DNA of 64,000 bases from Streptomyces sp. KMM 9044 (GTDB lineage Bacteria > Actinomycetota > Actinomycetes > Streptomycetales > Streptomycetaceae): contig NZ_CP113910.1 of assembly GCF_024701375.2 (NCBI RefSeq), positions 3,410,001 to 3,474,000 of the forward strand. The letters are read 5' to 3'. Each line of letters opens with the position of its first letter. Position 1 is the first letter of the stretch. A program made the translations under genes and the position numbers. This document shows positions 1 through 64,000 of the stretch, piece after piece. The notes beneath the pieces are model-generated. The model was not told the DNA's origin and did no database searches. It saw only the letters and a program-made list of their open reading frames with translations.

Positions 1-106
1 TCATCGCCGAGGCGTTCGGCGCCAGGACGTTGACCGCCCGCGCGGTGGCGGGTCCGGAGAGGACCCCTCCGCGCGGTTGGCCGGGAAGGGCTGCCGCATC
101 CGTCAT
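1..106 (-). CDS. MBL-fold metallo-hydrolase, N-terminus only
   Basis: The first 35 codons are visible, starting at the ATG at 106 and running off the left edge. The start overlaps the stop of the Nudix gene (ATGA), so the two are translationally coupled. The N-terminus (MTDAAALPGQPRGG, then ATARAVNVLAPN) resembles actinobacterial LACTB2-like metallo-beta-lactamase-fold hydrolases, which commonly follow a Nudix gene in Streptomyces. The HxHxDH metal-binding motif lies outside the window, so the family call rests on the N-terminus and context only. Confidence 0.6.
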   Translation of the reverse strand, partial: MTDAAALPGQPRGGVLSGPATARAVNVLAPNASAM

Positions 107-1059
107 GCGGGGGCTCCACCGTGGGGGTTGTGCTGAGTGTGCCGGGTGGGCTGGGCATGCTGCGGGACGTGCCGGGTGAACTCGTCGTGCCCCGGCCAGG
201 ACAGCACGACCTCGCCCTCCTCCAGCCGCGCGGTGGCCAGCACCGGCGTGAGGTCACGCGCGGGTGCCGCCTCGAGCGCCTGTGCCGCCGTCGTGTACGC
301 CGTCAGCTGGCGCAGGGTCGCGATGGTCGGCGGCATCATCAGCAGCTCGCCCCGGTCGTACGCGGCGGCTGCCTCGCCCGGGGCGATCCACACCGTACGG
401 TCGGCCTCCGTGGAGGCGTTCCGGGTGCGCTGTCCCTCGGGAAGGGCGGCGACGAAGAACCAGGTGTCGTAGCGGCGGGGCTCGAACTCCGGGGTGATCC
501 ACCGCGTCCACCCGCCGAGCAGGTCCGAGCGCAGGACCAGTCCCCGGCGGTCGAGGAACTCCGCGAAGGACATCTCCCGCGCGACGAGGGCCGCGCGATC
601 CGCCTCCCAGTCCGGGCCCGTGGTGTCGCCGACCACGGAGTCGGGCGTCGGGCCCGCAAGCAGCACGCCGGCCTCCTCGTACGTCTCGCGCACCGCGGCG
701 CAGACGACCGCCTGGGCCGCCGTTTCGCCGGCGCCGAGTCGGTCCGCCCACCACGCACGCGTGGGGCCCGCCCAGCGGACGCGGAGATCGTCGTCGCGCG
801 GGTCGACCCCACCGCCGGGATAGGCGTACGCACCTCCGGCGAAGGCCATGGAGGTGCGTCGGCGCAGCATGTGGACGACGTAGCCGTCGCCGGTGTCCTT
901 CAGGAGCATGACGGTGGCCGCGCGCTTCGGTGCGACCGGGACGAGGGTCCCGTCCGCGAGCGCGCGGATACGCTCCGGCCATTCCGGCGGATACCACTGC
1001 CCGCCGGTTCGAACACCCGGCCGGCCCCCGGCCTGCCCATCAGCCTGCGCATTCGCCAT
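103..1059 (-). CDS. Nudix hydrolase family protein
   Basis: 318 aa. The core domain covers roughly residues 45-230. The Nudix box is recognisable but spread out: GGGVDPRDDD near residue 80, then AAVRETYEEAGVLL near residues 120-133, which supplies the REXXEEXG helix. Long Nudix proteins of this type in actinobacteria are coenzyme A pyrophosphatase/NUDT19-like, but the substrate cannot be read from sequence. The gene is followed by the MBL hydrolase with an ATGA overlap, suggesting one operon. The 45-residue N-terminal extension and the His/Gln-rich tail look disordered. Confidence 0.85.
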   Translation of the reverse strand: MANAQADGQAGGRPGVRTGGQWYPPEWPERIRALADGTLVPVAPKRAATVMLLKDTGDGYVVHMLRRRTSMAFAGGAYAYPGGGVDPRDDDLRVRWAGPTRAWWADRLGAGETAAQAVVCAAVRETYEEAGVLLAGPTPDSVVGDTTGPDWEADRAALVAREMSFAEFLDRRGLVLRSDLLGGWTRWITPEFEPRRYDTWFFVAALPEGQRTRNASTEADRTVWIAPGEAAAAYDRGELLMMPPTIATLRQLTAYTTAAQALEAAPARDLTPVLATARLEEGEVVLSWPGHDEFTRHVPQHAQPTRHTQHNPHGGAPA

Positions 1060-1179
1060 GGCCGGAGGCTATCTCTCGACGGGCCGATGTTCGAGGGGCA
1101 ACCCGGGGAGCAGGGGAGAAGCACCCGCCCGCCCCCGCAAGCCCGCCCCCCTCAGTCCGTCCCCCTCAGTCCGTCCCCC

Positions 1180-1650
1180 TCAGTCCGTCCCGGTCAGTTC
1201 CACCTGGATCTCGACCTCCACGGGCGCGTCCAGCGGCAGTACCGCGACGCCCACCGCGCTGCGGGCGTGGACGCCCTTGTCGCCGAGGACGTCGACCAGC
1301 AGCTCGCTCGCGCCGTTGAGGACGCCCGGCTGGCCCGTGAAGTCCGCGGCCGAGGCCACGAACCCGGTGACCTTCACCACGCGCGCCACGCGGTCCAGGT
1401 CACCGGCGACGGACTTCACTGCGGCGAGGGCGTTCAGCGCACAGGTGCGCGCCAGCTCCTTCGCTTCCTCCGCCGTGACCTCGGCGCCGACCTTGCCGGT
1501 CAGCGAGAGCGCGCCGTCCACCATGGGAAGCTGGCCGGCGGTGTGGACGTACCGGCCGGACAGCACGGCCGGACGGTACGCGGCCAGCGGCGGAACCACC
1601 TCGGGCAGCCTCAGGCCGAGCTCGGCCAGCTTCGCCTCGACCTCGCTCAC
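1180..1650 (-). CDS. RidA family protein
   Basis: 156 aa starting at GTG 1650, chosen because it overlaps the upstream DUF4177 stop (GTGA). RidA/YjgF/UK114 proteins are small trimeric deaminases that remove reactive enamine/imine intermediates of amino-acid metabolism. Seen here: the YVHTAGQLP strand, the central TCALNALAAVKS helix, and AVGVAVLPLDAPVEVEIQVEL near the C-terminus. It is the longer 'YjgF-like' type of about 155 residues found in actinobacteria. In that subgroup the deaminase arginine is often missing and the activity is uncertain. Confidence 0.85.
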   Translation of the reverse strand: MSEVEAKLAELGLRLPEVVPPLAAYRPAVLSGRYVHTAGQLPMVDGALSLTGKVGAEVTAEEAKELARTCALNALAAVKSVAGDLDRVARVVKVTGFVASAADFTGQPGVLNGASELLVDVLGDKGVHARSAVGVAVLPLDAPVEVEIQVELTGTD

Positions 1651-1808
1651 GCCTGCTTCTCCCGCTTCAGGTAGGCCACCAGCTGCTCGGGGTTGTTCGG
1701 GCCGGGAACGACCTGTACAAGCTCCCAGCCGTCCTCGCCCCAGGTGTCCAGAATCTGCTTCGTGGCGTGGACCAGCAGCGGAACCGTCGAGTACTCCCAT
1801 TTCGTCAT
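1647..1808 (-). CDS. DUF4177 small protein
   Basis: 53 aa, ATG at 1808. The sequence starts MTKWEYSTVPLLVHATKQ, followed by DTWGEDGWELVQVVPG, which is the DUF4177 signature (an aromatic-rich start and a GWELV core). Function is unknown. It overlaps the ridA-like gene by 4 nt (GTGA), so the two are probably co-translated. It is divergent from the ArsA-like gene beginning at 1890, so 1809-1889 must hold both promoters. Confidence 0.8.
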   Translation of the reverse strand: MTKWEYSTVPLLVHATKQILDTWGEDGWELVQVVPGPNNPEQLVAYLKREKQA

Positions 1809-1889
1809 GCGGCGACTCTAGCGGCTGCATTCCGGGGAGATCCCACCCGGAGCCGACGGGACGCGCGGGGAGGAATTAGGCTCAAAGGC

Positions 1890-2867
1890 GTGAGCAGGCT
1901 TCAGGTCGTCAGTGGCAAAGGCGGAACCGGCAAGACCACGGTGGCCGCGGCCCTCGCGCTGGCTCTGGCCACGGAGGGGAAGCGGACGCTTCTCGTCGAG
2001 GTCGAGGGCCGCCAGGGCATCGCACAGGTCTTCGAGACGGAGGCGTTGCCGTACGAGGAACGAAAGATCGCCGTCGCCCCCGGGGGCGGGGAGGTGCACG
2101 CCCTCGCCATCGACGCGGAGCGTGCCCTTCTGGACTACCTCCAGATGTTCTACAAGCTGGGCGGTGCCGGACGGGCCTTGAAGAAGCTCGGCGCGATCGA
2201 CTTCGCGACCACCATCGCGCCGGGTGTACGGGACGTGCTGCTGACCGGCAAGGCGTGCGAGGCGGTACGGCGCAAGGACAGGAGCGGACGGTTCGTCTAC
2301 GACTACGTCGTGATGGACGCCCCGCCGACCGGGCGCATCACCCGCTTCCTCAACGTCAACGACGAGGTCGCGGGACTCGCCAGGATCGGCCCGATACACC
2401 ATCAGGCACAGGCCGTGATGCGGGTGCTGAAATCGCCGGAGACGTCGGTGCACCTGGTCACGCTGCTGGAGGAGATGCCGGTCCAGGAGACCGTGGACGG
2501 CATCGCCGAGCTGCGGGCGGCCCGGCTGCCGGTGGGGCGGATCATCGTCAACATGGTGCGCCCGGAGCTGCTGGACGCGGCCGATCTGGAACGCGTGGGG
2601 ACGGTCACGCGTTCTTCTCTCGCGCGGTCGTTGTCCTCGGCCGGTCTCGGCGGCGCGCGGCGCGGCGGGCACGCCGAGCGGCTGGTGGACCCTCTGCTCA
2701 CGCAGGCGGAGGAGTACGCCGAGCGGTACGCGCTGGAGGCCGAGCAGCGCGCCGCGCTGGCCGAGGTGGAGCTGCCCCGGCACGAGCTGCCGCTGCTCGC
2801 GGAGGGCATGGACCTGGCGGGCCTGTACGAGCTGGCCGAGGAACTCCGCGCCCAGGGGGTGTCATGA
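1890..2867 (+). CDS. ArsA-like ATPase (first of pair)
   Basis: 325 aa from GTG 1890 (VSRLQVVSGKGGTGKTT). The deviant Walker A of the ArsA/MinD SIMIBI class is at residues 8-16 (GKGGTGKTT) and the switch II-like DYVVMDAPPTGRI lies near residues 140-152. Streptomyces genomes carry two adjacent ArsA-like genes upstream of wblA; they are annotated as ion-transporting ATPases, but no arsenite function is established. The metal-binding cysteines of true ArsA are absent. The stop overlaps a short ORF (ATGA at 2864) that leads into the second ATPase, so the genes form one transcription unit. Confidence 0.85.
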   Translation: MSRLQVVSGKGGTGKTTVAAALALALATEGKRTLLVEVEGRQGIAQVFETEALPYEERKIAVAPGGGEVHALAIDAERALLDYLQMFYKLGGAGRALKKLGAIDFATTIAPGVRDVLLTGKACEAVRRKDRSGRFVYDYVVMDAPPTGRITRFLNVNDEVAGLARIGPIHHQAQAVMRVLKSPETSVHLVTLLEEMPVQETVDGIAELRAARLPVGRIIVNMVRPELLDAADLERVGTVTRSSLARSLSSAGLGGARRGGHAERLVDPLLTQAEEYAERYALEAEQRAALAEVELPRHELPLLAEGMDLAGLYELAEELRAQGVS

Positions 2868-2965
2868 CCGGCAAGAACCCGCCCGCCGAAGCCGCACCCC
2901 GTACGGGCGTGCCCGTCACCGACCGGCAACCGAACCGGAAGCATCGGAAGCAGGGAATGTCATGA
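2864..2965 (+). CDS. 33-codon linker ORF between the ArsA-like genes
   Basis: A 33-codon frame begins at ATG 2864 inside the stop of the first ATPase (ATGA). It ends with TGA at 2963-2965, which overlaps the ATG of the second ATPase at 2962 (ATGA again). The product would be very basic and proline-rich (MTGKNPPAEAAPRTG, ending RKHRKQGMS). It may simply be a ribosome relay for translational coupling rather than a functional peptide. A purine-rich stretch (AGCAGGGA) precedes 2962. Confidence 0.4.
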   Translation: MTGKNPPAEAAPRTGVPVTDRQPNRKHRKQGMS

Positions 2966-4446
2966 GTCGTCGTCCGGAACCGGCGCAGGCGCACGACCCG
3001 GCCCACGCGGGCGGCTCGGCCCGCCACCACCTCTCCTCCGTACCCACGCTCGATGTCGACCCGCTGATCGAGGACCGCGGCACCCGGATCGTGGTGTGCT
3101 GCGGTTCGGGCGGGGTGGGCAAGACGACCACCGCGGCGGCGCTGGGTCTGCGCGCGGCCGAGCGGGGGCGCAAGGTGGTCGTCCTGACCATCGATCCGGC
3201 CCGCAGGCTGGCCCAGTCCATGGGCATCGACTCCCTCGACAACATCCCCCGCCGGGTGAAGGGCATCGACGGCTCCGCGGGGGGCGAACTGCACGCGATG
3301 ATGCTCGACATGAAGCGCACGTTCGACGAGATCGTCGAGGCGCACGCGGACCCCGAGCGGGCCTCGGCGATCCTGGGGAACCCCTTCTACCAGTCGCTCT
3401 CGGCGGGCTTCGCGGGCACGCAGGAGTACATGGCGATGGAGAAGCTGGGGCAGCTGCGGGCCCGTGACGAGTGGGACCTCATCGTCGTCGACACCCCGCC
3501 GTCCCGGTCCGCGCTGGACTTCCTGGACGCGCCGAAGCGGCTCGGTTCCTTCCTCGACGGCAAGCTCATCCGCGTCCTGCTGGCCCCGGCGAAGGTCGGC
3601 GGCCGGGCGGGGATGAAGTTCCTGAACGTCGGGATGTCCATGATGACCGGCGTCCTGGGAAAGGTGCTCGGAGGCCAACTGCTGGGCGACGTGCAGACGT
3701 TCGTGGCAGCGATGGACTCCATGTTCGGCGGGTTCCGTACCCGCGCGGACGCCACGTTCAAGCTGCTCCAGGCGCCCGGGACCGCGTTCCTGGTGGTCGC
3801 GGCCCCGGAGCGGGACGCGCTGCGCGAGGCCGCGTACTTCGTGGAACGGCTGGCCGCCGAGGACATGCCGCTGGCCGGCCTGGTCCTCAACCGGGTGCAC
3901 GGCAGCGACGCCGACCGGCTGTCGGCCGAGCGGGCACTCGCCGCCGCAGAAAATCTTGAGGACTCCCGCATTGTGGATCAGGAGGGCGGGAAAGCTGGAC
4001 TTCGTAACTCACCCGACCCATACAAGAGTTCGGCCGACCCCGCTGCGGAGACTCCCACTCCGGAGGCACCCGGGGCCCCCGACACATCCAAGTCACCCAC
4101 AACCGTCTCTCCCGGCACCCCGGCACAGGACGACGTCCCCGACGGAGGCTCCCCCGCCACCGTGGACGACACCGGCGCCGGGGTCGGCGCCGACAGAGCG
4201 GGCGAGGTGGACGCGGAGCGGTCCGTCGACCAGCTCACCGTGGGCCTGTTGAGGCTGCACGCCGAGCGGATGCAACTGCTCTCACGCGAGCAGCGCACAC
4301 GGGACCGCTTCACCGCGCTCCACCCCGAGGTGGCGGTGACGGAGGTGGCCGCGCTGCCCGGCGACGTGCACGACCTCGCGGGGCTGCGGGACATCGGCGA
4401 CCGGCTCGCGGCCAACCGGCCGGAGCTGCCCGGGGCGAGCGCCTGA
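2962..4446 (+). CDS. ArsA-like ATPase (second of pair)
   Basis: 494 aa. Walker A is GSGGVGKTTTAAALG near residues 48-62 and the switch II-like DLIVVDTPPSRSALDFLD lies near residues 173-190. Residues ~335-410 are a Pro/Thr/Asp-rich linker (TPTPEAPGAPDTSKS and similar) that looks disordered. It separates the ATPase domain from a C-terminal helical segment (LLRLHAERMQLLSREQ). The pair may act as a heterodimeric SIMIBI ATPase, as suggested by the shared operon and different lengths; this is inference. It converges on wblA. Confidence 0.85.
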   Translation: MSRRPEPAQAHDPAHAGGSARHHLSSVPTLDVDPLIEDRGTRIVVCCGSGGVGKTTTAAALGLRAAERGRKVVVLTIDPARRLAQSMGIDSLDNIPRRVKGIDGSAGGELHAMMLDMKRTFDEIVEAHADPERASAILGNPFYQSLSAGFAGTQEYMAMEKLGQLRARDEWDLIVVDTPPSRSALDFLDAPKRLGSFLDGKLIRVLLAPAKVGGRAGMKFLNVGMSMMTGVLGKVLGGQLLGDVQTFVAAMDSMFGGFRTRADATFKLLQAPGTAFLVVAAPERDALREAAYFVERLAAEDMPLAGLVLNRVHGSDADRLSAERALAAAENLEDSRIVDQEGGKAGLRNSPDPYKSSADPAAETPTPEAPGAPDTSKSPTTVSPGTPAQDDVPDGGSPATVDDTGAGVGADRAGEVDAERSVDQLTVGLLRLHAERMQLLSREQRTRDRFTALHPEVAVTEVAALPGDVHDLAGLRDIGDRLAANRPELPGASA

Positions 4447-4612
4447 CACACGTCGGCACGCCCTGACGGCGGCGCCGTGCCCCGTCACCGGACCAGCCGT
4501 CACTGACGCCCACGTGCCCCGAGGCGCGCCGACATCCCCTGACGGACCGGTCCGCAAGTCCCCACGGATCCACGGGCCCACGGGTCCGCACCGACGGCCC
4601 CGTCGCCACGCG

Positions 4613-4684
4613 CGGCCGAGCACCGACCAGCGGCCGAACACCGACCACCCGCGGAACACCGACCGTCCGCCGAACGCCGCCCGC
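4613..4684. repeat. Degenerate 18-bp tandem repeat, four units
   Basis: Four consecutive 18-nt units start at 4613, 4631, 4649 and 4667. Each is a variant of CGGCCGAACACCGACCAC. The repeat lies in the 326-bp gap between the convergent second ArsA-like gene and wblA. No gene is supported in this gap. Confidence 0.6.
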
Positions 4685-4772
4685 ACGCGGAGTCCTGCCC
4701 GCACGGAGTCTGCTCGCCCGGAGTCCTGCCCGCCGTGCTCCCCCGCAGAGGCCAAGAACCCCCCGAGAGCCC

Positions 4773-5108
4773 TCAGCCCACCGCCACGAGGTTCGCGTAC
4801 ACCTCGTCGTCGAGGGGGACGCCCCCTGTCCCCTGCTCGTACTCCGTGCGCGCGGTCTCCAGCAGCCGGCGCCAGGACGTCACCGTGGGCCGCCGACGCA
4901 GCAGCGCGCGACGTTCACGTTCCGTCATCCCTCCCCATACGCCGAACTCGACGCGGTTGTCGAGCGCGTCGGCCAGGCACTCCGTGCGTACCGGACATCC
5001 GGTGCACACCGCCTTGGCCCTGTTCTGCGCTGCTCCTTGAACGAACAGCTCATCCGGATCAGTAGTGCGACAGGCAGCCTGCGCACTCCAGTCGGTAACC
5101 CAGCCCAT
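4773..5108 (-). CDS. wblA: WhiB-family regulator WblA
   Basis: 111 aa from ATG 5108 (MGWVTDWSAQAACRTTDPDE), the start that matches WblA family length. Four [4Fe-4S] cysteine ligands are seen (AAC, then C-TGC, then EC), followed by the WhiB turn GVWGGM and the basic segment ERRALLRRRP that binds DNA or sigma region 4. WblA is a developmental and antibiotic regulator in Streptomyces. Neighbours (two ArsA-like ATPases on one side, a class A PBP on the other) match the S. coelicolor wblA locus, which supports the symbol. An upstream in-frame ATG at 5165 would add 19 residues not usual for the family. Confidence 0.92.
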   Translation of the reverse strand: MGWVTDWSAQAACRTTDPDELFVQGAAQNRAKAVCTGCPVRTECLADALDNRVEFGVWGGMTERERRALLRRRPTVTSWRRLLETARTEYEQGTGGVPLDDEVYANLVAVG

Positions 5109-5525
5109 ACCGGCGCCGTCCTCTCCCGAATCGAGGCTCCCCCACGGCGGCAGCGGCATATTCACCGCCGCCAGTTGAGGACGTTACGGAAGGTGGGCAC
5201 AGCGCAACACCCCCAGCAGGCCCAATCTTGAATGGCCCGAACGGACTATGGGTAAGCGGCAGATCACCCGGGGGAGTGAGGTGGCGACATCCGCGACAAT
5301 CCCGAGGTTTCAGGTCGTTTCACTTGCGCCACAACGGACACCATGTGACACGGGAGGTGGTTCCGGACACGCACCCAACACGCGCCGACAAAAAAGTCGG
5401 AGGGATCCGGAACGATTCGGGGTCGCCGGACGTATTGATACGTGACCTCACTGCTGTGACAGTTGCGAGCAGCTTAGGCCAAGGCCTGTACGCCTGTCCG
5501 GCGAACGAGAACGTAGGCTGCTCCC
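5109..5525. promoter_or_regulatory. Long divergent intergenic region between wblA and the PBP gene
   Basis: 417 bp without a supportable gene. It must carry the wblA promoter (leftward) and the PBP promoter (rightward). Its base composition is lower in GC than the flanks around 5330-5480. A long 5' leader is typical of developmental regulators, but no specific operator could be recognised by eye. Confidence 0.5.
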
Positions 5526-7868
<2,343 letters not shown>

Positions 7869-7891
7869 CGGCACACAGACGACACAGACGA

Positions 7892-7936
7892 AGGGCCCCT
7901 CTTCTCCGTGCTTGGGCTCGAGAGGGAGGGGTCCTC
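7892..7936. terminator. Bidirectional hairpin between convergent genes
   Basis: GGGCCCCTCTTCTC pairs with GAGAGGGAGGGGTCC across a short loop. It sits between the converging PBP and YqeY genes. Streptomyces terminators often lack a T-run, as here. Confidence 0.7.
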
Positions 7937-7950
7937 CGCTGTCCACCGGC

Positions 7951-8418
7951 TCAGCTGCCGGCGAGGGACTTCTTCACCGCGGCGGCCACGCGACCGCCCT
8001 CCGCCTGCCCGGCCACCTTCGGGTTGACGATCTTCATGACCTCGCCCATGGCCCGCGGGCCCTGGGCACCGGCCGCCTTCGCCTCCTCGACGGCCTGGGC
8101 GACGATCGCGTTCAGCTCGTCGTCGGACAGTTGCTGGGGCAGGTAGCGCGCGAGGAACTCACCCTCCGCCTTCTCCCGCTCGGCCTGCTCGGGACGCCCG
8201 CCCCGGGCGAAGGCGTCCGCCGCCTCACGGCGCTTCTTCGCCTCGCGGGTGATCACCTCGAAGACCTCGTCGTCGGAGAGCTCGCGCTTCTCCGTCCCCG
8301 CGACCTCCTCCTTGGTGATCGCGGTGAGCGTCAGCCGGAGCGTCGAGGAGCTGAGCTCGTCGCGCTCTCTGATCGCAACGTTGAGGTCGTCGTGCAGCTT
8401 CGACTTGAGCGTGGTCAT
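7951..8418 (-). CDS. GatB/YqeY domain protein
   Basis: 155 aa from ATG 8418 (MTTLKSKLHDDLNVA). This start is chosen over the in-frame ATG at 8460 because the family begins here. The YqeY domain resembles the tRNA-binding tail of GatB. Visible features: RDELSSSTLRL, the KRRE-AADAFARGGR helix, the QQLSDDEL turn and the terminal GGRVAAAVKKSL. The role is thought to be linked to tRNA-dependent amidation but is not established. It is convergent with the PBP and divergent from the phosphoesterase. Confidence 0.88.
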   Translation of the reverse strand: MTTLKSKLHDDLNVAIRERDELSSSTLRLTLTAITKEEVAGTEKRELSDDEVFEVITREAKKRREAADAFARGGRPEQAEREKAEGEFLARYLPQQLSDDELNAIVAQAVEEAKAAGAQGPRAMGEVMKIVNPKVAGQAEGGRVAAAVKKSLAGS

Positions 8419-8590
8419 GCCTTGATTGTCGCAGGAACGGAGGGAGGGACGCCCACGCATTCACGGCGTGCTCCCGAACCCCGGTGTCACAGGGCCCGTT
8501 CGGGCGGACGGTCACCAGCCCGCTCCGGACCGACCGCCCGGAGGGTGACCGCGGAACATCCGCTCCTCCCGGATCTGACACGATGGGCAT

Positions 8591-9517
8591 ATGCGCGCGC
8601 GATACGGAATCCCCCTGGGAATCACGGCGGCCGGTGCCGCCGGACTGGTGTACGCGGCGGGCTTCGAGGCCCGCTCCTTCCGACTGCGGCGGGTGACGAT
8701 CCCGGTCCTGCCCGCCGGAGTGCGCCCGCTGCGCGTGCTGCAGGTATCCGACATCCACATGGTGAGCGGCCAGCGCAAGAAGCAGCGCTGGCTGCGCTCA
8801 CTGGCGGGTCTGCGTCCGGACTTCGTGATCAACACGGGCGACAACCTGTCCGACCCGGAGGGCGTCCCGGAGGTACTGGACGCGCTGGGCCCGCTGATGG
8901 AGTTCCCGGGCGCGTACGTCTTCGGCTCCAACGACTACTACGGCCCGAAGCTGCGCAACCCCGCCCGCTACCTGATCGAGAAGGTCCAGGGCCGGCACGG
9001 CCTGAACGGTAACCCCCCAGTCGCCGACGTGGTCCACAACCCGTGGGAGGACCTGCGGGACGGCTTCGACGGCGCGGGCTGGCGGAACCTGACGAACACC
9101 AGGGACACCCTGAAGATCGAGGGCGCCACGATCGAGCTGACCGGCCTGGACGACCCGCACATCAAACGGGACCGCTACACGGAGGTGGCGGGCGGCCCGT
9201 CGGGCACGGCCGACTTCTCGATGGGTGTCGTCCACGCCCCCTACCTGCGCGTCCTGGACTCCTTCACGGCTGAGGGCTACCCCCTGGTCCTGGCCGGCCA
9301 CACCCACGGCGGCCAGCTCTGCGTCCCGTTCTACGGCGCCCTGGTCACCAACTGCGACCTGGACACCGACCGCGTGAAGGGCCTGTCCTCGCACACCTCC
9401 GAGGGTCGGACGTCCTACCTCCACGTCTCCGCGGGCTGCGGAACCAGCCGCTACACCCCGTTCCGCGTCGCCTGCCCTCCGGAGGCGACGCTGATGACAC
9501 TGGTGGGGCGGGAGTAA
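8591..9517 (+). CDS. Metallophosphoesterase (calcineurin-like), membrane-anchored
   Basis: 308 aa. A short N-terminal hydrophobic segment (residues 6-23) resembles a signal anchor. The metal-binding motifs of calcineurin-like phosphoesterases appear in order: SDIHM near 55, NTGDN near 81, GSNDYYG near 114 (where GNH is usual) and GHTHGGQ near 239. The GND/GNH position reads SND, which occurs in the YaeI-like Streptomyces group. The likely substrate is a phosphodiester (YaeI is a UDP-diacylglucosamine/lipid-linked type), but this cannot be read from sequence. Confidence 0.88.
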   Translation: MRARYGIPLGITAAGAAGLVYAAGFEARSFRLRRVTIPVLPAGVRPLRVLQVSDIHMVSGQRKKQRWLRSLAGLRPDFVINTGDNLSDPEGVPEVLDALGPLMEFPGAYVFGSNDYYGPKLRNPARYLIEKVQGRHGLNGNPPVADVVHNPWEDLRDGFDGAGWRNLTNTRDTLKIEGATIELTGLDDPHIKRDRYTEVAGGPSGTADFSMGVVHAPYLRVLDSFTAEGYPLVLAGHTHGGQLCVPFYGALVTNCDLDTDRVKGLSSHTSEGRTSYLHVSAGCGTSRYTPFRVACPPEATLMTLVGRE

Positions 9518-9690
9518 CCCGGAGCCGGGGCGGTCCAGGCACCAGGACGGCCCGGGTACGGAGACGGCCCGGGTGGTGACCGGGTAGTGAGGGGCGGCCC
9601 GGACACGGGACGACAGGCCACCCGGCGCCGAGGTCCCCCGTCCGGCCCACCCGCATCGCCCCGACCAGGTCGTTCACCCACTCTGGGTTC

Positions 9691-10494
9691 ATGACCGCCC
9701 CGATACCCAGGGACATCCCTGACCTTCCCGTCATCCCGGGGAGACGAACGAACCTCATGCCGTCGTCCGCCCCCGCGGGAGCCGTGGCACCGCCTGTGCA
9801 CCGCCCCCTGACAGCGGCGTACCGCCTGCTCCTGGCGCTGGCAGCGATCGCGGCGGTGACCGTGGAGCTCCTGCTCGGCAGCCCGGCGCGCGTCCTGAGC
9901 CACTTCGCGATCCAGAGCACGCTCCTGCTGGCCGCGGTCATGCTCGCCTCGGCCGGCAGGGCCTGGGCGGCCCGCCGCCCCCTGCCGGGCGCCCTGACCG
10001 GAGCGACGCTGCTGTACGTGGTCGCGGCAGCCCTGGTCCACCACGTACTCCCGGCGGACGCGACACCGGCGTTCACGATGACGGATCCGACCACGACGGC
10101 AACCCTGACCGGAACAGCCGCCACGCTGGCCGCCCTCGCGCCGCCCGCCCTGCACACGGTGCTCCCCGTCGCCGCGGTCCTGGACTGGCTGCTCCTCTCC
10201 CCGCCGGCCCGCACACGCCTCACCCACGCCGCCGCATGGCTCCTGTACCCGACGGCGTACCTGACCTTCACCCTGACCCTCGGCGCCCTCCTCCCCGACG
10301 GCGCAGCCCGCTTCCCCCACCCCTTCCAGGACATCGGCCGGCACGGCTACCAGCACGTCCTGGGCGTCTCCCTCCTCCTGCTCCTCGCCCTCTACGCCCT
10401 GGCCCTCGTCCTCGTCACCGCGGACCGCACCCGCCCGGACCCCGTCCGCCTCGGCGCCAAAACCGGATTTCGTCTCCAGCCACCGGTGGGCTAA
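9691..10494 (+). CDS. Pr6Pr-family integral membrane protein
   Basis: 267 aa with about six hydrophobic helices from residue ~35 to ~245. It shows the Pr6Pr/FAR-17a-like layout: an acidic/aromatic YPTAYLTFTLTLGAL helix near residue 190 and a conserved HVLP after helix 3. Function is unknown. An alternative start at ATG 9757 (MPSSAPAGA) would remove a 22-residue Pro-rich lead. It is the last gene before tRNA-Pro and lies outside the integrated element. Confidence 0.7.
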   Translation: MTAPIPRDIPDLPVIPGRRTNLMPSSAPAGAVAPPVHRPLTAAYRLLLALAAIAAVTVELLLGSPARVLSHFAIQSTLLLAAVMLASAGRAWAARRPLPGALTGATLLYVVAAALVHHVLPADATPAFTMTDPTTTATLTGTAATLAALAPPALHTVLPVAAVLDWLLLSPPARTRLTHAAAWLLYPTAYLTFTLTLGALLPDGAARFPHPFQDIGRHGYQHVLGVSLLLLLALYALALVLVTADRTRPDPVRLGAKTGFRLQPPVG

Positions 10495-10527
10495 AGTGAA
10501 CGTCGTCGCCGTGAGAGCAGCGACAAT

Positions 10528-10601
10528 CGGGGTGTGGCGCAGCTTGGCAGCGCGCTTCGTTCGGGACGAAGAGGTCGTGGGTTCAAATCCCGCCACCCCG
10601 A
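10528..10601 (+). tRNA. tRNA-Pro (CGG)
   Basis: 74 nt that fold as a tRNA: acceptor stem CGGGGTG/CACCCCG, D-stem GCGC/GCGC, anticodon stem CTTCG/CGAAG with loop TTCGGGA (anticodon CGG), T-stem GTGGG/CCCGC with loop TTCAAAT. CCA is not encoded. The 3' part is part of the 43-bp attachment repeat. Confidence 0.97.
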
Positions 10602-10602
10602 C
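10560..10602. repeat. attL: 3' end of tRNA-Pro
   Basis: The 43-bp sequence from the anticodon loop through the acceptor stem plus one base is repeated without mismatch at 49827-49869. Insertion keeps the tRNA gene intact, as is usual for tRNA-targeting tyrosine integrases. Confidence 0.93.
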
Positions 10603-10613
10603 AGAGAAACACC

Positions 10614-10655
10614 AGGTCCCCAGGCTATTCACGTGAGTAGGCTGGGGACCTGTTT
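10614..10655 (+). terminator. Terminator after tRNA-Pro
   Basis: AGGTCCCCAG pairs with CTGGGGACCT around a ~20-nt partly paired loop and is followed by TTTTCG. It lies 12 nt after the tRNA, within element DNA, so the island supplied a new terminator. Confidence 0.8.
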
Positions 10656-10679
10656 TCGTTTGCGTGACTACCTGAGTGA

Positions 10680-11240
10680 CTACCGCTCCGGGCCGCGCTT
10701 GAAGATGCCGTCCATGACCACCGCGCCAGTCTGGATCACGGGACGGATCTGCTTCCGGTAGACCTCCTCGGTCACGGCTGTCCCGGAGTGGCCGACGAGC
10801 CGGGAGATCTCCTCCAGCGGGACGCCACTGTCGGACAGCAGGACTCTGCTGCTCAATTCGGCGAGCGATCACGTGCCGTGCTTTCAGGGCTCGGCCGCGC
10901 CCGGCCTGCCTGCATCTGCGACGCGCTCTGAAGGCCGTATCGGCACGGCGTCATCACGCCGGGTAATTGCGCAGCAGAGTCCAGCAGGGACACAAAGCTG
11001 TGCCGAAGCTCCCGAGGCGTCCACTCCCCGGCGGTGATCCCTTCAGCCTCCTTGAGAGCCTGCCGGAAGGCCCGTCGCACGTTGGTCGCATCGAGAGGCT
11101 TGCCCACGGCCGACGAGAAGACCAAGCCGTGTTCTTCCCACCGGTCATCAGCAGCCAGTCGCTCCCAGCCCTGTTCTTCGAAGTGCTTCCAAAGAACCTC
11201 GACGCAGCCCCTCCCTGTCACCGTGAGGTGAAACATCCCG
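10680..11240 (-). pseudogene. Tyrosine integrase, 5'-truncated and split by a MITE-like insert
   Basis: Reading leftward from ~11230, the C-terminal catalytic domain of a pSAM2-type tyrosine recombinase is clear: GLVFSSAVGKPLDATNVRRA, then TPRELRHSFVSLL. The frame is broken by foreign DNA at 10842-10981 and then resumes as LLSDSGVPLEEISRLVGHSG, TEEVY (the catalytic Tyr region) and IFKRGPER, with TAG at 10682-10680. Removing the insert and one CAGCAG copy rejoins the frame as SLLSDSGVP. The N-terminal arm-binding and core-binding domains are missing beyond ~11240, where an IS3-like gene begins on the other strand. Its place just inside attL fits the original integrase of the element. Confidence 0.85.
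10842..10981. mobile_element. 140-bp MITE-like element inside the integrase
   Basis: The insert is bounded by 17-bp terminal inverted repeats that match at 16 of 17 positions (GACTCTGCTGCTCAATT at the left; the right end reads the same with one G for T). It is flanked by a 6-bp direct repeat CAGCAG (10836-10841 and 10982-10987). It has no coding capacity of its own. The precise gap in the integrase reading frame defines the same borders independently. Confidence 0.82.
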
Positions 11241-11286
11241 GTTCGCCGGGTTGGCCTGAGAGGGCACGACAGGAGCCTCACCCCCC

Positions 11287-11991
11287 ATGACCAGCAAGAA
11301 GTCACACGCGCCCGCATCCGCCGACCCGGCGGCGAAGCCGAAGCGCCGCACATTCACCCCGGAGTACAAGCTGCGGATCGTCGCCGAGTACGACGCCGCC
11401 GCGCCCGGCGAGAAGGGCGCGATCCTGCGCCGGGAGGCGCTGTACTCCTCCCACGTCATCGAGTGGCGCCAGGCCCGCGACGCCGGCGCCCTGGAACACC
11501 TCGTCGACCGCCGCACCAGCCCGGCGAGGCCGAAGAAGCCACAGGCCGAGTTCGAGGTCGAGAAGCTGCGCAAGCGGATCGAGCGCCTGGAGAAAGAGCT
11601 GACCAAGAAGGCCGCCGTGCTGCGCGAGGCATTTCCGCGCGGACTGCGCGGCCCCACCGTGGCCCTGACCTACGCCCTCAAGCGCGGCGTCAAGCACGGC
11701 TGGTGGCCCGAGGGCACCGAAGCGCCGGTCACCGTCGTCTACGGCGGCGGCCCGCAGGACGGATGGCGGCAAGCCGCGGCCTACGAGATGTCCGGCGAGG
11801 ATCTGGCCGTCTTCCGCACCGCCTTCGCCCACTCCAGCCCCGAGCCCCGGACCGCCTGGGATGAGGATGTGCCCTCCGCACTCGCCCCGCACCCGGGCTG
11901 GGCGCCCGATGCCGACGTGCCGAACGCGTTCGACATGGTCGCCGACGAGCCGCCGGCCAGCCCCAACTTCCCGAACGGCACGGCCAGATGA
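11287..11991 (+). CDS. IS3-family transposase OrfA fused to unrelated sequence
   Basis: 234 aa. Residues ~18-115 are a typical IS3 OrfA: the HTH_Tnp_1 region RRTFTPEYKLRIVAEYDAA, then HVIEWRQARDAGALEHL, then a coiled coil (EVEKLRKRIERLEKELTKK). After AAVLREAF the similarity to OrfA stops. The remaining ~115 residues (for example GVKHGWWPEGTEAPVTVVYG) are not recognised. No OrfB with a DDE domain follows, so this is an IS remnant that has read through into adjacent sequence. It is unlikely to be a working transposase. Confidence 0.6.
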   Translation: MTSKKSHAPASADPAAKPKRRTFTPEYKLRIVAEYDAAAPGEKGAILRREALYSSHVIEWRQARDAGALEHLVDRRTSPARPKKPQAEFEVEKLRKRIERLEKELTKKAAVLREAFPRGLRGPTVALTYALKRGVKHGWWPEGTEAPVTVVYGGGPQDGWRQAAAYEMSGEDLAVFRTAFAHSSPEPRTAWDEDVPSALAPHPGWAPDADVPNAFDMVADEPPASPNFPNGTAR

Positions 11992-12084
11992 GTGGGGGTT
12001 GCGCGGCTAGCCCCCGTCTGCAGCAAAGTCGGCGCGGCCCGTCACAGCGGCGGGCCCTACCCGCCTCGCAGGAGTGATGCCGCC

Positions 12085-12390
12085 GTGTCCGCGCTCTTCG
12101 ACAAGTTCCTGATCCCGGCCGCAGTCGGCCTGATCGTCACCGGTCTCACCGCCGCGGCCAGCTGGCTCTACCGGCGTCGCCGAAGCAGCCTGACGCCACC
12201 TCGCGTGCTGCGCCGCTTCAGTCTGCTGGGCACCACCGGCGCCGACGGCGGCCCCGTGCAGTACGAGACCACCCGGGCGCCCGGCAGCGTCATCACCCGC
12301 CGGATCGGCAGCCTCTCGCACCGCTTTGAGCTGACCGAAGCCCCGCTTGGCGACGGCACCTTCGCCGCCGAACCCCTCGACCACCTGTAG
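12085..12390 (+). CDS. Small single-pass membrane protein, unknown
   Basis: 101 aa from GTG 12085, chosen for the CAGGAG ribosome-binding site 10 nt upstream. One hydrophobic helix (residues ~8-28, LIPAAVGLIVTGLTAAASWL) is followed by an Arg-rich stop-transfer (YRRRRSS) and a soluble tail. No family was recognised. It follows the IS3 remnant by 93 bp. Confidence 0.45.
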   Translation: MSALFDKFLIPAAVGLIVTGLTAAASWLYRRRRSSLTPPRVLRRFSLLGTTGADGGPVQYETTRAPGSVITRRIGSLSHRFELTEAPLGDGTFAAEPLDHL

Positions 12391-12936
12391 GACAGCCAGC
12401 GCTTGGTCTGTGACCGCGAGCGCCCCCAACCGGGGATGATCAATGACCGCCGTCGAACATAATGATCGGGCGTTCCACGAAAGAGGAGGAAGCACGCCAG
12501 ACGACGACAGACCGCGTAAAGAGCGTTCCCAACCGCCACGGTGTACGTGACGTTCACGGAAGCGGCCACACGGCTCGCCGCCCGGCACACGCGCCCTCCG
12601 GCACGTTCACCCCACGCGATCAGGTTCACCATCAAGGCCAGCCGAAACGGCTGGGTTTGCCGCCAAACAACTCGATTGAATGACAGCAGACACTTGCCCA
12701 AAGTAGCGAGCCGTGTCCACGTAGCTCCGGCACGCGATCGCCAGGGGCTTTCGTGGTGCGCGCCGTGGCTCAGAGGCGCCCTTGACCAAGGTCGACGAGG
12801 GCTGTTGCGTTAGGGAAGTTGGGGCGTTCTACTCGGGGGTTGCTTTCGTGACCAGGTCGGTTGGCAGTGCGTGGTATCTCACCAGCGGCGCCAGGTGGGA
12901 ATCGGCCGCTCCCCTGGCTGCTGCTGGGGCCTCCGT
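12391..12936. other. Non-coding stretch, 546 bp
   Basis: No convincing gene on either strand: the open frames here lack codon bias, start signals and recognisable domains. It should contain the promoter of the STAND/TPR gene. Confidence 0.5.
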
Positions 12937-15693
12937 ATGAGACTCCGGCGCGGGATCGCGATCGCCGTCGTCGCCGGAGGCGGCGCTGTGACCACCATGC
13001 TGGTCGGGCTCGTCACGAACGCCGTGTCCGACGAGTCGCGGTGGCCCGGCTGGCTGGGGTGGTTACAGGAGCACGCCTGGTTCTCGTTCGTCGTGTTGGG
13101 CGTGACGATGGCGGGGCTGACGGCCCTGCTCGCCGGGCTCTCCGAGACGCAGTCTCCCACCCCGCCAGGGCGACCGGAGGATGGAGCGGGGCCACCAGGG
13201 GCCGCCCAGGTGCTGCGTTCGCTGCCGCGCGACACAGCCGCGTTCACCGACCGTGCCGCGGAACTGGAGCGGCTGGTGGGCTCAGTGCGGGCCTCACAGG
13301 AGCGTGGTCAGGGGCTGCCCGTTCATGTGATCGACGGCATGCCAGGCGTCGGGAAGACCGCCTTCGCCGTGCACGTCGGCCACCTGCTTTCTGAGCGCTT
13401 CCCCGACGGACAACTCTTCGTGAACCTCAACGGGCACACGCCGGGGCGCACTCCGGTGCAGGCCAGCGAGGCGCTCGCCTCACTTCTCACGGCCGCCGGC
13501 GTGCCGACCCAGCAGATTCCCGTCGGTGACGACGTCGGAGCGGTCACGGAGGCCCGGGCGGCCATGTGGCGGAGCAGGCTCGCGGACAAGAAGGCGCTGC
13601 TGATTCTCGACAACGCGGCCAGCTACCGGCAACTGGAACCGCTGCTCCCCGGCGGGAGCGGGTGCCTGGTGTTGGTGACCAGCCGCAAGCGGCTGGTGGC
13701 GAACGAGGAGGTGGTTATGTCGGTGGAAGCACTGCCGCCGGATCACGCGGTCGACCTCTTCGTGCGACTCAGTGGGCGGCCGTCAGACGCTCTCGGTCGG
13801 GATGTGGTGGACGAGTTGGTGCGGCTGTGCGGGTGTCTGCCGCTGGGCGTGTCGCTTCTCGCGGCGAGGCTGCGACACCATCCGTCGTGGAGCGCCGAGG
13901 ACCTGCGCGGGCGACTGGTGGCGGCACGGGACCGCCTGGGGGAGCTGCGCGCCGGGGAACGCGCCGTCACCGCGACGTTCGATCTCTCCTACCGAGATCT
14001 CGCGCCGGAGCGGCAGCGCTTCTTCCGACAGCTCGGGTTCTTCCCCGGCACCGATCTCGACCCGCACGTCGGTGCGGCTCTTGGTGAGGTCTCGGTCGTG
14101 ATGGCCCGTCGGCATCTTGAGGCGCTCTACGACGACCACCTGATCGACGAGCAACCAGGGAGTCGCTACCGGCTGCACGATCTCTTGCGCGCCTACGCTC
14201 GCGGTCTCACCGCCGAGGGAGAGGGCATGGACCACGTACAGGCCGTCCAGCGTGTGTGCACCTACTACCTGGCCGCTCTCGCCCTCGCGAACGGGCACAT
14301 CGTGCGCAGCGGAGCCGCGGTGCCACCGGTGCCGGACAACGCCTCGCGGGCGGAGACACCGGTCCTGGAGTCGCGGGCGGATGCCCTGAGCTGGCTGGAG
14401 ACCGAGCGGGCCAACGTCCTGGCCTGCGTCCGGCGGGCGAATGGCCTCGCCCTGTACGACCTCGTGGTCCGGCTCGCCGCGGCCATGGCGCCCTTCCTGC
14501 GCCAGGCTGGCCCCTGGGACCAGGCCGTCGGGCTCCACCGGACCGCCGCCGAGGCCGCCCGCCACACCGGCGACCAGCGGGCGCAGGGTGATGCCCTCGC
14601 CGAGCTGGGTGTCGTACGCCGCTTCACGGCTTCCTACCCACAGGCGATCGAGGCCCTGAACGACGCCGTGACGGCGTACGACGCGGTCGACGACCGGCGC
14701 GGCAAGGCGGACGCGCTCAACCAGCTCGGCATCGTCTGGTACCTGACCGCGGACAACGAGGACGCGGCCCGCGCCCAGACCGAGGCCCTCGCCCTCTACC
14801 GTGAGCTGGGGGACCGGCTCGGACAGGCGAACGCGCTCGCGGATCTCGGCATGACACACCGACAGATGAGCCGGTTCGACGCGGCGGTGGAGGCGCAGAG
14901 CGAGGCCCTGGCGATCTATCGAGAACTCGGTGACCGGTACGGGGAGGCGAACTCCCTGCGGGACCTGGGTGTCGCGCACTGCCTCATGGGCGCGTACGAC
15001 CTGGCCGCGCGGCATCACCAGGAAGCGTTCGACATCTACCTGGAGCTGGATGACCGGGTGCACCAGGCTTACGCGCTGAACGAATTGGGCGTCGTCCGAC
15101 GGCTGACCGGGGACATCGAGGGAGCGCGGACGGCACACAACCAGGCCATGACGCACTTCACCGAGCTCGGTGAACGGTTCGGCCGCGCGACCAGCGTCCG
15201 CCACCTTGGCATCGTGGAGCGGGTGACCGGGGATGCGACACAGGCGATCCGGCTTCTGGAGGAGGCCCTGGACGCCTACCGCGAGCTCGGCAGCCGCGGG
15301 GGTGAGGCCGGCTCGCTGAGCGAGCTGGGCGTGGCGCGCGGCATCGTCGGTGAGCGGGACGGCGCGATCGAGGCGTTCCGACGCGGTTTGGAGATCCTGC
15401 GGGGCTTGGGCGACCGGTGCGGTGAGGCGGAGGCACTGAACCACTGGGGGATGCTGCTGCTCACCTCCGATGAACCGACAGCCGCCCGTCGGCACTTTGG
15501 TCAGGCGCTCACGCTCGCGCGGGACATCCGCTGCCCGCTGGAGGAGGCGCGGGCACTGGAGGGCATCGGCCGCTGCGACCGGACGGTAGACGGGCCTGGT
15601 CACGGCGTGGACTCGCTGAGAGCCGCAGTGACCGTGTACCGGCGGTTGGGAGTGAGCGCGTCCGTGGACGACATCGAACGGTTGCTGGTGTAG
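12937..15693 (+). CDS. STAND (NB-ARC-like) NTPase with TPR repeats
   Basis: 918 aa from ATG 12937; a GTG at 12871 would add 22 residues. Two hydrophobic helices at residues ~6-30 and ~48-70 suggest an N-terminal membrane anchor. The nucleotide-binding domain has Walker A GMPGVGKTAFA near residues 135-145, Walker B KKALLILDNA, the sensor TSRKRL and a GLPL-like CGCLPLGVSL. A winged-helix region follows. The C-terminal ~400 residues are tandem TPRs with repeated ALAxYRELGDR and A-LNELGVVxR patterns. In FxSxx-COOH RiPP systems a similar TPR/STAND protein (FxsT) sits beside the radical SAM gene, and here the precursor and rSAM follow directly. It lacks the SARP DNA-binding domain of AfsR. Confidence 0.82.
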   Translation: MRLRRGIAIAVVAGGGAVTTMLVGLVTNAVSDESRWPGWLGWLQEHAWFSFVVLGVTMAGLTALLAGLSETQSPTPPGRPEDGAGPPGAAQVLRSLPRDTAAFTDRAAELERLVGSVRASQERGQGLPVHVIDGMPGVGKTAFAVHVGHLLSERFPDGQLFVNLNGHTPGRTPVQASEALASLLTAAGVPTQQIPVGDDVGAVTEARAAMWRSRLADKKALLILDNAASYRQLEPLLPGGSGCLVLVTSRKRLVANEEVVMSVEALPPDHAVDLFVRLSGRPSDALGRDVVDELVRLCGCLPLGVSLLAARLRHHPSWSAEDLRGRLVAARDRLGELRAGERAVTATFDLSYRDLAPERQRFFRQLGFFPGTDLDPHVGAALGEVSVVMARRHLEALYDDHLIDEQPGSRYRLHDLLRAYARGLTAEGEGMDHVQAVQRVCTYYLAALALANGHIVRSGAAVPPVPDNASRAETPVLESRADALSWLETERANVLACVRRANGLALYDLVVRLAAAMAPFLRQAGPWDQAVGLHRTAAEAARHTGDQRAQGDALAELGVVRRFTASYPQAIEALNDAVTAYDAVDDRRGKADALNQLGIVWYLTADNEDAARAQTEALALYRELGDRLGQANALADLGMTHRQMSRFDAAVEAQSEALAIYRELGDRYGEANSLRDLGVAHCLMGAYDLAARHHQEAFDIYLELDDRVHQAYALNELGVVRRLTGDIEGARTAHNQAMTHFTELGERFGRATSVRHLGIVERVTGDATQAIRLLEEALDAYRELGSRGGEAGSLSELGVARGIVGERDGAIEAFRRGLEILRGLGDRCGEAEALNHWGMLLLTSDEPTAARRHFGQALTLARDIRCPLEEARALEGIGRCDRTVDGPGHGVDSLRAAVTVYRRLGVSASVDDIERLLV

Positions 15694-15832
15694 CAGTCCG
15701 GCTGACGCCGACCATGTGGCCGAATTTCCCATGCCAGGTGGGTGGTTGAGGATGCTACGTTTCCAGCTGATCTGTCGCTTCAACCCCGTCGCACCGTGCC
15801 ACCTCCGGCACGTACCTCACGAGGAGCGTTGA

Positions 15833-16036
15833 ATGCCGTCACCCACGTCCGCCACCGAGCCATGCACCATCACGCCTGTCGGCCCGGCATCCGCGGAGCC
15901 GATGGTGGCCGGCACCGCCGTCCTGGACCGCGTGGCCGCACGCGTCCGGCAGCGGCTGGAGGCCGAGGAGGGCGCGACGAGCCGGGTCGGTGACGGTGCC
16001 CACGCGGCCTCGCTCATCTGGCCCTGGCCGCTGTAA
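15833..16036 (+). CDS. Candidate RiPP precursor ending in IWPWPL
   Basis: 67 aa, ATG 15833 with a strong GAGGAG site 7 nt upstream. The N-terminal half is an Ala/Pro/Thr-rich leader and the middle is helical (LDRVAARVRQRLEAEEG). The peptide ends HAASLIWPWPL. It stops 13 nt before the start of a radical SAM/SPASM maturase, the usual position of the substrate. It does not end in the FxSxx motif of classic FxsA peptides. The two tryptophans separated by proline are the obvious modification target. The precursor role is inferred from position, size and the distinctive C-terminus. Confidence 0.68.
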   Translation: MPSPTSATEPCTITPVGPASAEPMVAGTAVLDRVAARVRQRLEAEEGATSRVGDGAHAASLIWPWPL

Positions 16037-16049
16037 GCACATCCGCTCG

Positions 16050-17210
16050 ATGACAGAACCCGAAGGCCCCGCTCCTTTCCAGACATTCATCCTCAAGGTC
16101 GCCAACCGCTGCAACATCGACTGCGACTACTGCTTCGTCTTCAACTCCAAGGACCAGGCGGCGCGGCGTCTGCCCGCCCGAATGGACCTCGCTGTGGCCC
16201 AGGCTGCGGCCCGGCGGATCGGTGAGCACGCCACCGTGCACGGCCTTCGGACCATCCACGTCGTACTGCACGGCGGGGAGCCGCTTCTCGTCGGCATCGG
16301 GCACATGGCCGGTCTGCTGGAGGCCGTCCGGGACGCCGCGCCGGCCGGGACCCGGGTCCTCTTCGAGCTCCAGACCAACGGGACTCTTCTGTCCGATGCG
16401 TGGCTGGACCTCTTCGAACGGTACGAGGTTGCGGTCGGCGTGAGCCTCGACGGACCGCCACCTGCGAATGACCGGCACCGGCTGACCCACGCCGGGCGGT
16501 CGAGCGCCGCCTCCGCCGTGCGCGGCATCGAACTCCTGCGGTCGCGGCCACACCTGTTCGCGGGGCTGCTCGCCGTCGTGGACCTGGCCAACGACCCCGT
16601 GGAGGTCCACGACTACCTGGCGGCGTTCGAACCGCCCGTGATCGACTTCGGCCTGCCGCACGCGACCCACGACGACCCGCCGCACCGCTCCGACCCGAGC
16701 GTGCCCGAGTACGGACTGTGGATGAGCAGGGTGTACGACGCCTGGCTCGCCCGGCTCGAGTACAGGCACAGCGTCCGGATGCTGGAGGACATCGTGGCCC
16801 TCAGCTCTGGCGTGCGCGGCTCGGTGGAGACACTTGGCCTGGCCCCGCCGACGAGCGTCGTGATCGAGTCCGACGGCTCCATCGAGGCCGTGGACACCCT
16901 GCGGTCGGTCGAGGAGGGCGCCTCCTGGCTCGGGCTCGACGTCCTCCGCCACTCCTTCGACGAAGCGCTGTCGCACCCGAAGCTGCTGCACCGGCAGCAT
17001 GGCAAAGAGGCGCTCGCCGAGCAGTGCCGCGCCTGCCCACTCGTGGACGTGTGCGGCGGTGGCTACCTCCCGCACCGCTTCAGCGAAGCCCAGGGCTACC
17101 GGAACCCGTCTGTCTACTGCGCGGACCTGGAGTACCTCATCCGACACGTCCAGGGCTCCCTGCGGCAGCACGGCTGGGACCCGTATGCGCAGGCCGCCTC
17201 GTTGCCGTAG
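16050..17210 (+). CDS. FxsB-like radical SAM/SPASM peptide maturase
   Basis: 386 aa from ATG 16050. The radical SAM motif CNIDCDYC (CxxxCxxC) is at residues ~21-28 and the SAM-binding GGE motif reads HGGEPLL. A C-terminal SPASM auxiliary-cluster domain has CRACPLVDVCGGGYLPHRFS and NPSVYC. These features place it with the FxsB/GrrM/XyeB group, which forms three-residue cyclophanes by joining an aromatic ring to a nearby beta-carbon. The substrate is probably the 67-aa peptide directly upstream. A GNAT gene follows at 17303, which could acetylate the product. Confidence 0.88.
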   Translation: MTEPEGPAPFQTFILKVANRCNIDCDYCFVFNSKDQAARRLPARMDLAVAQAAARRIGEHATVHGLRTIHVVLHGGEPLLVGIGHMAGLLEAVRDAAPAGTRVLFELQTNGTLLSDAWLDLFERYEVAVGVSLDGPPPANDRHRLTHAGRSSAASAVRGIELLRSRPHLFAGLLAVVDLANDPVEVHDYLAAFEPPVIDFGLPHATHDDPPHRSDPSVPEYGLWMSRVYDAWLARLEYRHSVRMLEDIVALSSGVRGSVETLGLAPPTSVVIESDGSIEAVDTLRSVEEGASWLGLDVLRHSFDEALSHPKLLHRQHGKEALAEQCRACPLVDVCGGGYLPHRFSEAQGYRNPSVYCADLEYLIRHVQGSLRQHGWDPYAQAASLP

Positions 17211-17302
17211 ACGCGTATGCCGTACCGCCAGGAGGGGATCACGCGTTGGAGCGAATGAGTGCAGCAGTGACCGAAGCTACCGAGGAACGACAGGAGGCGC
17301 CG

Positions 17303-17782
17303 ATGAGCGTGACGATCCGCCCTGCGGAGAAGCGGGACGTCCCGGCCATGGCCGAGCTGATCGAGGAGATCGAGCGGTTCTACGGTGCGACCGACACCGA
17401 CATCCAGCCACTGGAGGAACGCCGAACCCAGGTCGAAGAGGCGCTGTTCGGCTCGCCGCCGCTGGCCTCCGCGCTGCTCGTCGAGGACGAGACCGGGGAC
17501 ATCGTCGGACTCGCCGCCTACTCATTCCTCTGGCCGGCTGCTGGCTCCTCACACTCTCTGTTCCTCAAGGAGCTGTACGTCCGCAACACGCTCCGACGGC
17601 AGGGCATTGGTGCCCGCCTCATGGACGAACTCCGTGCCATCGCCGCAGCGCGCCCCGGGTGCAGCCGCGCGGAATGGATGACTGATAGCGACAACCCGGG
17701 GGCACGGGCCTTCTACAAGTCGCTCGGGTTCGCCGAGTTCGACGGGAAGATCGTCTACCGGGTCGATTCCGGCACGGCGTGA
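17303..17782 (+). CDS. GNAT family N-acetyltransferase
   Basis: 159 aa from ATG 17303, with CAGGAGG 7 nt upstream. An in-frame ATG at 17255 would add 16 residues. Motif A for acetyl-CoA binding is LYVRNTLRRQGIGARLMDEL (near residues 90-109). Motif B, NPGARAFYKSLGF, is near residues 131-143. Substrate is unknown. Being last in the rSAM peptide locus, it could be a tailoring or immunity enzyme; a generic metabolic role is equally possible. Confidence 0.83.
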   Translation: MSVTIRPAEKRDVPAMAELIEEIERFYGATDTDIQPLEERRTQVEEALFGSPPLASALLVEDETGDIVGLAAYSFLWPAAGSSHSLFLKELYVRNTLRRQGIGARLMDELRAIAAARPGCSRAEWMTDSDNPGARAFYKSLGFAEFDGKIVYRVDSGTA

Positions 17783-17798
17783 GGGTGGTACGAGTCCA

Positions 17799-18173
17799 GT
17801 GGAAGTGGAGCGCTGCGACGAGTGCGGCGGCAAGACCGTCATCGGGCTCGGATGCGAGTGTCCGCCGGGCTCGTCCGCGTCGGCGTCGGCGACCCCGCGT
17901 TCGATGAGTACATTCGTGAGGACGGAGTGGCGTACTCACCCGGAGGACACGATCCTGATCTCCCCGAAGCAGGTCGCGCACAGGCCAGGATGGTGCGACC
18001 ACATGACCGAGGACGACGTACGGCCGCCGCGCTGGGGATGGATCCCGAATCCTCCTCCCGGGCTCTGGGAGCGGTTGAGCAGTGTTTCTCCGGCGACCGC
18101 CACCGCGGGCAATCCGAGGCGGCGGGCCGTGCGACGGTGCACCCACTGTGAGGCGAACCTTGCGCAGGGCTGA
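17799..18173 (+). CDS. Hypothetical protein with paired CxxC motifs
   Basis: 124 aa from GTG 17799. CDECGG at residues 6-11 and CTHCEAN near residue 114 could together form a zinc ribbon. The stretch RPPRWGWIPNPPPGLWERL in the C-terminal half is the most distinctive segment. Residues ~25-60 are poor in conserved features, and another frame looks equally protein-like there, so a pair of compensating frameshifts is possible. Function is unknown. Confidence 0.45.
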   Translation: MEVERCDECGGKTVIGLGCECPPGSSASASATPRSMSTFVRTEWRTHPEDTILISPKQVAHRPGWCDHMTEDDVRPPRWGWIPNPPPGLWERLSSVSPATATAGNPRRRAVRRCTHCEANLAQG

Positions 18174-18239
18174 CCACCGTGCTGCGACAACGGCGGGCGC
18201 GGCCTCACCCGTCAACGGCCGCACCCACCTGCGTCAGGA

Positions 18240-19463
18240 TCAGTAGCTGATGACGAGCCGCACGGAGGGCCGGTCGATCACGGCTCCGTCGGCGAGGTCA
18301 CTGTCCGGTGTGTCCGCGGGGTAGGCCGTGACCACGGGTTCGGCGATCCGGGCCGTGCCCCAGGCGCGGATCTGCGCGCAGATCCGCTCGGCGAGATCGG
18401 CGCCGGCCGGGCCATAGCCGACGGCTCCCAGCCAGAACCGGGGTTCTGTCTCGGGGTCTTCGGCGGTCCGCTCCAGAGTGAGGTACGCGATGGAGTCCCC
18501 CTCGACGAGGGCGGGGCTCAGGGCGGGTGAGGCGGGGCGGTGGAGGCCGGCCTCCACCGCTGTGGGCTTCGCAGTGATGCGGCAGGTCGCTCGCTCGGTG
18601 GCGCTCAGCCGCAGCCAGACGCCGTCGAACGACTCGACGGGCCCGACCGTCACGCCGGTCCAGACAACCGCCTTCGGTCGGGTGAGCGCGTCGCGAAGGA
18701 GTTCCGGAGCGACGGACTGGTCCTCGTCCCAGTAGAGCCGGACGAGCCGGTCGTCGTCGATGTAATCGTTCCGCTCTCCGTCCTGGCCGATCACCGGGAG
18801 GAAGCCGCACATCTTGACGGAGTCGGACCGCATCCGCCCCTCCTCGTGTTGGAAGGCCACGGCCCTGGAGAGCCCGCGCCATCGCAGCGGGACCACGAGG
18901 CGTCCGCCGACGGCGAGCTGGCCCCACCAGGCACCGGGGAGGTCCCACATGCCAACCGTGGCGATCATTCGGTCGTACGGGCTGAACTCCGAAGCGCCGA
19001 GGGCACCGTCCCTCGTGGCCACGCGAACGTCTTCGTATCCGTTCGCGTCCAGCGTCCGGCGGGCGTAAGCGGTCACGTCAGCGTCGATGTCGCACGTGGT
19101 GACCTGCCCGGACTTCCCGGTGAGGTGCTTGAGCAGGGCGGCGTTGTAGCCCGTGCCGGCCCCGATCTCGAAGACGTTGTCGCCTTCGCGGACGGCGAGC
19201 TGGACCAGCATGAAGTGCACGACGTCGGGCTGGGAGGCGCAGCTCAGCGGGAGTGCGTCCTCGTCGGGGTTCTCCTTGATCGTCACGCTCTTGTTGGCGT
19301 ACGCCTCCTCGATGGGCGCGTCAGGAAGGAAGGCGTGGCGGGCTACGGTCCGCATGGCGGTCTCGACGCGTGCGTCGTGGAGGCCGGAGAGGTCCTCTTT
19401 CAGGATGGCGTCGACCAGGCGGTTGCGCAGGTCCTCGGGGGAGGCGCCAGTGGTGGTGTTCAT
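18240..19463 (-). CDS. FxLD-system methyltransferase (PCMT-like)
   Basis: 407 aa from ATG 19463, with AAAGGA upstream. The N-terminal half is a protein-L-isoaspartate methyltransferase-like Rossmann domain: motif I DNVFEIGAGTGYNAALL near residues 97-113, then TCDIDADV. The C-terminal ~190 residues carry the extension seen in the 'methyltransferase, FxLD system' family. These enzymes accompany lanthipeptides whose leader has an FxLD motif. Later lanthipeptide work showed PCMT homologues converting Asp to isoAsp, so that reaction is plausible here. It is the last gene of the lan operon. Confidence 0.87.
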   Translation of the reverse strand: MNTTTGASPEDLRNRLVDAILKEDLSGLHDARVETAMRTVARHAFLPDAPIEEAYANKSVTIKENPDEDALPLSCASQPDVVHFMLVQLAVREGDNVFEIGAGTGYNAALLKHLTGKSGQVTTCDIDADVTAYARRTLDANGYEDVRVATRDGALGASEFSPYDRMIATVGMWDLPGAWWGQLAVGGRLVVPLRWRGLSRAVAFQHEEGRMRSDSVKMCGFLPVIGQDGERNDYIDDDRLVRLYWDEDQSVAPELLRDALTRPKAVVWTGVTVGPVESFDGVWLRLSATERATCRITAKPTAVEAGLHRPASPALSPALVEGDSIAYLTLERTAEDPETEPRFWLGAVGYGPAGADLAERICAQIRAWGTARIAEPVVTAYPADTPDSDLADGAVIDRPSVRLVISY

Positions 19464-19550
19464 CGCGTCCTTTCGGAAGGTGCCCGTCTGTGCGTACGGC
19501 AGGGGCAGATCGTTCTCATTTGTTCTGGTGTGCGGATGCGGTTCGCGGCG

Positions 19551-20726
19551 TCACCCTGTCAGGAGCAGGCAGCGGTCCCAGGGGGCGGTGATCGCCGTGT
19601 TGACGGGGTCGGTGAGACGGACCAGGTGGATACCTGCCGTGCCGTCCATCAGGCCGGCGCCGACCGGCAGTCCGTGGTGGTCCAGGTGCTTGTTGAGCCG
19701 GACGTTCAGGCGGCGTAGATGCGACGCGAGTTCGTCGTCGAGGGCGTCGGCGGCGGCACGGGATACGGTCTGTATGAGCCCCGCCCAACCGTGGCAGGGC
19801 GATGCGTCGGTGAGCTGGGCGAGCTGCTGGTCGTCGGCCAGACATCCGGCCAGGGCCTGCTCAGCTTGCCGTTGCCGGTCACGGTCGCCGAGGGCGAGGC
19901 CGGCGAGTTGCTGGGCGCGGGCGATGCCGGGGGTGCCGTAGCACCAGGACGGGCGTCTCGGTCCTGGACGCTGGAGCTCGGAGCTCCGGTGTTCGGCTCG
20001 GGTGATCAGGTCCGGCCACCAGGCGCGCGAGCCGGTGCCGTTGCGCCACCGGTCGAGCCAGTCGCAGATCCGGGTGATGGCTTGCGTCTGTCCAGGCACC
20101 GTGTGGCCGTGTCGCAGGGCCGTGGCCAGCAGCGCCAGCGGCCCGGCGATGCCGTGGGCGAGGCCGAAGTTGCCGTGTCCGCCGGGCCATCGCGGCGTCG
20201 GTCGCAGATCGGGGCTGTCTCCCGTCCACCAGCCGGGCAGACGTTGCGCTTCGAAGGTGATCGGTTCCGTCAGCCGCGCCAGGTAGACGAGGACGTCCCG
20301 AAGCTCCGTCTTGTGGCCGCGGTGCAGGTGGTACACGCCCAGCCCGGTCAGTCCGCTGATGAGGTCGTACTCGCCCAGGGTGGGCAACGCGCCGCGATCC
20401 ATGCGGGCGTGTGCACGCTGGAGTCGTTGGCGTGTGACGTCGGCGAGGTGTGTGTCCAGGGTCGCCAGGGCGCGAGCGGCGGTGTTCGTGTGCGTGAAGC
20501 TGAGCACGTACGCGACGGCCGGAGCGCCCTCGTACAAACCGCATGCTTCGGCGGCGGCCTGGATAGGGCCCTTGAGCATGGCGGCGGCCCATGGCCGGAG
20601 CGCGTCCCTGTCGTCTTCACCGGTGTGGGCCCTGACGGCGTGCAGCAGGGCGACTCCCGCCGCGCCGGAGTACAGCGACTGCCCCCAGCCGGGCCCGGTG
20701 GGTGTGGGCGGCGCGTCTTGTTTCAT
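19551..20726 (-). CDS. LanC-like lanthionine cyclase
   Basis: 391 aa, ATG 20726 overlapping the LanB stop (ATGA). LanC hallmarks: LYSGAAGVALLHA near residue 18, GHGNFGLAHGIAGPLAL (residues ~190-206), the zinc ligands WCYGTPG and SPCHGWAG, and a final GLMDGTAGIHLV. LanC adds cysteine thiols to dehydroalanine/dehydrobutyrine to form lanthionine rings. The companion precursor in this cluster has Cys and Ser in its core, as required. Confidence 0.92.
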   Translation of the reverse strand: MKQDAPPTPTGPGWGQSLYSGAAGVALLHAVRAHTGEDDRDALRPWAAAMLKGPIQAAAEACGLYEGAPAVAYVLSFTHTNTAARALATLDTHLADVTRQRLQRAHARMDRGALPTLGEYDLISGLTGLGVYHLHRGHKTELRDVLVYLARLTEPITFEAQRLPGWWTGDSPDLRPTPRWPGGHGNFGLAHGIAGPLALLATALRHGHTVPGQTQAITRICDWLDRWRNGTGSRAWWPDLITRAEHRSSELQRPGPRRPSWCYGTPGIARAQQLAGLALGDRDRQRQAEQALAGCLADDQQLAQLTDASPCHGWAGLIQTVSRAAADALDDELASHLRRLNVRLNKHLDHHGLPVGAGLMDGTAGIHLVRLTDPVNTAITAPWDRCLLLTG

Positions 20727-23700
20727 CAGCGGCTCTCCCCCGGCCAGGCGGCCCATGCGACGGCGGACTGACGGGCAAGGCGGCGGCAGATCCTCTCGTC
20801 CTCCCGGTCCAGGCCACGCAGGCGGTTGTGGTGCATGTGCAGCAGGGACTCCAGGACGGAGTCGAGGTCCATGCCCGCGGCGAGGCGCTCGCGATACAGC
20901 GCCAAGGCCGCGGCGCGACGGTGCCACGCCTGGGCCAGCCCTTCGCCCCAGCCGCGGGCCCGAGGCGTTGTGCGGCGAACGAGTTCGATGGCCTGGTCGC
21001 TGACGCCTCGCTCGACGCGGGCTGGAGGTGCGGGGCGGTTCGCCAGCCACTGCATGCCCTCGTCGGGGCCGAGCAAGCCGCAGGCGATGTCCACCATGCC
21101 GACCGCGGCGAGCGCGCGTCCGTCGATGCCGTCGGCTGCGGGGCCCTGCAGGGCGGCGAGGGCGTAGGCCGAGTCGGCCGTGAAGACCGCCTCGGCGCTG
21201 CGCAGGGCTGCACCTGGTCCGTAGCGGCCGATCTCCGGGGTGTACGTGTCGAACACGAGCCCGCTGCTGAGCCCCTGGCGGCGCAGCCCGGCGGCCCATT
21301 GGCCGACCAGCTCGGTGGAGGCGGCGTACTGCCCGGGACTGCGGGTGCGGATGCGCAGACGCAGGTGGTCGAAGTCGTTCGGGGTGCGGTAGCGGACGAA
21401 CCACCACTCGGGTGTGCCCGGGAGTTGGGCCACGAGCCGCGCGAGGTGAGTGCCGATCAGCTCCTCGAACTGTTCGGGGTGGCTGTAGATCTTGGCGTTC
21501 AGCCAGGGTGCCTGTACCGCCCCCGGTACGGGCCCGAGGGTGCTGTTGGTGAGCACGGGGAGGAAGCCGGAGAGCGGGTCGGGTATCGGCCGGCGGGTGC
21601 CGGTCATCGGCAGGGCGATCTCGTGGACGTGGCCGCCGATCCAGCCGTAGGTCTCCTCGGCCGGCGCCTCCGTCAGCACGGCATGGCCTTCCCGGTCCAG
21701 GTGGGCGCGTAGGACGGTGGCGTGTGCGGGCACGTCGAGTTGGAGCCGACGTGTCCGGTCGTCCTCCCGCAGCTCGACGGCACCGTGGCAGTGCCACCGC
21801 TTCCGCCACCGGCCGAGGGCGTCGGTCCACTCCCGCATGTCCGCGCCGCGGCTTGGAAGGTCGTCGGCGGTCAGGTTCCAGCGACTGGGAGAGAGGATTA
21901 CGCGCCCGTAGCGGACGCGCGGCAGGAACGGCAGCCGTGCACCGTGCGGCCCCCAGTCGAAGCTGGTCCAGGCAGGGCCGAAGGAGCGGGTCAGGTGCGC
22001 CAGGAACCTGGCCAGGGGCGGGGGTTGCTTGTCCAGGGCCATGGCGTGGAAGACCTGCGGGTCCACCAAGCGACGGCGGGAGATACTGACCAGGTACAGC
22101 CGGGTGTGCGTGGCCGTGACCGCGAGGTCGTCGACGTCGATGACCGTCGGCGCGGTGTCATCCGGGCTGCGGTGCTCGCCCAACGGGATCACGTGTGGAA
22201 GATAAGCGGGGATGCGGGCGACGTTCTCTGTGTGCGGGTACAGCGGCGGGAAGGACAGCTGCGCGGTCAGCGCGTTCTCGACGCCCGTGGGAACTTGGCG
22301 GTAGACCTCGTCGAGTCCCGTGCCGGTGGCGACCGGAGTGAACCGGGAGGTGAGCGTTCCCGCAGCGCGTGCCGGTGTCACCGTGAGCGTGAAGTCCCCG
22401 TCCTCTAGGGCGGACAAGCTGTCGGCGTGCAGGCGCGCGCACATCTCCACGTGGGGTGGTGCCTCCTGCCCGGTCGGCGCATCGCCGGCCAAGCGGTCGA
22501 TCAGGTCGTCGGTTAGAACGATCTCTCTGCTGCCGCCGACCAGTGCCTGCCAGGCCACGGCCAGCAGCCGCTCGTCCCGCTCGGAGACTGTCGGGGGCGG
22601 TGCGGTCATCCGGCTGCCGGGGTACTCGGCTGGATAGCCGAGCCCGGACGCCGGGTCGACGACCTCCTTCACCGGCACGAGCGTGCCGGTGCCATACCGC
22701 TCCCAGAACGCGACCTGGTACTCCTTCCACACGCCCTGACCCGCCGGTCGGCGCGTGAGCCGCAGTAGAGCATCGGCAGCCCTCTCCATCTCCTGCGCGA
22801 TCCTCTCGGGGATCCGTACCTCGGCGTCCAGCCTCAGGTCGACAGCCAAGGAACTTCGACCCGCGTCGGAGAGCCCACGCAGTCGACCCGTGAGTTCCTC
22901 CCGAGCTGGCCCTTGCGCGCTCGCCGGGCGCCGATTGTGCTCGTGTACGGCGCGTTGCACCGCTTCCAGCTCGTCCAGAACCGTCGCGACCTCCGGCACC
23001 GTGCCCGCGTCCGCGCCGTGCAGTCGGTCAATCAGGTGGGACAGCGGATCGGTGTTGGTCAGCGGCGCGCGCAAACTGGTGATCAGAAATTTTTCGCGCA
23101 CCAGCGCCCCGAGCAGTGTGCGGATGTTCTGCGGCTCGGTTCGGGGGAAGGAGGCGGCCAACTGCTCGGCGAGGGCGGCGAAGCGGACCGGTCGGCGTGC
23201 CACGTCCTCGATCACGCGGACCGCGCTGGTGCGCCGGATGGTGGCGCCCATCGGTCCGCCGTGCGGGACATGCAGCCGCCCGCCGCGGCGCGCCGCCAGG
23301 TTGTTCAGGACGACATCCAGGCGCTCCAGCAAGATCGGGCACGCCTCCAGACGAACGATGACGTCGTCCAGCCACTCGGTATCCACCCGCGCCACGGCCT
23401 GGTGTGCATCTCCCCACCTCACGTGTGGCGTCGAACCCACGCTGGCCGCGGTGACTCCCGCGAAGAGGCCGAACGGGGTCGGTCGCCCGGTGGCGCGCAA
23501 CAAGTAGCGGACGGTGGCCATGGCGGCGCGCCGGACCTGCTTGGAGCGTGTCGGCTGTCCTGCGCAGATCGCGTCGACCCGCGTGGCGAGATCACCGCTC
23601 GCCTGCCGGACGGCATCGGCGAACCGCGCATCGGCCCACACCTGCCTCAGCCACCTGCCGCACGCCTCCGTGTCGGACGGGTCAGGCCACCATGTCGGCA

Positions 23701-23776
23701 GACCCGTCAGCGGCATCGCGGCGGCTCGGAGCAGCGCCGCGCCTGTGTGCTGGTAGAGCTTTCCGTCGCTTCCCAT
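20726..23776 (-). CDS. LanB-type lantibiotic dehydratase
   Basis: 1016 aa from ATG 23776, selected because GGAGG is 7 nt upstream; the ATG two codons earlier (23782) is too close to it. Residues ~1-730 match the glutamylation domain of LanB enzymes (RYLLRATGRPTPFGLFAGVT; AFWERYGTGTLVPVKEVVDP). From ~residue 760 a SpaB-C/thiopeptide-type elimination domain follows (WWFVRYRTPNDFDHLRLRIR, VFDTYTPEIGRYG). The protein should use Glu-tRNA to dehydrate Ser/Thr in the precursor. The full-length two-domain form means no separate small SpaB-C protein is needed. Confidence 0.93.
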   Translation of the reverse strand: MGSDGKLYQHTGAALLRAAAMPLTGLPTWWPDPSDTEACGRWLRQVWADARFADAVRQASGDLATRVDAICAGQPTRSKQVRRAAMATVRYLLRATGRPTPFGLFAGVTAASVGSTPHVRWGDAHQAVARVDTEWLDDVIVRLEACPILLERLDVVLNNLAARRGGRLHVPHGGPMGATIRRTSAVRVIEDVARRPVRFAALAEQLAASFPRTEPQNIRTLLGALVREKFLITSLRAPLTNTDPLSHLIDRLHGADAGTVPEVATVLDELEAVQRAVHEHNRRPASAQGPAREELTGRLRGLSDAGRSSLAVDLRLDAEVRIPERIAQEMERAADALLRLTRRPAGQGVWKEYQVAFWERYGTGTLVPVKEVVDPASGLGYPAEYPGSRMTAPPPTVSERDERLLAVAWQALVGGSREIVLTDDLIDRLAGDAPTGQEAPPHVEMCARLHADSLSALEDGDFTLTVTPARAAGTLTSRFTPVATGTGLDEVYRQVPTGVENALTAQLSFPPLYPHTENVARIPAYLPHVIPLGEHRSPDDTAPTVIDVDDLAVTATHTRLYLVSISRRRLVDPQVFHAMALDKQPPPLARFLAHLTRSFGPAWTSFDWGPHGARLPFLPRVRYGRVILSPSRWNLTADDLPSRGADMREWTDALGRWRKRWHCHGAVELREDDRTRRLQLDVPAHATVLRAHLDREGHAVLTEAPAEETYGWIGGHVHEIALPMTGTRRPIPDPLSGFLPVLTNSTLGPVPGAVQAPWLNAKIYSHPEQFEELIGTHLARLVAQLPGTPEWWFVRYRTPNDFDHLRLRIRTRSPGQYAASTELVGQWAAGLRRQGLSSGLVFDTYTPEIGRYGPGAALRSAEAVFTADSAYALAALQGPAADGIDGRALAAVGMVDIACGLLGPDEGMQWLANRPAPPARVERGVSDQAIELVRRTTPRARGWGEGLAQAWHRRAAALALYRERLAAGMDLDSVLESLLHMHHNRLRGLDREDERICRRLARQSAVAWAAWPGESR

Positions 23777-23810
23777 CCCCATGCCTCCGCCGTCAGTGCT
23801 GTGAACGAGC

Positions 23811-23840
23811 GGGGTCGGGGGCGGCAGCGCCCCCGACCCC
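23811..23840 (-). terminator. Hairpin between precursor and LanB genes
   Basis: A perfect 13-bp stem (GGGGTCGGGGGCG with CGCCCCCGACCCC) and a 4-nt GCAG loop, with no T-run. It sits between the precursor stop (23856) and LanB start (23776). It may act as a partial terminator giving more precursor mRNA than enzyme mRNA, or stabilise the precursor mRNA. Confidence 0.75.
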
Positions 23841-23855
23841 GTGCACGGGCCGTCG

Positions 23856-24059
23856 TCAGACGGCGCTGGCGCAGGACGAGGCGCAGGAGGCCGCGCACCC
23901 GTCACCCGTGCCGCACGCCTTGGGGAGCAGGTCGGCGCCGATCTCCGTGACGATGGTCAGGTCGACGTCGAACGGGTCGGCGGGCGCCTCGGGGGCGGCC
24001 GTCGCAGCGGGCGCCCCGATGGTGGCCGTCATGATCGGGCTGAGCATGGTTGCGGTCAT
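23856..24059 (-). CDS. FxLD family lanthipeptide precursor
   Basis: 67 aa from ATG 24059 (MTATMLSPIMTATIGAP). The leader contains PFDVDLTIV (residues ~29-37), a variant of the FxLD motif. The core is KACGTGDGCAASCASSCASAV, with Cys, Ser and Thr spaced for several lanthionine rings. Being directly upstream of LanB supports the assignment. A longer in-frame start at 24212 has no support. Confidence 0.9.
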   Translation of the reverse strand: MTATMLSPIMTATIGAPAATAAPEAPADPFDVDLTIVTEIGADLLPKACGTGDGCAASCASSCASAV

Positions 24060-24243
24060 CGCACTTCCTCTTCTGTCGGAAGGTTCCGAACGGTTCGTCG
24101 TGCCGCCCGGCCTGCGTATGGATTGCCGCAGGGCCGGGTTTCTGCGTTCGCACCTTGGGTGCGGCCCCTCTCCGGTTGATCGGATTCCGTGGGGGACATG
24201 GATTCGGAGCATCCGGAGAGGGGGGTCGAGGACACGGGCCGGG

Positions 24244-24420
24244 CTACCGGGACTGGCCCGCGTAGAGCGTGGTCAAGGTTGTGCCGGTCACCAGGACGGG
24301 CAGGAACAGCACCTGAAAGGTGCCGAAGCCGAACCGACCGACGTACGTCGCCGGATGCCGCAGCACCCATCCGACCTGGTCGAGCAGCTGCAGGAGCGGC
24401 CGTTGCCGCATCCGGGCCAT
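24244..24420 (-). CDS. Small membrane-associated protein of the lan locus
   Basis: 58 aa from ATG 24420, which overlaps the upstream gene stop (ATGA). The sequence includes RPLLQLLDQVGWVLRHPATY and a hydrophobic FQVLFLPVLVTGTTLTTLY segment, so it may be single-pass. No family recognised. Its coupling to the upstream gene supports it being real; it may serve immunity or export, but nothing shows this directly. Confidence 0.5.
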   Translation of the reverse strand: MARMRQRPLLQLLDQVGWVLRHPATYVGRFGFGTFQVLFLPVLVTGTTLTTLYAGQSR

Positions 24421-24827
24421 CACGCCGCCGACCTCCGTACGACTGTGGCACCTGCGGCATCGACGACCGCCCACGGCGTCGTGATCAGCGCTCCGGTCCG
24501 AGCCTGCCAGGCAGCGAGGTTCGCCCTATCCTCCTCCAGATGCCCCAGCATCACGAGCAGAGGGGTGACGATTCCGGCCGCCTTCCCCTGCTCGACCGCG
24601 GCCAAAGCGTTGTGCCAGCCCTCGCACGGGGCGCGGCTCTCGAACGGTGCCGCCCGGTCGACGTACGTCTCGACCACCTCCCAGCCGGCATCAGCCACGT
24701 ACTGCCGTGCGCTGGCCACGCTGTGGTCGCCGGCCTCACCGAGTGACGCGGGCAGCCAGGCGTACAACACCAGGCGCGTGCCCGGGGGCACCTCGTGTGG
24801 TGCGGTCTGCCTCGCACTGCCGCTCAT
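24420..24827 (-). CDS. Resolvase-N-like hypothetical protein of the lan locus
   Basis: 135 aa from ATG 24827. The fold pattern (RLVLYAWLP, ARQYVADAGWEVVETYVD, GKAAGIVTPLL) recalls the N-terminal domain of serine recombinases. The YxRxS catalytic serine motif is absent (it reads YAWLP), so it should not be a working recombinase. It heads the leftward lan operon and overlaps the next gene by ATGA. Confidence 0.5.
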   Translation of the reverse strand: MSGSARQTAPHEVPPGTRLVLYAWLPASLGEAGDHSVASARQYVADAGWEVVETYVDRAAPFESRAPCEGWHNALAAVEQGKAAGIVTPLLVMLGHLEEDRANLAAWQARTGALITTPWAVVDAAGATVVRRSAA

Positions 24828-25039
24828 TCCGCGTTACCTCCAGCCAGGTGAGTCAAGACGCCAAGGGTTCGACGCCTCGACGAAGAGCCTCGCCGGGGGC
24901 AGTCGGCGGCGGTACGCCGTCAGCCCGCCGTTCGTCCGCCGTCCGGCGGCACGCGAAAGGGCGGGGGCGCGGCGTACCGCTGCGGCTCAGGCGCAGCGAG
25001 GCTGATCGGTCCAGTGCCAAGCGGAAACGAGAAGCGGCG

Positions 25040-25585
25040 ATGGACGCGGTGGACGAAGAGCGCCTCTGCAGGCGGACGCCAATACGGCGTCATTGGGTGA
25101 AGCTGGCCGATTGCACCGAGCCTTCCGGCCTCGCGCGCAGACACGTACGAGAGTTCCTCGATGGACGAGCCGCGCCGGAGCGGATCGACGACGCCGTTCT
25201 GATCGCCTCGGAGCTCGTGGGCAACGCGCTCAGGCACACAGCCGGCGGACCGGACTGCATGTGTGTGGAGGTCTACCGAGACGTGGCGGTACTGCGCGTC
25301 CATGACGCGGGACGGGATGCCTCCAAGGTCCGGGCACGCTCCGCGGAGGAGTCGGTAGATCAGCTGACGGGCAGTGGTCTCGGGCTATTGCTCGTCGGGG
25401 AGTTGGCCTCCGCGTGGTCCGCCCGGCCGACCGCGATCGGCAAGGAAGTGGTCGTCATTCTCGCCCTGGGCTCCAACGGGCTACCCGAGCGCGACGTTCC
25501 TCCGCACATCCCAACGGTACGTCCGCCCCTCACGGCGGAGCTCCACCAACTGGACGGCGGACACGGAGAGTTCGACACCCGGTAG
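25040..25585 (+). CDS. HATPase_c anti-sigma-type regulator
   Basis: 181 aa from ATG 25040. GHKL ATPase motifs: the N-box ASELVGNALRHT near residues 53-64, the G1 box RVHDAG near residues 91-96 and the G2 box SGLGLLLV near residues 115-122. This is the RsbW-like family of stand-alone ATP-binding proteins common in Streptomyces, which regulate sigma or anti-anti-sigma proteins. The partner is not next to it. Its 3' end overlaps the convergent 2H phosphoesterase gene by 105 bp. Confidence 0.82.
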   Translation: MDAVDEERLCRRTPIRRHWVKLADCTEPSGLARRHVREFLDGRAAPERIDDAVLIASELVGNALRHTAGGPDCMCVEVYRDVAVLRVHDAGRDASKVRARSAEESVDQLTGSGLGLLLVGELASAWSARPTAIGKEVVVILALGSNGLPERDVPPHIPTVRPPLTAELHQLDGGHGEFDTR

Positions 25586-26185
25586 AGCGCGAAGCCCTGA
25601 GACCGTCTCCACAACGGGCGCGGCGGGGCGCCGACGGTTGTTGTACGCGAGGCTCAGGTGCGGCCGGAAAGCCGCCGTCGGCTTCTTCGGGGCCAAACCG
25701 ACGCTGCTCCCCGCCTTGGCCAGCGCGTGGTGCAGCCGGAGCAGGGGTTCCCAAGGGCCGAGGGACAGGCGGACGGCGCCTCGGGAGCCGGCCAGCGGCA
25801 TGGCGCGTACGGAGAACGCGGAGGGCAACAGCGCCTCGGCGTCCCGCGCCAGGCTGTCCAGCTCCCCCGGGGTGACGACGCCCGGCGTTCCGACTCGGGC
25901 GAGGGTGATGTGCAATCCGTCGGCCGGCACCGGGTCGAGGCCGAGGGGCGCTAGCTCCTCCTGGCAGTGCCCAGCGAGAGTCGCGAGTGGCTGATCATCC
26001 GGGAAGGTCAGCATCCAGTAGTACGCCCGGCTGCCGTCCGACCAGCCGGGGCGTGCCCAGTGGTCGGTCATCTCGTCGAGTGCGCTGAACGCCGCCCAGT
26101 CGTGGGCCGCGGTGACCGCCGGATCGTGCGTGTCGGCCGGGGGCTCGGCGGGGAACGCGGCGGGATCGGCGCTGAGCAGGGGCAC
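25481..26185 (-). CDS. 2'-5' RNA ligase-like (2H) phosphoesterase
   Basis: 234 aa from GTG 26185, chosen for GAAGGAG 8 nt upstream. The two HxT/S motifs of the 2H superfamily are present as DGLHITLARV near residue 105 and RPHLSLAY near residue 180. Such proteins cleave 2',3'-cyclic or 2'-5' phosphodiesters. An N-terminal region (AHDWAAFSALDEM, RPGWSDGSRAYYWMLTF) is typical of the Streptomyces version. The C-terminus overlaps the ATP-binding gene on the other strand. Confidence 0.77.
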   Translation of the reverse strand: MPLLSADPAAFPAEPPADTHDPAVTAAHDWAAFSALDEMTDHWARPGWSDGSRAYYWMLTFPDDQPLATLAGHCQEELAPLGLDPVPADGLHITLARVGTPGVVTPGELDSLARDAEALLPSAFSVRAMPLAGSRGAVRLSLGPWEPLLRLHHALAKAGSSVGLAPKKPTAAFRPHLSLAYNNRRRPAAPVVETVSGLRALPGVELSVSAVQLVELRREGRTYRWDVRRNVALG

Positions 26186-26240
26186 CCGACGTACTCCTTC
26201 GGCTTCACACTGCCCCGGAGTACGACGACACCCACGGCGC

Positions 26241-27581
26241 CTACGACGCGGATGACGCCATGGCCAGGGCCGCTGGCTGCGAGCTCCAGGTCCGGAACTC
26301 ATCGCCATAATCGCGTACCGCCGGGTGATCACGCCACGGCTCGGCCTGCTCGTGCAGGTCGCGGGAGCGTTGGTAGACGGAGCTGATCGGGGTGTCTCCG
26401 CACAGCCGCAGGGCCTCACGGCCCAATGCCATCGCGTGGTCGACGTCGGGCGTGCGCTGCTGCAGCAGCGCGGTGGCCACATCGAGGCGTACCAGCGAAC
26501 GGCTCCAGGAGGAGGACGAGTGCTCCACCAGATCGTCGATGTGCTCGGCGTCGCGCAGTACCTGGGCCGTGTTGCGCAGCGCGACGTGTGACGTGACGGC
26601 GTTGGCCAGCGTCCTGGCCCGTCCGTACGGCTCGAAGGAGATGCAGGAGGTCAGCCCGACGGGTACCTCGTGGAGGCCGGAGAGGCGGAGTGCCTGTCCG
26701 ATGGCTTGCTCGACGGCACGCCGGTCGCCGGTCTTGCCGAGGGCCCGGGCCCGGCCGTTGGCGAGCAGGCGGATGCACTGGGCGTGGCGCGGGGCTCGCT
26801 CGACGGCCGCGGCCGCGCAGGCGTCCGCCTCGTCGTACCGGCCGGCGTAGTAAAGGCTGAAGGAGAGCGTGCCGCACGCCCAGAGGTCGGTGTCCAGGTC
26901 GCCGATCTCACGGCTGAGTTCCCGGGCTTCGGTGCAGTACGCCTCCGAGAGCGCGAAGTCGCCCGTGTTCACCGCCATGTAGCCGAGCAGGCCGGAGGCA
27001 CGGGCGGCGAGGCGGAAGAGCTCCCGGCGCGTGCGTGGGGGCTGACGGCCGTCAAGGAGGGTGTGGGCGAGCTGCCGCACCTGGCGGGCCTGGGGACGGA
27101 GGACGTACGGCCCGTCCTGTTCGTACCGGCTGGCGATGCCCTCCAGCGAGGAGTCGAGGAAGGCGAGCGTCGCGTCGTCGGCGTTGGTGGCCGTGAGCTG
27201 CCGGGTCCGGGTGACGATGTCCAGCGGGTTCTCGTCGTCCTCGCGTGGCAGAGGCGCACTCGTCGCCTGCTGGCCCGTGCCCGACTCCTCGTCGCGGTCG
27301 TGCGCGGAGTCGCCGTCGTACGCCGTGGAGAACAGCTCGGACACGGGTCTGCCCAGCATGTGCTCCAGCACCCGGCAGGCGTCAGGACGGGGCAGAGTCA
27401 GCAACTCCCCGCCGTACCAGCGGTCGAACTGACGTGGAGAGACCTGGAGGGACGCCAGTCGGGGGTCTCGGTCGAGCTCTGCCAGCCGGGCGGCGGCCCG
27501 CTCGTACTGGGCGGCGAAAGCCTCGTGCGTCGTCAGGTGCCGTTGCTGGAGCAGCTGCCGAAGCAGCGTTGTCCGTGGCAT
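26241..27581 (-). CDS. TPR-type transcriptional regulator
   Basis: 446 aa from ATG 27581, with a GGAGG site upstream. The N-terminal ~75 residues (LLQQRHLTTHEAFAAQY, SPRQFDRWYGGELLTLPRP, VLEHMLGRPVSELF) match the degenerate HTH head of Streptomyces XRE/TPR regulators. The rest consists of helical repeats with A-R-LS-EIGD patterns. It diverges from an XRE-DUF5753 gene, and the two share a 222-bp control region. It may regulate the nearby peptide loci; this is not demonstrated. Confidence 0.7.
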   Translation of the reverse strand: MPRTTLLRQLLQQRHLTTHEAFAAQYERAAARLAELDRDPRLASLQVSPRQFDRWYGGELLTLPRPDACRVLEHMLGRPVSELFSTAYDGDSAHDRDEESGTGQQATSAPLPREDDENPLDIVTRTRQLTATNADDATLAFLDSSLEGIASRYEQDGPYVLRPQARQVRQLAHTLLDGRQPPRTRRELFRLAARASGLLGYMAVNTGDFALSEAYCTEARELSREIGDLDTDLWACGTLSFSLYYAGRYDEADACAAAAVERAPRHAQCIRLLANGRARALGKTGDRRAVEQAIGQALRLSGLHEVPVGLTSCISFEPYGRARTLANAVTSHVALRNTAQVLRDAEHIDDLVEHSSSSWSRSLVRLDVATALLQQRTPDVDHAMALGREALRLCGDTPISSVYQRSRDLHEQAEPWRDHPAVRDYGDEFRTWSSQPAALAMASSAS

Positions 27582-27733
27582 GGCCCACCCTCCTGGTGCG
27601 GCGTGCAGGACCGACGCGGAGGCGCGTGCCGGTAGCGCGGTCGTGGCCTGCTCGCCCATCGGTCGGCTGCGGTGCACGCCCATACGAACGTGCGACCGCG
27701 ACTCCTGACAGCATGCCGACGCAACCACTAACT

Positions 27734-27746
27734 AGGCAATATGCCT
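27734..27746. promoter_or_regulatory. Palindromic operator candidate
   Basis: AGGCA-ATA-TGCCT, a perfect dyad, lies between the divergent regulator genes, 58 bp before the XRE start. It is a plausible autoregulatory binding site. Confidence 0.45.
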
Positions 27747-27803
27747 GGTGAAGTTGACCCGTATGGGTTGTAGAGGTGTCTCCGGTACGGAGAGACTTCC
27801 ACC

Positions 27804-28685
27804 ATGGCCTTGAAGAGAAGCCTGGTCCCGCAGTCGGTGTACCGGCGACAGCTCGCGGCACGGCTGAAGGAACTGCGTGACGCGACCGGGCTCACCCTCA
27901 CCGAGGTCGCCGACCAACTGGAGGTCAACCAGGGGTCACTGAGCCGGATCGAGAACGGCGAACGCGGCACGACGCCGGTCCTCGTCCGGGCACTGCTGGA
28001 CCTGTACGGCGTCACGGACGACGACCGGCGCGCCGACGTGCTCGACCTCGTGCGAGCGGACAAGGAACAGCAAAAGCCCTGGTGGCGGAAGTACTCGACG
28101 GTGCTCACCCCGACGCGCTACGACGGGTACCTCGCGCTGGAGGCCGGCGCGACGCACCTCGCCAGCTACCAGCCGATGCTCGTGCCGGGGCTGCTCCAGA
28201 CCGAGGACTACGCGCGTGCCGTGATCTCCCAGATGAGGAAGGACCTGTCCCCGCCGCAGGTCGAGTCCCTGGTCAGGGTCCGCATGGAGCGGCAGAACAG
28301 CCGCCTGGGTGGTGAGGCCCCCGCCAGACTCTGGGCGATCCTCGACGAAGCCGTGCTGCGCAGGACAGTCGGCTCCGATGAGGTGATGCGCGACCAGATG
28401 CGGAAGCTGGTGGAGGCGAGCGAGCGGCCGAACGTCACCGTGCAGCTCCTGCCGTTCTCGCTCGGCGCGCATCCGGGGCTTTACGGCCCGTTCGTCATCC
28501 TGACGTTCCCGCACCCCACGCCGGACCTGGTGTGGCTGGAGAATCCCAAGAACTCCGTGTATCTCGAGTCTCCACAGGACGTGGAGAACTACACGGACAT
28601 CTTCGACCAGTTGAGGAGCACCGCCCTCGACCCGTCGGAGACCCGCACCCGCATCGCATGCATCAGCAAGGAGCTCGAAGAGTGA
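27804..28685 (+). CDS. XRE-family regulator with DUF5753
   Basis: 293 aa, ATG 27804. The helix-turn-helix is at residues ~14-68 (LKELRDATGLTLTEVADQL, NQGSLSRIENGERG). DUF5753 follows: PWWRKYSTVLTPTRY, LVPGLLQTEDYARAVI, RLWAILDEAVLRR and VQLLPFSLGAHPGLYG. It is paired with a DUF397 gene by a GTGA overlap, the standard Streptomyces Bld-type regulator/small-protein arrangement (compare BldB/WhiJ-like families). Confidence 0.9.
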   Translation: MALKRSLVPQSVYRRQLAARLKELRDATGLTLTEVADQLEVNQGSLSRIENGERGTTPVLVRALLDLYGVTDDDRRADVLDLVRADKEQQKPWWRKYSTVLTPTRYDGYLALEAGATHLASYQPMLVPGLLQTEDYARAVISQMRKDLSPPQVESLVRVRMERQNSRLGGEAPARLWAILDEAVLRRTVGSDEVMRDQMRKLVEASERPNVTVQLLPFSLGAHPGLYGPFVILTFPHPTPDLVWLENPKNSVYLESPQDVENYTDIFDQLRSTALDPSETRTRIACISKELEE

Positions 28686-28918
28686 GCACGCCCAGCATGG
28701 CCGCCCCGCACGACGTCGATCTCGCGCAAGCGCGGTGGCGGAAGAGCTCGTACAGCGGGGGTGCGAACGACTGCGTGGAAGTCGCGGAAATGGGCGGACA
28801 CGCCGCAGTGCGCGACTCCAAGAACATCAGCCGTGGGCCGTTGCTCTTCTCGAAGGCGGCGATGCGCGCGCTGGTCGGCGGGATCGCCAGCGGGGCAATC
28901 GGTGGGCATCGGAGCTGA
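28682..28918 (+). CDS. DUF397 small protein
   Basis: 78 aa from GTG 28682, overlapping the XRE stop (GTGA). The DUF397 core is present: ARWRKSSYSGGANDCVEVAE, then AAVRDSKNISRGPLLFS. In Streptomyces these proteins bind and modulate the linked XRE-DUF5753 regulator. Confidence 0.9.
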   Translation: MSTPSMAAPHDVDLAQARWRKSSYSGGANDCVEVAEMGGHAAVRDSKNISRGPLLFSKAAMRALVGGIASGAIGGHRS

Positions 28919-28947
28919 GTAGAGAGCTGGGGTGTGAGGAGAAAGTC

Positions 28948-29160
28948 GTGACGGTCGTCGTGGGCGCAGGTATCTCGGGTCTCATGACCGGCGTGGCGCT
29001 GTCAGAAGCCGGGCTCTCCGCGCGTGCCGTGGCCGAGGGGGTTCCCGTGCGCACGTCGCTCGCGGTCGGCGCGATGTGAAGGCCGTATGTTGTCGAGCCT
29101 TGGGCGAAGGTCCGGGAGGGGAGCCTTGCGTCGCTTGGCGTCTTCAGGAGGCTCGCAGGG
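28948..29160 (+). pseudogene. D-amino acid oxidase-like gene fragment
   Basis: From GTG 28948 the frame reads VTVVVGAGISGLMTGVALSE, the FAD-binding GxGxxG start of a D-amino acid oxidase. It then meets a stop at 29077-29079, where the family normally has GAMWGPY (here GAM, stop, RPY). The same frame continues with recognisable family sequence (YVVEPWAKVREGSLASLGVF) and fades by ~29160. The remaining ~230 residues of an oxidase are absent. This is a 5' remnant with a nonsense mutation. Confidence 0.72.
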
Positions 29161-29348
29161 ACGACGCGCCCGGTGTTTCTGTCACCCGGTGCTGACAACC
29201 GAGATGCCGCAGAAGATCATCAAAAAATGATGGAGGGTTCACGCACCGCTTGGAAGGGGCCGGGCCATCGGGGCCGCGAACACGTCGACGGCGCAATGAC
29301 ATTGAGGAAGCTAAGGTGGGATCCGTCGCCGAACTAGGGAGTTCCAGC

Positions 29349-29786
29349 ATGGACCCGATCACCGCAGCGGCCCTCGCCGCGCTGGCCGGCGGTCTCGGCG
29401 GCGAAGCCGGACGTCAGGCATGGCAAGGACTCACCGCGCTGGTGCGGCGCCCGTTCGGGCGAGCCGCGACACAGGGAACACAAGACGACGGGACACCCCA
29501 GGTCAGCTCCGGCGAACTCGAAGTCGCCGCGCTGGCGGGTGACCCTGCCGACCCGATGCGTGCCCAGGCACTGGCCACCGCCCTCGGCGTACGAGCGGCC
29601 CTGGATGGAGAGTTCCGCGTACTGCTCGATGAGTGGTGGCAGCAGGCACAAGCCAGCTCCTCGGGCGGCGACGTGCACAACAGCATCAGCGGCGGCACCC
29701 AGAATGGCCCAGTGCTCCAAGGCCGGGACTTCTCAAGTCTCACCTTCAACATGACGCGCAACACAGCCTCCTCCGAAGGAGACTGA
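29349..29786 (+). CDS. Small helical protein with C-terminal amyloid-signalling-like motif
   Basis: 145 aa from ATG 29349. Residues 1-35 are Ala/Gly/Leu-rich and amphipathic (DPITAAALAALAGGLGG). The middle is helical, with MRAQALATALGVRAALDGE. Residues ~109-134 read VHNSISGGTQNGPVLQGRDF and onward: an N-x-I-x-G ... GPVLQGRDF pattern like the bacterial amyloid signalling sequences (BASS3/RHIM-like). A short helical effector domain followed by a C-terminal motif is the layout of Bell-domain effectors. A related motif starts the convergent gene at 31584. The function as a cell-death effector is inference. Confidence 0.58.
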   Translation: MDPITAAALAALAGGLGGEAGRQAWQGLTALVRRPFGRAATQGTQDDGTPQVSSGELEVAALAGDPADPMRAQALATALGVRAALDGEFRVLLDEWWQQAQASSSGGDVHNSISGGTQNGPVLQGRDFSSLTFNMTRNTASSEGD

Positions 29787-30090
29787 TCGGAAGGAGGCTG
29801 GGCAGAGCTCGCAGCGGCGCGTCACCAGGTCGGGCGACTGGGCGAGTCAGCCGCCGCATGCCGCCCGGAACGCCATGAGCGTGTCAGTCAGCTGCTGCCT
29901 GAAACTCGGCCCCTTCCTTGTCCGGGTGGCTGCCACGGCGGCCCGATCACACGCCTGACTTGCTGCACAGATGTCGCCGGAAGCACGAGGGCGCCCTTCT
30001 TGAAGCCGGTGTCGATGCCGTGTCGGCTCTCCTCAGATCCCGGAATCCGAACGTCACAGCAGGGGGTTCCTGATCGATCTACCGGGGGAA
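29787..30090. other. Non-coding gap between convergent genes
   Basis: 304 bp between the two convergent amyloid-motif genes. No gene with a supportable start, codon bias or domain was seen. Confidence 0.45.
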
Positions 30091-31584
30091 TCACTCAGAC
30101 TGCGCGTTCAGCCAAGCCTCCATAATCATCGACGCCTCCTTTTGCTCGGCCGCGGACTGTTCTAGATCTTCTTCCCATTCCACACAGCTAAACAGCCCTA
30201 TCTGCCGCCATTCATCCAACGGAGCTTCGAGGCCCTCACCATTGGCCTCGTCGAGAGCGCGCCTTGCCGCGCTGTAGACCAACCGCAATTCGGCTCCGAC
30301 GACATGGTATTCATCGTGTACCGGAAGAAGCCGCTCATGCAGGGGCAATTTCCTGTCTACCTCGACATATCCGAGGTAACTGGTAACCGCTTCACGCATC
30401 GCTTCGTGCAGGTCCACCGTCTGCCCTTCACTGAGCCCAGAAACGGTAGCGACGGCGAGGTTACTGGACCGAATCAGAGTAGTAAGCCCAGGCACTGTGA
30501 GGGACTTCAAGAGGGCGGGTTCCCGAGCAAGGAAATGAGCAGCGAGGTCAGCGGCCGCCACACCGTTACGGTCGAAGAGTAGACTCGCGACGGCCATACC
30601 CAGATCACGCCGATACTCGGGGACGACCCGTGAGACCTGGGTCAGCACATCTCGGTCGATCTGCCCGGGAAACACCTTATCTTCATCAAATAGTAGAGCG
30701 ATACTCTTTCGGCTCACGGTTTCCCTTCCCTGCAGTTGATCACCGTAGAGCTGCGACAGCTCCGACCTTGACAGTTCGTTACGAAAGTCCGCCCAGGTCA
30801 AACCGGGCGGCTCCGGCAGAACAGATCTCTTTGCATAATCAAACTGAGCCTGCGCCAGGGTTTCCGGCTGCCCGAACACAAGCGCCGAGATTCGAATATT
30901 CCCCTCTTCCGATACCGACGCCACAGTTCCGATACCCGAGACGATAAGCGGCTCCCGAGCAGCTTCATGGAGCGTTGTATTCGCCGTCGCCGTCGTAAGC
31001 CAACGCGGGTCGAAGGTGATGATCACCTTCCTTGCCCCGAGAGGGAAGACGAGGTGGGGATCCTTGGTCAGGACTCCAGTCGGCTCCTTCAGCGGAACCT
31101 CGGGCGGGTTATTGCAGCGCATAGCGCTTTCGAAGGAGACCAAAAGGCCACGATGCACCTTCTCTGCCGTGCGCTCGCAGAGCGCAACCGCCTCCGCGTC
31201 CCATGTCTCGAACAAGGGGCGAACGATCCGGACGAACTCCCCTGGCGCCATCCCCTGCCCGCCAAACGGTCTCGTGCTGTCGAGTCCGGCTCTCCTTGCC
31301 GCAGCCGCCACCGCGTTGCCCTGCGTGAGCATCGCTACCCGTGGCAGGTTGACCAAGTCGACACTGGAAAACCGGGCTCGCCAAATCTGTGACGATCTGC
31401 GCAATTCCTCGGCGAGGGCCTCGTCGGTATGCTCGGCTACCGGCAGCGGGCCTGTCATTGTGATACTCACGTCGCCGTGGATCGCCCCTGCTTGGATGGC
31501 TGGGCCAGCCACCTGCCCAGAGAGGTCATTTCTGACATCAGACGGTTTCGGGGAGGCGCCCTCTCCGCCCCCTACTTGCTCCAC
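30091..31584 (-). CDS. Unknown 497-aa protein with N-terminal amyloid-signalling-like motif
   Basis: 497 aa from ATG 31584. Residues ~17-42 (VRNDLSGQVAGPAIQAGAIH and onward) follow the pattern N-x-L-x-G ... GPxIQAGxIxG typical of BASS3/RHIM-like motifs in Streptomyces. No nucleotide-binding, TIR, protease or transmembrane domain was recognised in the remaining ~450 residues, which are mixed helix and strand (for example KVIITFDPRWLTTATANTT, RRDLGMAVASLLFDRNGVA). GC content is clearly lower here than in neighbouring genes, suggesting separate acquisition. By analogy an N-terminal motif marks the sensor side of a pair. Confidence 0.6.
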   Translation of the reverse strand: MEQVGGGEGASPKPSDVRNDLSGQVAGPAIQAGAIHGDVSITMTGPLPVAEHTDEALAEELRRSSQIWRARFSSVDLVNLPRVAMLTQGNAVAAAARRAGLDSTRPFGGQGMAPGEFVRIVRPLFETWDAEAVALCERTAEKVHRGLLVSFESAMRCNNPPEVPLKEPTGVLTKDPHLVFPLGARKVIITFDPRWLTTATANTTLHEAAREPLIVSGIGTVASVSEEGNIRISALVFGQPETLAQAQFDYAKRSVLPEPPGLTWADFRNELSRSELSQLYGDQLQGRETVSRKSIALLFDEDKVFPGQIDRDVLTQVSRVVPEYRRDLGMAVASLLFDRNGVAAADLAAHFLAREPALLKSLTVPGLTTLIRSSNLAVATVSGLSEGQTVDLHEAMREAVTSYLGYVEVDRKLPLHERLLPVHDEYHVVGAELRLVYSAARRALDEANGEGLEAPLDEWRQIGLFSCVEWEEDLEQSAAEQKEASMIMEAWLNAQSE

Positions 31585-31845
31585 TGCTGCCTCCCGCTCA
31601 TTCTCACGCCACGTGACCAGCCCACCTGACAGGCAGTAAACACCATCTGCCGTACTCGCAAAGGGTGTTCAGGTCGACCGAAGGCTGCCGGCGTCCGGCC
31701 GCCGCGCGAGTGAACTCTGCTGGGCACGACAGTGCCGAAGCATCTGTGCTGAGCCGGTCTCGAGCACGTCTGTCTGTCAGTGCTGCTCCCTAGGATGCAC
31801 AGTGAACACTCATCCAAGGATTACGGCACACGGGGGGCATGCTCA

Positions 31846-33567
31846 GTGAGCGCAACAGGCCGCAGGCGCCAGTCCGCTAGCCCGGAACCGACGATCGTGC
31901 CGGTCTCCCGGCTCGCCGACCGTGTGCTGACCGGCGAGATCGTGCTGCCGAAGTACCAGCGGGCGTTCGTGTGGGGGCCGCACCAGATCCTCCACCTCCT
32001 GGATTCGGTGCTGCGCAACTACCCCATCGGCAGCCTGCTGCTGTGGGACACCACGGAGCAACTCGCCAGCGAGGAGACCGTCGCGGGCTTGGACGTGGAC
32101 CCGCCGCGTCCAGGTCGCCCGGTCAAGTACATTCTCGACGGCCAGCAGAGGCTCGCCAGCATCATCGGCGCACTGCACGGCGGCACCGGCTCCTGGGACA
32201 TCGCCTACGACCTGGAAGAGGAGCGCTTCTTCCAGCGCACCCCGGAGAGCCCGGCCGGACCGCACATCATTCCCATGCGGAAGGTGAGCTCGGCGGGATC
32301 CCTCTTCGGGCAAGTGGCCGAGTTGTCCCCCGAGCTGCGCGAGCGTGCGACCGAGCTGTACGAGCAGTTCGCCAATTACCTGGTGCCAGTGGTGACCTTG
32401 GACCACATGTCGGCTGAGGAGTCGGCGGAGGTCTTCGTACGGATCAACAGCACGGGCACGACGATGAACATCGTCGACGTGGCGCGGGCCGGCACATGGA
32501 GCCCCGACTTCGACCTCAAGGAGGAGATCGAATCACTGCTCCAGGTCCTCGACGCGAAGCGCTACGGCCGGGTCGACACCAAGACCATGCTCCGCACGAT
32601 CGCGGTTGCCTCCGGATTCGGGTTCTCCACCAAGGACATCAACCGTCTGAGAGAACTCGACAAGGAGCGGTTGCGGGAGGCTGTGGCCGAGGCAGCGAAG
32701 GCGGCCGAGCGGGCGGTGGACTTCCTCAGCACCCAGATCCGTACACCGAAGGCCGATGCACTGCCCTACTACAACCAGTTCGCGGTGCTCGTCGAAGTGT
32801 TCCGGCAGCTACCGAAGCCATCGTCCGCGCAGTACGACGCGTTGCGCCGCTGGTTCTGGCTGACCGCGAGCGGTGAGTACTTCAAGGGCTGGAGCGAGGC
32901 CCAGATGGGTCCCGATCTGCAGGCGATCACTTCCTTCGCCAAGGGCGAGGCCCAAGAGATCGAGACGGGAGCGGCACTCCCGCGGAGCGCCGTGTGGCGG
33001 CGGAGCGCTTTCTCCAAACGGAATGCACCGAGCAAGCTCCTCGCTCTCCTCCTTGCGTACGAGGACCCGCTGGATTTGCTCACCGGGCAACGGATCGACG
33101 TGGGCAGGGCCTTGTCGTGGCAGAACGACAAGGAGTTTCACCACTTCTTTCCCAAGGCGTTTCTGCGGTCGCGCGGGGTGAGCAGTGCCGGGGCGAACGT
33201 CTGCGGCAATCTGGTCATGCTGACCTCCCACAGCAACATCTGGGTGACCGACCGGCCGCCCTCGCAGTATCTGCGGGACCTGGCCGATATCGAGGGCGAG
33301 GGACCGCTACGTGAGCGGTTGAGCACCTGCCTGGTCGAGGAAGACGCCTACCAGGCGGCACTGCGGGACGACTACGACACATTTCTGCGCGTGAGGTCGG
33401 AGACGTTGCACCGGCGGTTGATGCAGTTGATCGGTGGAGCGGCGGGACCGGTGAGTTCTGCCGCGAGGGGTGAGGTGCAGTCATTGCCCGATGACGAGGG
33501 GCTGGAGGAGGAAGCGGACTCCGACTCCCTCCTGGACGAACCGATCGACCGCGATTCTGCGGACTGA
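31846..33567 (+). CDS. DUF262/GmrSD-like restriction protein
   Basis: 573 aa from GTG 31846, chosen for GGGGGG 8 nt upstream; ATG 31780 would add 22 residues. The DUF262 (GmrS-like) domain begins VPVSRLADRVLTGEIVLPKYQR and has the key YILDGQQRLASI motif near residue 90 and FVRINSTGTTMN near residue 196. The C-terminal part has an HNH-like DUF1524 centre, FHHFFPKAFLRSRG, followed by NLVMLTSHSN, as in GmrD. Both halves in one chain match single-polypeptide type IV (modified-DNA-dependent) restriction enzymes. It lies in a defence cluster with RadC and type I RM genes. Confidence 0.82.
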   Translation: MSATGRRRQSASPEPTIVPVSRLADRVLTGEIVLPKYQRAFVWGPHQILHLLDSVLRNYPIGSLLLWDTTEQLASEETVAGLDVDPPRPGRPVKYILDGQQRLASIIGALHGGTGSWDIAYDLEEERFFQRTPESPAGPHIIPMRKVSSAGSLFGQVAELSPELRERATELYEQFANYLVPVVTLDHMSAEESAEVFVRINSTGTTMNIVDVARAGTWSPDFDLKEEIESLLQVLDAKRYGRVDTKTMLRTIAVASGFGFSTKDINRLRELDKERLREAVAEAAKAAERAVDFLSTQIRTPKADALPYYNQFAVLVEVFRQLPKPSSAQYDALRRWFWLTASGEYFKGWSEAQMGPDLQAITSFAKGEAQEIETGAALPRSAVWRRSAFSKRNAPSKLLALLLAYEDPLDLLTGQRIDVGRALSWQNDKEFHHFFPKAFLRSRGVSSAGANVCGNLVMLTSHSNIWVTDRPPSQYLRDLADIEGEGPLRERLSTCLVEEDAYQAALRDDYDTFLRVRSETLHRRLMQLIGGAAGPVSSAARGEVQSLPDDEGLEEEADSDSLLDEPIDRDSAD

Positions 33568-33586
33568 TGGATGAGGTGGGGACGGA

Positions 33587-34261
33587 ATGCGGATGGCGGA
33601 TGTACCGGTTGCTGACCGGCCCCGGGAGCGGCTGCTGGACCGAGGAGCGGAAGCGCTCTCCGACCGCGAACTCCTTGCCCTGCTGATTGGCTCAGGCACG
33701 GGCGGTTGCGATGCGGTGGAATTGGCGGGGCAGCTCATCGCCCAGCACGGCGGGCTGTACGAACTGTCCCGGACACCGGCACACGAGCTGATGGCGGGGC
33801 TACCGGGGATGGGGCCGGCGAAGGCGGCGCGCGTCGCGGCCGCCTTTCAGTTGGGGCGCCGGGCAGCACCAGCCGAGGCCCAGAGCCGGCAATACGTTCG
33901 CGGATCCGCCGACCTGGCCAGGATCGCAGCACCGCTGCTGAGGGGCTTGAGGCACGAGCGGGTCGTGGTCGTGGTGTGCGACGCGGCTGGCGCGGTACTG
34001 CGGAAGGCTACGCTGACCGAGGGCGCGGTTGACCGCTCTCTTCTTCCTGTCCGCGATGTGCTGGCCCTGGTCCTGGCCACGAGCGGCACGGCCTTCGGCG
34101 TAGCCCACAACCACCCCACAGGCAGCGTGGAGCCCAGCGAGCCCGACCGCCGCGCGACAGCCCGCCTGGCGGCGGGAGCGGAAGCGGTCGGGCTTCGGTT
34201 CCTGGACCATGTGGTGGTCACGGACCGGGAGTGGCGGCGGGTGGAGGCCACCCCCGGCTGA
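33587..34261 (+). CDS. radC: RadC family (JAB/MPN) protein
   Basis: 224 aa from ATG 33587. The N-terminal helix-hairpin-helix region (EALSDRELLALLIGSGTGG; LPGMGPAKAARVAAA) is followed by a JAMM metalloprotease-like domain. Its metal motif, GVAHNHPTGSVEPSEPDRR, lies near residue 168. RadC proteins are frequent in mobile and defence islands, and their repair role is doubtful. It starts 20 bp after the GmrSD-like gene, probably in the same transcript. Confidence 0.88.
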   Translation: MRMADVPVADRPRERLLDRGAEALSDRELLALLIGSGTGGCDAVELAGQLIAQHGGLYELSRTPAHELMAGLPGMGPAKAARVAAAFQLGRRAAPAEAQSRQYVRGSADLARIAAPLLRGLRHERVVVVVCDAAGAVLRKATLTEGAVDRSLLPVRDVLALVLATSGTAFGVAHNHPTGSVEPSEPDRRATARLAAGAEAVGLRFLDHVVVTDREWRRVEATPG

Positions 34262-34279
34262 GAGTCAGCTCCGGGCTGG

Positions 34280-35455
34280 CTACAGCTGCCCGGAGAACGC
34301 GGCGTTGAGGAGGGCGGGGCGGACAGCAGTCAGAAGGTCGTCACGGTGGCGCTGGCGGTCATCAAGGGTCCGAACTTTCTGCATGAATGCATTGAGATCG
34401 GCGACCGCCTGCTTGTGGCGGTCGCGCGGAATTCTGGGAATCTCCATGGCCATGAGAAGACCAGAGCGAAGGCGCGGAAGCTGGAGATTATGAGTGGCAT
34501 TTAGGACCTTATCCAGAGTGGATTTGCTCCGCAGGCCGGCTGCAAGAAGCTCGCCAGGCATGATGCCGTTAGGGCGCAGTACATACTGCTCCACACTGCA
34601 CAGCCCAGCACGGTCGGCAAGCCACACCTTGTTTAGATAGGGGCGCAGGTAACCATAGAGAACATCCCCCGATGCGAACCTGAACTTACGCCCCTTCTCA
34701 TCACCGAGCGGGCGTGATCCGATTCGCGTACCGAAGTGTGGCGCAATGTGTTCCAGGCCCACGAACTCTCTGGCCGGGCTTGGGTCGTCACCAGGATGGA
34801 CAGTGTCGCTTACCAGTGCGCAGGCATCGTCCACTCTGACGGTGCCGGTTGCCCAGCGGCCGAGTACCTGATCGAGCCCAGCTACTGCGAGGCGGCGACT
34901 ATTTTCCGAGCCAGGAGATAGCGCAACCGTTGTGTCAAATTTTGACATGAGGATGTCGAGCTTGTCGGCGACGCGGCGTTGCTCGCTCAAGCCGGGCAGG
35001 GGGACTTCGATACTCAGGAGCCTCTGCGCGCTAACCCGCTCTCTGCGGGCCCCGATACCCTTCGACTCGCCCTGTAGCATCTGCCAGAACGTCGGCCACG
35101 AGCAAAGATGCTTGAGATATCGGGGTTCAGCTTCACTCTTCACCACCTCGAACGTCGGGAACTCAGCTGACGCGCAATACCCATCAAGCTCTTCCGGTAC
35201 GAACGCGATTGCACCCTCAAATGCCTTAAGTCTACTCATCACAAGATTCCCCGCTCGCAGACGATTGAGGGTCTTGTAAGAGGTTTCATTTCCGCTAATG
35301 GCGTCACGAGGAAATGCGCCATTCCCGAATCCCCGAACTCCGGCGATTCGGTATTGAGTATCTGCCTCAACGTCCACCTGCTCCAATGCGGGCGACAGCC
35401 CGCACCCGAGCGGACGCAATGGGTACTTACTCAACGCTTCCCCCCAGCTCATCAC
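34280..35455 (-). CDS. hsdS: Type I restriction specificity subunit
   Basis: 391 aa from ATG 35455 (MMSWGEALSKYPLRPLG). Two target-recognition domains are separated by conserved helices: the first ends at VPLPGLSEQRRVADKLDILM (near residue 165), the second at IPRIPRDRHKQAVADLNAFM (near residue 345). HsdS sets the recognition sequence for both methylation and cleavage. It overlaps hsdM by 29 nt. The GC content is low in the second variable domain, typical for recombining hsdS. Confidence 0.9.
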   Translation of the reverse strand: MMSWGEALSKYPLRPLGCGLSPALEQVDVEADTQYRIAGVRGFGNGAFPRDAISGNETSYKTLNRLRAGNLVMSRLKAFEGAIAFVPEELDGYCASAEFPTFEVVKSEAEPRYLKHLCSWPTFWQMLQGESKGIGARRERVSAQRLLSIEVPLPGLSEQRRVADKLDILMSKFDTTVALSPGSENSRRLAVAGLDQVLGRWATGTVRVDDACALVSDTVHPGDDPSPAREFVGLEHIAPHFGTRIGSRPLGDEKGRKFRFASGDVLYGYLRPYLNKVWLADRAGLCSVEQYVLRPNGIMPGELLAAGLRSKSTLDKVLNATHNLQLPRLRSGLLMAMEIPRIPRDRHKQAVADLNAFMQKVRTLDDRQRHRDDLLTAVRPALLNAAFSGQL

Positions 35456-36935
35456 GCAGCTCCCCCAGCAGCCCCAGAATCTCGCTCTCCGTCTTGATGA
35501 GCTCGTTCACAAGCTCCTCCGGAGAGCGGTGAGTCAGACCCTCTCCGACGTGTGGGTTAGGGATGTCGAGGTTGAACCCAGCTTTCGCAATCTCAGTCGC
35601 CGATACCTTCCATGCATTTTCTCCCTCTTCGCGGCCCTCACGCATCGCGCCGCCCCACCACTCCACGCACGGGGCGAACTCCTCGAACCGCATCGGCTTC
35701 GTCTTGGTATAGCCGCGGCGTCCTTCCGGCAGCGGGACCTCGTAGAACCAGACCTCCTTCGTCGGTTGCCCTTTCTCGAAGAACAGCAGATTCGATGGGA
35801 TCTGGGTGTACGGCGCGAACGCGCCCTGGGGCAAGCGGACGATGGTGTGCAGGTTGCACTCCTGCATCAGCTTCTGCTTGATACGAGCTCCGATACTGTT
35901 CTCGCCAGTGGCGAAGAGACTGCTGTTCGGCAGGACGATCGCGCAGCGCCCACCCTTCTTCAGCTGGTCAAGGATGGCGTGCAGGAAGAGCCACGAAGTC
36001 TCCTGGGTCTGGTAGCCCTTCGGGAACTTCTCGACAACCGACCGTTCTTCCTCACCGCCGAACGGCGGGTTCGTCAACACCACGTCCACCCGGTCCGCTG
36101 CGGTCGCGTCCCGCATCTGCAGCAGGGCGTTTTCTCGCACCAACCGCGGCGCGCCGATACCGTGCAGCAGCAGGTTCATGCTGGCCAGGAGGTACGGGAG
36201 AGACTTCTTCTCGATTCCGCGGATGTCGTCGTGCAGCTGCCTGCGCTGGGTGTCGGTCTCCACCCGCTGCACCAGGTCCTCGTACGCCTGGACCAGAAAG
36301 CCACCTGTACCACAGGCCGGGTCGAGGATCGACTCCCCGAGTTCGAGGAAGGACTGCTGCACCATGAAGCGGTTGACGGGGCGAGGGGTGTAGAACTCGC
36401 CGGAATCGCCGGCTGCGTCTCGCATCTCCTTGAGGATCGACTCGTAGAGGAACGCCATCGTGTGGATGTCGTCCGAGGAGTCGAAGTGGATCTCGTCCAC
36501 CAGGTTCACCAGGTCCCGTAGGAGGGTCCCGGACTGCATGCGGTTGTTGACGTCCTTGAAGATGGTCGACAGAACGTTCCGTGGGTCCTCGGCGTCGCCG
36601 TCGGCGCCCTTCAGTCCGGCAAGATGCGGGATGAGTTCGTCGTTGACGAAGGTCTTCAGTTCGTTGCCGCTGAAGTCCGGCTTCGTCGCCCAGTCCTCCC
36701 ACCGGTACGGCTTCTCGATCGCCGGACGATAGTCGGGGTCGAGTAGCGGTCCCACCTGTTCGACACGCTGGTCGAACGCCTTGAGGAACAGCAGCCAGGA
36801 GAGCTGGGGAAGGCGGTCGAGGTCACCGTTGAGGCCGGCGTCCTTGCGCATTGTGTCGCGCGCCGACTTGATGACGGACGCGAGCCGCGCCCGTGACGTG
36901 GTGGCCGCAGCCGCCTTCTTCTTGGTGGACGCCAT
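35427..36935 (-). CDS. hsdM: Type I restriction N6-adenine methyltransferase
   Basis: 502 aa from ATG 36935 (MASTKKKAAAATTSRA). The HsdM N-terminal helical domain is followed by the methylase core: motif I ILDPACGTGGFLVQAY near residue 190, motif IV VVLTNPPFGG near residue 260 and TPRPVNRFMV just before motif I. It methylates adenine within the target set by HsdS. The start lies 1 nt after the AbiEii stop, so the modification genes share a transcript with the toxin-antitoxin genes. Confidence 0.95.
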   Translation of the reverse strand: MASTKKKAAAATTSRARLASVIKSARDTMRKDAGLNGDLDRLPQLSWLLFLKAFDQRVEQVGPLLDPDYRPAIEKPYRWEDWATKPDFSGNELKTFVNDELIPHLAGLKGADGDAEDPRNVLSTIFKDVNNRMQSGTLLRDLVNLVDEIHFDSSDDIHTMAFLYESILKEMRDAAGDSGEFYTPRPVNRFMVQQSFLELGESILDPACGTGGFLVQAYEDLVQRVETDTQRRQLHDDIRGIEKKSLPYLLASMNLLLHGIGAPRLVRENALLQMRDATAADRVDVVLTNPPFGGEEERSVVEKFPKGYQTQETSWLFLHAILDQLKKGGRCAIVLPNSSLFATGENSIGARIKQKLMQECNLHTIVRLPQGAFAPYTQIPSNLLFFEKGQPTKEVWFYEVPLPEGRRGYTKTKPMRFEEFAPCVEWWGGAMREGREEGENAWKVSATEIAKAGFNLDIPNPHVGEGLTHRSPEELVNELIKTESEILGLLGELRDELGGSVE

Positions 36936-36936
36936 C

Positions 36937-37833
36937 TCAGTCTTTCTGCTTCGGTTCGGCTTCGCCGTTGTCATATGCCTCGCGCCAGAATCCGCGCACC
37001 AGGTCGAGCGCGGCGTCGAGTCGAGGGGGAGTATCGGTGAGGTCCTCGGCCAGTTCGGGGTAGATCTGGGCCCAGCTCGGCGGTGGTTCGGGGAGCACCG
37101 CCGGCACCTCATGCGTCGCCCGTACGGCGAATACATGCCGTACGGCACCAACCACGGATGTGTCTGGGGCTAGGCCGCTCTCGATGAGTAGTACCAGGTC
37201 CACCAGGTCCTTGACTCTGGTATTGGGTCGGTCGCCGTAGTCGCGGGTGAAGGCGTGCAGCTTCTCGGCGAAGTGCTGGCGACGGTCCACAGCCTCGATG
37301 TCTCGGGGCGGAGTTCCGGCGAAACCCAGGGTGTTGGGCAGCGGAAGCCTCTCTGTCAGGGCGATCTCCTCTCCCCGTGCGACGACATCGATGCGTACGG
37401 TCGCGAAGATCCTGCCCGCCAGTCGGGACTCGACGGAGAAACGCCAGCCGCCCCTGCCTGCCGTGTCGGCCTTGAGCTCGATGGGAGGGGACACCTGGAA
37501 CAGGAAGCCATCCCTGTCCGCGTCCACTGCGAGCACGTCGATGAGGAGTTCACGCACTGCTGGGCCGTCAAGTCCTGGTTCTCCGTCCGGGCGGGCAGCG
37601 AGGTCCATGTCCTTGGTTGTGCGCGCTCTGCCACGCAGACGGAACTCCATCACCGCCCCGCCCTTGAGGACCCAGCCAGCTGCCGGGTCAGCGGAGAGCC
37701 GGGCTGCAACTCGATCAAAGACAACGAGACGGCGCCGCCTAGCCAGGTCTGTACCGGTATCGGCTGCCTGCTGCTTAAGCCGGACCTCAAGGGCCCGCCG
37801 GAGCGCGGTGGCGTCACGATAGCGATCGGTCAC
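36937..37833 (-). CDS. AbiEii-like nucleotidyltransferase toxin
   Basis: 298 aa from GTG 37833, overlapping the AbiEi-like stop (GTGA). The nucleotidyltransferase fold of the AbiEii/AbiGii toxin family is shown by WVLKGGAVMEFRLRGRARTT, then KDMDLAA, near residues 48-75. HFAEKLHAFTRD and RVKDLVDLVLLIES follow. Type IV toxins of this family transfer nucleotides to tRNA or other targets and stop growth on phage infection. It sits between hsdR and hsdM in the same direction. Confidence 0.87.
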   Translation of the reverse strand: MTDRYRDATALRRALEVRLKQQAADTGTDLARRRRLVVFDRVAARLSADPAAGWVLKGGAVMEFRLRGRARTTKDMDLAARPDGEPGLDGPAVRELLIDVLAVDADRDGFLFQVSPPIELKADTAGRGGWRFSVESRLAGRIFATVRIDVVARGEEIALTERLPLPNTLGFAGTPPRDIEAVDRRQHFAEKLHAFTRDYGDRPNTRVKDLVDLVLLIESGLAPDTSVVGAVRHVFAVRATHEVPAVLPEPPPSWAQIYPELAEDLTDTPPRLDAALDLVRGFWREAYDNGEAEPKQKD

Positions 37834-38429
37834 TGCGCCTCCTGAAGCGCCCGCTCGATACCGAGTTCCGCTCGCGCGCCCAGCCGCTGGGCCGTGTGCA
37901 GGAGGCGTCGCCGGGTGGCCAGCCCACGCTCCAGAGCCTCGGCGACGGCGGAGTCCACTACGTCCTGGTCCACCTGCGCGGCCGCGCACTCGATGATCGC
38001 CCGTACCGGTGTCGTCACTCGGTAGCCGTCGCGCTCCTCGATCTCGTCCTGGGCGAGTTCGGTCCGGTGAAGGATCACGGCATCGTCTTTCTGCCGAAAG
38101 CCGGGAGGGACTGTGAAGTGGATCTGTGAGGGGTTGGCGGTCCCCAGGTCGTGGACAGACAGGGCGGTGGTGTGGGAAACGATCGCGCGCCCCTTGCTCC
38201 ACAGGGACCAGCGGACGAGATGGTCGTCCTCACCGCCTGGCAGAACGTCGAACTCGCGGAAGCGGTAGATGCCACGGTCGACCGCCGTCCAGTTGCCGCG
38301 CTGGGCGTGATACCGCTGGGCTTGATACGAGTACCCAGCCTCAAGCGCCTGAGCTGCTGTGAAGTAACCACGCTGCCCGCCAGCGATACGCCAGAGGGCA
38401 GCCCTGGTGTCCGTACGGTCCCTGAGCAC
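37830..38429 (-). CDS. AbiEi-like antitoxin
   Basis: 199 aa from ATG 38429. The N-terminal winged helix is GYFTAAQALEAGYSYQAQRY, followed by WTAVDRGIYRF. The C-terminal domain includes HTTALSVHDLGTANPSQIHF and TTPVRAIIECAA. This is the usual layout of type IV TA antitoxins, which also repress their own promoter by binding inverted repeats. A candidate operator lies at 38467-38503. Confidence 0.85.
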   Translation of the reverse strand: MLRDRTDTRAALWRIAGGQRGYFTAAQALEAGYSYQAQRYHAQRGNWTAVDRGIYRFREFDVLPGGEDDHLVRWSLWSKGRAIVSHTTALSVHDLGTANPSQIHFTVPPGFRQKDDAVILHRTELAQDEIEERDGYRVTTPVRAIIECAAAQVDQDVVDSAVAEALERGLATRRRLLHTAQRLGARAELGIERALQEAQ

Positions 38430-38466
38430 CTATCCAGCCTATCAGGGGCGAATACCTAACAGTCGT

Positions 38467-38503
38467 CTTTAGTTTAGCGTGAGCTACCAACATCAAACTA
38501 AAG
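38467..38503. promoter_or_regulatory. Inverted repeat upstream of abiEi
   Basis: CTTTAGTTT (38467-38475) and AAACTAAAG (38495-38503) form a perfect 9-bp inverted repeat with a 19-nt spacer, in an AT-rich 85-bp gap between hsdR and abiEi. AbiEi proteins are known to bind inverted repeats at their own promoters, so this is the best operator candidate. As RNA it could also pause transcription leaving hsdR. Confidence 0.6.
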
Positions 38504-38514
38504 TTTTATTTTAC

Positions 38515-40962
38515 TTACGAAGCTTCCAGTAGCCGCTTACTCAGCTCGTCAATGGCCGCGTGCAGAGGCTTGGCGCCGCCGAAGCGGTTCGCCAGCTCGA
38601 CCACCGAACCCATCTCGGTGAAGGGGCGCACCCCGAGGGTTTCCGGCTTGAGCTGGGGCGAGCCATGCTCGGCGAACTTCAGCAGCATCTCCTCCAGCAC
38701 CTGTCGCGCTTGAGGCTGGAAGGACTCCAGGAAGTCCCGGTGCTCGTGCAGGAACCGGTACAGCCGTTCCTCCCGGCTGACCAGCGGCAGTCCCCAGGCG
38801 ACGTTGAGGAGCAGGTCAACCGGATCGACATCCGGGCTGCCGAACTCCGCAGGCAGTTCCTCCGCCTCCACGTCGGCGGTGTGCAGGATGACCATGAGTT
38901 CGCGTCGGCTCTTGGCGACGGCCCACTGGGAGCGCAGCTTGTCCGGTGCTAGGTCGAGTTCGAGTACGCGGTCGTGTACCCACTGCTGGATGGTCACCAG
39001 CCTCATCGTCCGGCCGTCCGTGTCGAGCTGGTAGCGCCGCTCGCCCCACTTGTAGACATGGACCCCGTTGACCACGTAGCGCCTGCCGCGGGATTGGATG
39101 CGGTCCACCTCGTCAGGGTCGTCCACCCTGTCAGCGGCACGGGGCTCGTCGAAGCTTCCGCCGTCCATCTGGTCGTACGCGGCCTCGCGCTCGGCCACGC
39201 TCTCCGGGGCGATCTCGTCGCCGTCGGGGGTCTCCGGTGCGCTCCCGACCACATGCCCTTGCTCGTCGGCGGTATCGCGTACAACGCGGAGCGGAGGACC
39301 GTCGAACCCGGGGTCGTTGAAGAGCCGGGTGGCCTCGACGAAGTCGATGATGTCGAAGGATCCCTTGCCGATCTCCGGGCACAGACGGGTGCCCCGACCG
39401 ATGGTCTGTTTGAACTCGGGCATCGAGCCGATGCGCCGGAACAGGACGATGTTGCGTACGGCCGGCAGGTCGATACCAGTGTTGAGCAGCTTCGACGTCA
39501 CGGCGATCACTGGTTCGTCGGAGTCGTCTTTGCGGAAGTCATCCAGCAGAGCCCGGCCATGGGGGCCGTCGGCGTCGGTGATCCGCACGACATAGTCGTG
39601 GTGCGCCTGCACCTCCGCCGAGGCCGCGTTGAAGAGGGCCGTGCGCATGCGTGCGGCGTGGTTGTTGTCCTCGCAGAACACGATGGTCTTGCCGTGCTTG
39701 CCGTCCTCCGCGGTGGAGCGCAGGTAGTCGATGACGTACTGCGCCGCCGCCTCCGTGCGCTCCAGGATCACCATGACCCGCTCGAAATCCTTCGGGCCAT
39801 AGACGCCCTCCGGGATCTCGTTGCCGTACTTGTCCCGCTGCCCTGGCTCGGTCTGGTAGCCCTCCATGTCCACGTTGAGCCGGACCCGGCGCACCCGGTA
39901 TGGGGCCAGGAAGCCGTCCTCGATGCCGTCAGCCAGCGAGTAGGTGTAGACGGGCTCGCCGAAGTAGTCGAAGGTGTCGGCCTCCTTCTTACTGATCGGG
40001 GTGGCGGTCAGCCCGAGCTGGGTCGCAGGTGAAAAGTGCTCCAGCACGCGACGCCACTGCGAGTTGTCCCGGGCACTGCCCCGATGGCACTCGTCCACGA
40101 TGATCAGGTCGAAGTAGTCGGGTTCGTAGCGACGGAAAAGTTCTTCCTCATCGCCCTTCTCCAGCGCCTGGTAGAGGGCGAAGTAGATCTTCCGGCCCCG
40201 CACGGGTTCGCCGCTGATCTTGTGGACGTCGTCCTGGCCGAAGACGGGGAGGAAGTACTTGTCCTTGGGGTCGTCGACAAGCATCGAGCGGTCCGACAGG
40301 TACAGAACCCTGGGCTTGCGGCCCGAGATCCACTGGGACCTGTAGAGCTTGGCGACCGTCTGAAGGGCCACCATGGTCTTCCCCGTACCGGTGGCCAGCA
40401 CAAGGAGGATCCGCTTCTGCCCTGCGGCGATGGCCGCCAGGGTGCGGGCTACCGCGACGCGCTGGTAGTAGCGGGGCCGCTTGGCGGTGTTGTCCGAATT
40501 TCGCAGTGTGTGATCGTAGAGGGCGGCCAGGAGTTCGCGTCCGACGCTGGAGTCCGCCTGCTGGTCGGCCAGATAGCGGCTCCACAGCTCCTCGGGCGTG
40601 GGGAAACGGTCGATCTCCCGGATCGCGGGAGCAGCACCGCTGTAGTCGATCTCGACGATCTGCCGGCCGTTGGTGGCGTAGGCGAAGGACAGCCCGAGCT
40701 TCGCGGCGTACCGACGAGCCTGCTCCACACCGTCGTTGGCATCGACGCGGTAGCGCTTGGCCTCGACAACCCCGATGGGGACGTCCGGCGCGTACTCCAG
40801 CACATAGTCGGCAACCAGAGGGTCGCCGTAGACGTGCCGCTTCGGCGTGGGTGTGAGCCGCCCGTCGTTGATGCGGAACTGCGGGCGAATCTGATCACTG
40901 GTCCACCCGGAATCCGCGAGGGCAGGTATAACCAATGCCCGGCACGTCTCGTCTTCTGTCAT
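38515..40962 (-). CDS. hsdR: Type I restriction enzyme R subunit (EcoEI-type)
   Basis: 815 aa from ATG 40962 (MTEDETCRALVIPALADSG). The N-terminal nuclease-like region has DYVLEYAPDVPIGVVEAKRY, the D...ExK core, near residues 55-75. The SF2 translocase has motif I LVLATGTGKTMVALQT near residue 186, the Walker B IVDECHRGSARD near residue 287, motif III LTATP and motif VI QTIGRGTRLCPEIG near residue 520. A C-terminal EcoEI_R domain follows. It translocates DNA and cuts when the site is unmethylated. It heads the RM/TA operon. Confidence 0.94.
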   Translation of the reverse strand: MTEDETCRALVIPALADSGWTSDQIRPQFRINDGRLTPTPKRHVYGDPLVADYVLEYAPDVPIGVVEAKRYRVDANDGVEQARRYAAKLGLSFAYATNGRQIVEIDYSGAAPAIREIDRFPTPEELWSRYLADQQADSSVGRELLAALYDHTLRNSDNTAKRPRYYQRVAVARTLAAIAAGQKRILLVLATGTGKTMVALQTVAKLYRSQWISGRKPRVLYLSDRSMLVDDPKDKYFLPVFGQDDVHKISGEPVRGRKIYFALYQALEKGDEEELFRRYEPDYFDLIIVDECHRGSARDNSQWRRVLEHFSPATQLGLTATPISKKEADTFDYFGEPVYTYSLADGIEDGFLAPYRVRRVRLNVDMEGYQTEPGQRDKYGNEIPEGVYGPKDFERVMVILERTEAAAQYVIDYLRSTAEDGKHGKTIVFCEDNNHAARMRTALFNAASAEVQAHHDYVVRITDADGPHGRALLDDFRKDDSDEPVIAVTSKLLNTGIDLPAVRNIVLFRRIGSMPEFKQTIGRGTRLCPEIGKGSFDIIDFVEATRLFNDPGFDGPPLRVVRDTADEQGHVVGSAPETPDGDEIAPESVAEREAAYDQMDGGSFDEPRAADRVDDPDEVDRIQSRGRRYVVNGVHVYKWGERRYQLDTDGRTMRLVTIQQWVHDRVLELDLAPDKLRSQWAVAKSRRELMVILHTADVEAEELPAEFGSPDVDPVDLLLNVAWGLPLVSREERLYRFLHEHRDFLESFQPQARQVLEEMLLKFAEHGSPQLKPETLGVRPFTEMGSVVELANRFGGAKPLHAAIDELSKRLLEAS

Positions 40963-41233
40963 CCCCTGCGCAGCTGTCACCACACGGAGAGTAGTGCCGC
41001 TGATCGCGGCTGTCCTCACCCTTGGCGAGATCCAGCCTCTCCCTGACGTGGAGCAGACGATGTCGCCCCCGACAGCTCGCTCGGACCGGAGGACACGCCC
41101 CGCGCGCGGCGCGGCCCAAAGCCCTGCCGCCCATGCCTGCATCCGCACGCGAGCTAGGTCCTGTCTGAGATTCAGATCATGAGTTAGGTGGATCGCCTGC
41201 GCGCGGAGGCTCGGTCTTGATAGGTCATGAGTC

Positions 41234-41728
41234 ATGGCGCGAGGCGATCTCACCGATGAGCAGTGGTCCCTGGTTGAACCCCATCTCCCGTATGCCGCGG
41301 TCGGGCCCATCCCTGATCTGCGAAAGTACTTCAACGCGGCGATGTGGCGGTTCCGCACCGGGGCTCCCTGGCGTGATCTGCCGACCGAGTTTGGGCCCTG
41401 GCAGAGTGCGTACGACCGCTTCCGGATCTGGGCGAAGCGGGGCATCTTCCAGCAGGTGATGGAAGCGATGATCGCCGAGGCTGCCGCCCGTGACCAGGTT
41501 GACATGGGTCTGGTCAGCGTGGACTCGGCAACCTCCCGCGCTCACCACCATGCCGCCGGGATGGTCCTCGATCCCGAGCAGCCGGCGGCCCTTGAGGCCG
41601 CCGCCGAAGCGGAAAAGGGGGCGGCAAGGAGGGGCAACAGCCGCAGGACGGACAAGGTGATGCCCAAGGCGAAGACGAGGCACGTACCGAGCGACGACGG
41701 ATCCGCAGACGGCGCCGGGCCCGGTTGA
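41234..41728 (+). CDS. IS5-family transposase, N-terminal frame
   Basis: 164 aa. It opens with the DUF4096-like segment (LTDEQWSLVEPHLP, YFNAAMWRFRTGAPWRDLP) and carries the first catalytic aspartate in LVSVDSATSRAHHHAAG near residue 97. The stop at 41726-41728 overlaps the next frame. The downstream frame is in the -1 position, so a full transposase would need -1 frameshifting, as known for the IS427 group of IS5. Confidence 0.88.
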   Translation: MARGDLTDEQWSLVEPHLPYAAVGPIPDLRKYFNAAMWRFRTGAPWRDLPTEFGPWQSAYDRFRIWAKRGIFQQVMEAMIAEAAARDQVDMGLVSVDSATSRAHHHAAGMVLDPEQPAALEAAAEAEKGAARRGNSRRTDKVMPKAKTRHVPSDDGSADGAGPG

Positions 41729-42231
41729 AAGCCGCTGAACTGGGACGTTCCCGAGGCGGGCTGACCAGCAAGATCCATGTTGCGGCCGATCGCCGGTGCC
41801 GGCCGCTGGTGTTCGTCCTCACCCCTGGACAGGCGGGTGACAGCCCGCAGTTCACCGCGGTCCTCAAGCGGATTAAGGTCCGCGGCCCCGTCGGACGCCC
41901 CCGGACCCGGCCGGACGCCGTGGCCGGGGACAAGGCGTACTCCTCCCGGAAGAACCGCCGCTACCTACGCATACGCGGGATCAAGGCGGTCATTCCGGAG
42001 AAGGCCGACCAAGCCGCGAACCGCAAGAAGCGCGGCAGCGCCGGCGGCCGACCCATCTCCCACGACGCCGAGCTGTACAAGGACCGCAACACCGTGGAGC
42101 GCTGTATCAACCGGCTCCGCAACTGGCGTGGCATCGCCACCCGCTATGACAAAACCCCGCAGAGCTACGAAGCCGGACTCCATCTCTGCGGCGCGATGCT
42201 CTGGATCCGCAGCATCACACCGCACTCATGA
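41725..42231 (+). CDS. IS5-family transposase, C-terminal frame
   Basis: 168 aa if counted from TTG 41725; probably expressed only as a frameshift fusion. It has the second catalytic Asp region (HVAADRRCRPLVFVLTPGQ), AVAGDKAYSSRKNRRYLR, and the Y-K-DRNTVERCINRLRNWRG segment with the catalytic glutamate. The strings match a complete, undamaged C-terminal domain. Confidence 0.86.
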   Translation: MKAAELGRSRGGLTSKIHVAADRRCRPLVFVLTPGQAGDSPQFTAVLKRIKVRGPVGRPRTRPDAVAGDKAYSSRKNRRYLRIRGIKAVIPEKADQAANRKKRGSAGGRPISHDAELYKDRNTVERCINRLRNWRGIATRYDKTPQSYEAGLHLCGAMLWIRSITPHS

Positions 42232-42250
42232 TCCGAATCCCAGACAGGAC

Positions 42251-43515
42251 CTAGTACTCCAGCCGTAGTTCGGTATCTGGGCTGGTCAGCGGCCTGGTGG
42301 CGTGGAGTGTAGCGGGGACGCCGGGTGCGCGGGACGGACTTTGCCACCGCGCCCCGGCTAATAGGTAGCCGCGTCGTTCGTAGTGGCTCTGGCGGGCGCG
42401 TGCCTGGTGGCGTCGTCTCCACCGTGACCAGTTCAGGGTGTGGCCGCGGCGTGTGGGGCGGTGCGGGGGTTCAGCTGCCAGGAGACGGCGGATCTCGGCC
42501 GGCGTGAGGTCCACGAGGTCGGGAGTGTCGTCGTCGGGGCCCCTTTTTCGCGTTCCTGGGCGGCCATGGCGGCGAGGAAGGCGTGGGCGAGCATGGCGAG
42601 GGTGATGTGCCGGTACCAGCCGGTGTAACGGCGGACCTCGTACTCGTCGAGGCCGCATTCGTTCTTCGCGGACTGAAAACATTCCTCGATCTTCCAGCGG
42701 CATCCGGCGATCCGGGCCAGGTCGGCGAGCGTGGCGTCCAGCGGGGCGCTGGCCAGGAAATAGGCGATCTCGTCGGGCTTGCTGATGCTGCGCCGGGCCA
42801 GCATCCACCGTCTGCGGGTGGGCTTGTCGCCGTCGCGTTCCTCAACGACGGGCAGGAGGGCGCCGGCCCAGTCGTAGGAGCGCTCACCTTTCGCTCCGGG
42901 GCCGGCGGACAACCGTTGCCAGGCCTCCGGTGGGGCCTCGCGGCGGATGCGGTCCTCGATGCGCGGGCCGTGGACCTGCTGGGACTTGGGGACGGCCACG
43001 ACGTAGTGGAGCTTGAGGTCGTCTTCGAGGAAGCGGCGGAAGCGGCTGTCCTGGCCGTAGGCGGCGTCCGCGGTGACCCACCGGAACCGGAGTGGGGAGG
43101 CATGGGCCCGGCGGATCATGTCGCGGGCGAGGTCGTTCTTGGTGGCGAAGGCACGGTCGTCGGGAATGTGGGCGGCCCGGCAGCGGTCGCGGTCGTCGGT
43201 CCAGGACCTGGGCAGATAGAGGTCACGGTCGACGAGGGCGTGTCCCCGACTGGTGGCATAGGCGGCGAACACGCCGATCTGGCAGTTCTCGGTCCGCCCG
43301 GCCGTGCCGGAGTATTGGCGCTGCACTCCGGCGGAGGTGATCCCCTTCTTGACGAAGCCGGTGTCATCGACAATCAACACACCGTCTTCATGGCCGAGTT
43401 GGTCGGCGACGTACTGCTGGAGGTCGTCGCGGACACGGTCGGCGTCCCAGCGGCTGCGGGAGAGCAGGTACTGCAGGCCGTCCGGGGTGGCGTGGCCGGC
43501 CCACTCGGCGAGCTG
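42251..43515 (-). pseudogene. IS701 transposase, 3' exon with frameshift
   Basis: Downstream of the intron the frame resumes as QLAEWAGHATPDGLQYLLSR. It carries the DDE core: VLIVDDTGFVKKG, VTADAAYGQDSRFRR and WKIEECFQSAKNECGLDEYE. Near 42545 (the run GAAAAAGGGG) a one-base shift is needed to continue into DDDTPDLVDLTPAEIRRLL, the normal C-terminus. No classic -1 slippery heptamer is present, so this looks like a mutation. In the shifted frame the stop codon TAG comes from the CTAG target repeat. Confidence 0.82.
42255..42355. repeat. Left long inverted repeat of the IS701 element
   Basis: About 100 bp that match the right end (45895-45994) in inverted orientation with only a few mismatches, from TACTCCAGCCGTAG inward to ACTTTGCCACCGCGCC. 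This is longer than normal IS701 ends. Confidence 0.85.
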
Positions 43516-43578
43516 GTGAGGTCGACTCGGGGCGCCCTGCTGGTGTTTCCACCAGCGGGTTTCCCCGAGCCGCCTCCC

Positions 43579-43613
43579 GAACCGGACGTGCCCGCTCTCC
43601 AGGCATCCGGCTC
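43579..43613 (-). ncRNA. Group II intron domain V
   Basis: A 35-nt hairpin whose lower stem pairs GAGCCGG with CCGGTTC, containing the AGC catalytic triad and a bulge near GGCAC. It lies 66 nt before the 3' splice site, as expected. Confidence 0.8.
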
Positions 43614-43626
43614 TCCACAAGCCCTC

Positions 43627-45075
43627 TCAGACGGCCGCGGCCGTCGTGCTCCCACTGGGCCAGGGCGAGGGGATCTTGTTCCCGCGATACAAATAGCGGT
43701 TGGTTCGCACCTTCGCGCACCTGAACAAGACCACCTCGTCATCAGCAGGCCACCATCGGCCCGCGCAGTAACGACGGCGAAGACTCTTCCAGTTGGACCG
43801 GCGGTGCTTTCGCCGCAGCCACCCGAAGACCTGCCGCCAGGTGAAGGCCGACAGGTACTGGAAGGTCGCGGACGACACCCCGTGCCGGAAGTACGCCGTC
43901 CAGCCGCGCAACACCGGGTTGAGATGGTGCAGCACGACTGCCAGCGGCAGGTTCGTGTCCTGTCGGCACAGCGTCTTGACCTTCTCCTTGACGGCTTGGA
44001 GGGCCTTCTTGGAGGGGTAGAGGTAGACGTAGTGCTTCTGGGTCCCACGTTTGCGGTGACGCTGGAGGCGCCACCCGAGGAAGTCCAGCCCCTCGTCGAT
44101 ATGGGTGATGGCCGTCTTCTCCACCGACAGACGCAGTCCCATCGGGGCGAGTACTTCCGCCACCTGGGTGCGCATGTCTTCGGCCTGCTCGCGTGTCCCG
44201 GTCACGGCGATCAGAAAGTCGTCCGCATACCGGAAGAGCCGGTAGTTGGGCAGATTCTGCCGACGTCGCCGGGCCCGCTGGCCTTGCGTGGAGTTCGGCC
44301 CGCCCGGACCGGCCGCGATGAACTCATCGAGAACCGACAGGGCGATGTTGGCCAGCAGCGGCGAGAGGATCCCACCCTGCGGAGTGCCGGAATCGGTGTC
44401 CTTGGACTGGCCAGCCTCGCTGAGGATGCCCGACTTCAAGAACGCCTTCACCAGGTCAAGGACGCGCCGGTCTCCGACTCGGCGACGCACCCGGCCCATC
44501 AGGGCCGCGTGGTCGATCGAGTCGAAGCACGCCTCGATGTCCCCCTCCACCATCCACTCATAGGAGTTCTTGGCGAAGTGGTGCGCCTCGGCGAGCGCGT
44601 CGTGAGCCCGGCGCTTCGGGCGGAACCCGTAGGAGCACGGGAGGAAATACGCCTCGAAGATCGGCTCCAGTACCAGCTTCAGGGACGCCTGGACCACCCG
44701 GTCCCGCACGGTCGGAATACCCAGCCGACGGCGCTTGGCCGTCCCCGGCTTGGGGATCATCCTTTCCCGCACGGGAAGCGGACGGAAGGTGCGGTCCTTC
44801 AGGTCGGACCGCACCTCGTCGAGGAATGCCTCGACGCCTTGCCCGTCCTCCACGGAACGGGCCGTCTGCCCGTCCACTCCGGCCGAGCGAGCGCCCCTGT
44901 TCCTCCTCACCCGAACCCACGCGACCAGCAGGAACGCGGGATCAGCAACGAGATTGAACAGGTCATCGAACCGGCGATCACGATCGTCGGTCGCCCAACA
45001 GTGCAGTTTGGTCTGCATCTCCAGTACCCGGCGCTCGGCCTTGAGCAGCCCGAACTCCAGCGCGTCGGTATTCAC
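43627..45075 (-). CDS. ltrA: Group II intron reverse transcriptase/maturase
   Basis: 482 aa from GTG 45075, with AGGAGGT 6 nt upstream. RT motifs: RRLGIPTVRDRVVQASLKLV (RT2), DIEACFDSIDH (RT3), GTPQGGILSPLLANIALSVL (RT4) and the catalytic YADD in FRYADDFLIAVTG near residue 250. The maturase X domain (NLPLAVVLHHLNPVLRGWTA, FTWRQVFGWLRRKH) follows. A clear HNH endonuclease domain is not seen at the C-terminus. It assists splicing and mobility of the host intron. Confidence 0.93.
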   Translation of the reverse strand: MNTDALEFGLLKAERRVLEMQTKLHCWATDDRDRRFDDLFNLVADPAFLLVAWVRVRRNRGARSAGVDGQTARSVEDGQGVEAFLDEVRSDLKDRTFRPLPVRERMIPKPGTAKRRRLGIPTVRDRVVQASLKLVLEPIFEAYFLPCSYGFRPKRRAHDALAEAHHFAKNSYEWMVEGDIEACFDSIDHAALMGRVRRRVGDRRVLDLVKAFLKSGILSEAGQSKDTDSGTPQGGILSPLLANIALSVLDEFIAAGPGGPNSTQGQRARRRRQNLPNYRLFRYADDFLIAVTGTREQAEDMRTQVAEVLAPMGLRLSVEKTAITHIDEGLDFLGWRLQRHRKRGTQKHYVYLYPSKKALQAVKEKVKTLCRQDTNLPLAVVLHHLNPVLRGWTAYFRHGVSSATFQYLSAFTWRQVFGWLRRKHRRSNWKSLRRRYCAGRWWPADDEVVLFRCAKVRTNRYLYRGNKIPSPWPSGSTTAAAV

Positions 45076-45687
45076 CAGCGACCTCCTGGCATTGCAGCAT
45101 CCTCCCTGCCGACTTGCTGGCCCCCTTCGCCATGCACGGAGCTTTCCTCCGCTCGGACTACTACGAGGCCTCCGCCCCACCTGCGGACCTCAGCCGGCAA
45201 CGGGCCTGCCCTCCTCGCCGGACCGGCTGTCCGGAAGGAAAGGGCGACCGCAGGCGGTTCCCACGTTCACCATGTGCCGATCGGCCAGGTCGGCGTCCCG
45301 CTACTACCCCGGCAGCATCACCACGCCTACGCCGCAGACCTTCAGCGTGGCCTCCCCACCGGCAGTTGGAGACCGGCTTCGGAGTTGACCGCCCCAGCCG
45401 AAGCAAGCGGTCACGCACTGCACCCCGGGCCCATATCCGCCAGATTGGAGCCCGGTGACAAGACTTACGGGGCTTTACACGGATTCCTCTTCGTACGCCT
45501 TCTGGCCTTGCTTGCCGAACCCGACGCGTCTGGCAGTACCGCGCCGTCCCGGCGTTGTCAGGGCTGCTTCCCGTCCTCACCGGCGTTCCCCGGCCCGGAC
45601 TGCCCTCAGCTTCTACCCGGCCGCTGCGACGGCCCGGCGGTAGAGGTCTCCCACCTCCACTCGGTCACATGGCGCCTCGTGGCGCAC

Positions 45688-45873
45688 CCACCCGTTCTTG
45701 CGGTCGACCGGGGCGAGCAGGCCGCGTACGTAGTCCCGCATCCGCTGCCGGGGCTCGATCCGGGTGAAGCGGCTCCCGGTCCGCAGGAAGAGTTCTTCGA
45801 GTTCCCGGTCCCACGCGCTCGTCGGCGCATCGTTGAGCATGCCGAGGGATTGCTCGGACCCGCTCACAGGCAT
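45688..45873 (-). pseudogene. IS701 transposase, 5' exon
   Basis: From ATG 45873: MPVSGSEQSLGML, then WDRELEELFLRTGSRF and PRQRMRDYVRGLLAPVD, up to RKNGW at 45688. The group II intron begins at the next base. Joining to the 3' exon gives KNGW-QLAEWAG, the conserved IS701 sequence, with no lost base. Confidence 0.83.
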
Positions 45874-45894
45874 GCGGCACAGGCACTCGTTCGT

Positions 45895-45994
45895 GGGCGC
45901 GGTGGCAAAGTTCCTCCCGCGCACCCGGCGCCCCCGCTACACTCCACGCCACCAGGCCGCTGACCAGCCCAGATACCGAACTACGGCTGGAGTA
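45895..45994. repeat. Right long inverted repeat of the IS701 element
   Basis: Inverted partner of 42255-42355. It ends GGCTGGAGTA directly before the CTAG target repeat. Confidence 0.85.
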
Positions 45995-46060
45995 CTAGGG
46001 AGACCGGCCCTGACTGCGTTGCATCTGGGTGCGATCTGGGTGTGATCTTGAAACGGGGTG

Positions 46061-46706
46061 TCACCGCTCGGCGGCGCGCTGCTGCAACATCCGGTCGAGG
46101 ATCGGGGCCGGGGAGCGCGGGGCGAGGAGCAGCCGGTCGTCCAGGGACTCGTGCCAGACCTCGGTGAGCTGGTTCATGAGGAGCGCGCGAATGGTGTCCG
46201 TCACGTGGGTGTACCGGGCGCTGACCGATCCGTCCTCGTGGCCCAGGCCCTCGTCGGCCTCCCGGGCGAAGCTGGCCTGCCGGACGAACCCCACCTCCGC
46301 GATTGCCTTCTCCACGCGCTCCCGTGTGGCCTGCCTCACGGTGTCGGGACGGTTGAGCACGTTGGACACCGTGCCGGTGGACGCCCCGGCGAGGGTGGCC
46401 ACCTCCCGGAGGGTGGGCCCCGCCGGCCTCGTGCCGCCGTGGCCCCGGCCGCTGAACACGTAGGTGAGCCCGTGGCAGGCGCAGGGCTGCGGCTTGGTGC
46501 GGGCGATGTGCTCCCCGACCAGGCCGGACAGCCAGGGCGAGGAGTCGATCGTGCGGTAGCTGCCGTCCTTCGGCGGGCACCGGGTGAACTCGCCGCTGTC
46601 CAGCTCGTAGAGCTGCCACTCGACGCGGAAGGCGCGGGAGTACCGGTGGGCCTACTGGGTCTCCAGGCGACGAGCTCCGCCCAGCGCATCCGGGTGCCCG
46701 GTCTCA
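46061..46706 (-). pseudogene. Tyrosine integrase remnant with an embedded LacI-type HTH
   Basis: Reading leftward: GTRMRWAELV, a frameshift/stop near 46652, then YSRAFRVEWQLYELDSGEF, CPPKDGSYRTID, ARTKPQPCACHGLTYVFSG. A LacI-type HTH follows (LREVATLAGASTGTVSNVLN, RPDTVRQATRERVEKAIAEV). The text then jumps to EGLGHEDGSVSARYTHVTD, the region around the catalytic Tyr, and a C-terminal tail. Streptomyces integrases of this family carry such an HTH insert. Here the segment between the HTH and GHEDGS, which should hold the catalytic HxLRH box, is deleted, and the N-terminal half is also missing. It cannot be active. Confidence 0.78.
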
Positions 46707-47405
46707 GGTGGCGGGGCGCTCGGCCGTGCCGAGGAGGGTGGCGGCGGGCCGGGGGCCGTCGCCAGCGGGCAGCTCCTCGACGCGGATGTCGGTGAACCCG
46801 GCCTGGTCCAGGACCTTGGTCCACACGTGCTCCTGCAGCACCCACCGGTGCATGGTTGCGCTCTCGCCCAACGGGGTCTTCGCCGGCACCTCGGCGGCCG
46901 TGACGTCCGGCTGCGCGGGCTTGCCGGACAGGTAATGGGCGAGGGTGGAGAAGACCAGGCGCCCACCGGGGCGGAGCGCGTCAGCGGCGGCGGGGAGCAG
47001 CTCGCGGGGGTCGGTGAAGTCCACCGCCCCGAAGTGGCTGTAGAGCACGTCGTAGGTGCCCGGGTTCGCGCGGAGGTGGGCGACGACGTCCGCGTGGACG
47101 AAGTGCAGGCGCGGGGCGAGGTCGGCGTACAGGGCGGTGGCCATGCTGTGCTGGGCCGGGGACGCGTCCACGGCGTCGATCCGGTTCGGGGCGTGGTGCA
47201 CGGCCAGGTGCGCGGCGTGTCGGGCGGCACCGGCGCCGAGGTCGGCCACGGTCTTGCCGGTGAGGTCGCCGAGGACTTCCGGGCCCGGCCCGTCCTGCTG
47301 GTCCCAGGCCCAGCGGAAGGAGTCGGGGACGGCGTGGTCCTGCGCGGCGCGGGCCCGGCCGTAGTGGTGCCATAGGTCTGTGGTCGTGGTCGTCACCCGG
47401 GTCAT
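46704..47405 (-). CDS. Class I SAM-dependent methyltransferase
   Basis: 233 aa from ATG 47405. Motif I is KTVADLGAGAARHAAHLA near residues 51-68. The acidic motif II is IDAVDASPAQHSMA and the post-I region is YDVLYSHFGAVDFTDPRELL. The C-terminus resembles small-molecule methyltransferases. Together with the 47513 gene and the regulator at 48167 it forms a small group often seen together in Streptomyces; the substrate is unknown. Confidence 0.85.
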   Translation of the reverse strand: MTRVTTTTTDLWHHYGRARAAQDHAVPDSFRWAWDQQDGPGPEVLGDLTGKTVADLGAGAARHAAHLAVHHAPNRIDAVDASPAQHSMATALYADLAPRLHFVHADVVAHLRANPGTYDVLYSHFGAVDFTDPRELLPAAADALRPGGRLVFSTLAHYLSGKPAQPDVTAAEVPAKTPLGESATMHRWVLQEHVWTKVLDQAGFTDIRVEELPAGDGPRPAATLLGTAERPAT

Positions 47406-47461
47406 CCTGGCGGCACCGCGCGGGGGCTGCTGCCGGTTCGGGCGAAAGTCACCCGGGCGCG

Positions 47462-47498
47462 CCTCGGCGGTCCGAGCCGTGGGCCCGGACCGCCGAGG
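47462..47498 (-). terminator. Hairpin downstream of the GRDP-like gene
   Basis: CCTCGGCGGTCCG and CGGACCGCCGAGG form a perfect 13-bp stem with an 11-nt loop, 15 bp after the stop at 47513. Confidence 0.78.
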
Positions 47499-47512
47499 GG
47501 GTTACGTGGGGG

Positions 47513-47977
47513 TCAGTGCGAGTCGTTGCCCGGGTGGCAGGGGCCGCAGTCGGCGGCGTCCTCCCACAGCGGGAGGTCCACCTCCCAACCGGCGCGGGCG
47601 ACGAGGTGGGCGGTCTTGATGACCGACCCGTCGTTCTTCGTCTCGACCTTGGGCACGTGATGCAGGAAGTGCCCGCCGTTGTACTTGTCGCACAGCTCGG
47701 CGTAGGCGACGGTGTCCAGGATGATCGTGTGGGCGCCGATGTCGACCAGCTTGCTCGGGGCGAGTCCCAGGCCCTGGCCCCGGAGGGACATGGCGGTGAG
47801 CAGGTAGGCGTAGCCCTGGCCGAGGACGCGGGTGGCCATGACTGAGTCGTACGGGTAGTCCCGCATCAGCAGGCCGACCTGCTTCTCCCAGAGGCCCGCC
47901 GGCACGATGTCGCGGGGAGAGCGGGCCGGTCCGGTCACCGGGTCGGTGGCGACGGGGGTGTCGGCTGCGGTTGCCAT
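47513..47977 (-). CDS. Glycine-rich-domain-like protein (GRDP type)
   Basis: 154 aa from ATG 47977, with GGGAGG 6 nt upstream. Conserved features: DIVPAGLWEKQVGLLMRDYP, a LVDIGAHTIILDTVAYAEL segment, GHFLHHVP, and a cysteine cluster near the end (DCGPCHPGNDSH). This type of small protein is widespread in Streptomyces beside XRE/TPR regulators. No biochemical role is known. It is divergent from the regulator at 48167. Confidence 0.6.
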   Translation of the reverse strand: MATAADTPVATDPVTGPARSPRDIVPAGLWEKQVGLLMRDYPYDSVMATRVLGQGYAYLLTAMSLRGQGLGLAPSKLVDIGAHTIILDTVAYAELCDKYNGGHFLHHVPKVETKNDGSVIKTAHLVARAGWEVDLPLWEDAADCGPCHPGNDSH

Positions 47978-48166
47978 GGTGCCTCCCTTGGATGGTGCCC
48001 CACGAGGTGTGGGGGCGATGTGTCGAGAACACCGCATCCGGCGCCCGGTCGGTGATCAACTGGCTTTCCGTGCAAGGCGTTTGCACGTTGTGCAAGCGGT
48101 CTCGACGGGCGCCGTGCCGCGCCCGTACCGTGGTGGCCCCCGGTCGTGTAGCAGGGAGAGGGACCA

Positions 48167-49456
48167 GTGCCCGGTGACCCGCTCTGGAACAGCGCGAAGG
48201 TCAGGGAATTAGTCGCCAGGCGGCAACCGGGCGGGCTCGTACGGTTGGGCCGTGAGCACCGAGGATGGACGCTCGCCGAACTCGGCGGGCACCTGGGGTG
48301 CTCGGCGGCGACGGTCTCGCGGATGGAACGCCGGGCCCAGGTCACTGACCTGACGCTCATTCACCGGGCCGCCTCCACCGTGGGCGTTCCTCGACACGTC
48401 CTGGTGAGTTCTCTGGCGCCCCCCGCTCCTTCCGGACTGGCCAGCACTAGAGTGTCGGCCAGTCCACACGCCGAGGAGGACCCGATGCGCCGCCGCTCGC
48501 TGCTCGCCGCCACGGCGACCGTCCCGGCCGCCATGCTGCTCGGCATGGACCGGGCCTTGGCCGACACCCCGCCACCGACGGGCAGGGGTGCCCTGGAGGC
48601 CCGTGTGGCCTCCGCCCGCGACCTCTACGACAAGGGGGCCCACACGCAACTCCTCGGGCTGCTGCCGGGCCTCCTGGCCGACGGGCACGCCGCTGCCTCC
48701 TCATGCCGCGAGCTGGACCAGGCCCGGCTGTCCTCCGTCTACAGCCTGAGCGCCGCCCTGCTGATCAAGCTCGGCTCGTACGAGCAGGCCCGCCTCACCG
48801 CCGACCGCGCGCGCACCTGGGCCGAGGTGTCCGGTTCCCCGCTCGCCGCCGCTGCTGCCTCCCGCGAGCTCGCAATCGTGCTGCGCCACCAGGACCGGGG
48901 CGAGGAAGCCCAGACCCTCATGGAGTCGGCTGCCGCCCGAGTGGAGGTGACAGGGCTGCGGACGGACGCGGCCTCGTCGGCCTACGCGCAGATGCTGTGC
49001 ACCCTGGCCTACACCGCCGCCCGGGGAGGCCGGCGCGCGGAGGCCCTGGCCATGACCGAGGAGGCACGGCGGGCCGCACGGCGCCTGCCGCTCCAGGCAC
49101 CTGCCGGGCGCCTCTTCCCCATCAGCCCGGCCGCCGTGGACCTCTACGCCGTCGGCGTCCACTGGGCCCTTGGCGACGCCGGCACCGCCCTGGAGGCGGG
49201 GCGGAACCTTCGGCCCGAGCACTTCCCCACGGCTGAGCGGAAGGCACGCCTGGGCACAGACATGGCCCGTGCCTGGTGGGCGTGGGGCCGCCCTGAGCAG
49301 ACCGCCCGCGCCTTGCTCGACGCCCACCGTGCGAGCCCCGGCGAAGTGAGAGACCGCCCAGCGATCCGCAACATCGTGACCGAGTTGGCGCAGCGGCACC
49401 CTCGTGCCGTTGGCATGCGGGAGCTGCACGCCGCCGTGTCCGCCCCGGCGAGCTGA
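48167..49456 (+). CDS. XRE-family regulator with TPR-like C-terminus
   Basis: 429 aa from GTG 48167, preceded by AGGGAGAGGG. The HTH is at residues ~20-70 (LVRLGREHRGWTLAELGGHL, CSAATVSRMERRAQV). A Tat-like motif (MRRRSLLAATATVPAAMLL) appears mid-protein near residue 107, followed by helical repeats. An internal Tat-like signal after an HTH is a known oddity of this Streptomyces family. It probably controls the divergent GRDP-like gene. Confidence 0.8.
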   Translation: MPGDPLWNSAKVRELVARRQPGGLVRLGREHRGWTLAELGGHLGCSAATVSRMERRAQVTDLTLIHRAASTVGVPRHVLVSSLAPPAPSGLASTRVSASPHAEEDPMRRRSLLAATATVPAAMLLGMDRALADTPPPTGRGALEARVASARDLYDKGAHTQLLGLLPGLLADGHAAASSCRELDQARLSSVYSLSAALLIKLGSYEQARLTADRARTWAEVSGSPLAAAAASRELAIVLRHQDRGEEAQTLMESAAARVEVTGLRTDAASSAYAQMLCTLAYTAARGGRRAEALAMTEEARRAARRLPLQAPAGRLFPISPAAVDLYAVGVHWALGDAGTALEAGRNLRPEHFPTAERKARLGTDMARAWWAWGRPEQTARALLDAHRASPGEVRDRPAIRNIVTELAQRHPRAVGMRELHAAVSAPAS

Positions 49457-49826
49457 GACCGCCGCCCCTCGGGCCCCACCGGGTACGGACATGCCTCGGT
49501 CCCGGCACCAGGGGGTCCCGGCCAGCCGTCGACCCGGCCTGAGTCGGCGCTCGCCTGGGTGCGACACCCAGTTCTGGAGGCGACACCCAGGTGTCGGGGG
49601 CAACGTTGCACCCTCTCCAACCTGGGCACACGTCTGCGGTACCTCTGCCGATTCTGGGTGTGAACCGGGTGTCGGTCTCCGGAACCAAGGAGTGCGGGAG
49701 GGGTGTCCCAGAGGTACCGCAGATGCAGGGCGGCGGGGCGCTGACCTTGAACTAACGCCTCTGAAGCGTAAATAGGTGCAGGTCAGGGTGGGTGCGGAGC
49801 GCGGGGCCGTTACCCAGCGTCCCTGA
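49457..49826. promoter_or_regulatory. Dyad-rich region inside attR
   Basis: 370 bp without a gene. It holds several copies of CTGGGTGT/ACACCCAG: a dyad CTGGGTG-CGA-CACCCAG at 49555-49571, GACACC-CA-GGTGTC at 49582-49595, and TTCTGGGTGTG at 49652-49662. Similar direct repeats lie next to the second integrase remnant (46023-46044). These may be integrase arm-type or excisionase sites, or operators. Confidence 0.45.
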
Positions 49827-49869
49827 TTCGGGACGAAGAGGTCGTGGGTTCAAATCCCGCCACCCCGAC
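49827..49869. repeat. attR: copy of the tRNA-Pro 3' end
   Basis: An exact 43-bp copy of 10560-10602. The sequence before it has no tRNA 5' half, so this is an attachment-site remnant and not a second tRNA gene. Confidence 0.93.
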
Positions 49870-49881
49870 TTTGTTCAAGTA

Positions 49882-49920
49882 GATCAGGGCCCGATCCACT
49901 CGGTGGATCGGGCCCTGATC
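49882..49920 (+). terminator. Perfect hairpin after attR (ancestral tRNA terminator)
   Basis: GATCAGGGCCCGATCCAC pairs with its exact complement around a TCG loop: an 18-bp stem 13 bp after attR. It was probably the terminator of tRNA-Pro before the island integrated. Confidence 0.85.
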
Positions 49921-50005
49921 GCTTATTCACGGTGTCGTGCCCGGGCGGCCCTCTCCGAGCATGCGCTGATCGATGCCCGACGAGGCGCCACTACCATCGC
50001 CGGTC

Positions 50006-50902
50006 ATGGACTGGCTGGAGCGCACCGCGAAGCTGAGGCAGTGGAGCAGAAACGGGACCCGCGCTCCGCACAAGCCGCTGCTGTTGCTGTACGCCCTCGG
50101 CCGGTTCCAGCAGGATGCCGCCGGCGAACTGCGGTACAGCGCGGTGGAGGAGGATCTGCAGCGCCTGCTGACCGAGTACGGTCCGCCCCGCAGGACGACG
50201 CCCGCCTACCCGTTCCACCATCTGGTGAGCGACGGCGTGTGGGAAGTGCGGACCGATCGCGGGCCGGGCAGTCCCGGCAGTAACGTGCGGGAGCTGCGGC
50301 ACGTCGGAGCCGCAGGACGGCTGGCGCCGGAACTGCGGGCGGCGCTGCGGCGGGAGCCGTCGTTGCTCGGCCGGATGGCGCGGCTCCTGCTCGACCTGCA
50401 CTTCCCGCCCTCGCTCCACGGCGACCTGTGCGAATCCGTCGGTCTGGAGCTGGAGTCGGCGGGGACCGGAGAGCTCTCGGCCGCCGTGCGGAGGCGGCGG
50501 GATCCGCGGATGCGGGAGCGGGTCCTGACGGCCTACGAGTACCGGTGCGCCTTCTGCGGCTACGACGGCAGGATCGGCGCGGTGCCGGTCGGGCTGGAGG
50601 CCGCGCACGTGCGCTGGTGGGCGTTCGGCGGCCCCGACGACGTCGACAACGGACTGTGCCTGTGCTCGCTGCACCACAAGCTCTTCGACAAGGGCGTCCT
50701 CGGCATCGGCGACAGCCACCGCATCCTGGTCTCGCAGCGCTTCGTCGGCCACAGTCCCGCCGCCCGGGAGCACGTCACAGCGCTCGCGGGCCGCCCGCTC
50801 ATCGGACCTCAACCGGGTGCCCGTCCCGTCGCGGCGGTCCACCGCTCCTGGCACACCAGCCAGGTCTTCCACGGCAGCCCGCGCCCCGCCACGGCCGGCT
50901 GA
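50006..50902 (+). CDS. HNH endonuclease of the phosphorothioated-DNA type
   Basis: 298 aa from ATG 50006 (MDWLERTAKLRQWSRNGTRA); an ATG at 49973 would add 11 residues. The N-terminal ~165 residues resemble the sulfur-binding domain of ScoMcrA/SprMcrA-like type IV enzymes (APHKPLLLLYALGRFQ, TPAYPFHHLVSDGVWEV). The HNH domain has CAFCGYDG, then LEAAHVRWWAFGGPDDVDNG and LCSLHHKLFDKG, near residues 180-230. Such enzymes cut phosphorothioate- or methyl-modified foreign DNA. It lacks an SRA domain. Confidence 0.82.
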   Translation: MDWLERTAKLRQWSRNGTRAPHKPLLLLYALGRFQQDAAGELRYSAVEEDLQRLLTEYGPPRRTTPAYPFHHLVSDGVWEVRTDRGPGSPGSNVRELRHVGAAGRLAPELRAALRREPSLLGRMARLLLDLHFPPSLHGDLCESVGLELESAGTGELSAAVRRRRDPRMRERVLTAYEYRCAFCGYDGRIGAVPVGLEAAHVRWWAFGGPDDVDNGLCLCSLHHKLFDKGVLGIGDSHRILVSQRFVGHSPAAREHVTALAGRPLIGPQPGARPVAAVHRSWHTSQVFHGSPRPATAG

Positions 50903-50966
50903 GCGCCGGGCGTCGGTCCCGTGCCCCACTGGTAAGGAGTGCGATACCAGGAGTATGGTCTCTTGT

Positions 50967-51245
50967 ATGGCGACGAAGAAGGTGACCGTGACGATTCCCG
51001 CGGATCTCCTGGACGAGATCCGCGCGGACGCGGCAGAGCGGGGCCTGTCGGCGTACGTCGCCGAGGCGCTGCGCTTCAAGCGCGACCGGGACCGGCTCCG
51101 GGAACTGGTCGACTGGCTGCAGGAAGAGCACGGCCCCGTCACCGAGGACGAGCATGCGGCAGCGCTCGACGAACTCGAAAAACTCGACGCCGAACACGAG
51201 CGGCGTCGAGCCACCGGCAAGCACAGCACCGGAGAGGCTGCGTGA
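50967..51245 (+). CDS. Ribbon-helix-helix antitoxin
   Basis: 92 aa from ATG 50967 (MATKKVTVTIPADLLDEIRA). An RHH strand-helix-helix with AERGLSAYVAEALRF at residues ~23-37 is followed by an acidic toxin-binding tail. AGGAG lies 13 nt upstream, and an alternative ATG at 50955 is too near it. The stop overlaps the PIN toxin start (GTGA). Confidence 0.83.
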   Translation: MATKKVTVTIPADLLDEIRADAAERGLSAYVAEALRFKRDRDRLRELVDWLQEEHGPVTEDEHAAALDELEKLDAEHERRRATGKHSTGEAA

Positions 51246-51667
51246 AGAAGCGGGCCGGTGAGCACACACAGCGGCCGCTCCGTGTTTTCGTACTGGACTG
51301 TGAAGCCCTGTCCCTTGCGGTACGCGGCGACCGGAGGATGATCGTCTGGCTCGACCTCGCGGCGCGCGGGGAAGCCGAGGTGGTGACGTCCCCGATGACG
51401 CTGGTCGAGGCGTACGACGGCAGAACGACCGAACAGCGCTGGGACTGGGTACTGTCCCGGCTCCAGGTCGTCGACATCGGGAAGGCCGAGGCCCGCCAGG
51501 CACGCCGACTCCTGGCCGACGCCACGTTGCACGGCCACACGTACGCGATCGACGCCGTGCTCGCCGTCATCGCGCGACAGCAGAAGGGACAGGTCACCGT
51601 CTTCACCTCGGACGTCGACGACCTGGAGAAGCTGGTGCCGGACACGGTCGTCGTCAAGAAGGTGTGA
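51242..51667 (+). CDS. PIN-domain toxin
   Basis: 141 aa from GTG 51242, coupled to the antitoxin. The PIN domain carries its acidic residues in LRVFVLDCEALSLAV (Asp near 19), MTLVEAYDG (Glu near 55), the HTYAIDAVLAVIA helix (Asp near 102) and FTSDVDDLEKL. VapC-like RNase activity on tRNA or rRNA is expected from the family. Confidence 0.85.
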   Translation: MKKRAGEHTQRPLRVFVLDCEALSLAVRGDRRMIVWLDLAARGEAEVVTSPMTLVEAYDGRTTEQRWDWVLSRLQVVDIGKAEARQARRLLADATLHGHTYAIDAVLAVIARQQKGQVTVFTSDVDDLEKLVPDTVVVKKV

Positions 51668-51939
51668 CCCGACCCGCTCCGGTCTCGGCAGGACGCCGGG
51701 GATCCACCGCCAGGCACCGGGACGTGTCGTTCCGAGCGCGTGAACCGGTCGGCGTGATCGGACGTGCGCAGTCCGGGACGACCGGCCGAGCAGGGTCGCG
51801 CGGCGGCCGGGCGGGGTGTCCGCCACCACCGGTCCCGGCCGGTTCGCACGGTGGTGCTTCCTGCCCGGCTGGTCCGGACGGGTGAAGTATCGAAGGGGCA
51901 GGCACTCATCGTGGCGAGACCGCCGCGGCTGCCCCGCCC

Positions 51940-52425
51940 TCACGTCTCCGGCGCTGCTCGGCCGGTGCCGGTGTCGATGAGGATCTGTTCGGCCCGGGTG
52001 ACGTTGTCGGCGCGGACGGCTTCGGCCATCGCGGCACGTGCCGCGTCCGGCCTCGCGTGGGGCGGGACCGCGAGCAGCGAGAAGTGGTCCTGATCGCCCC
52101 GGGTGATCAGGACGGTGTCGTCGCCGACCGGGAAGGAGTCGATGTGCACGACGCGGTCGTCGATGGCCAGCCTCGTCGGCAGTCCTTCCCAGGCTCCGGC
52201 GTCCAGGCCGACGCGTGTGACCGGGCCGAGGTGTTCGGTCAGCGCGGTGATCAGGGCGGGGAGCTCCGCGGCGATGTCCCGGGAACGCGGCCACCACGCC
52301 CCGTCGAGAACGCCCCGGCGGTCGTGCGTCGTCTCCAGCCGTACGACCGCCGTCCCGGGCTGCACGGCCTGGTGGACGGTGTCCGGCAGCAGCCTGGTCA
52401 CCCGCGGGGAGCCGGATTCGGGCAT
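51940..52425 (-). CDS. DUF5994 family protein
   Basis: 161 aa from ATG 52425. The family signature is RRGVLDGAWWPRSRDIAAEL near residues 35-54. The C-terminal half has DTVLITRGDQDHFSLLAVPP. Function is unknown. A paralogue of the same family is encoded at 53697. Confidence 0.8.
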   Translation of the reverse strand: MPESGSPRVTRLLPDTVHQAVQPGTAVVRLETTHDRRGVLDGAWWPRSRDIAAELPALITALTEHLGPVTRVGLDAGAWEGLPTRLAIDDRVVHIDSFPVGDDTVLITRGDQDHFSLLAVPPHARPDAARAAMAEAVRADNVTRAEQILIDTGTGRAAPET

Positions 52426-52996
52426 CGCACTCGCCTGCCTGCCTGTGAGGAAAACTGGGCGACTTCCTCGCTTCACCGTACTCCGCGGCCCACAGCGGCC
52501 GGAAAGCTCGCCGGCCGCGCCCGAGGGCTGCGGGGCGTGCCGGGGTGGTGCGGACTCACCGGGAGCACTTCGCACACCGGCTCCGATGCCGGTGTCGTTC
52601 CCGGCGGGCGACGCCACCGGCCGGCTGTCCCTGCGCAGAGGTCCGCAGACGGGTTCGCGCGAGGTCCGCGGCCGCCTCTCGTCCCCCGCTACGGGCTGTT
52701 CCCTCCAGGGCCCCGACCGCACGCCTCGCACCGCCTCGCACCGCCTCGCACCGGAAGGGGCCGGTTCGGGCACCTGCGGGCGAAGAGCCCTCGTTTCCGC
52801 CACCGTCCTTCCGCGCGCTCCGAGTCGGGGCGGGACGGATCGCGTGGCCACCTCGTTGACACGGGCCGTTGCCGGACGTTGACTGGCAGCACGGTGCAGG
52901 GTCGTGCCACCGCGGATCACACGGCGGGGCGTTCCGCCTTTCCTCCTCGCCCGGACTCCGCGGGAACCCACCTGCCGGACGACTTCGAGGTCGGCC
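52426..52996. other. Gap without a supportable gene
   Basis: 571 bp. Long open frames cross it, but they follow the high-GC third-position bias of this DNA and lack domains. A 10-bp tandem repeat (CCGCCTCGCA, about 3 copies) lies at 52721-52752. Confidence 0.45.
52721..52752. repeat. 10-bp tandem repeat, three copies
   Basis: Consecutive units starting 52721, 52731 and 52741 with consensus CCGCCTCGCA; the first unit has A for C. Confidence 0.7.
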
Positions 52997-53188
52997 ATGA
53001 CCGTTTCACGGGCCATCAGGAACAGGGCGCAGACGACGAAGGGCGGGATCGCGGAAGAGCCCGGCCGGGTCACCCGCAACGGGCGACTGCGGCACCGGGG
53101 CAGGATCGACCGAGTTTCCGGAAGCCTGGAACAGGCCGTCGAGAAGACCAAGGACGCCTTCGGGCAGGACGGAAGCGGCATCCGATGA
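52997..53188 (+). CDS. CsbD-like small protein
   Basis: 63 aa from ATG 52997. It has the CsbD pattern of two related helical segments: RNRAQTTKGGIAEEPGRVTR, NGRLRHRGRIDRVSGSLEQ and a final VEKTKDAFG. CsbD proteins are general-stress proteins of unknown mechanism. The stop overlaps the next start (ATGATGA). Confidence 0.72.
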   Translation: MTVSRAIRNRAQTTKGGIAEEPGRVTRNGRLRHRGRIDRVSGSLEQAVEKTKDAFGQDGSGIR

Positions 53189-53532
53189 TGTACGACCAGA
53201 CTCGCGCCCAGCAGCCCGCGGACCAACCCTCGGGCCCCGCCGAGCGCCGCAGCCCGGCTCCGAAGCCGCTGCTGCCGTCGGACGGACAGGACAGGATCGT
53301 CCAGCAACTCCGGCACGCCCTCAACACCTTCGCCGACACCCCCCGCGAGGCGTTGGAAGAGGCCGAGAGCGCCTACGACGAAGTCACCGCCCAGCTCGTG
53401 GACGCCCTCGCAGAACGGCGGCGTGTCCTGCGCGCGGAGTGGCAGGACGGGGACCCCGGGACACAGCCCGAGGAACTCAGGCTCGCACTGAGGCAGTACC
53501 GGGAGATCATCCAACGACTGCTCCACGTCTAG
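53185..53532 (+). CDS. Hypothetical coiled-coil protein
   Basis: 115 aa from ATG 53185, overlapping the CsbD-like stop. A Pro-rich disordered head is followed by helical segments (DRIVQQLRHALNTFADTPRE, EELRLALRQYREIIQRLLHV) with heptad-like leucines. No family recognised. A hairpin (TCCGCGCT/AGCGCGGA, 53561-53583) follows. Confidence 0.6.
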   Translation: MMYDQTRAQQPADQPSGPAERRSPAPKPLLPSDGQDRIVQQLRHALNTFADTPREALEEAESAYDEVTAQLVDALAERRRVLRAEWQDGDPGTQPEELRLALRQYREIIQRLLHV

Positions 53533-53560
53533 GTCCGGGCCCGGGCCTGGCGGCCGCTGC

Positions 53561-53583
53561 TCCGCGCTGCGGCGGAGCGCGGA
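53561..53583 (+). terminator. Short hairpin after the coiled-coil gene
   Basis: TCCGCGCT and AGCGCGGA, 8-bp stem, 7-nt loop, 28 bp past the stop at 53532. Confidence 0.55.
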
Positions 53584-53696
53584 GTAGGGTGGACGGTACC
53601 GAGGGTATTTCGTGCACCGGCTTCCACGCCGGGTCGTTCTCGGCGAACGATGAAACCCGGGCCGCCGCAGAAGCGGCCCGGAGACGGGTCCGCATC

Positions 53697-54293
53697 ATGT
53701 CGGCGACCTTGTACCCGACCCTGCCGCACCCCGAGCCCGTCGCAGCCCCGGCCGCGCGCCTCACCCTGAAGACCGACGGCACGTCCCGTGGGCTCCTGGA
53801 CGGCGCCTGGTGGCCCCGCTCCCGGGACCTGCTGAGCGAACTGCCCTCGCTGACCGACGTGTTGGACCCCTTGTGGGGCCGCATCACCCGCATCGCCGTC
53901 AACCCGACGTACTGGCCGGTCGTCCCCCGCAGGGTTCCCGTGCACGGCCACCTCGTCAAGGTCGGCTGGTTCACCCGGGAAATCGACCCGCACAAGCTGC
54001 TGCTGCTCTCCTACCGCACCGGACGCTGGGACCTGCTGGTCGTCCCGCCCGAGACCGGAGCGGAGTCGGCGGCCCGGCTGATGGCTGCCGCGTCCGACTA
54101 CGACGGCCCGCCCCTGACCGCGAGCGAGCTCATCGCCGCGGAGGAGGCCCGGCACGGCGTTCCCGCGACCGACGGGTCATTGGACCCTGACGAGTCGTGG
54201 GAGGACGAGGGCGGCGCCTCCGCGACGCCCGCGGCCGTTCCGGAACGGACTGGTCCGCCCGGTGGGGCCAGTCGTCTGATCATCGGTATGTGA
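53697..54293 (+). CDS. DUF5994 family protein
   Basis: 198 aa from ATG 53697. It shares the SRGLLDGAWWPRSRDLLSEL signature with the gene at 51940, then ITRIAVNPTYWP and LLLLSYRTGRWDLLVVPP. A hairpin CCGGGCCGC/GCGGCCCGG lies in its leader at 53657-53681. The C-terminal tail is longer and acidic. Function is unknown. Confidence 0.8.
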   Translation: MSATLYPTLPHPEPVAAPAARLTLKTDGTSRGLLDGAWWPRSRDLLSELPSLTDVLDPLWGRITRIAVNPTYWPVVPRRVPVHGHLVKVGWFTREIDPHKLLLLSYRTGRWDLLVVPPETGAESAARLMAAASDYDGPPLTASELIAAEEARHGVPATDGSLDPDESWEDEGGASATPAAVPERTGPPGGASRLIIGM

Positions 54294-54294
54294 G

Positions 54295-54579
54295 GTGGCC
54301 GCCGTGAACGCCCTCCTGACCGTCTCCGTCGTCGTGGTCCTCGTCGCGGTGGGGGCGTACGTGATCCACCGGCTCAACATCCAGCACGCCGACAGGATCG
54401 CCGTGCACCGGTACAGCACCGCCCGGCCCGGCCGCCTCGGTCACGGCCGCGGCGTACCGCAGTCCCCGTGGGGACCGGACCGGTCCGAGTCGCCGGCCGG
54501 CGGCAACCGACGGGACCCCCGCGACGGGAGTCGAGGCCGCTTCCCGTCGCGCCGCCGCCGTACCACTCACCCCAGGTGA
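54295..54579 (+). CDS. Small membrane protein
   Basis: 94 aa from GTG 54295, directly after the DUF5994 stop; GTG 54304 is an alternative. One N-terminal transmembrane helix (NALLTVSVVVVLVAVGAYVI) is followed by an Arg/Pro-rich cytoplasmic tail. No family recognised. Confidence 0.55.
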   Translation: MAAVNALLTVSVVVVLVAVGAYVIHRLNIQHADRIAVHRYSTARPGRLGHGRGVPQSPWGPDRSESPAGGNRRDPRDGSRGRFPSRRRRTTHPR

Positions 54580-54631
54580 ACAGCCGGTTTCCACCCCTGT
54601 GCCATCGACTGCGCGAGGAACGGCCGACCCC

Positions 54632-55057
54632 ATGAAGCGAGGCGTCATGACCCTTCCGCGGCTGAACGTCCACCGGCACGACCGGGGGACGCGGGCGCTG
54701 ATCACCCTGTCCGGTGAGATAGACCTCGAATCCGCGCCGTTGGCGCGCACGTCCCTGGAAGGGTGCCTGCGGGACGGCATCCGCACCATCGACGTCGACC
54801 TCGCCTCCGTCACCTTCTGCGACTGCAGTGGACTCAACGCGTTCCTCCACGCCGCGCGGCAGACCACCGTGGCCGGTGGGACCTTCCAGCTGCACCACCC
54901 GCCGACGACGCTGACCCGGATCATCGACCTCGCCGGTTGCGGGTTCCTGCTCCTCGGCCTTCCGCTCGACCACCCGCCACCGCCTCTCGACGGCCCCCCG
55001 GCCGCGCCGCACCGGTCCGTCCCGCTTGCGCGTGTTCCGTCGGTCGATGCTCCATGA
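54632..55057 (+). CDS. STAS-domain anti-sigma factor antagonist
   Basis: 141 aa from ATG 54632; ATG 54647 is also possible. The STAS fold has RALITLSGEIDLESAPLAR and the phospho-acceptor loop FCDCSGLNAFLHAAR (Ser near residue 80). It ends with a Pro-rich tail after LLLGLPLD. Such proteins release sigma factors by binding RsbW-type kinases when unphosphorylated. No kinase gene is next to it. Confidence 0.85.
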   Translation: MKRGVMTLPRLNVHRHDRGTRALITLSGEIDLESAPLARTSLEGCLRDGIRTIDVDLASVTFCDCSGLNAFLHAARQTTVAGGTFQLHHPPTTLTRIIDLAGCGFLLLGLPLDHPPPPLDGPPAAPHRSVPLARVPSVDAP

Positions 55058-55102
55058 CGGCCGAACCCGGGCGGGGACAGTCACGGAGGCCGGGAACGGC
55101 GA

Positions 55103-55148
55103 GTCGTCCGTCTCGGCGGTCGCCATGGCGACCGCCGAGACGGACGAC
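55103..55148. terminator. 46-bp perfect palindrome
   Basis: The sequence from GTCGTCCGTCTCGGC at 55103 through to 55148 is identical to its own reverse complement, giving a 22-bp stem with a 2-nt centre (CCATGG). It lies 45 bp after the STAS gene and before the convergent methyltransferase pseudogene, so it probably terminates in both directions. Confidence 0.8.
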
Positions 55149-55212
55149 AACCTGAGGGACACGGCCTCGGGGTCCCGGTACGCGGCGACGGCTCCTGAAG
55201 GCTCGGCGTGGT

Positions 55213-55920
55213 TCAGTTCGCGCGGCGGGCGGCCCAGACGGTGCGTTCGGTGCGGACCATGAGGTCGGTGCGGCGCAGGATGCTGTGGGGGCCGGTGATG
55301 TCGAGGAGCTGGTCGAGAGCGGTGAGGTCCTCGGAGGAGAGCGCTTCGGCCGCGGCACTGCGGACGCGTTGCAGGGGGGCCAGGGCGTAGCGGCCGATCG
55401 CCTCGGTGCGGGAGCCCTCGGTGCGAGAGCCCTCGATGTTCACCGCGAGGGTGCGTTCACCTTCGAGGGTGAATCCGGCCGCGGTGAGCATCGGCCCCCA
55501 GTCGGCACCGCGGTGGGGCACGTGTTCGGCGTGGGAGTGCCCGGTCGCGGCGTGGCAGCGGTCCTCCGGGCCGGGCCGGGCCGGTTCCCGGGTGCGCTTT
55601 CGGGCAGGAAGCGAGGGGGCCGGCCAGCTCGACGACGGCGAACAGACCGCCGGGCGCGAGCACGTCGCGGACGGCGCGCAGGGCGTGGCCGGGGTCGGCC
55701 ATGTGGTGCATCGAGGCGGAGGCCCCTACGAGAGCGGGTGTGCCGAGGTGGGGCCAGCCGGCGGCGTCGAGGTCGGCCTGCACGGTGCGCACGCGCTCCT
55801 GCACTCCCCCGGCGCGCGCCCTCTCCCGCAGACGGTGAAGGTGTTCGGCCGAGGAGTCGACGGCGGTGACGTGTGCTTCGGGGAAGCGGTCGCCGTCATG
55901 GGCGTGCTGTTCGTCCACAT
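55213..55920 (-). pseudogene. SAM methyltransferase, truncated and frameshifted
   Basis: Reading leftward: EAHVTAVDSSAEHLHRLRER (motif II region), TPALVGASASMHHMADPGHA, VLAPGGLFAVVELAG. One or more frameshifts at ~55580-55620 then lead to HVPHRGADWGPMLTAAGFTL and the C-terminus ending WAARRAN. Upstream, the glycine-rich SAM-binding motif I and the N-terminus are missing, replaced by a His/Gly-rich stretch that is not protein-like. It cannot encode a working enzyme. Confidence 0.7.
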
Positions 55921-56130
55921 CGCGCTGCGCGGACCGAAGAGCCCCACCACCCCCACACCCACACTCGCCCCCGCGCCCACGCCCACACCCGTGGCCGCAG
56001 CCGTGGCCGCGCCGGACGAGGCGGGGGCCGCCGGGGTCGTCGACGCCCGATGACCGCGGCAAGGGTCGGATGACGCCACGCCGGTTCCGGGACCTCCTCC
56101 TGCGGCACAGTGCGCCGCACCCCCTCCCGC

Positions 56131-56164
56131 CGGACCTCATCGGACCTCATCGGACCTCATCGGA
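56131..56164. repeat. 10-bp tandem repeat, 3.4 copies
   Basis: CGGACCTCAT repeated from 56131, ending CGGA. It lies between the methyltransferase pseudogene and terC. Confidence 0.75.
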
Positions 56165-56287
56165 TCCCGCTCGGCCCCACCGGGCCCTCGTCCTCGAGGG
56201 CCCGGTCTGCTGCCGGCCCGGATCCCGCTCCGGCGGAGGCCGTGGGTGGACGTGCCGAGGGAACGTGCACGCATCCTCCGGCGTGGA

Positions 56288-57382
56288 TCAACCTGCCGGT
56301 CGAGGCGGCTCCTTCCCGTCCCGGTCCCTCTCGGTGGGTGCGTCTGCGTCCGGGCCGGGTTTCCCGGTGGTGGCCGACTCCGGTGGCGAGGCCGTCTCCT
56401 CGTCCCCGTCCGCGTCCGGAACGGTGGGCACCGGGTGGGGCGGAGGGGGCCGGAGCAGGCTGAGGGCCACGGAACCGGCCAGGATGACGACGATGACCGC
56501 GAGGCTGACCGGTGAGGGGATCTCGGGGACGCTGGTGCTGATCGTCTTGTGGGCCGCCTGGAGGACGAGCTTGACGCCGATGAAGGCGAGGATGATCGCG
56601 AGGCCCCTGCTCAGGTAGTGGAACCGGTCCAAGAGCCCTGAGAGCAGGAAGTAGAGGGCCCGCAGACCGAGAATGGCGAACGCGTTGCTGGTGTAGACGA
56701 TGAAGGCGTCGTCACTGACGGCGAGAACGGCGGGAACACTGTCCACGGCGAAGATCAGGTCGGCCGCCTCGATGGCGGCCACCACCGCCAGGAGCGGGGT
56801 GGCCACGCGTTTGCCGGCTTCCTTGACGAAGAACTTCGTGCCGGCGTACTCGTCGCGGACCGGCATGATCTTGCGGAGCAGCCGTACGGCGAAGCTTTTG
56901 CCCGGGTCGAAGCTCTCCTCCTCGCCCTTGAGGAGCTTGTAGGCGCTGTAGAAGAGGACGGCGGCGAAGGCGAAGAGCACGACGGTGAAGCGGCTGACCA
57001 CGGCGACGCCGAGGGTGAGGAAGATCCCGCGGAAGATCAGGGCGCCCATGACACCGAAGAACAGCACACGGTGCTGGTAGGCGCGAGGCACCTTGAAGTA
57101 CGCGAAGATCACGGCGAAGACGAAGAGGTTGTCGACCGACAGGCTCTTCTCCAGGAGCCACGCGGTGGTGTACTCCGTGCCCGCCGTCGTACCGAGAACC
57201 AGGAAGACGACCACACCGAAGGTCAGGGCGAGGCCCACCCACAGGGCGCTCCAGGCGCCGGCCTCCTTGAAGCCGATGACGTGCGCGGTGCGATGGGCCA
57301 GCAGGTCCACCACCAGCGACACCACCACGGTCGCGGCGAACGCCAGCCACAGCCAAAGCGGGACATCAAGCACACCAGTCAC
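56288..57382 (-). CDS. TerC family integral membrane protein
   Basis: 364 aa from ATG 57382. It has nine or so transmembrane helices. The TerC signature acidic residues are in EKSLSVDNLFVFAVIF near residues 78-93 and AIEAADLIFAVDSVPAVLAV near residues 203-222. The C-terminal ~50 residues are a Pro/Asp/Glu-rich tail. TerC/Alx proteins export Mn2+ and are linked to tellurite resistance and metalation of secreted enzymes. No other ter genes are adjacent. Confidence 0.92.
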   Translation of the reverse strand: MTGVLDVPLWLWLAFAATVVVSLVVDLLAHRTAHVIGFKEAGAWSALWVGLALTFGVVVFLVLGTTAGTEYTTAWLLEKSLSVDNLFVFAVIFAYFKVPRAYQHRVLFFGVMGALIFRGIFLTLGVAVVSRFTVVLFAFAAVLFYSAYKLLKGEEESFDPGKSFAVRLLRKIMPVRDEYAGTKFFVKEAGKRVATPLLAVVAAIEAADLIFAVDSVPAVLAVSDDAFIVYTSNAFAILGLRALYFLLSGLLDRFHYLSRGLAIILAFIGVKLVLQAAHKTISTSVPEIPSPVSLAVIVVILAGSVALSLLRPPPPHPVPTVPDADGDEETASPPESATTGKPGPDADAPTERDRDGKEPPRPAG

Positions 57383-57534
57383 CCCTCAACGGCCCACGCC
57401 GACGTACGGGGCCCGTTTACCGCATTCTGCGCCCATTCGTGCGCTCAGGCGATCCAGGAGACAGGACCGGGGCGCTCTCCCGACCCTCGCGGACGAATGG
57501 ACGGTCTCCATCACCGACCTCGCCGACCTCTGTG

Positions 57535-58137
57535 GTGCCTGGTTCGTCGCAGACCGAGGACTACGCACATGCCGTTCTCGGTCTGGACGCCCTGTCGGAC
57601 GGCGAAGAGCAGTTGGAAGAGCGTGTGCCAGCCCGTATGGGACGGCAGGAAAGGCTGAGTCCACCCGGCAGTCCGGAGCTGTACGTGATCCTGGATGAAG
57701 CAGTACCGAGACGCCCGATCGGCGGCTACACCGTGATGCGGAGGCAACTGGCGCGACCTCTCGACGCGACAGCACAACGTCGCGTCACCGTGCAGGTCCT
57801 GCCGTTTGATCAAGGCGGACCCGAGGCAACGGGCGGCTCGCTGACAATTCTGACTCTGCCGGACGGCTCGGAAGTCGCCTGCACAGAGGGTTCGGACTAC
57901 GGCCAACTCGTCGAGGAACCGATCAACGTCACTCGCTGCAAGGTGATCTCCGATCGGTCACGGGCCGCAGCCCTGCCCCCGCTCATGTCGCTCGACATGA
58001 TCCGGTTCACGATGGAGGGCAATTACCGTGGCTCGGCCGACCTCGCCGAGGCCTGTGCCCTCGCCACCGAGATCGGCTCCCTCCTCGATGCCGCCTGTGC
58101 CGAGGCAGGCATCGAGAACGGGCAGGGCACCGCGTGA
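57535..58137 (+). pseudogene. XRE-DUF5753 regulator lacking its HTH
   Basis: From 57535 the frame matches DUF5753 (VPGSSQTEDYAHAVLG, EERVPARMGRQERL, LYVILDEAVPRRPIGG, VTVQVLPFDQGG). The N-terminal helix-turn-helix (about 90 residues) is absent, with no related sequence upstream to terC. VPGSSQTEDY replaces the usual VPGLLQTEDY. A GTG at 57535 could start a truncated protein. The last ~60 residues depart from the family. Confidence 0.6.
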
Positions 58138-58423
58138 GCGACGGGAAGGAACGGCGCTGGGAGTACGGCCCCGATGCCGAGCACGTGATCTTCGGGCTTC
58201 CCGGCATGTCGTCGGCGAAGTCGAGTGCCTGGCCGACGAGCTGGTCACCCTCGCCACAGCCGGTGGAGACGTCACCGACATCGGGAGCGGGCCCAGTCAC
58301 GGAGGGCCCGGCGGTCTGCGCCGCATCCCGTTGCCCGCCGACGGGTGGCTCTCCGCTCTTCCCCTGCCCCGGACGAAACTCATCGCGGTGGTCCGGGTCG
58401 TGCCGCCGTTCACCGATGCCTGA
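58134..58423 (+). pseudogene. Small frameshifted gene coupled to the DUF5753 fragment
   Basis: GTG 58134 overlaps the preceding stop (GTGA) and encodes VSDGKERRWEYGPDAEHVIF before the frame degenerates near 58205. Another frame then gives a protein-like stretch, VVGEVECLADELVTLATAGG, and a clean end (LIAVVRVVPPFTDA) at 58423. One frameshift would join the two. It resembles small hypothetical proteins that accompany XRE regulators. Confidence 0.55.
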
Positions 58424-58480
58424 GCCGGACGGCGAGGAGGCCACGTACCGTTCGCAGGCCGTTCGGTCACTGGGGGGGGT

Positions 58481-59041
58481 TCAAGCAGCACGGTTGGTGT
58501 GCATGCCGCGTTCTTCCAGTGCTGTTTTCAGGCTGCGCAGTGCGTAGTAGACGCGGGACTTCACCGTGCCCTGGGGGACGCCGAGGGCGACGGCCGCCTG
58601 TTGGGTGGTGCGGTCGGCGAAGAAGGTGGCCTCCAGGACCTCGCGGTGCGCGGGGGTCAGGGCCTGGAGTGCGTCGTGCAGGACGATGGACGACAGCATC
58701 CGTTCGATGTCGTCGGCCTCCGCGCCCAGTTCGGTCAGCCAGGTCGCGCCGCCTATCTCCAGCGGGCGGGCCATCTTCGTACGGTGTGCGTCGATCACGA
58801 TGTTCCGGGCGACGCGGAACATCCAGGGGCGGACGGCCATCCCCTCGCTGTCCGCCAGGTTCTGCTTGTTCCAGCAGCGCAGCAGCGTCTCCTGGATGAC
58901 GTCCTCCGTGCGGTGGGTGTCTCCGCCCAGCATGCGCAGCACGTACGCGTAGAGGGCGGGGCCGTGTTCCAGGTAGAGGTCCCTGAGGGCCCGTTCCTCG
59001 GTGGACACCGCGCTTGCCGAACCGATCACCGTCACGTTCAT
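58481..59041 (-). CDS. ECF-family RNA polymerase sigma factor
   Basis: 186 aa from ATG 59041. Region 2: LRDLYLEHGPALYAYVLRML, DVIQETLLRCWN, RPWMFRVARNIVIDAHR. Region 4: LQALTPAHREVLEATFFADR and the HTH GVPQGTVKSRVYYALRSLK. No anti-sigma gene follows; the 3' side is only 57 bp from the pseudogene. The 5' leader (59042-59230) may carry its own promoter. Confidence 0.93.
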   Translation of the reverse strand: MNVTVIGSASAVSTEERALRDLYLEHGPALYAYVLRMLGGDTHRTEDVIQETLLRCWNKQNLADSEGMAVRPWMFRVARNIVIDAHRTKMARPLEIGGATWLTELGAEADDIERMLSSIVLHDALQALTPAHREVLEATFFADRTTQQAAVALGVPQGTVKSRVYYALRSLKTALEERGMHTNRAA

Positions 59042-59230
59042 GGTGTGCTCCTGCTCCTTGGGGTGGCCGGTCCCGGTCGTGGGGATGGGAACCGGTGCCT
59101 CCGGGGAAGGGAGTGTTCCTAGGGGTGTTCCACGTTCGTTTGACGTTCGATTTACGACTCGTTCAACGCCTGTAGGGCCACCCCGTGGGACGGGGGGCCT
59201 GAGCGGTGGGGCGGCGGGTCGGTTCCCAGG

Positions 59231-60151
59231 TCAGACGTAGGTCGACAGGGCCTCCATCTGGGTGCGGACCTGGTGGGCCAGCTGCTCGTCCGCGGCGGAG
59301 AGGCAGCCACTGCTGTGCAGCCTGCTCCACATGTGCAGCAGTTCGTTCCCGTGGATCTCCGCCGCCCTGTCGTCCTCCAGTCGCTGCCACGCAGCCGCCG
59401 CCCTCGCCACCGCCGCCGGCGCCTGCGGGTCACCGGCCCCGCACAGGATGCGGGCCGCCGACAGGGCCAGCACCGTGGCCTCCCGGTGGTCCCCGCGCAG
59501 GTGCGCCAGGTACGCCTCCATCGCCCGTGCCTCCAGCGCGTCCGGGTGCTCCGTGCCCGCCGAACTCGTCAGACGCTCGCGCAGGGCGGTCGCCTCGGCC
59601 GACGCCTCCGCCAGCCGGCCCGTGGTCGCCAGCGCGTTGATGCGCGTGATCTGCTCCGCCAGCTCCGTCGGGAGTGAGCGGGACGGAGGGGGAGGAGGTG
59701 GTGCCGGGGCAGGGGGCGGTGCCGGGGCTGGAGCGGGGGCGGGGGCGGGGGCAGGGGGTGCCGTCGCGGCAGCTCGGGCCCGGGCGACCGCCAGGGCTAT
59801 GGCGGAGACAGGCGCAGGCGCGGAGACGGAAGTGGAAGCAGAGACAGGCGCAGGCGCAGGCGCGGAGACAGAGGTGGAAGCGGGGAAAGGCGGCGGCTCA
59901 GGGGCCCGGTGCGCGGGGTCCGTCGGGTCGAGGACCCGGCTGGAGCCGTCGGGGGACACCTCCAGGACGAAGTGGGACTCGCCCGGAACGTCGTTCACCG
60001 TCGCCCCGACCGCCGCCGCGCGCTGCTCCGCGTACTGCTGCAACCGGTCCAGTACGGCCTCGTGCACGGACTGGCCCGGCGCGGGCACCAGAGGCTCTCC
60101 GTTGATCTCGGCGAGCCCCTCGCCCGAGATCCGCACCTCGAAGTGGGCCAT
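59231..60151 (-). CDS. Hypothetical protein with Pro/Ala-rich linker
   Basis: 306 aa from ATG 60151. An N-terminal ~75-residue domain (MAHFEVRISGEGLAEINGEP, ESHFVLEVSPDGSSRVLDP) is joined by a long Ala/Pro/Ser linker (residues ~80-160) to a C-terminal helical-repeat domain (EQITRINALATTGRLAEAS, RGDHREATVLALSAARILC). The same pairing occurs beside secretion-like loci in Streptomyces. It starts 26 bp after the transglycosylase gene, so the two are co-transcribed. Confidence 0.65.
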   Translation of the reverse strand: MAHFEVRISGEGLAEINGEPLVPAPGQSVHEAVLDRLQQYAEQRAAAVGATVNDVPGESHFVLEVSPDGSSRVLDPTDPAHRAPEPPPFPASTSVSAPAPAPVSASTSVSAPAPVSAIALAVARARAAATAPPAPAPAPAPAPAPPPAPAPPPPPPSRSLPTELAEQITRINALATTGRLAEASAEATALRERLTSSAGTEHPDALEARAMEAYLAHLRGDHREATVLALSAARILCGAGDPQAPAAVARAAAAWQRLEDDRAAEIHGNELLHMWSRLHSSGCLSAADEQLAHQVRTQMEALSTYV

Positions 60152-60177
60152 GGCTGCTGTCCTCCTCCTCGTTGTTC

Positions 60178-61026
60178 TCATTCGGCGGGGGTGGTGGACG
60201 GGGAAGGCGACGGGGAAGCGGAGGGCGAGCCCGTCGGGTCCGGGTCCATGCCCGGGGTGACGCCCGGGGTGGAGCCGGCGGGCGGGGCGGCCACGCCCTC
60301 GTACTTGGCGAACTGGGCGCGGATGGCGAGGACGTAGCCCTGGGCCTCGTTCGTCTGCGGCACCCCCTTGGCCGCGCGGACGGCGTCCGTCCCCACGTGG
60401 TAGCCGGCCAGAGCAAGGTCCAGGACGCTGCCGGTGGCCTCGTTCGCGTCGATCATCTGCTGGGCCTCTTCGGCGAGATCGCACAGGTAACGGCCCTGCG
60501 CCATGATCGAGTCCTCCGCGTCCAGCGCCGAGGTCTCGTCGTTGTCGTCGTCGTCCTCGCCGTACTCGTCGAAGATCTCGGGCGGCAGCTGCGAGATGCC
60601 CTCCTCACCGTTCTCGCCGACGAGCGTCTCGTTGAAGCCGGACTCCCTCTCGATCTGGGAGGCGATGACGATCGGGCCGATCGCGTCGCACAGTTCGCCG
60701 GCCTCCTCGATCGGTTCCGCCAGGTCCCCGGGCACCGTCGAGGTGTCCAGCTCGCCCAGGCCGTCGCCGTTGAAGATGGCGATCACCTCGTCCACGTCGT
60801 CCTCACTGGCGGATCCTCCGTCGCCGCCACCACCCGAGAACAGCAGGATCAGCGCGATGAGCGGGGCCAGCAGCACCCCGAACCCGCCGATGATGATGAT
60901 GACGACCAGGGCACCGAGCAGGGCGAGCGGCGACAGCAGGCAGCCGCAGCCGGTGCCTGCGGCGATGGTGTTCCTGACGGCGGTGGAGGTTCCGCCCTCC
61001 CCGCTCTCTCCCGTGCCCGCGCTCAT
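60178..61026 (-). CDS. Lytic transglycosylase-like membrane protein
   Basis: 282 aa from ATG 61026. A transmembrane segment (residues ~25-65, GALVVIIIIGGFGVLLAPLI) is followed by an SLT-like domain with IASQIERESGFNETLVGENG (the catalytic Glu region) near residues 123-142 and GISQLPPEIFDEYG. The C-terminus is Pro/Ser-rich. It probably opens peptidoglycan for the secretion-like apparatus encoded divergently at 61197-64000. Confidence 0.78.
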   Translation of the reverse strand: MSAGTGESGEGGTSTAVRNTIAAGTGCGCLLSPLALLGALVVIIIIGGFGVLLAPLIALILLFSGGGGDGGSASEDDVDEVIAIFNGDGLGELDTSTVPGDLAEPIEEAGELCDAIGPIVIASQIERESGFNETLVGENGEEGISQLPPEIFDEYGEDDDDNDETSALDAEDSIMAQGRYLCDLAEEAQQMIDANEATGSVLDLALAGYHVGTDAVRAAKGVPQTNEAQGYVLAIRAQFAKYEGVAAPPAGSTPGVTPGMDPDPTGSPSASPSPSPSTTPAE

Positions 61027-61196
61027 GCCTGCCCGCCTTCTTCCTCTCGCCTTGAACCGCGACGGCCGAACGGCCCGTTGTGCTGTCGACGGGCTCGAAA
61101 GATCCAAACGGGCCCCGGCGCGAATAAGTTCAAACCCGTGGAAATCAGATGAGCCAGAGCAGCCGAAGCACGAGCGGAGAAGGGGGCGGGACGCAC

Positions 61197-62105
61197 ATGG
61201 GCACTCCTCCGGCGACGCCGTCGGGCCCGCAGTCGTGGGTACGAGGGCCGAAACCCGCACGGCCGACGGCCCCGGCCGCCGCACCGCCCGCCACGGACGG
61301 CGGAGCCTCCGGTGCGGGTCAGGCTCCGGTCCCCGGGGCGGCTGCGGGCCCGGGGAGTCCGGGTACCGGACCGGCGACGGGGTACGGTGCGGGTACGGCG
61401 GTCCAGCCCGGGACACCGGGTCAGCACCCTCAGCCGGGACAGCACATCCCGCCGGGGCCACGCCCTCAGCCGGGACCACACGCACCGGCGGGAACGGCCG
61501 TGCACCCGGCACCTGTTCCGGCTCCCGCCCCGGCGTCCCCCGCACCTGCCGCCGCCCCGGCCCGGACGTCCCGCCCCTCCTCCCCCGCCCCCCGCAAGAG
61601 GGCCCCCGCCCCCGACGGCGAGCCCTCCTGGGGTGAGCCCAAACGGCGGGCGCCCGTGCGCGGGAAGTCGCGGGACGAGATCGGGTGGGTCAAGGCGCAC
61701 GGCGGAGCCGGTGCCTCCTCGCTCGCCGACGCTCTCGGCGGGGTCGACGTGGGGGCCCGCTGGCCGGAGCCCGCGCGGGGCGAACCGCGCCGGGTCATGC
61801 TGGTCGGCCGGACCAGCGCACGTGGACTGCGTTCCGTGTCACAGGCGTTGGGTGCGCTGAAGGACGGAAAGGCCCCCCAGGGGATCGACCTGCTGGGTGT
61901 CGTCCTCGTCGCCGACGCCCCCGGACGGCTCCCGCTCAGCCTGCTGCGCCGCATCCGGGTCGTCCGCTCGGTCACCCACGTGCACCGGGTGCCGTGGATC
62001 CCGGCCTGGCGCGTGGGCGGTCAGCCCACGTACCTGCCCCGACAACTCAGCGCGCTCGCCGACCTGGTGGGCCCCGGAACCGACGGCGAGAGAACCGTTT
62101 CATGA
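61197..62105 (+). CDS. DUF6668-like protein of the secretion/conjugation locus
   Basis: 302 aa from ATG 61197, preceded by GGGGGCGGG; ATG 61149 would add 16 residues. The N-terminal ~130 residues are Pro/Ala/Gly-rich and disordered. The C-terminal half (IGWVKAHGGAGASSLADALG, RVMLVGRTSARGLRSVSQAL, VVLVADAPGRLP) has a ParA/MinD-like pattern with a Walker-A-like GGAGASSLA. The stop overlaps the next ORF (ATGA). Confidence 0.7.
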   Translation: MGTPPATPSGPQSWVRGPKPARPTAPAAAPPATDGGASGAGQAPVPGAAAGPGSPGTGPATGYGAGTAVQPGTPGQHPQPGQHIPPGPRPQPGPHAPAGTAVHPAPVPAPAPASPAPAAAPARTSRPSSPAPRKRAPAPDGEPSWGEPKRRAPVRGKSRDEIGWVKAHGGAGASSLADALGGVDVGARWPEPARGEPRRVMLVGRTSARGLRSVSQALGALKDGKAPQGIDLLGVVLVADAPGRLPLSLLRRIRVVRSVTHVHRVPWIPAWRVGGQPTYLPRQLSALADLVGPGTDGERTVS

Positions 62106-62392
62106 CCTCCTCCATCAGCCACCTCGCCCTCCCCCTCGGGGAGCGGCTGGCCGGCTACACCCCGACCTCCGACGCGGACACCATTCTCGGCATCCTCTCC
62201 TGGTGCGTCTCGGCCGCGGGGGTCTTCGGGATGATCGCCATCGGCCTGCAGATGGCGCTGCAGTTGCGCCGCGGCGAAATGGGAGAGGGCGCCACGTACT
62301 TCCGCGGGGGCTTCTACGTCGTCCTCGGCTGCCTGCTCGCCACCACGGCCGGACCGCTCGTCTCGTTCCTGGGGGACCTGTCCCTCTTCTGA
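62102..62392 (+). CDS. Small two-helix membrane protein
   Basis: 96 aa from ATG 62102, coupled to the upstream gene by ATGA. Two transmembrane helices: ILGILSWCVSAAGVFGMIAI and YVVLGCLLATTAGPLVSFL. Its size and layout recall VirB2/pilin-like proteins of type IV secretion-like systems. It has the same layout as the protein at 62505. Confidence 0.7.
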   Translation: MTSSISHLALPLGERLAGYTPTSDADTILGILSWCVSAAGVFGMIAIGLQMALQLRRGEMGEGATYFRGGFYVVLGCLLATTAGPLVSFLGDLSLF

Positions 62393-62504
62393 GGATCGCG
62401 CACCTCTTCGGTACCCCTTGTCCCAGTCCTCTGGGCAGCATCCCGTTCACATCTCGCGTCCACCGCTCGTCCCGTGGCGCCGACCGACCTCTCGGAGACT
62501 CTCC

Positions 62505-62789
62505 ATGTCCCTGTTCCTCGAAGCCACCGCCGTACTCGCCGCCGGCGTGCCCCAGCCGGTGAGCAACGCGCCCGGCGAGTTGACCACCAAGGTCACCACC
62601 GTGCTCGGTATAGCGGCCTGGGCCGGGACCGCCGCCGGCGTCGCCGGGGTGCTGATCACCGGCACGATGATGGCCGTCTCCCTCAAGCGCGGTGAGGGTT
62701 CGGAGCACATGAGCCGCCTCGGCATGGTGATCGGCGGCTGTGTCCTGGTCGCCACCGCGGGTCCGCTGGTCCAGTTCGTCTTCAACTGA
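62505..62789 (+). CDS. Small two-helix membrane protein (second copy)
   Basis: 94 aa from ATG 62505. Helices: VLGIAAWAGTAAGVAGVLIT and MVIGGCVLVATAGPLVQFVF. The central basic loop (SLKRGEGSEHMSRLG) matches that of the preceding gene (LRRGEMGEGATYFRG), so the two look like a tandem duplication. Confidence 0.7.
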   Translation: MSLFLEATAVLAAGVPQPVSNAPGELTTKVTTVLGIAAWAGTAAGVAGVLITGTMMAVSLKRGEGSEHMSRLGMVIGGCVLVATAGPLVQFVFN

Positions 62790-62812
62790 GTCCGCGGACG
62801 GGAACGGTCGGG

Positions 62813-63649
62813 ATGTTCACACGTAGGGAGTACCGGGAGCCACGCCGGTACCGGTCGGACCCGTCGGGGCCGTACTGGAAGCAACGCGGCTGGCAGGTGT
62901 CGGCGGGGTTCCTCGCCGTCGTCGTCGTACTGAGCGGGATCGTCGCGCTGACGGCCGACCAGGACACCGACGGGAACAACGGGAACGCGTCGGCGGCCGA
63001 GGGGCCGCTGTCCGGCACTCCGGCCATGAAGGACGGCCGGCCCGAGGGGTGCCGTACGGACGACAGCGACGGCGACGCCCTGCCCACGGCTCCGCCCGAC
63101 GACGTCGACTGGCACACCCTCGACGTCACGCGTGTGCCCGTCTCGGCCTCCGCCGGCCCGGCCCTGACCCAGGGGCCCCTGTGGTGGTGCTTCGCGCACA
63201 CGCCGACCGGGGCCGTGCTGGCCGCCCACATCATTCCCTCGCAGATGAGCGGTCCCGACTGGCGGACCGTCGCGCGGGAGCAGGTCGTGTCCGGCCGGGG
63301 ACGGGACCTGTTCGTCTTCAAACGTTCCACGGTCCAGGACGACGCCGAATCCGGCTCCGGCTCCGGCGCCGAGGCGGGTGACGGGTCGGGCTCCGGCGGC
63401 TCCGGCGCGAGTGCCGGGACCGGCAGTTCGTCCGTCGCCTCCTACGCCGGATACTCGGTGCCCGCGTACTCCGGCGAGGCGGCGACCGTCGAACTGCTGC
63501 TCAAGACCAGTCAGGGCTACGCCACGACCTCCATCGCCCTGCGCTGGAGCGGCGGCGACTGGAAGGTCCAGCCCTCCGACAACGGTGCCCTGCACACGCC
63601 GGTGAAGGCAGTCCAGGGAACCAACGGCCATCTCCTTTGGGGGGTTTGA
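62813..63649 (+). CDS. Single-pass membrane protein, TcpC/VirB8-like candidate
   Basis: 278 aa from ATG 62813. A cytoplasmic basic head (MFTRREYREPRRYRSD), a transmembrane helix near residues 28-48 and an extracytoplasmic domain. The Ser/Gly repeat at residues ~183-208 (SGSGSGAEAGDGSGSGGSG) is a linker before the C-terminal domain. The topology fits a VirB8/TcpC-type scaffold, but no sequence motif proves this. Confidence 0.55.
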   Translation: MFTRREYREPRRYRSDPSGPYWKQRGWQVSAGFLAVVVVLSGIVALTADQDTDGNNGNASAAEGPLSGTPAMKDGRPEGCRTDDSDGDALPTAPPDDVDWHTLDVTRVPVSASAGPALTQGPLWWCFAHTPTGAVLAAHIIPSQMSGPDWRTVAREQVVSGRGRDLFVFKRSTVQDDAESGSGSGAEAGDGSGSGGSGASAGTGSSSVASYAGYSVPAYSGEAATVELLLKTSQGYATTSIALRWSGGDWKVQPSDNGALHTPVKAVQGTNGHLLWGV

Positions 63650-63650
63650 C

Positions 63651-64000
63651 ATGGCGTGCCCGACCGGTAATCCCATCGTCGACATCGCGGTGGGGTTCTT
63701 CAGCTTCCTCGGGGATCCCATCGGGACCATCGTCGAGGGCATCGCCAACGCCGTCCTCGCGGGCGCCATCGCGGTGTTCGGGGCGCTGACCACCAGCATC
63801 CCGACCCTCTCGGGAACCACGACGGCCCAGGACATCAACAGCCAGACACAGTGGATCGTGGTCTATCTGGCGGTCGGCTCGCTGCTGTTCGCGTCCGCCC
63901 GGATGGCCATCGAGCGGCGCGGGGAGGCCGGCACGACCGCGCTCAAGGGCATCATGCGGGTCATCCTCGTCTCGGGCGCCGCCACCACCGTCGTCACGGC
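63651..64000 (+). CDS. Multi-pass membrane protein, TrbL/VirB6-like, partial
   Basis: The first 116 codons are visible from ATG 63651; the gene runs off the right edge. Hydrophobic helices at NAVLAGAIAVFGALTTSI and QWIVVYLAVGSLLFASARMA suggest the conserved TrbL/VirB6 arrangement. It starts 1 nt after the previous stop, so it belongs to the same operon. Confidence 0.6.
   Translation, partial: MACPTGNPIVDIAVGFFSFLGDPIGTIVEGIANAVLAGAIAVFGALTTSIPTLSGTTTAQDINSQTQWIVVYLAVGSLLFASARMAIERRGEAGTTALKGIMRVILVSGAATTVVT

Follow-up and report, generated by a model that had tools for sequence, protein, structure and literature searches.

Do bacterial signalling amyloids also operate in pathways that are independent of NLRs? 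This question, raised as an open one in a review of the field (PMC7889193), is posed in concrete form by two adjacent genes in a stretch of 64,000 nucleotides (hereafter the window) of a 7.43 Mb Streptomyces chromosome. In the two-gene signalosomes of the BASS type (Dyrka et al. 2020), as outlined in PMC7889193, PMC8086366 and PMC9815663, an NLR is paired with a Bell effector. Here, both products carry a short motif of an amyloid-signalling-like type, and the larger one looks like a receptor of another kind. We read the pair as a defence module of two genes that resembles an amyloid signalosome but has a receptor other than an NLR, and give this reading of the whole mechanism a probability of about 0.6.

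A mobile gene pair in a defence region

The smaller gene (29349..29786, + strand) is an ORF of 145 aa for a putative effector, and the larger one (30091..31584, - strand) is an ORF of 497 aa with a GTG start, whose product combines an N-terminal motif with a putative sensor module. Both genes converge, with stop codons 304 bp apart. The low GC content that had been put forward for the locus is found in the large gene (0.601) and not in the small one (0.687), which is close to the window as a whole (0.693). The proposed placement in a defence cluster held: the pair is adjoined by a GmrSD_N (DUF262-type) protein, labelled PDC-M55C by PADLOC (31780..33567, + strand; Pfam and PADLOC), and by HsdS, HsdM, AbiEii, AbiEi and HsdR (34280..41505, - strand), a type I restriction-modification (R-M) system interrupted by an AbiE pair, with RadC also among the neighbours. 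PADLOC gave no CD-NTase label among the nine window genes neighbouring the pair. Type I R-M genes of differing families were seen near the pair at four of the six complete loci, the remaining two having been merely sampled (window 34280-41505; L038 2603-9543; L115 9013-14859; L090 14672-17866 with L114 1-4971), a proximity that may reflect shared defence islands or a sensor watching R-M. Directly upstream of the small gene, a FAD-oxidase-like remnant (VVVGAGISGL...) was noticed by eye at window positions 28948-29079, and a DAO-family ORF (Pfam DAO, 3e-9) adjoins the pair at L089 6001-6921 too.

A blastn comparison revealed that a cassette spanning 29304..31692 (no strand) is the sole part of the window that matches five other complete loci; within it, the central intergenic DNA is not shared. 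As the shared DNA corresponds to the two genes and the examined flanks do not match, the pair travels as a unit. G1234 and G1232 share a 2768-bp stretch at 98% identity, with non-matching flanks on either side. Moreover, the 3'-terminal 26 bases of tRNA-Ser(GGA) are repeated beside the pair at four loci (26/26 bases in three, 25/26 in one), with an intact tRNA-Ser 7.8, 14.6 and 23.6 kb away in three of them, as is seen in tRNA-anchored islands. No intact tRNA was present in the DNA examined around the pair of G1257, and the window and L038 are devoid of the repeat. No gene was identified as an integrase; the tRNA neighbours an ORF for a transposase in G1232 and for HsdM in G1063. The pair is real, conserved and mobile.

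Motif-bearing large genes were found at seven loci (window, L038, L039, G1063, G1257, G1234 and G1232), and small-gene orthologues occur at five loci other than the window, so that six of the seven have both genes in tail-to-tail order, 4-304 bp apart. In the seventh, L039 of S. odonnellii, the large gene is frameshifted near residue 306 and the genome holds no small-protein relative, a single case of partner loss, on a contig of draft quality whose frameshift may stem from faulty sequencing.

The motifs and the company they keep

The small protein comprises an N-terminal, helical-looking domain (residues ~1-98), a loose linker and a C-terminal motif, and matches no Pfam or PADLOC family (DUF4769, at E 0.033, is below the cut-off). 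Its motif (residues 109-134; 29673..29750, + strand) and the N-terminal motif of the large protein (residues 17-42; 31459..31536, - strand) are both of a GPxxQ type. With HMMs trained on motifs of other genes (11 N-terminal, 11 C-terminal), the former scored 58.7 bits (C-type HMM) and the latter 47.9 bits (N-type HMM, match over residues 17-41), against a top score of 9.6 bits among 10,000 shuffles across three HMMs, in line with the sequence-only reading of a convergent pair with amyloid-signalling-like motifs. These two proteins gave the sole strong motif matches among the 701 window ORFs of at least 50 aa. Since the training motifs were gathered via similarity to the two proteins, several of the C-terminal ones coming from homologues of the small protein, this test reveals membership in a recurring class and not independence. 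A first pattern search had overlooked variants that the HMMs later recovered.

Selection points to the same stretches. Among six orthologues of each gene, dN/dS in the motif of the large protein was 0.13, as compared with 0.43 in the preceding and 0.29 in the following residues (whole gene, 0.216), and in that of the small protein 0.05, as compared with 0.67 in the preceding and 0.37 in the following residues (whole gene, 0.227), in values that pool all pairs of six sequences, and hence non-independent pairs, with L039 omitted. The slowest-evolving stretch of each protein is therefore its motif, flanked by loose linkers. In addition, the motif is kept in 7/7 large orthologues of the motif-bearing clade and in 6/6 small orthologues.

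The two motifs are not copies of one another. Their spacing differs by one residue (SG-4-GP versus SG-3-GP), and the subtypes cross-match weakly, with best domains of 3.9 and 5.8 bits that fall within the shuffle range; a combined N+C HMM aligned them without this one-residue gap. The same two subtypes meet in the classical, overlapping NLR/effector pair of L024, where TPR repeats accompany a NB-ARC match slightly below the Pfam cut-off, so that such asymmetry is normal for the class. Receptor-side bearers of the motif that are not NLRs are not unique either, as six of the ten other proteins of this kind tested have no Pfam family. At L023 (6231-8878), L025 (5751-10226) and L028 (7009-9291), arrays of motif-bearing small ORFs mix the receptor-side and effector-side subtypes, and a 761-aa ORF among these loci carries the motif in its middle.

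As for the class itself, the BASS3/RHIM-like label initially given to both motifs had to be dropped. The Frankia peptide ORT49035.1, listed as BASS3 in Table 2 of PMC8086366, in which a BASS3 peptide was shown to aggregate, reached scores of only 2.3 and 1.8 bits against the HMMs of the two motifs. Its VQVG core, followed by N-x-Q, is missing from both window motifs, and neither of them has an [IVLM]Q[IVLC]G tetrad; the motif of the large protein does hold two Gln seven apart as in BASS3, but in a different context, in a comparison made with one published BASS3 sequence and one BASS3-like sequence. By their sequences, the motifs look like another class of the BASS type. A GPxxQ-like motif may be that of BASS1.

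Relatives of the small protein were found in 34 of 101 genomes of the same genus, and 21 of their loci were read (20 in other genomes and one in the source genome). Nine motif-bearing large ORFs were picked at eight of these loci and none at the remaining 13; seven of the nine are NB-ARC or NACHT proteins, five of them above the Pfam cut-off, and two have no family. Two of the nine motifs are weak, those at L102 (E 0.82) and L106 (E 0.072). Relatives of the small protein thus adjoin motif-bearing NLRs at 7/21 loci, and the best reading of these sequences is that the tag of the large protein would recruit an effector of the kind otherwise used by NLRs. In the source genome itself, a further relative of the small protein (49.6-52% identity) adjoins a motif-bearing NB-ARC/TPR protein, at L093. 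There (C1:3885000-3901000), this relative, the NB-ARC/TPR protein and a 26-base tRNA-Ser end occur within 16 kb, and cross-talk with the window pair in the same cell is possible.

The module of the large protein and its HNH-bearing homologues

Searched against Pfam, the large protein gave no match up to E 1; PADLOC assigns it no family, and its one NCBIfam match, to AMP deaminase, is far below the cut-off. No NTPase (NB-ARC or NACHT) domain is detectable with Pfam, as had been anticipated from the sequence, nor is a repeat domain, and an HNH nuclease is also missing. Its residues 51-497 (30094..31434, - strand) form a module shared, at 35-41% identity and with a junction near residue 50, with nine proteins that carry an N-terminal HNH nuclease in place of the motif. 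Full-length relatives of residues ~51-497 were found in 4/295 genomes of the genus (source genome included), 8/391 of the order and 2/394 of the class, and in the source genome alone among 396 of the phylum, in samples that overlap; weak partial matches, which make up five of the seven matching class genomes and one of the two matching phylum genomes, were not counted as homologues. Residues 51-497 gave no match in the phages, plasmids or viral contigs searched, and a pattern-limited scan of genome contigs gave nine loci of the module. Counting each source once, we find 16 module proteins, of which seven are of the motif type and nine of the HNH type (G068, WAC 01529, S. adelaidensis, UNOC14_S4, S. 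aurantiacus, Microtetraspora, Nocardiopsis kunsanensis, NRRL B-1140 and G1069).

The nuclease of the latter scores below the Pfam cut-off for HNH_2 in the three homologues tested (14.5-17.2 versus 21 bits), and the C-x2-C, His, Asn and C-x2-C-H residues are invariant in 8/8 aligned domains. A profile built from eight of the nine domains matches structures of SAVED proteins, namely 8fm1 (E 3.7e-11), 7rwm (5.3e-10), 9dif, 8ysq, 7rwk and 9om4, and a full-length homologue matches the same six chains via its first ~110 residues only. Two of them, 7RWK and 7RWM, correspond to Cap5, where the binding of a ligand causes the sensor domains to stack and DNA to be cut (PMC8568899).

HNH and motif are mutually exclusive on the same module (nine versus seven). 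The best motif score among the nine HNH proteins is 2.2 bits, and no HNH domain occurs near the large gene at the seven motif loci (best tblastn E 0.39). As the same sensor domain is elsewhere joined directly to a DNA-cutting enzyme, this distribution suggests that one output has been exchanged for the other, nuclease versus prion-like tag, an arrangement with a precedent in EAD10, an adaptor domain whose place on a sensor can be taken by effectors such as HNH (PMC8195603). When the presence of the motif was checked across relatives, the nine distant homologues with HNH instead of motif strengthened, and did not refute, the receptor reading. In the tree, both types split across one branch with a support of 100/99, for five of the seven motif-type and all nine HNH-type proteins (G1257, dropped by a selection on the string WEEDL, and L039, with its broken gene, being left out). 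Midpoint rooting served for drawing, and Nocardiopsis forms a long branch, so that an order of HNH first and motif later is not given by the tree.

In the sampled surroundings of the HNH homologues, the HNH-type loci L046 (11493-18157), L020, L040, L043 and L091 share ORFs of ~897, 540-570 and 732 aa without Pfam family, possibly a larger undescribed defence locus, and L046 also shows weak PADLOC matches to ZacB and mad2. An ORF with a CHAT domain (L044 11404-12438, E 6.7e-6) lies directly downstream of the Microtetraspora gene, and an 873-aa ORF whose receptor-side motif is weak (L045 15364-17982, 13.0 bits) about 4 kb from that of Nocardiopsis. Within the window, an HNH_2 match of 48.6 bits at 50546-50707 (+) belongs to an unrelated 310-aa frame.

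A structural model of the 497-aa protein, which the sequence-only reading had called for, could be made, with a fold that is uncertain. Predicted from a nine-row alignment, it has a mean pLDDT of 49.1 and a pTM of 0.35, and the single-sequence prediction (pLDDT 34.7) was of no use. The fold matches of this weak model, a tentative OB-fold-like barrel at residues 130-241 (30862..31197, - strand) and a tentative ferredoxin-like or ACT-like fold at residues 290-414 (30343..30717, - strand), are thus leads only. A structure search with the module by sequence alone gave nothing under E 0.3. The module was also considered as a SAVED domain, a candidate rejected at the sequence level as no relation was found (hhalign probability 0.14%), although the profiles are shallow and the model is poor. 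A 367-aa, HTH-looking actinobacterial ORF (L033 1288-2388, - strand) shares the central stretch of the module (profile positions 92-159, E 1.7e-6), and that part may therefore be a separate domain.

Proposed mechanism, alternatives and known systems

In the mechanism that we favour, residues 51-497 would act as a sensor that binds an invasion cue and then oligomerises, gathering the N-terminal GPxxQ motifs; these, once clustered, would serve as a template for their C-terminal counterpart in the small protein. The N-terminal domain of the small protein would then execute the response, in which the infected cell most likely stops growing or dies. Output in cis through a Cap5-type HNH nuclease and output in trans through a prion-like tag and a separate effector would be alternatives on one sensor. 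Amyloid formation, the direction of signalling, the ligand, toxicity and an anti-phage role are parts of this scheme that we infer. More tentatively, and at somewhat under even odds, we propose that a Cap5-like family of sensor nucleases was re-plugged, a prion-like tag taking the place of HNH, to give an amyloid-signalling receptor that is independent of NLRs. Its new sensor module might combine an OB-fold with a ferredoxin-like domain and recognise a nucleic acid or nucleotide ligand, whose binding would drive one and the same oligomerisation, activating the nuclease in the HNH branch and nucleating an amyloid in the tag branch.

Neighbouring genes that are transferred jointly, with a partnerless large copy that is broken as an unprotected toxin would be, could also be viewed as a toxin-antitoxin-like pair, in which the small protein keeps a toxic or enzymatic large protein inactive through a non-amyloid contact between motifs. 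A tail-to-tail order is, however, unusual in toxin-antitoxin operons, and the family of the small protein is common to NLRs. Moreover, no relative of the small protein was found in regions of 13-21 kb around each of the nine HNH homologues, so that, when joined to HNH, the module can do without an antidote of this sort, and we regard this view as unlikely. No more likely is a hub effector, that is, a small protein answering other motif receptors, with the large protein as one input among several or as a modulator; the second relative next to the NB-ARC/TPR protein in the same genome speaks for it, but the cassette is co-inherited with its own small gene at 6/7 loci.

The motifs themselves admit two further explanations. 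Aligned directly, the two proteins have their motifs as the best stretch, which is not significant alone (326 of 2000 shuffles scored as high), as would be expected for a chance likeness between unrelated low-complexity tails; this is contradicted by the conservation in orthologues and ruled out by the HMM scores against shuffles and the dN/dS constraint, leaving it extremely improbable. Somewhat less improbable than the toxin-antitoxin and hub views, but still doubtful, is that the motifs are ordinary short docking peptides and not amyloid seeds, given that the amyloid reading draws on sequence similarity to an amyloid-signalling arrangement and that the motifs do not match the BASS3 peptide whose aggregation is described in PMC8086366. 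Against it, their location, length, Gly/Asn/Gln/Ser-rich make-up, hydrophobic core and distribution among NLRs and effectors are BASS-like, as these features are presented in PMC7889193 and PMC9815663.

The signalosome-like reading makes the pair a concrete and testable candidate for an NLR-independent bacterial signalling amyloid, with a built-in control, as the same sensor also exists fused to a nuclease. If the swap is true, the HNH form would reveal the cue of the sensor and its activating oligomeric state, and whether prion-like tags and enzymes are interchangeable as outputs would become a question that can be asked. No description of this family was found in the literature searched, a scope outside which the supplementary lists of the primary BASS paper fall. 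What appears new is a variant of amyloid-motif signalling with a non-NLR receptor, together with the apparent swap from nuclease to motif, the amyloid nature being putative.

Among known systems, the BASS signalosome is the closest in layout, as the genes are neighbours, the motif is N-terminal in the large and C-terminal in the small partner, and relatives of the small protein adjoin motif-bearing NLRs. In contrast, the receptor of the window has no detectable NTPase or repeat domain and is thus not an NLR, its genes are convergent and not overlapping, and a Bell-type membrane domain in the small protein would be putative, as its hydropathy over 19 residues peaks at 1.09 (residues 3-21), which does not clearly indicate a transmembrane helix. 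With BASS3/RHIM-like motifs the pair shares a short Gly-rich motif with a conserved hydrophobic-Gln core, but neither the tetrad nor a match to the published peptide. The nine HNH-type homologues of the large protein have the same type of N-terminal HNH as Cap5 (HNH-SAVED, CBASS) before a large C-terminal module, whereas the window protein lacks HNH and its C-terminal module shows no sequence relation to SAVED, as judged from shallow profiles. Finally, although the adaptor of the window is a motif of ~26 residues and not a folded EAD or death-like domain, the pair resembles the EAD/bDLD adaptor systems outlined by Kaur et al. 2021 (PMC8195603), in which adaptor and effector (HNH, REase, TIR and others) interchange on one sensor.
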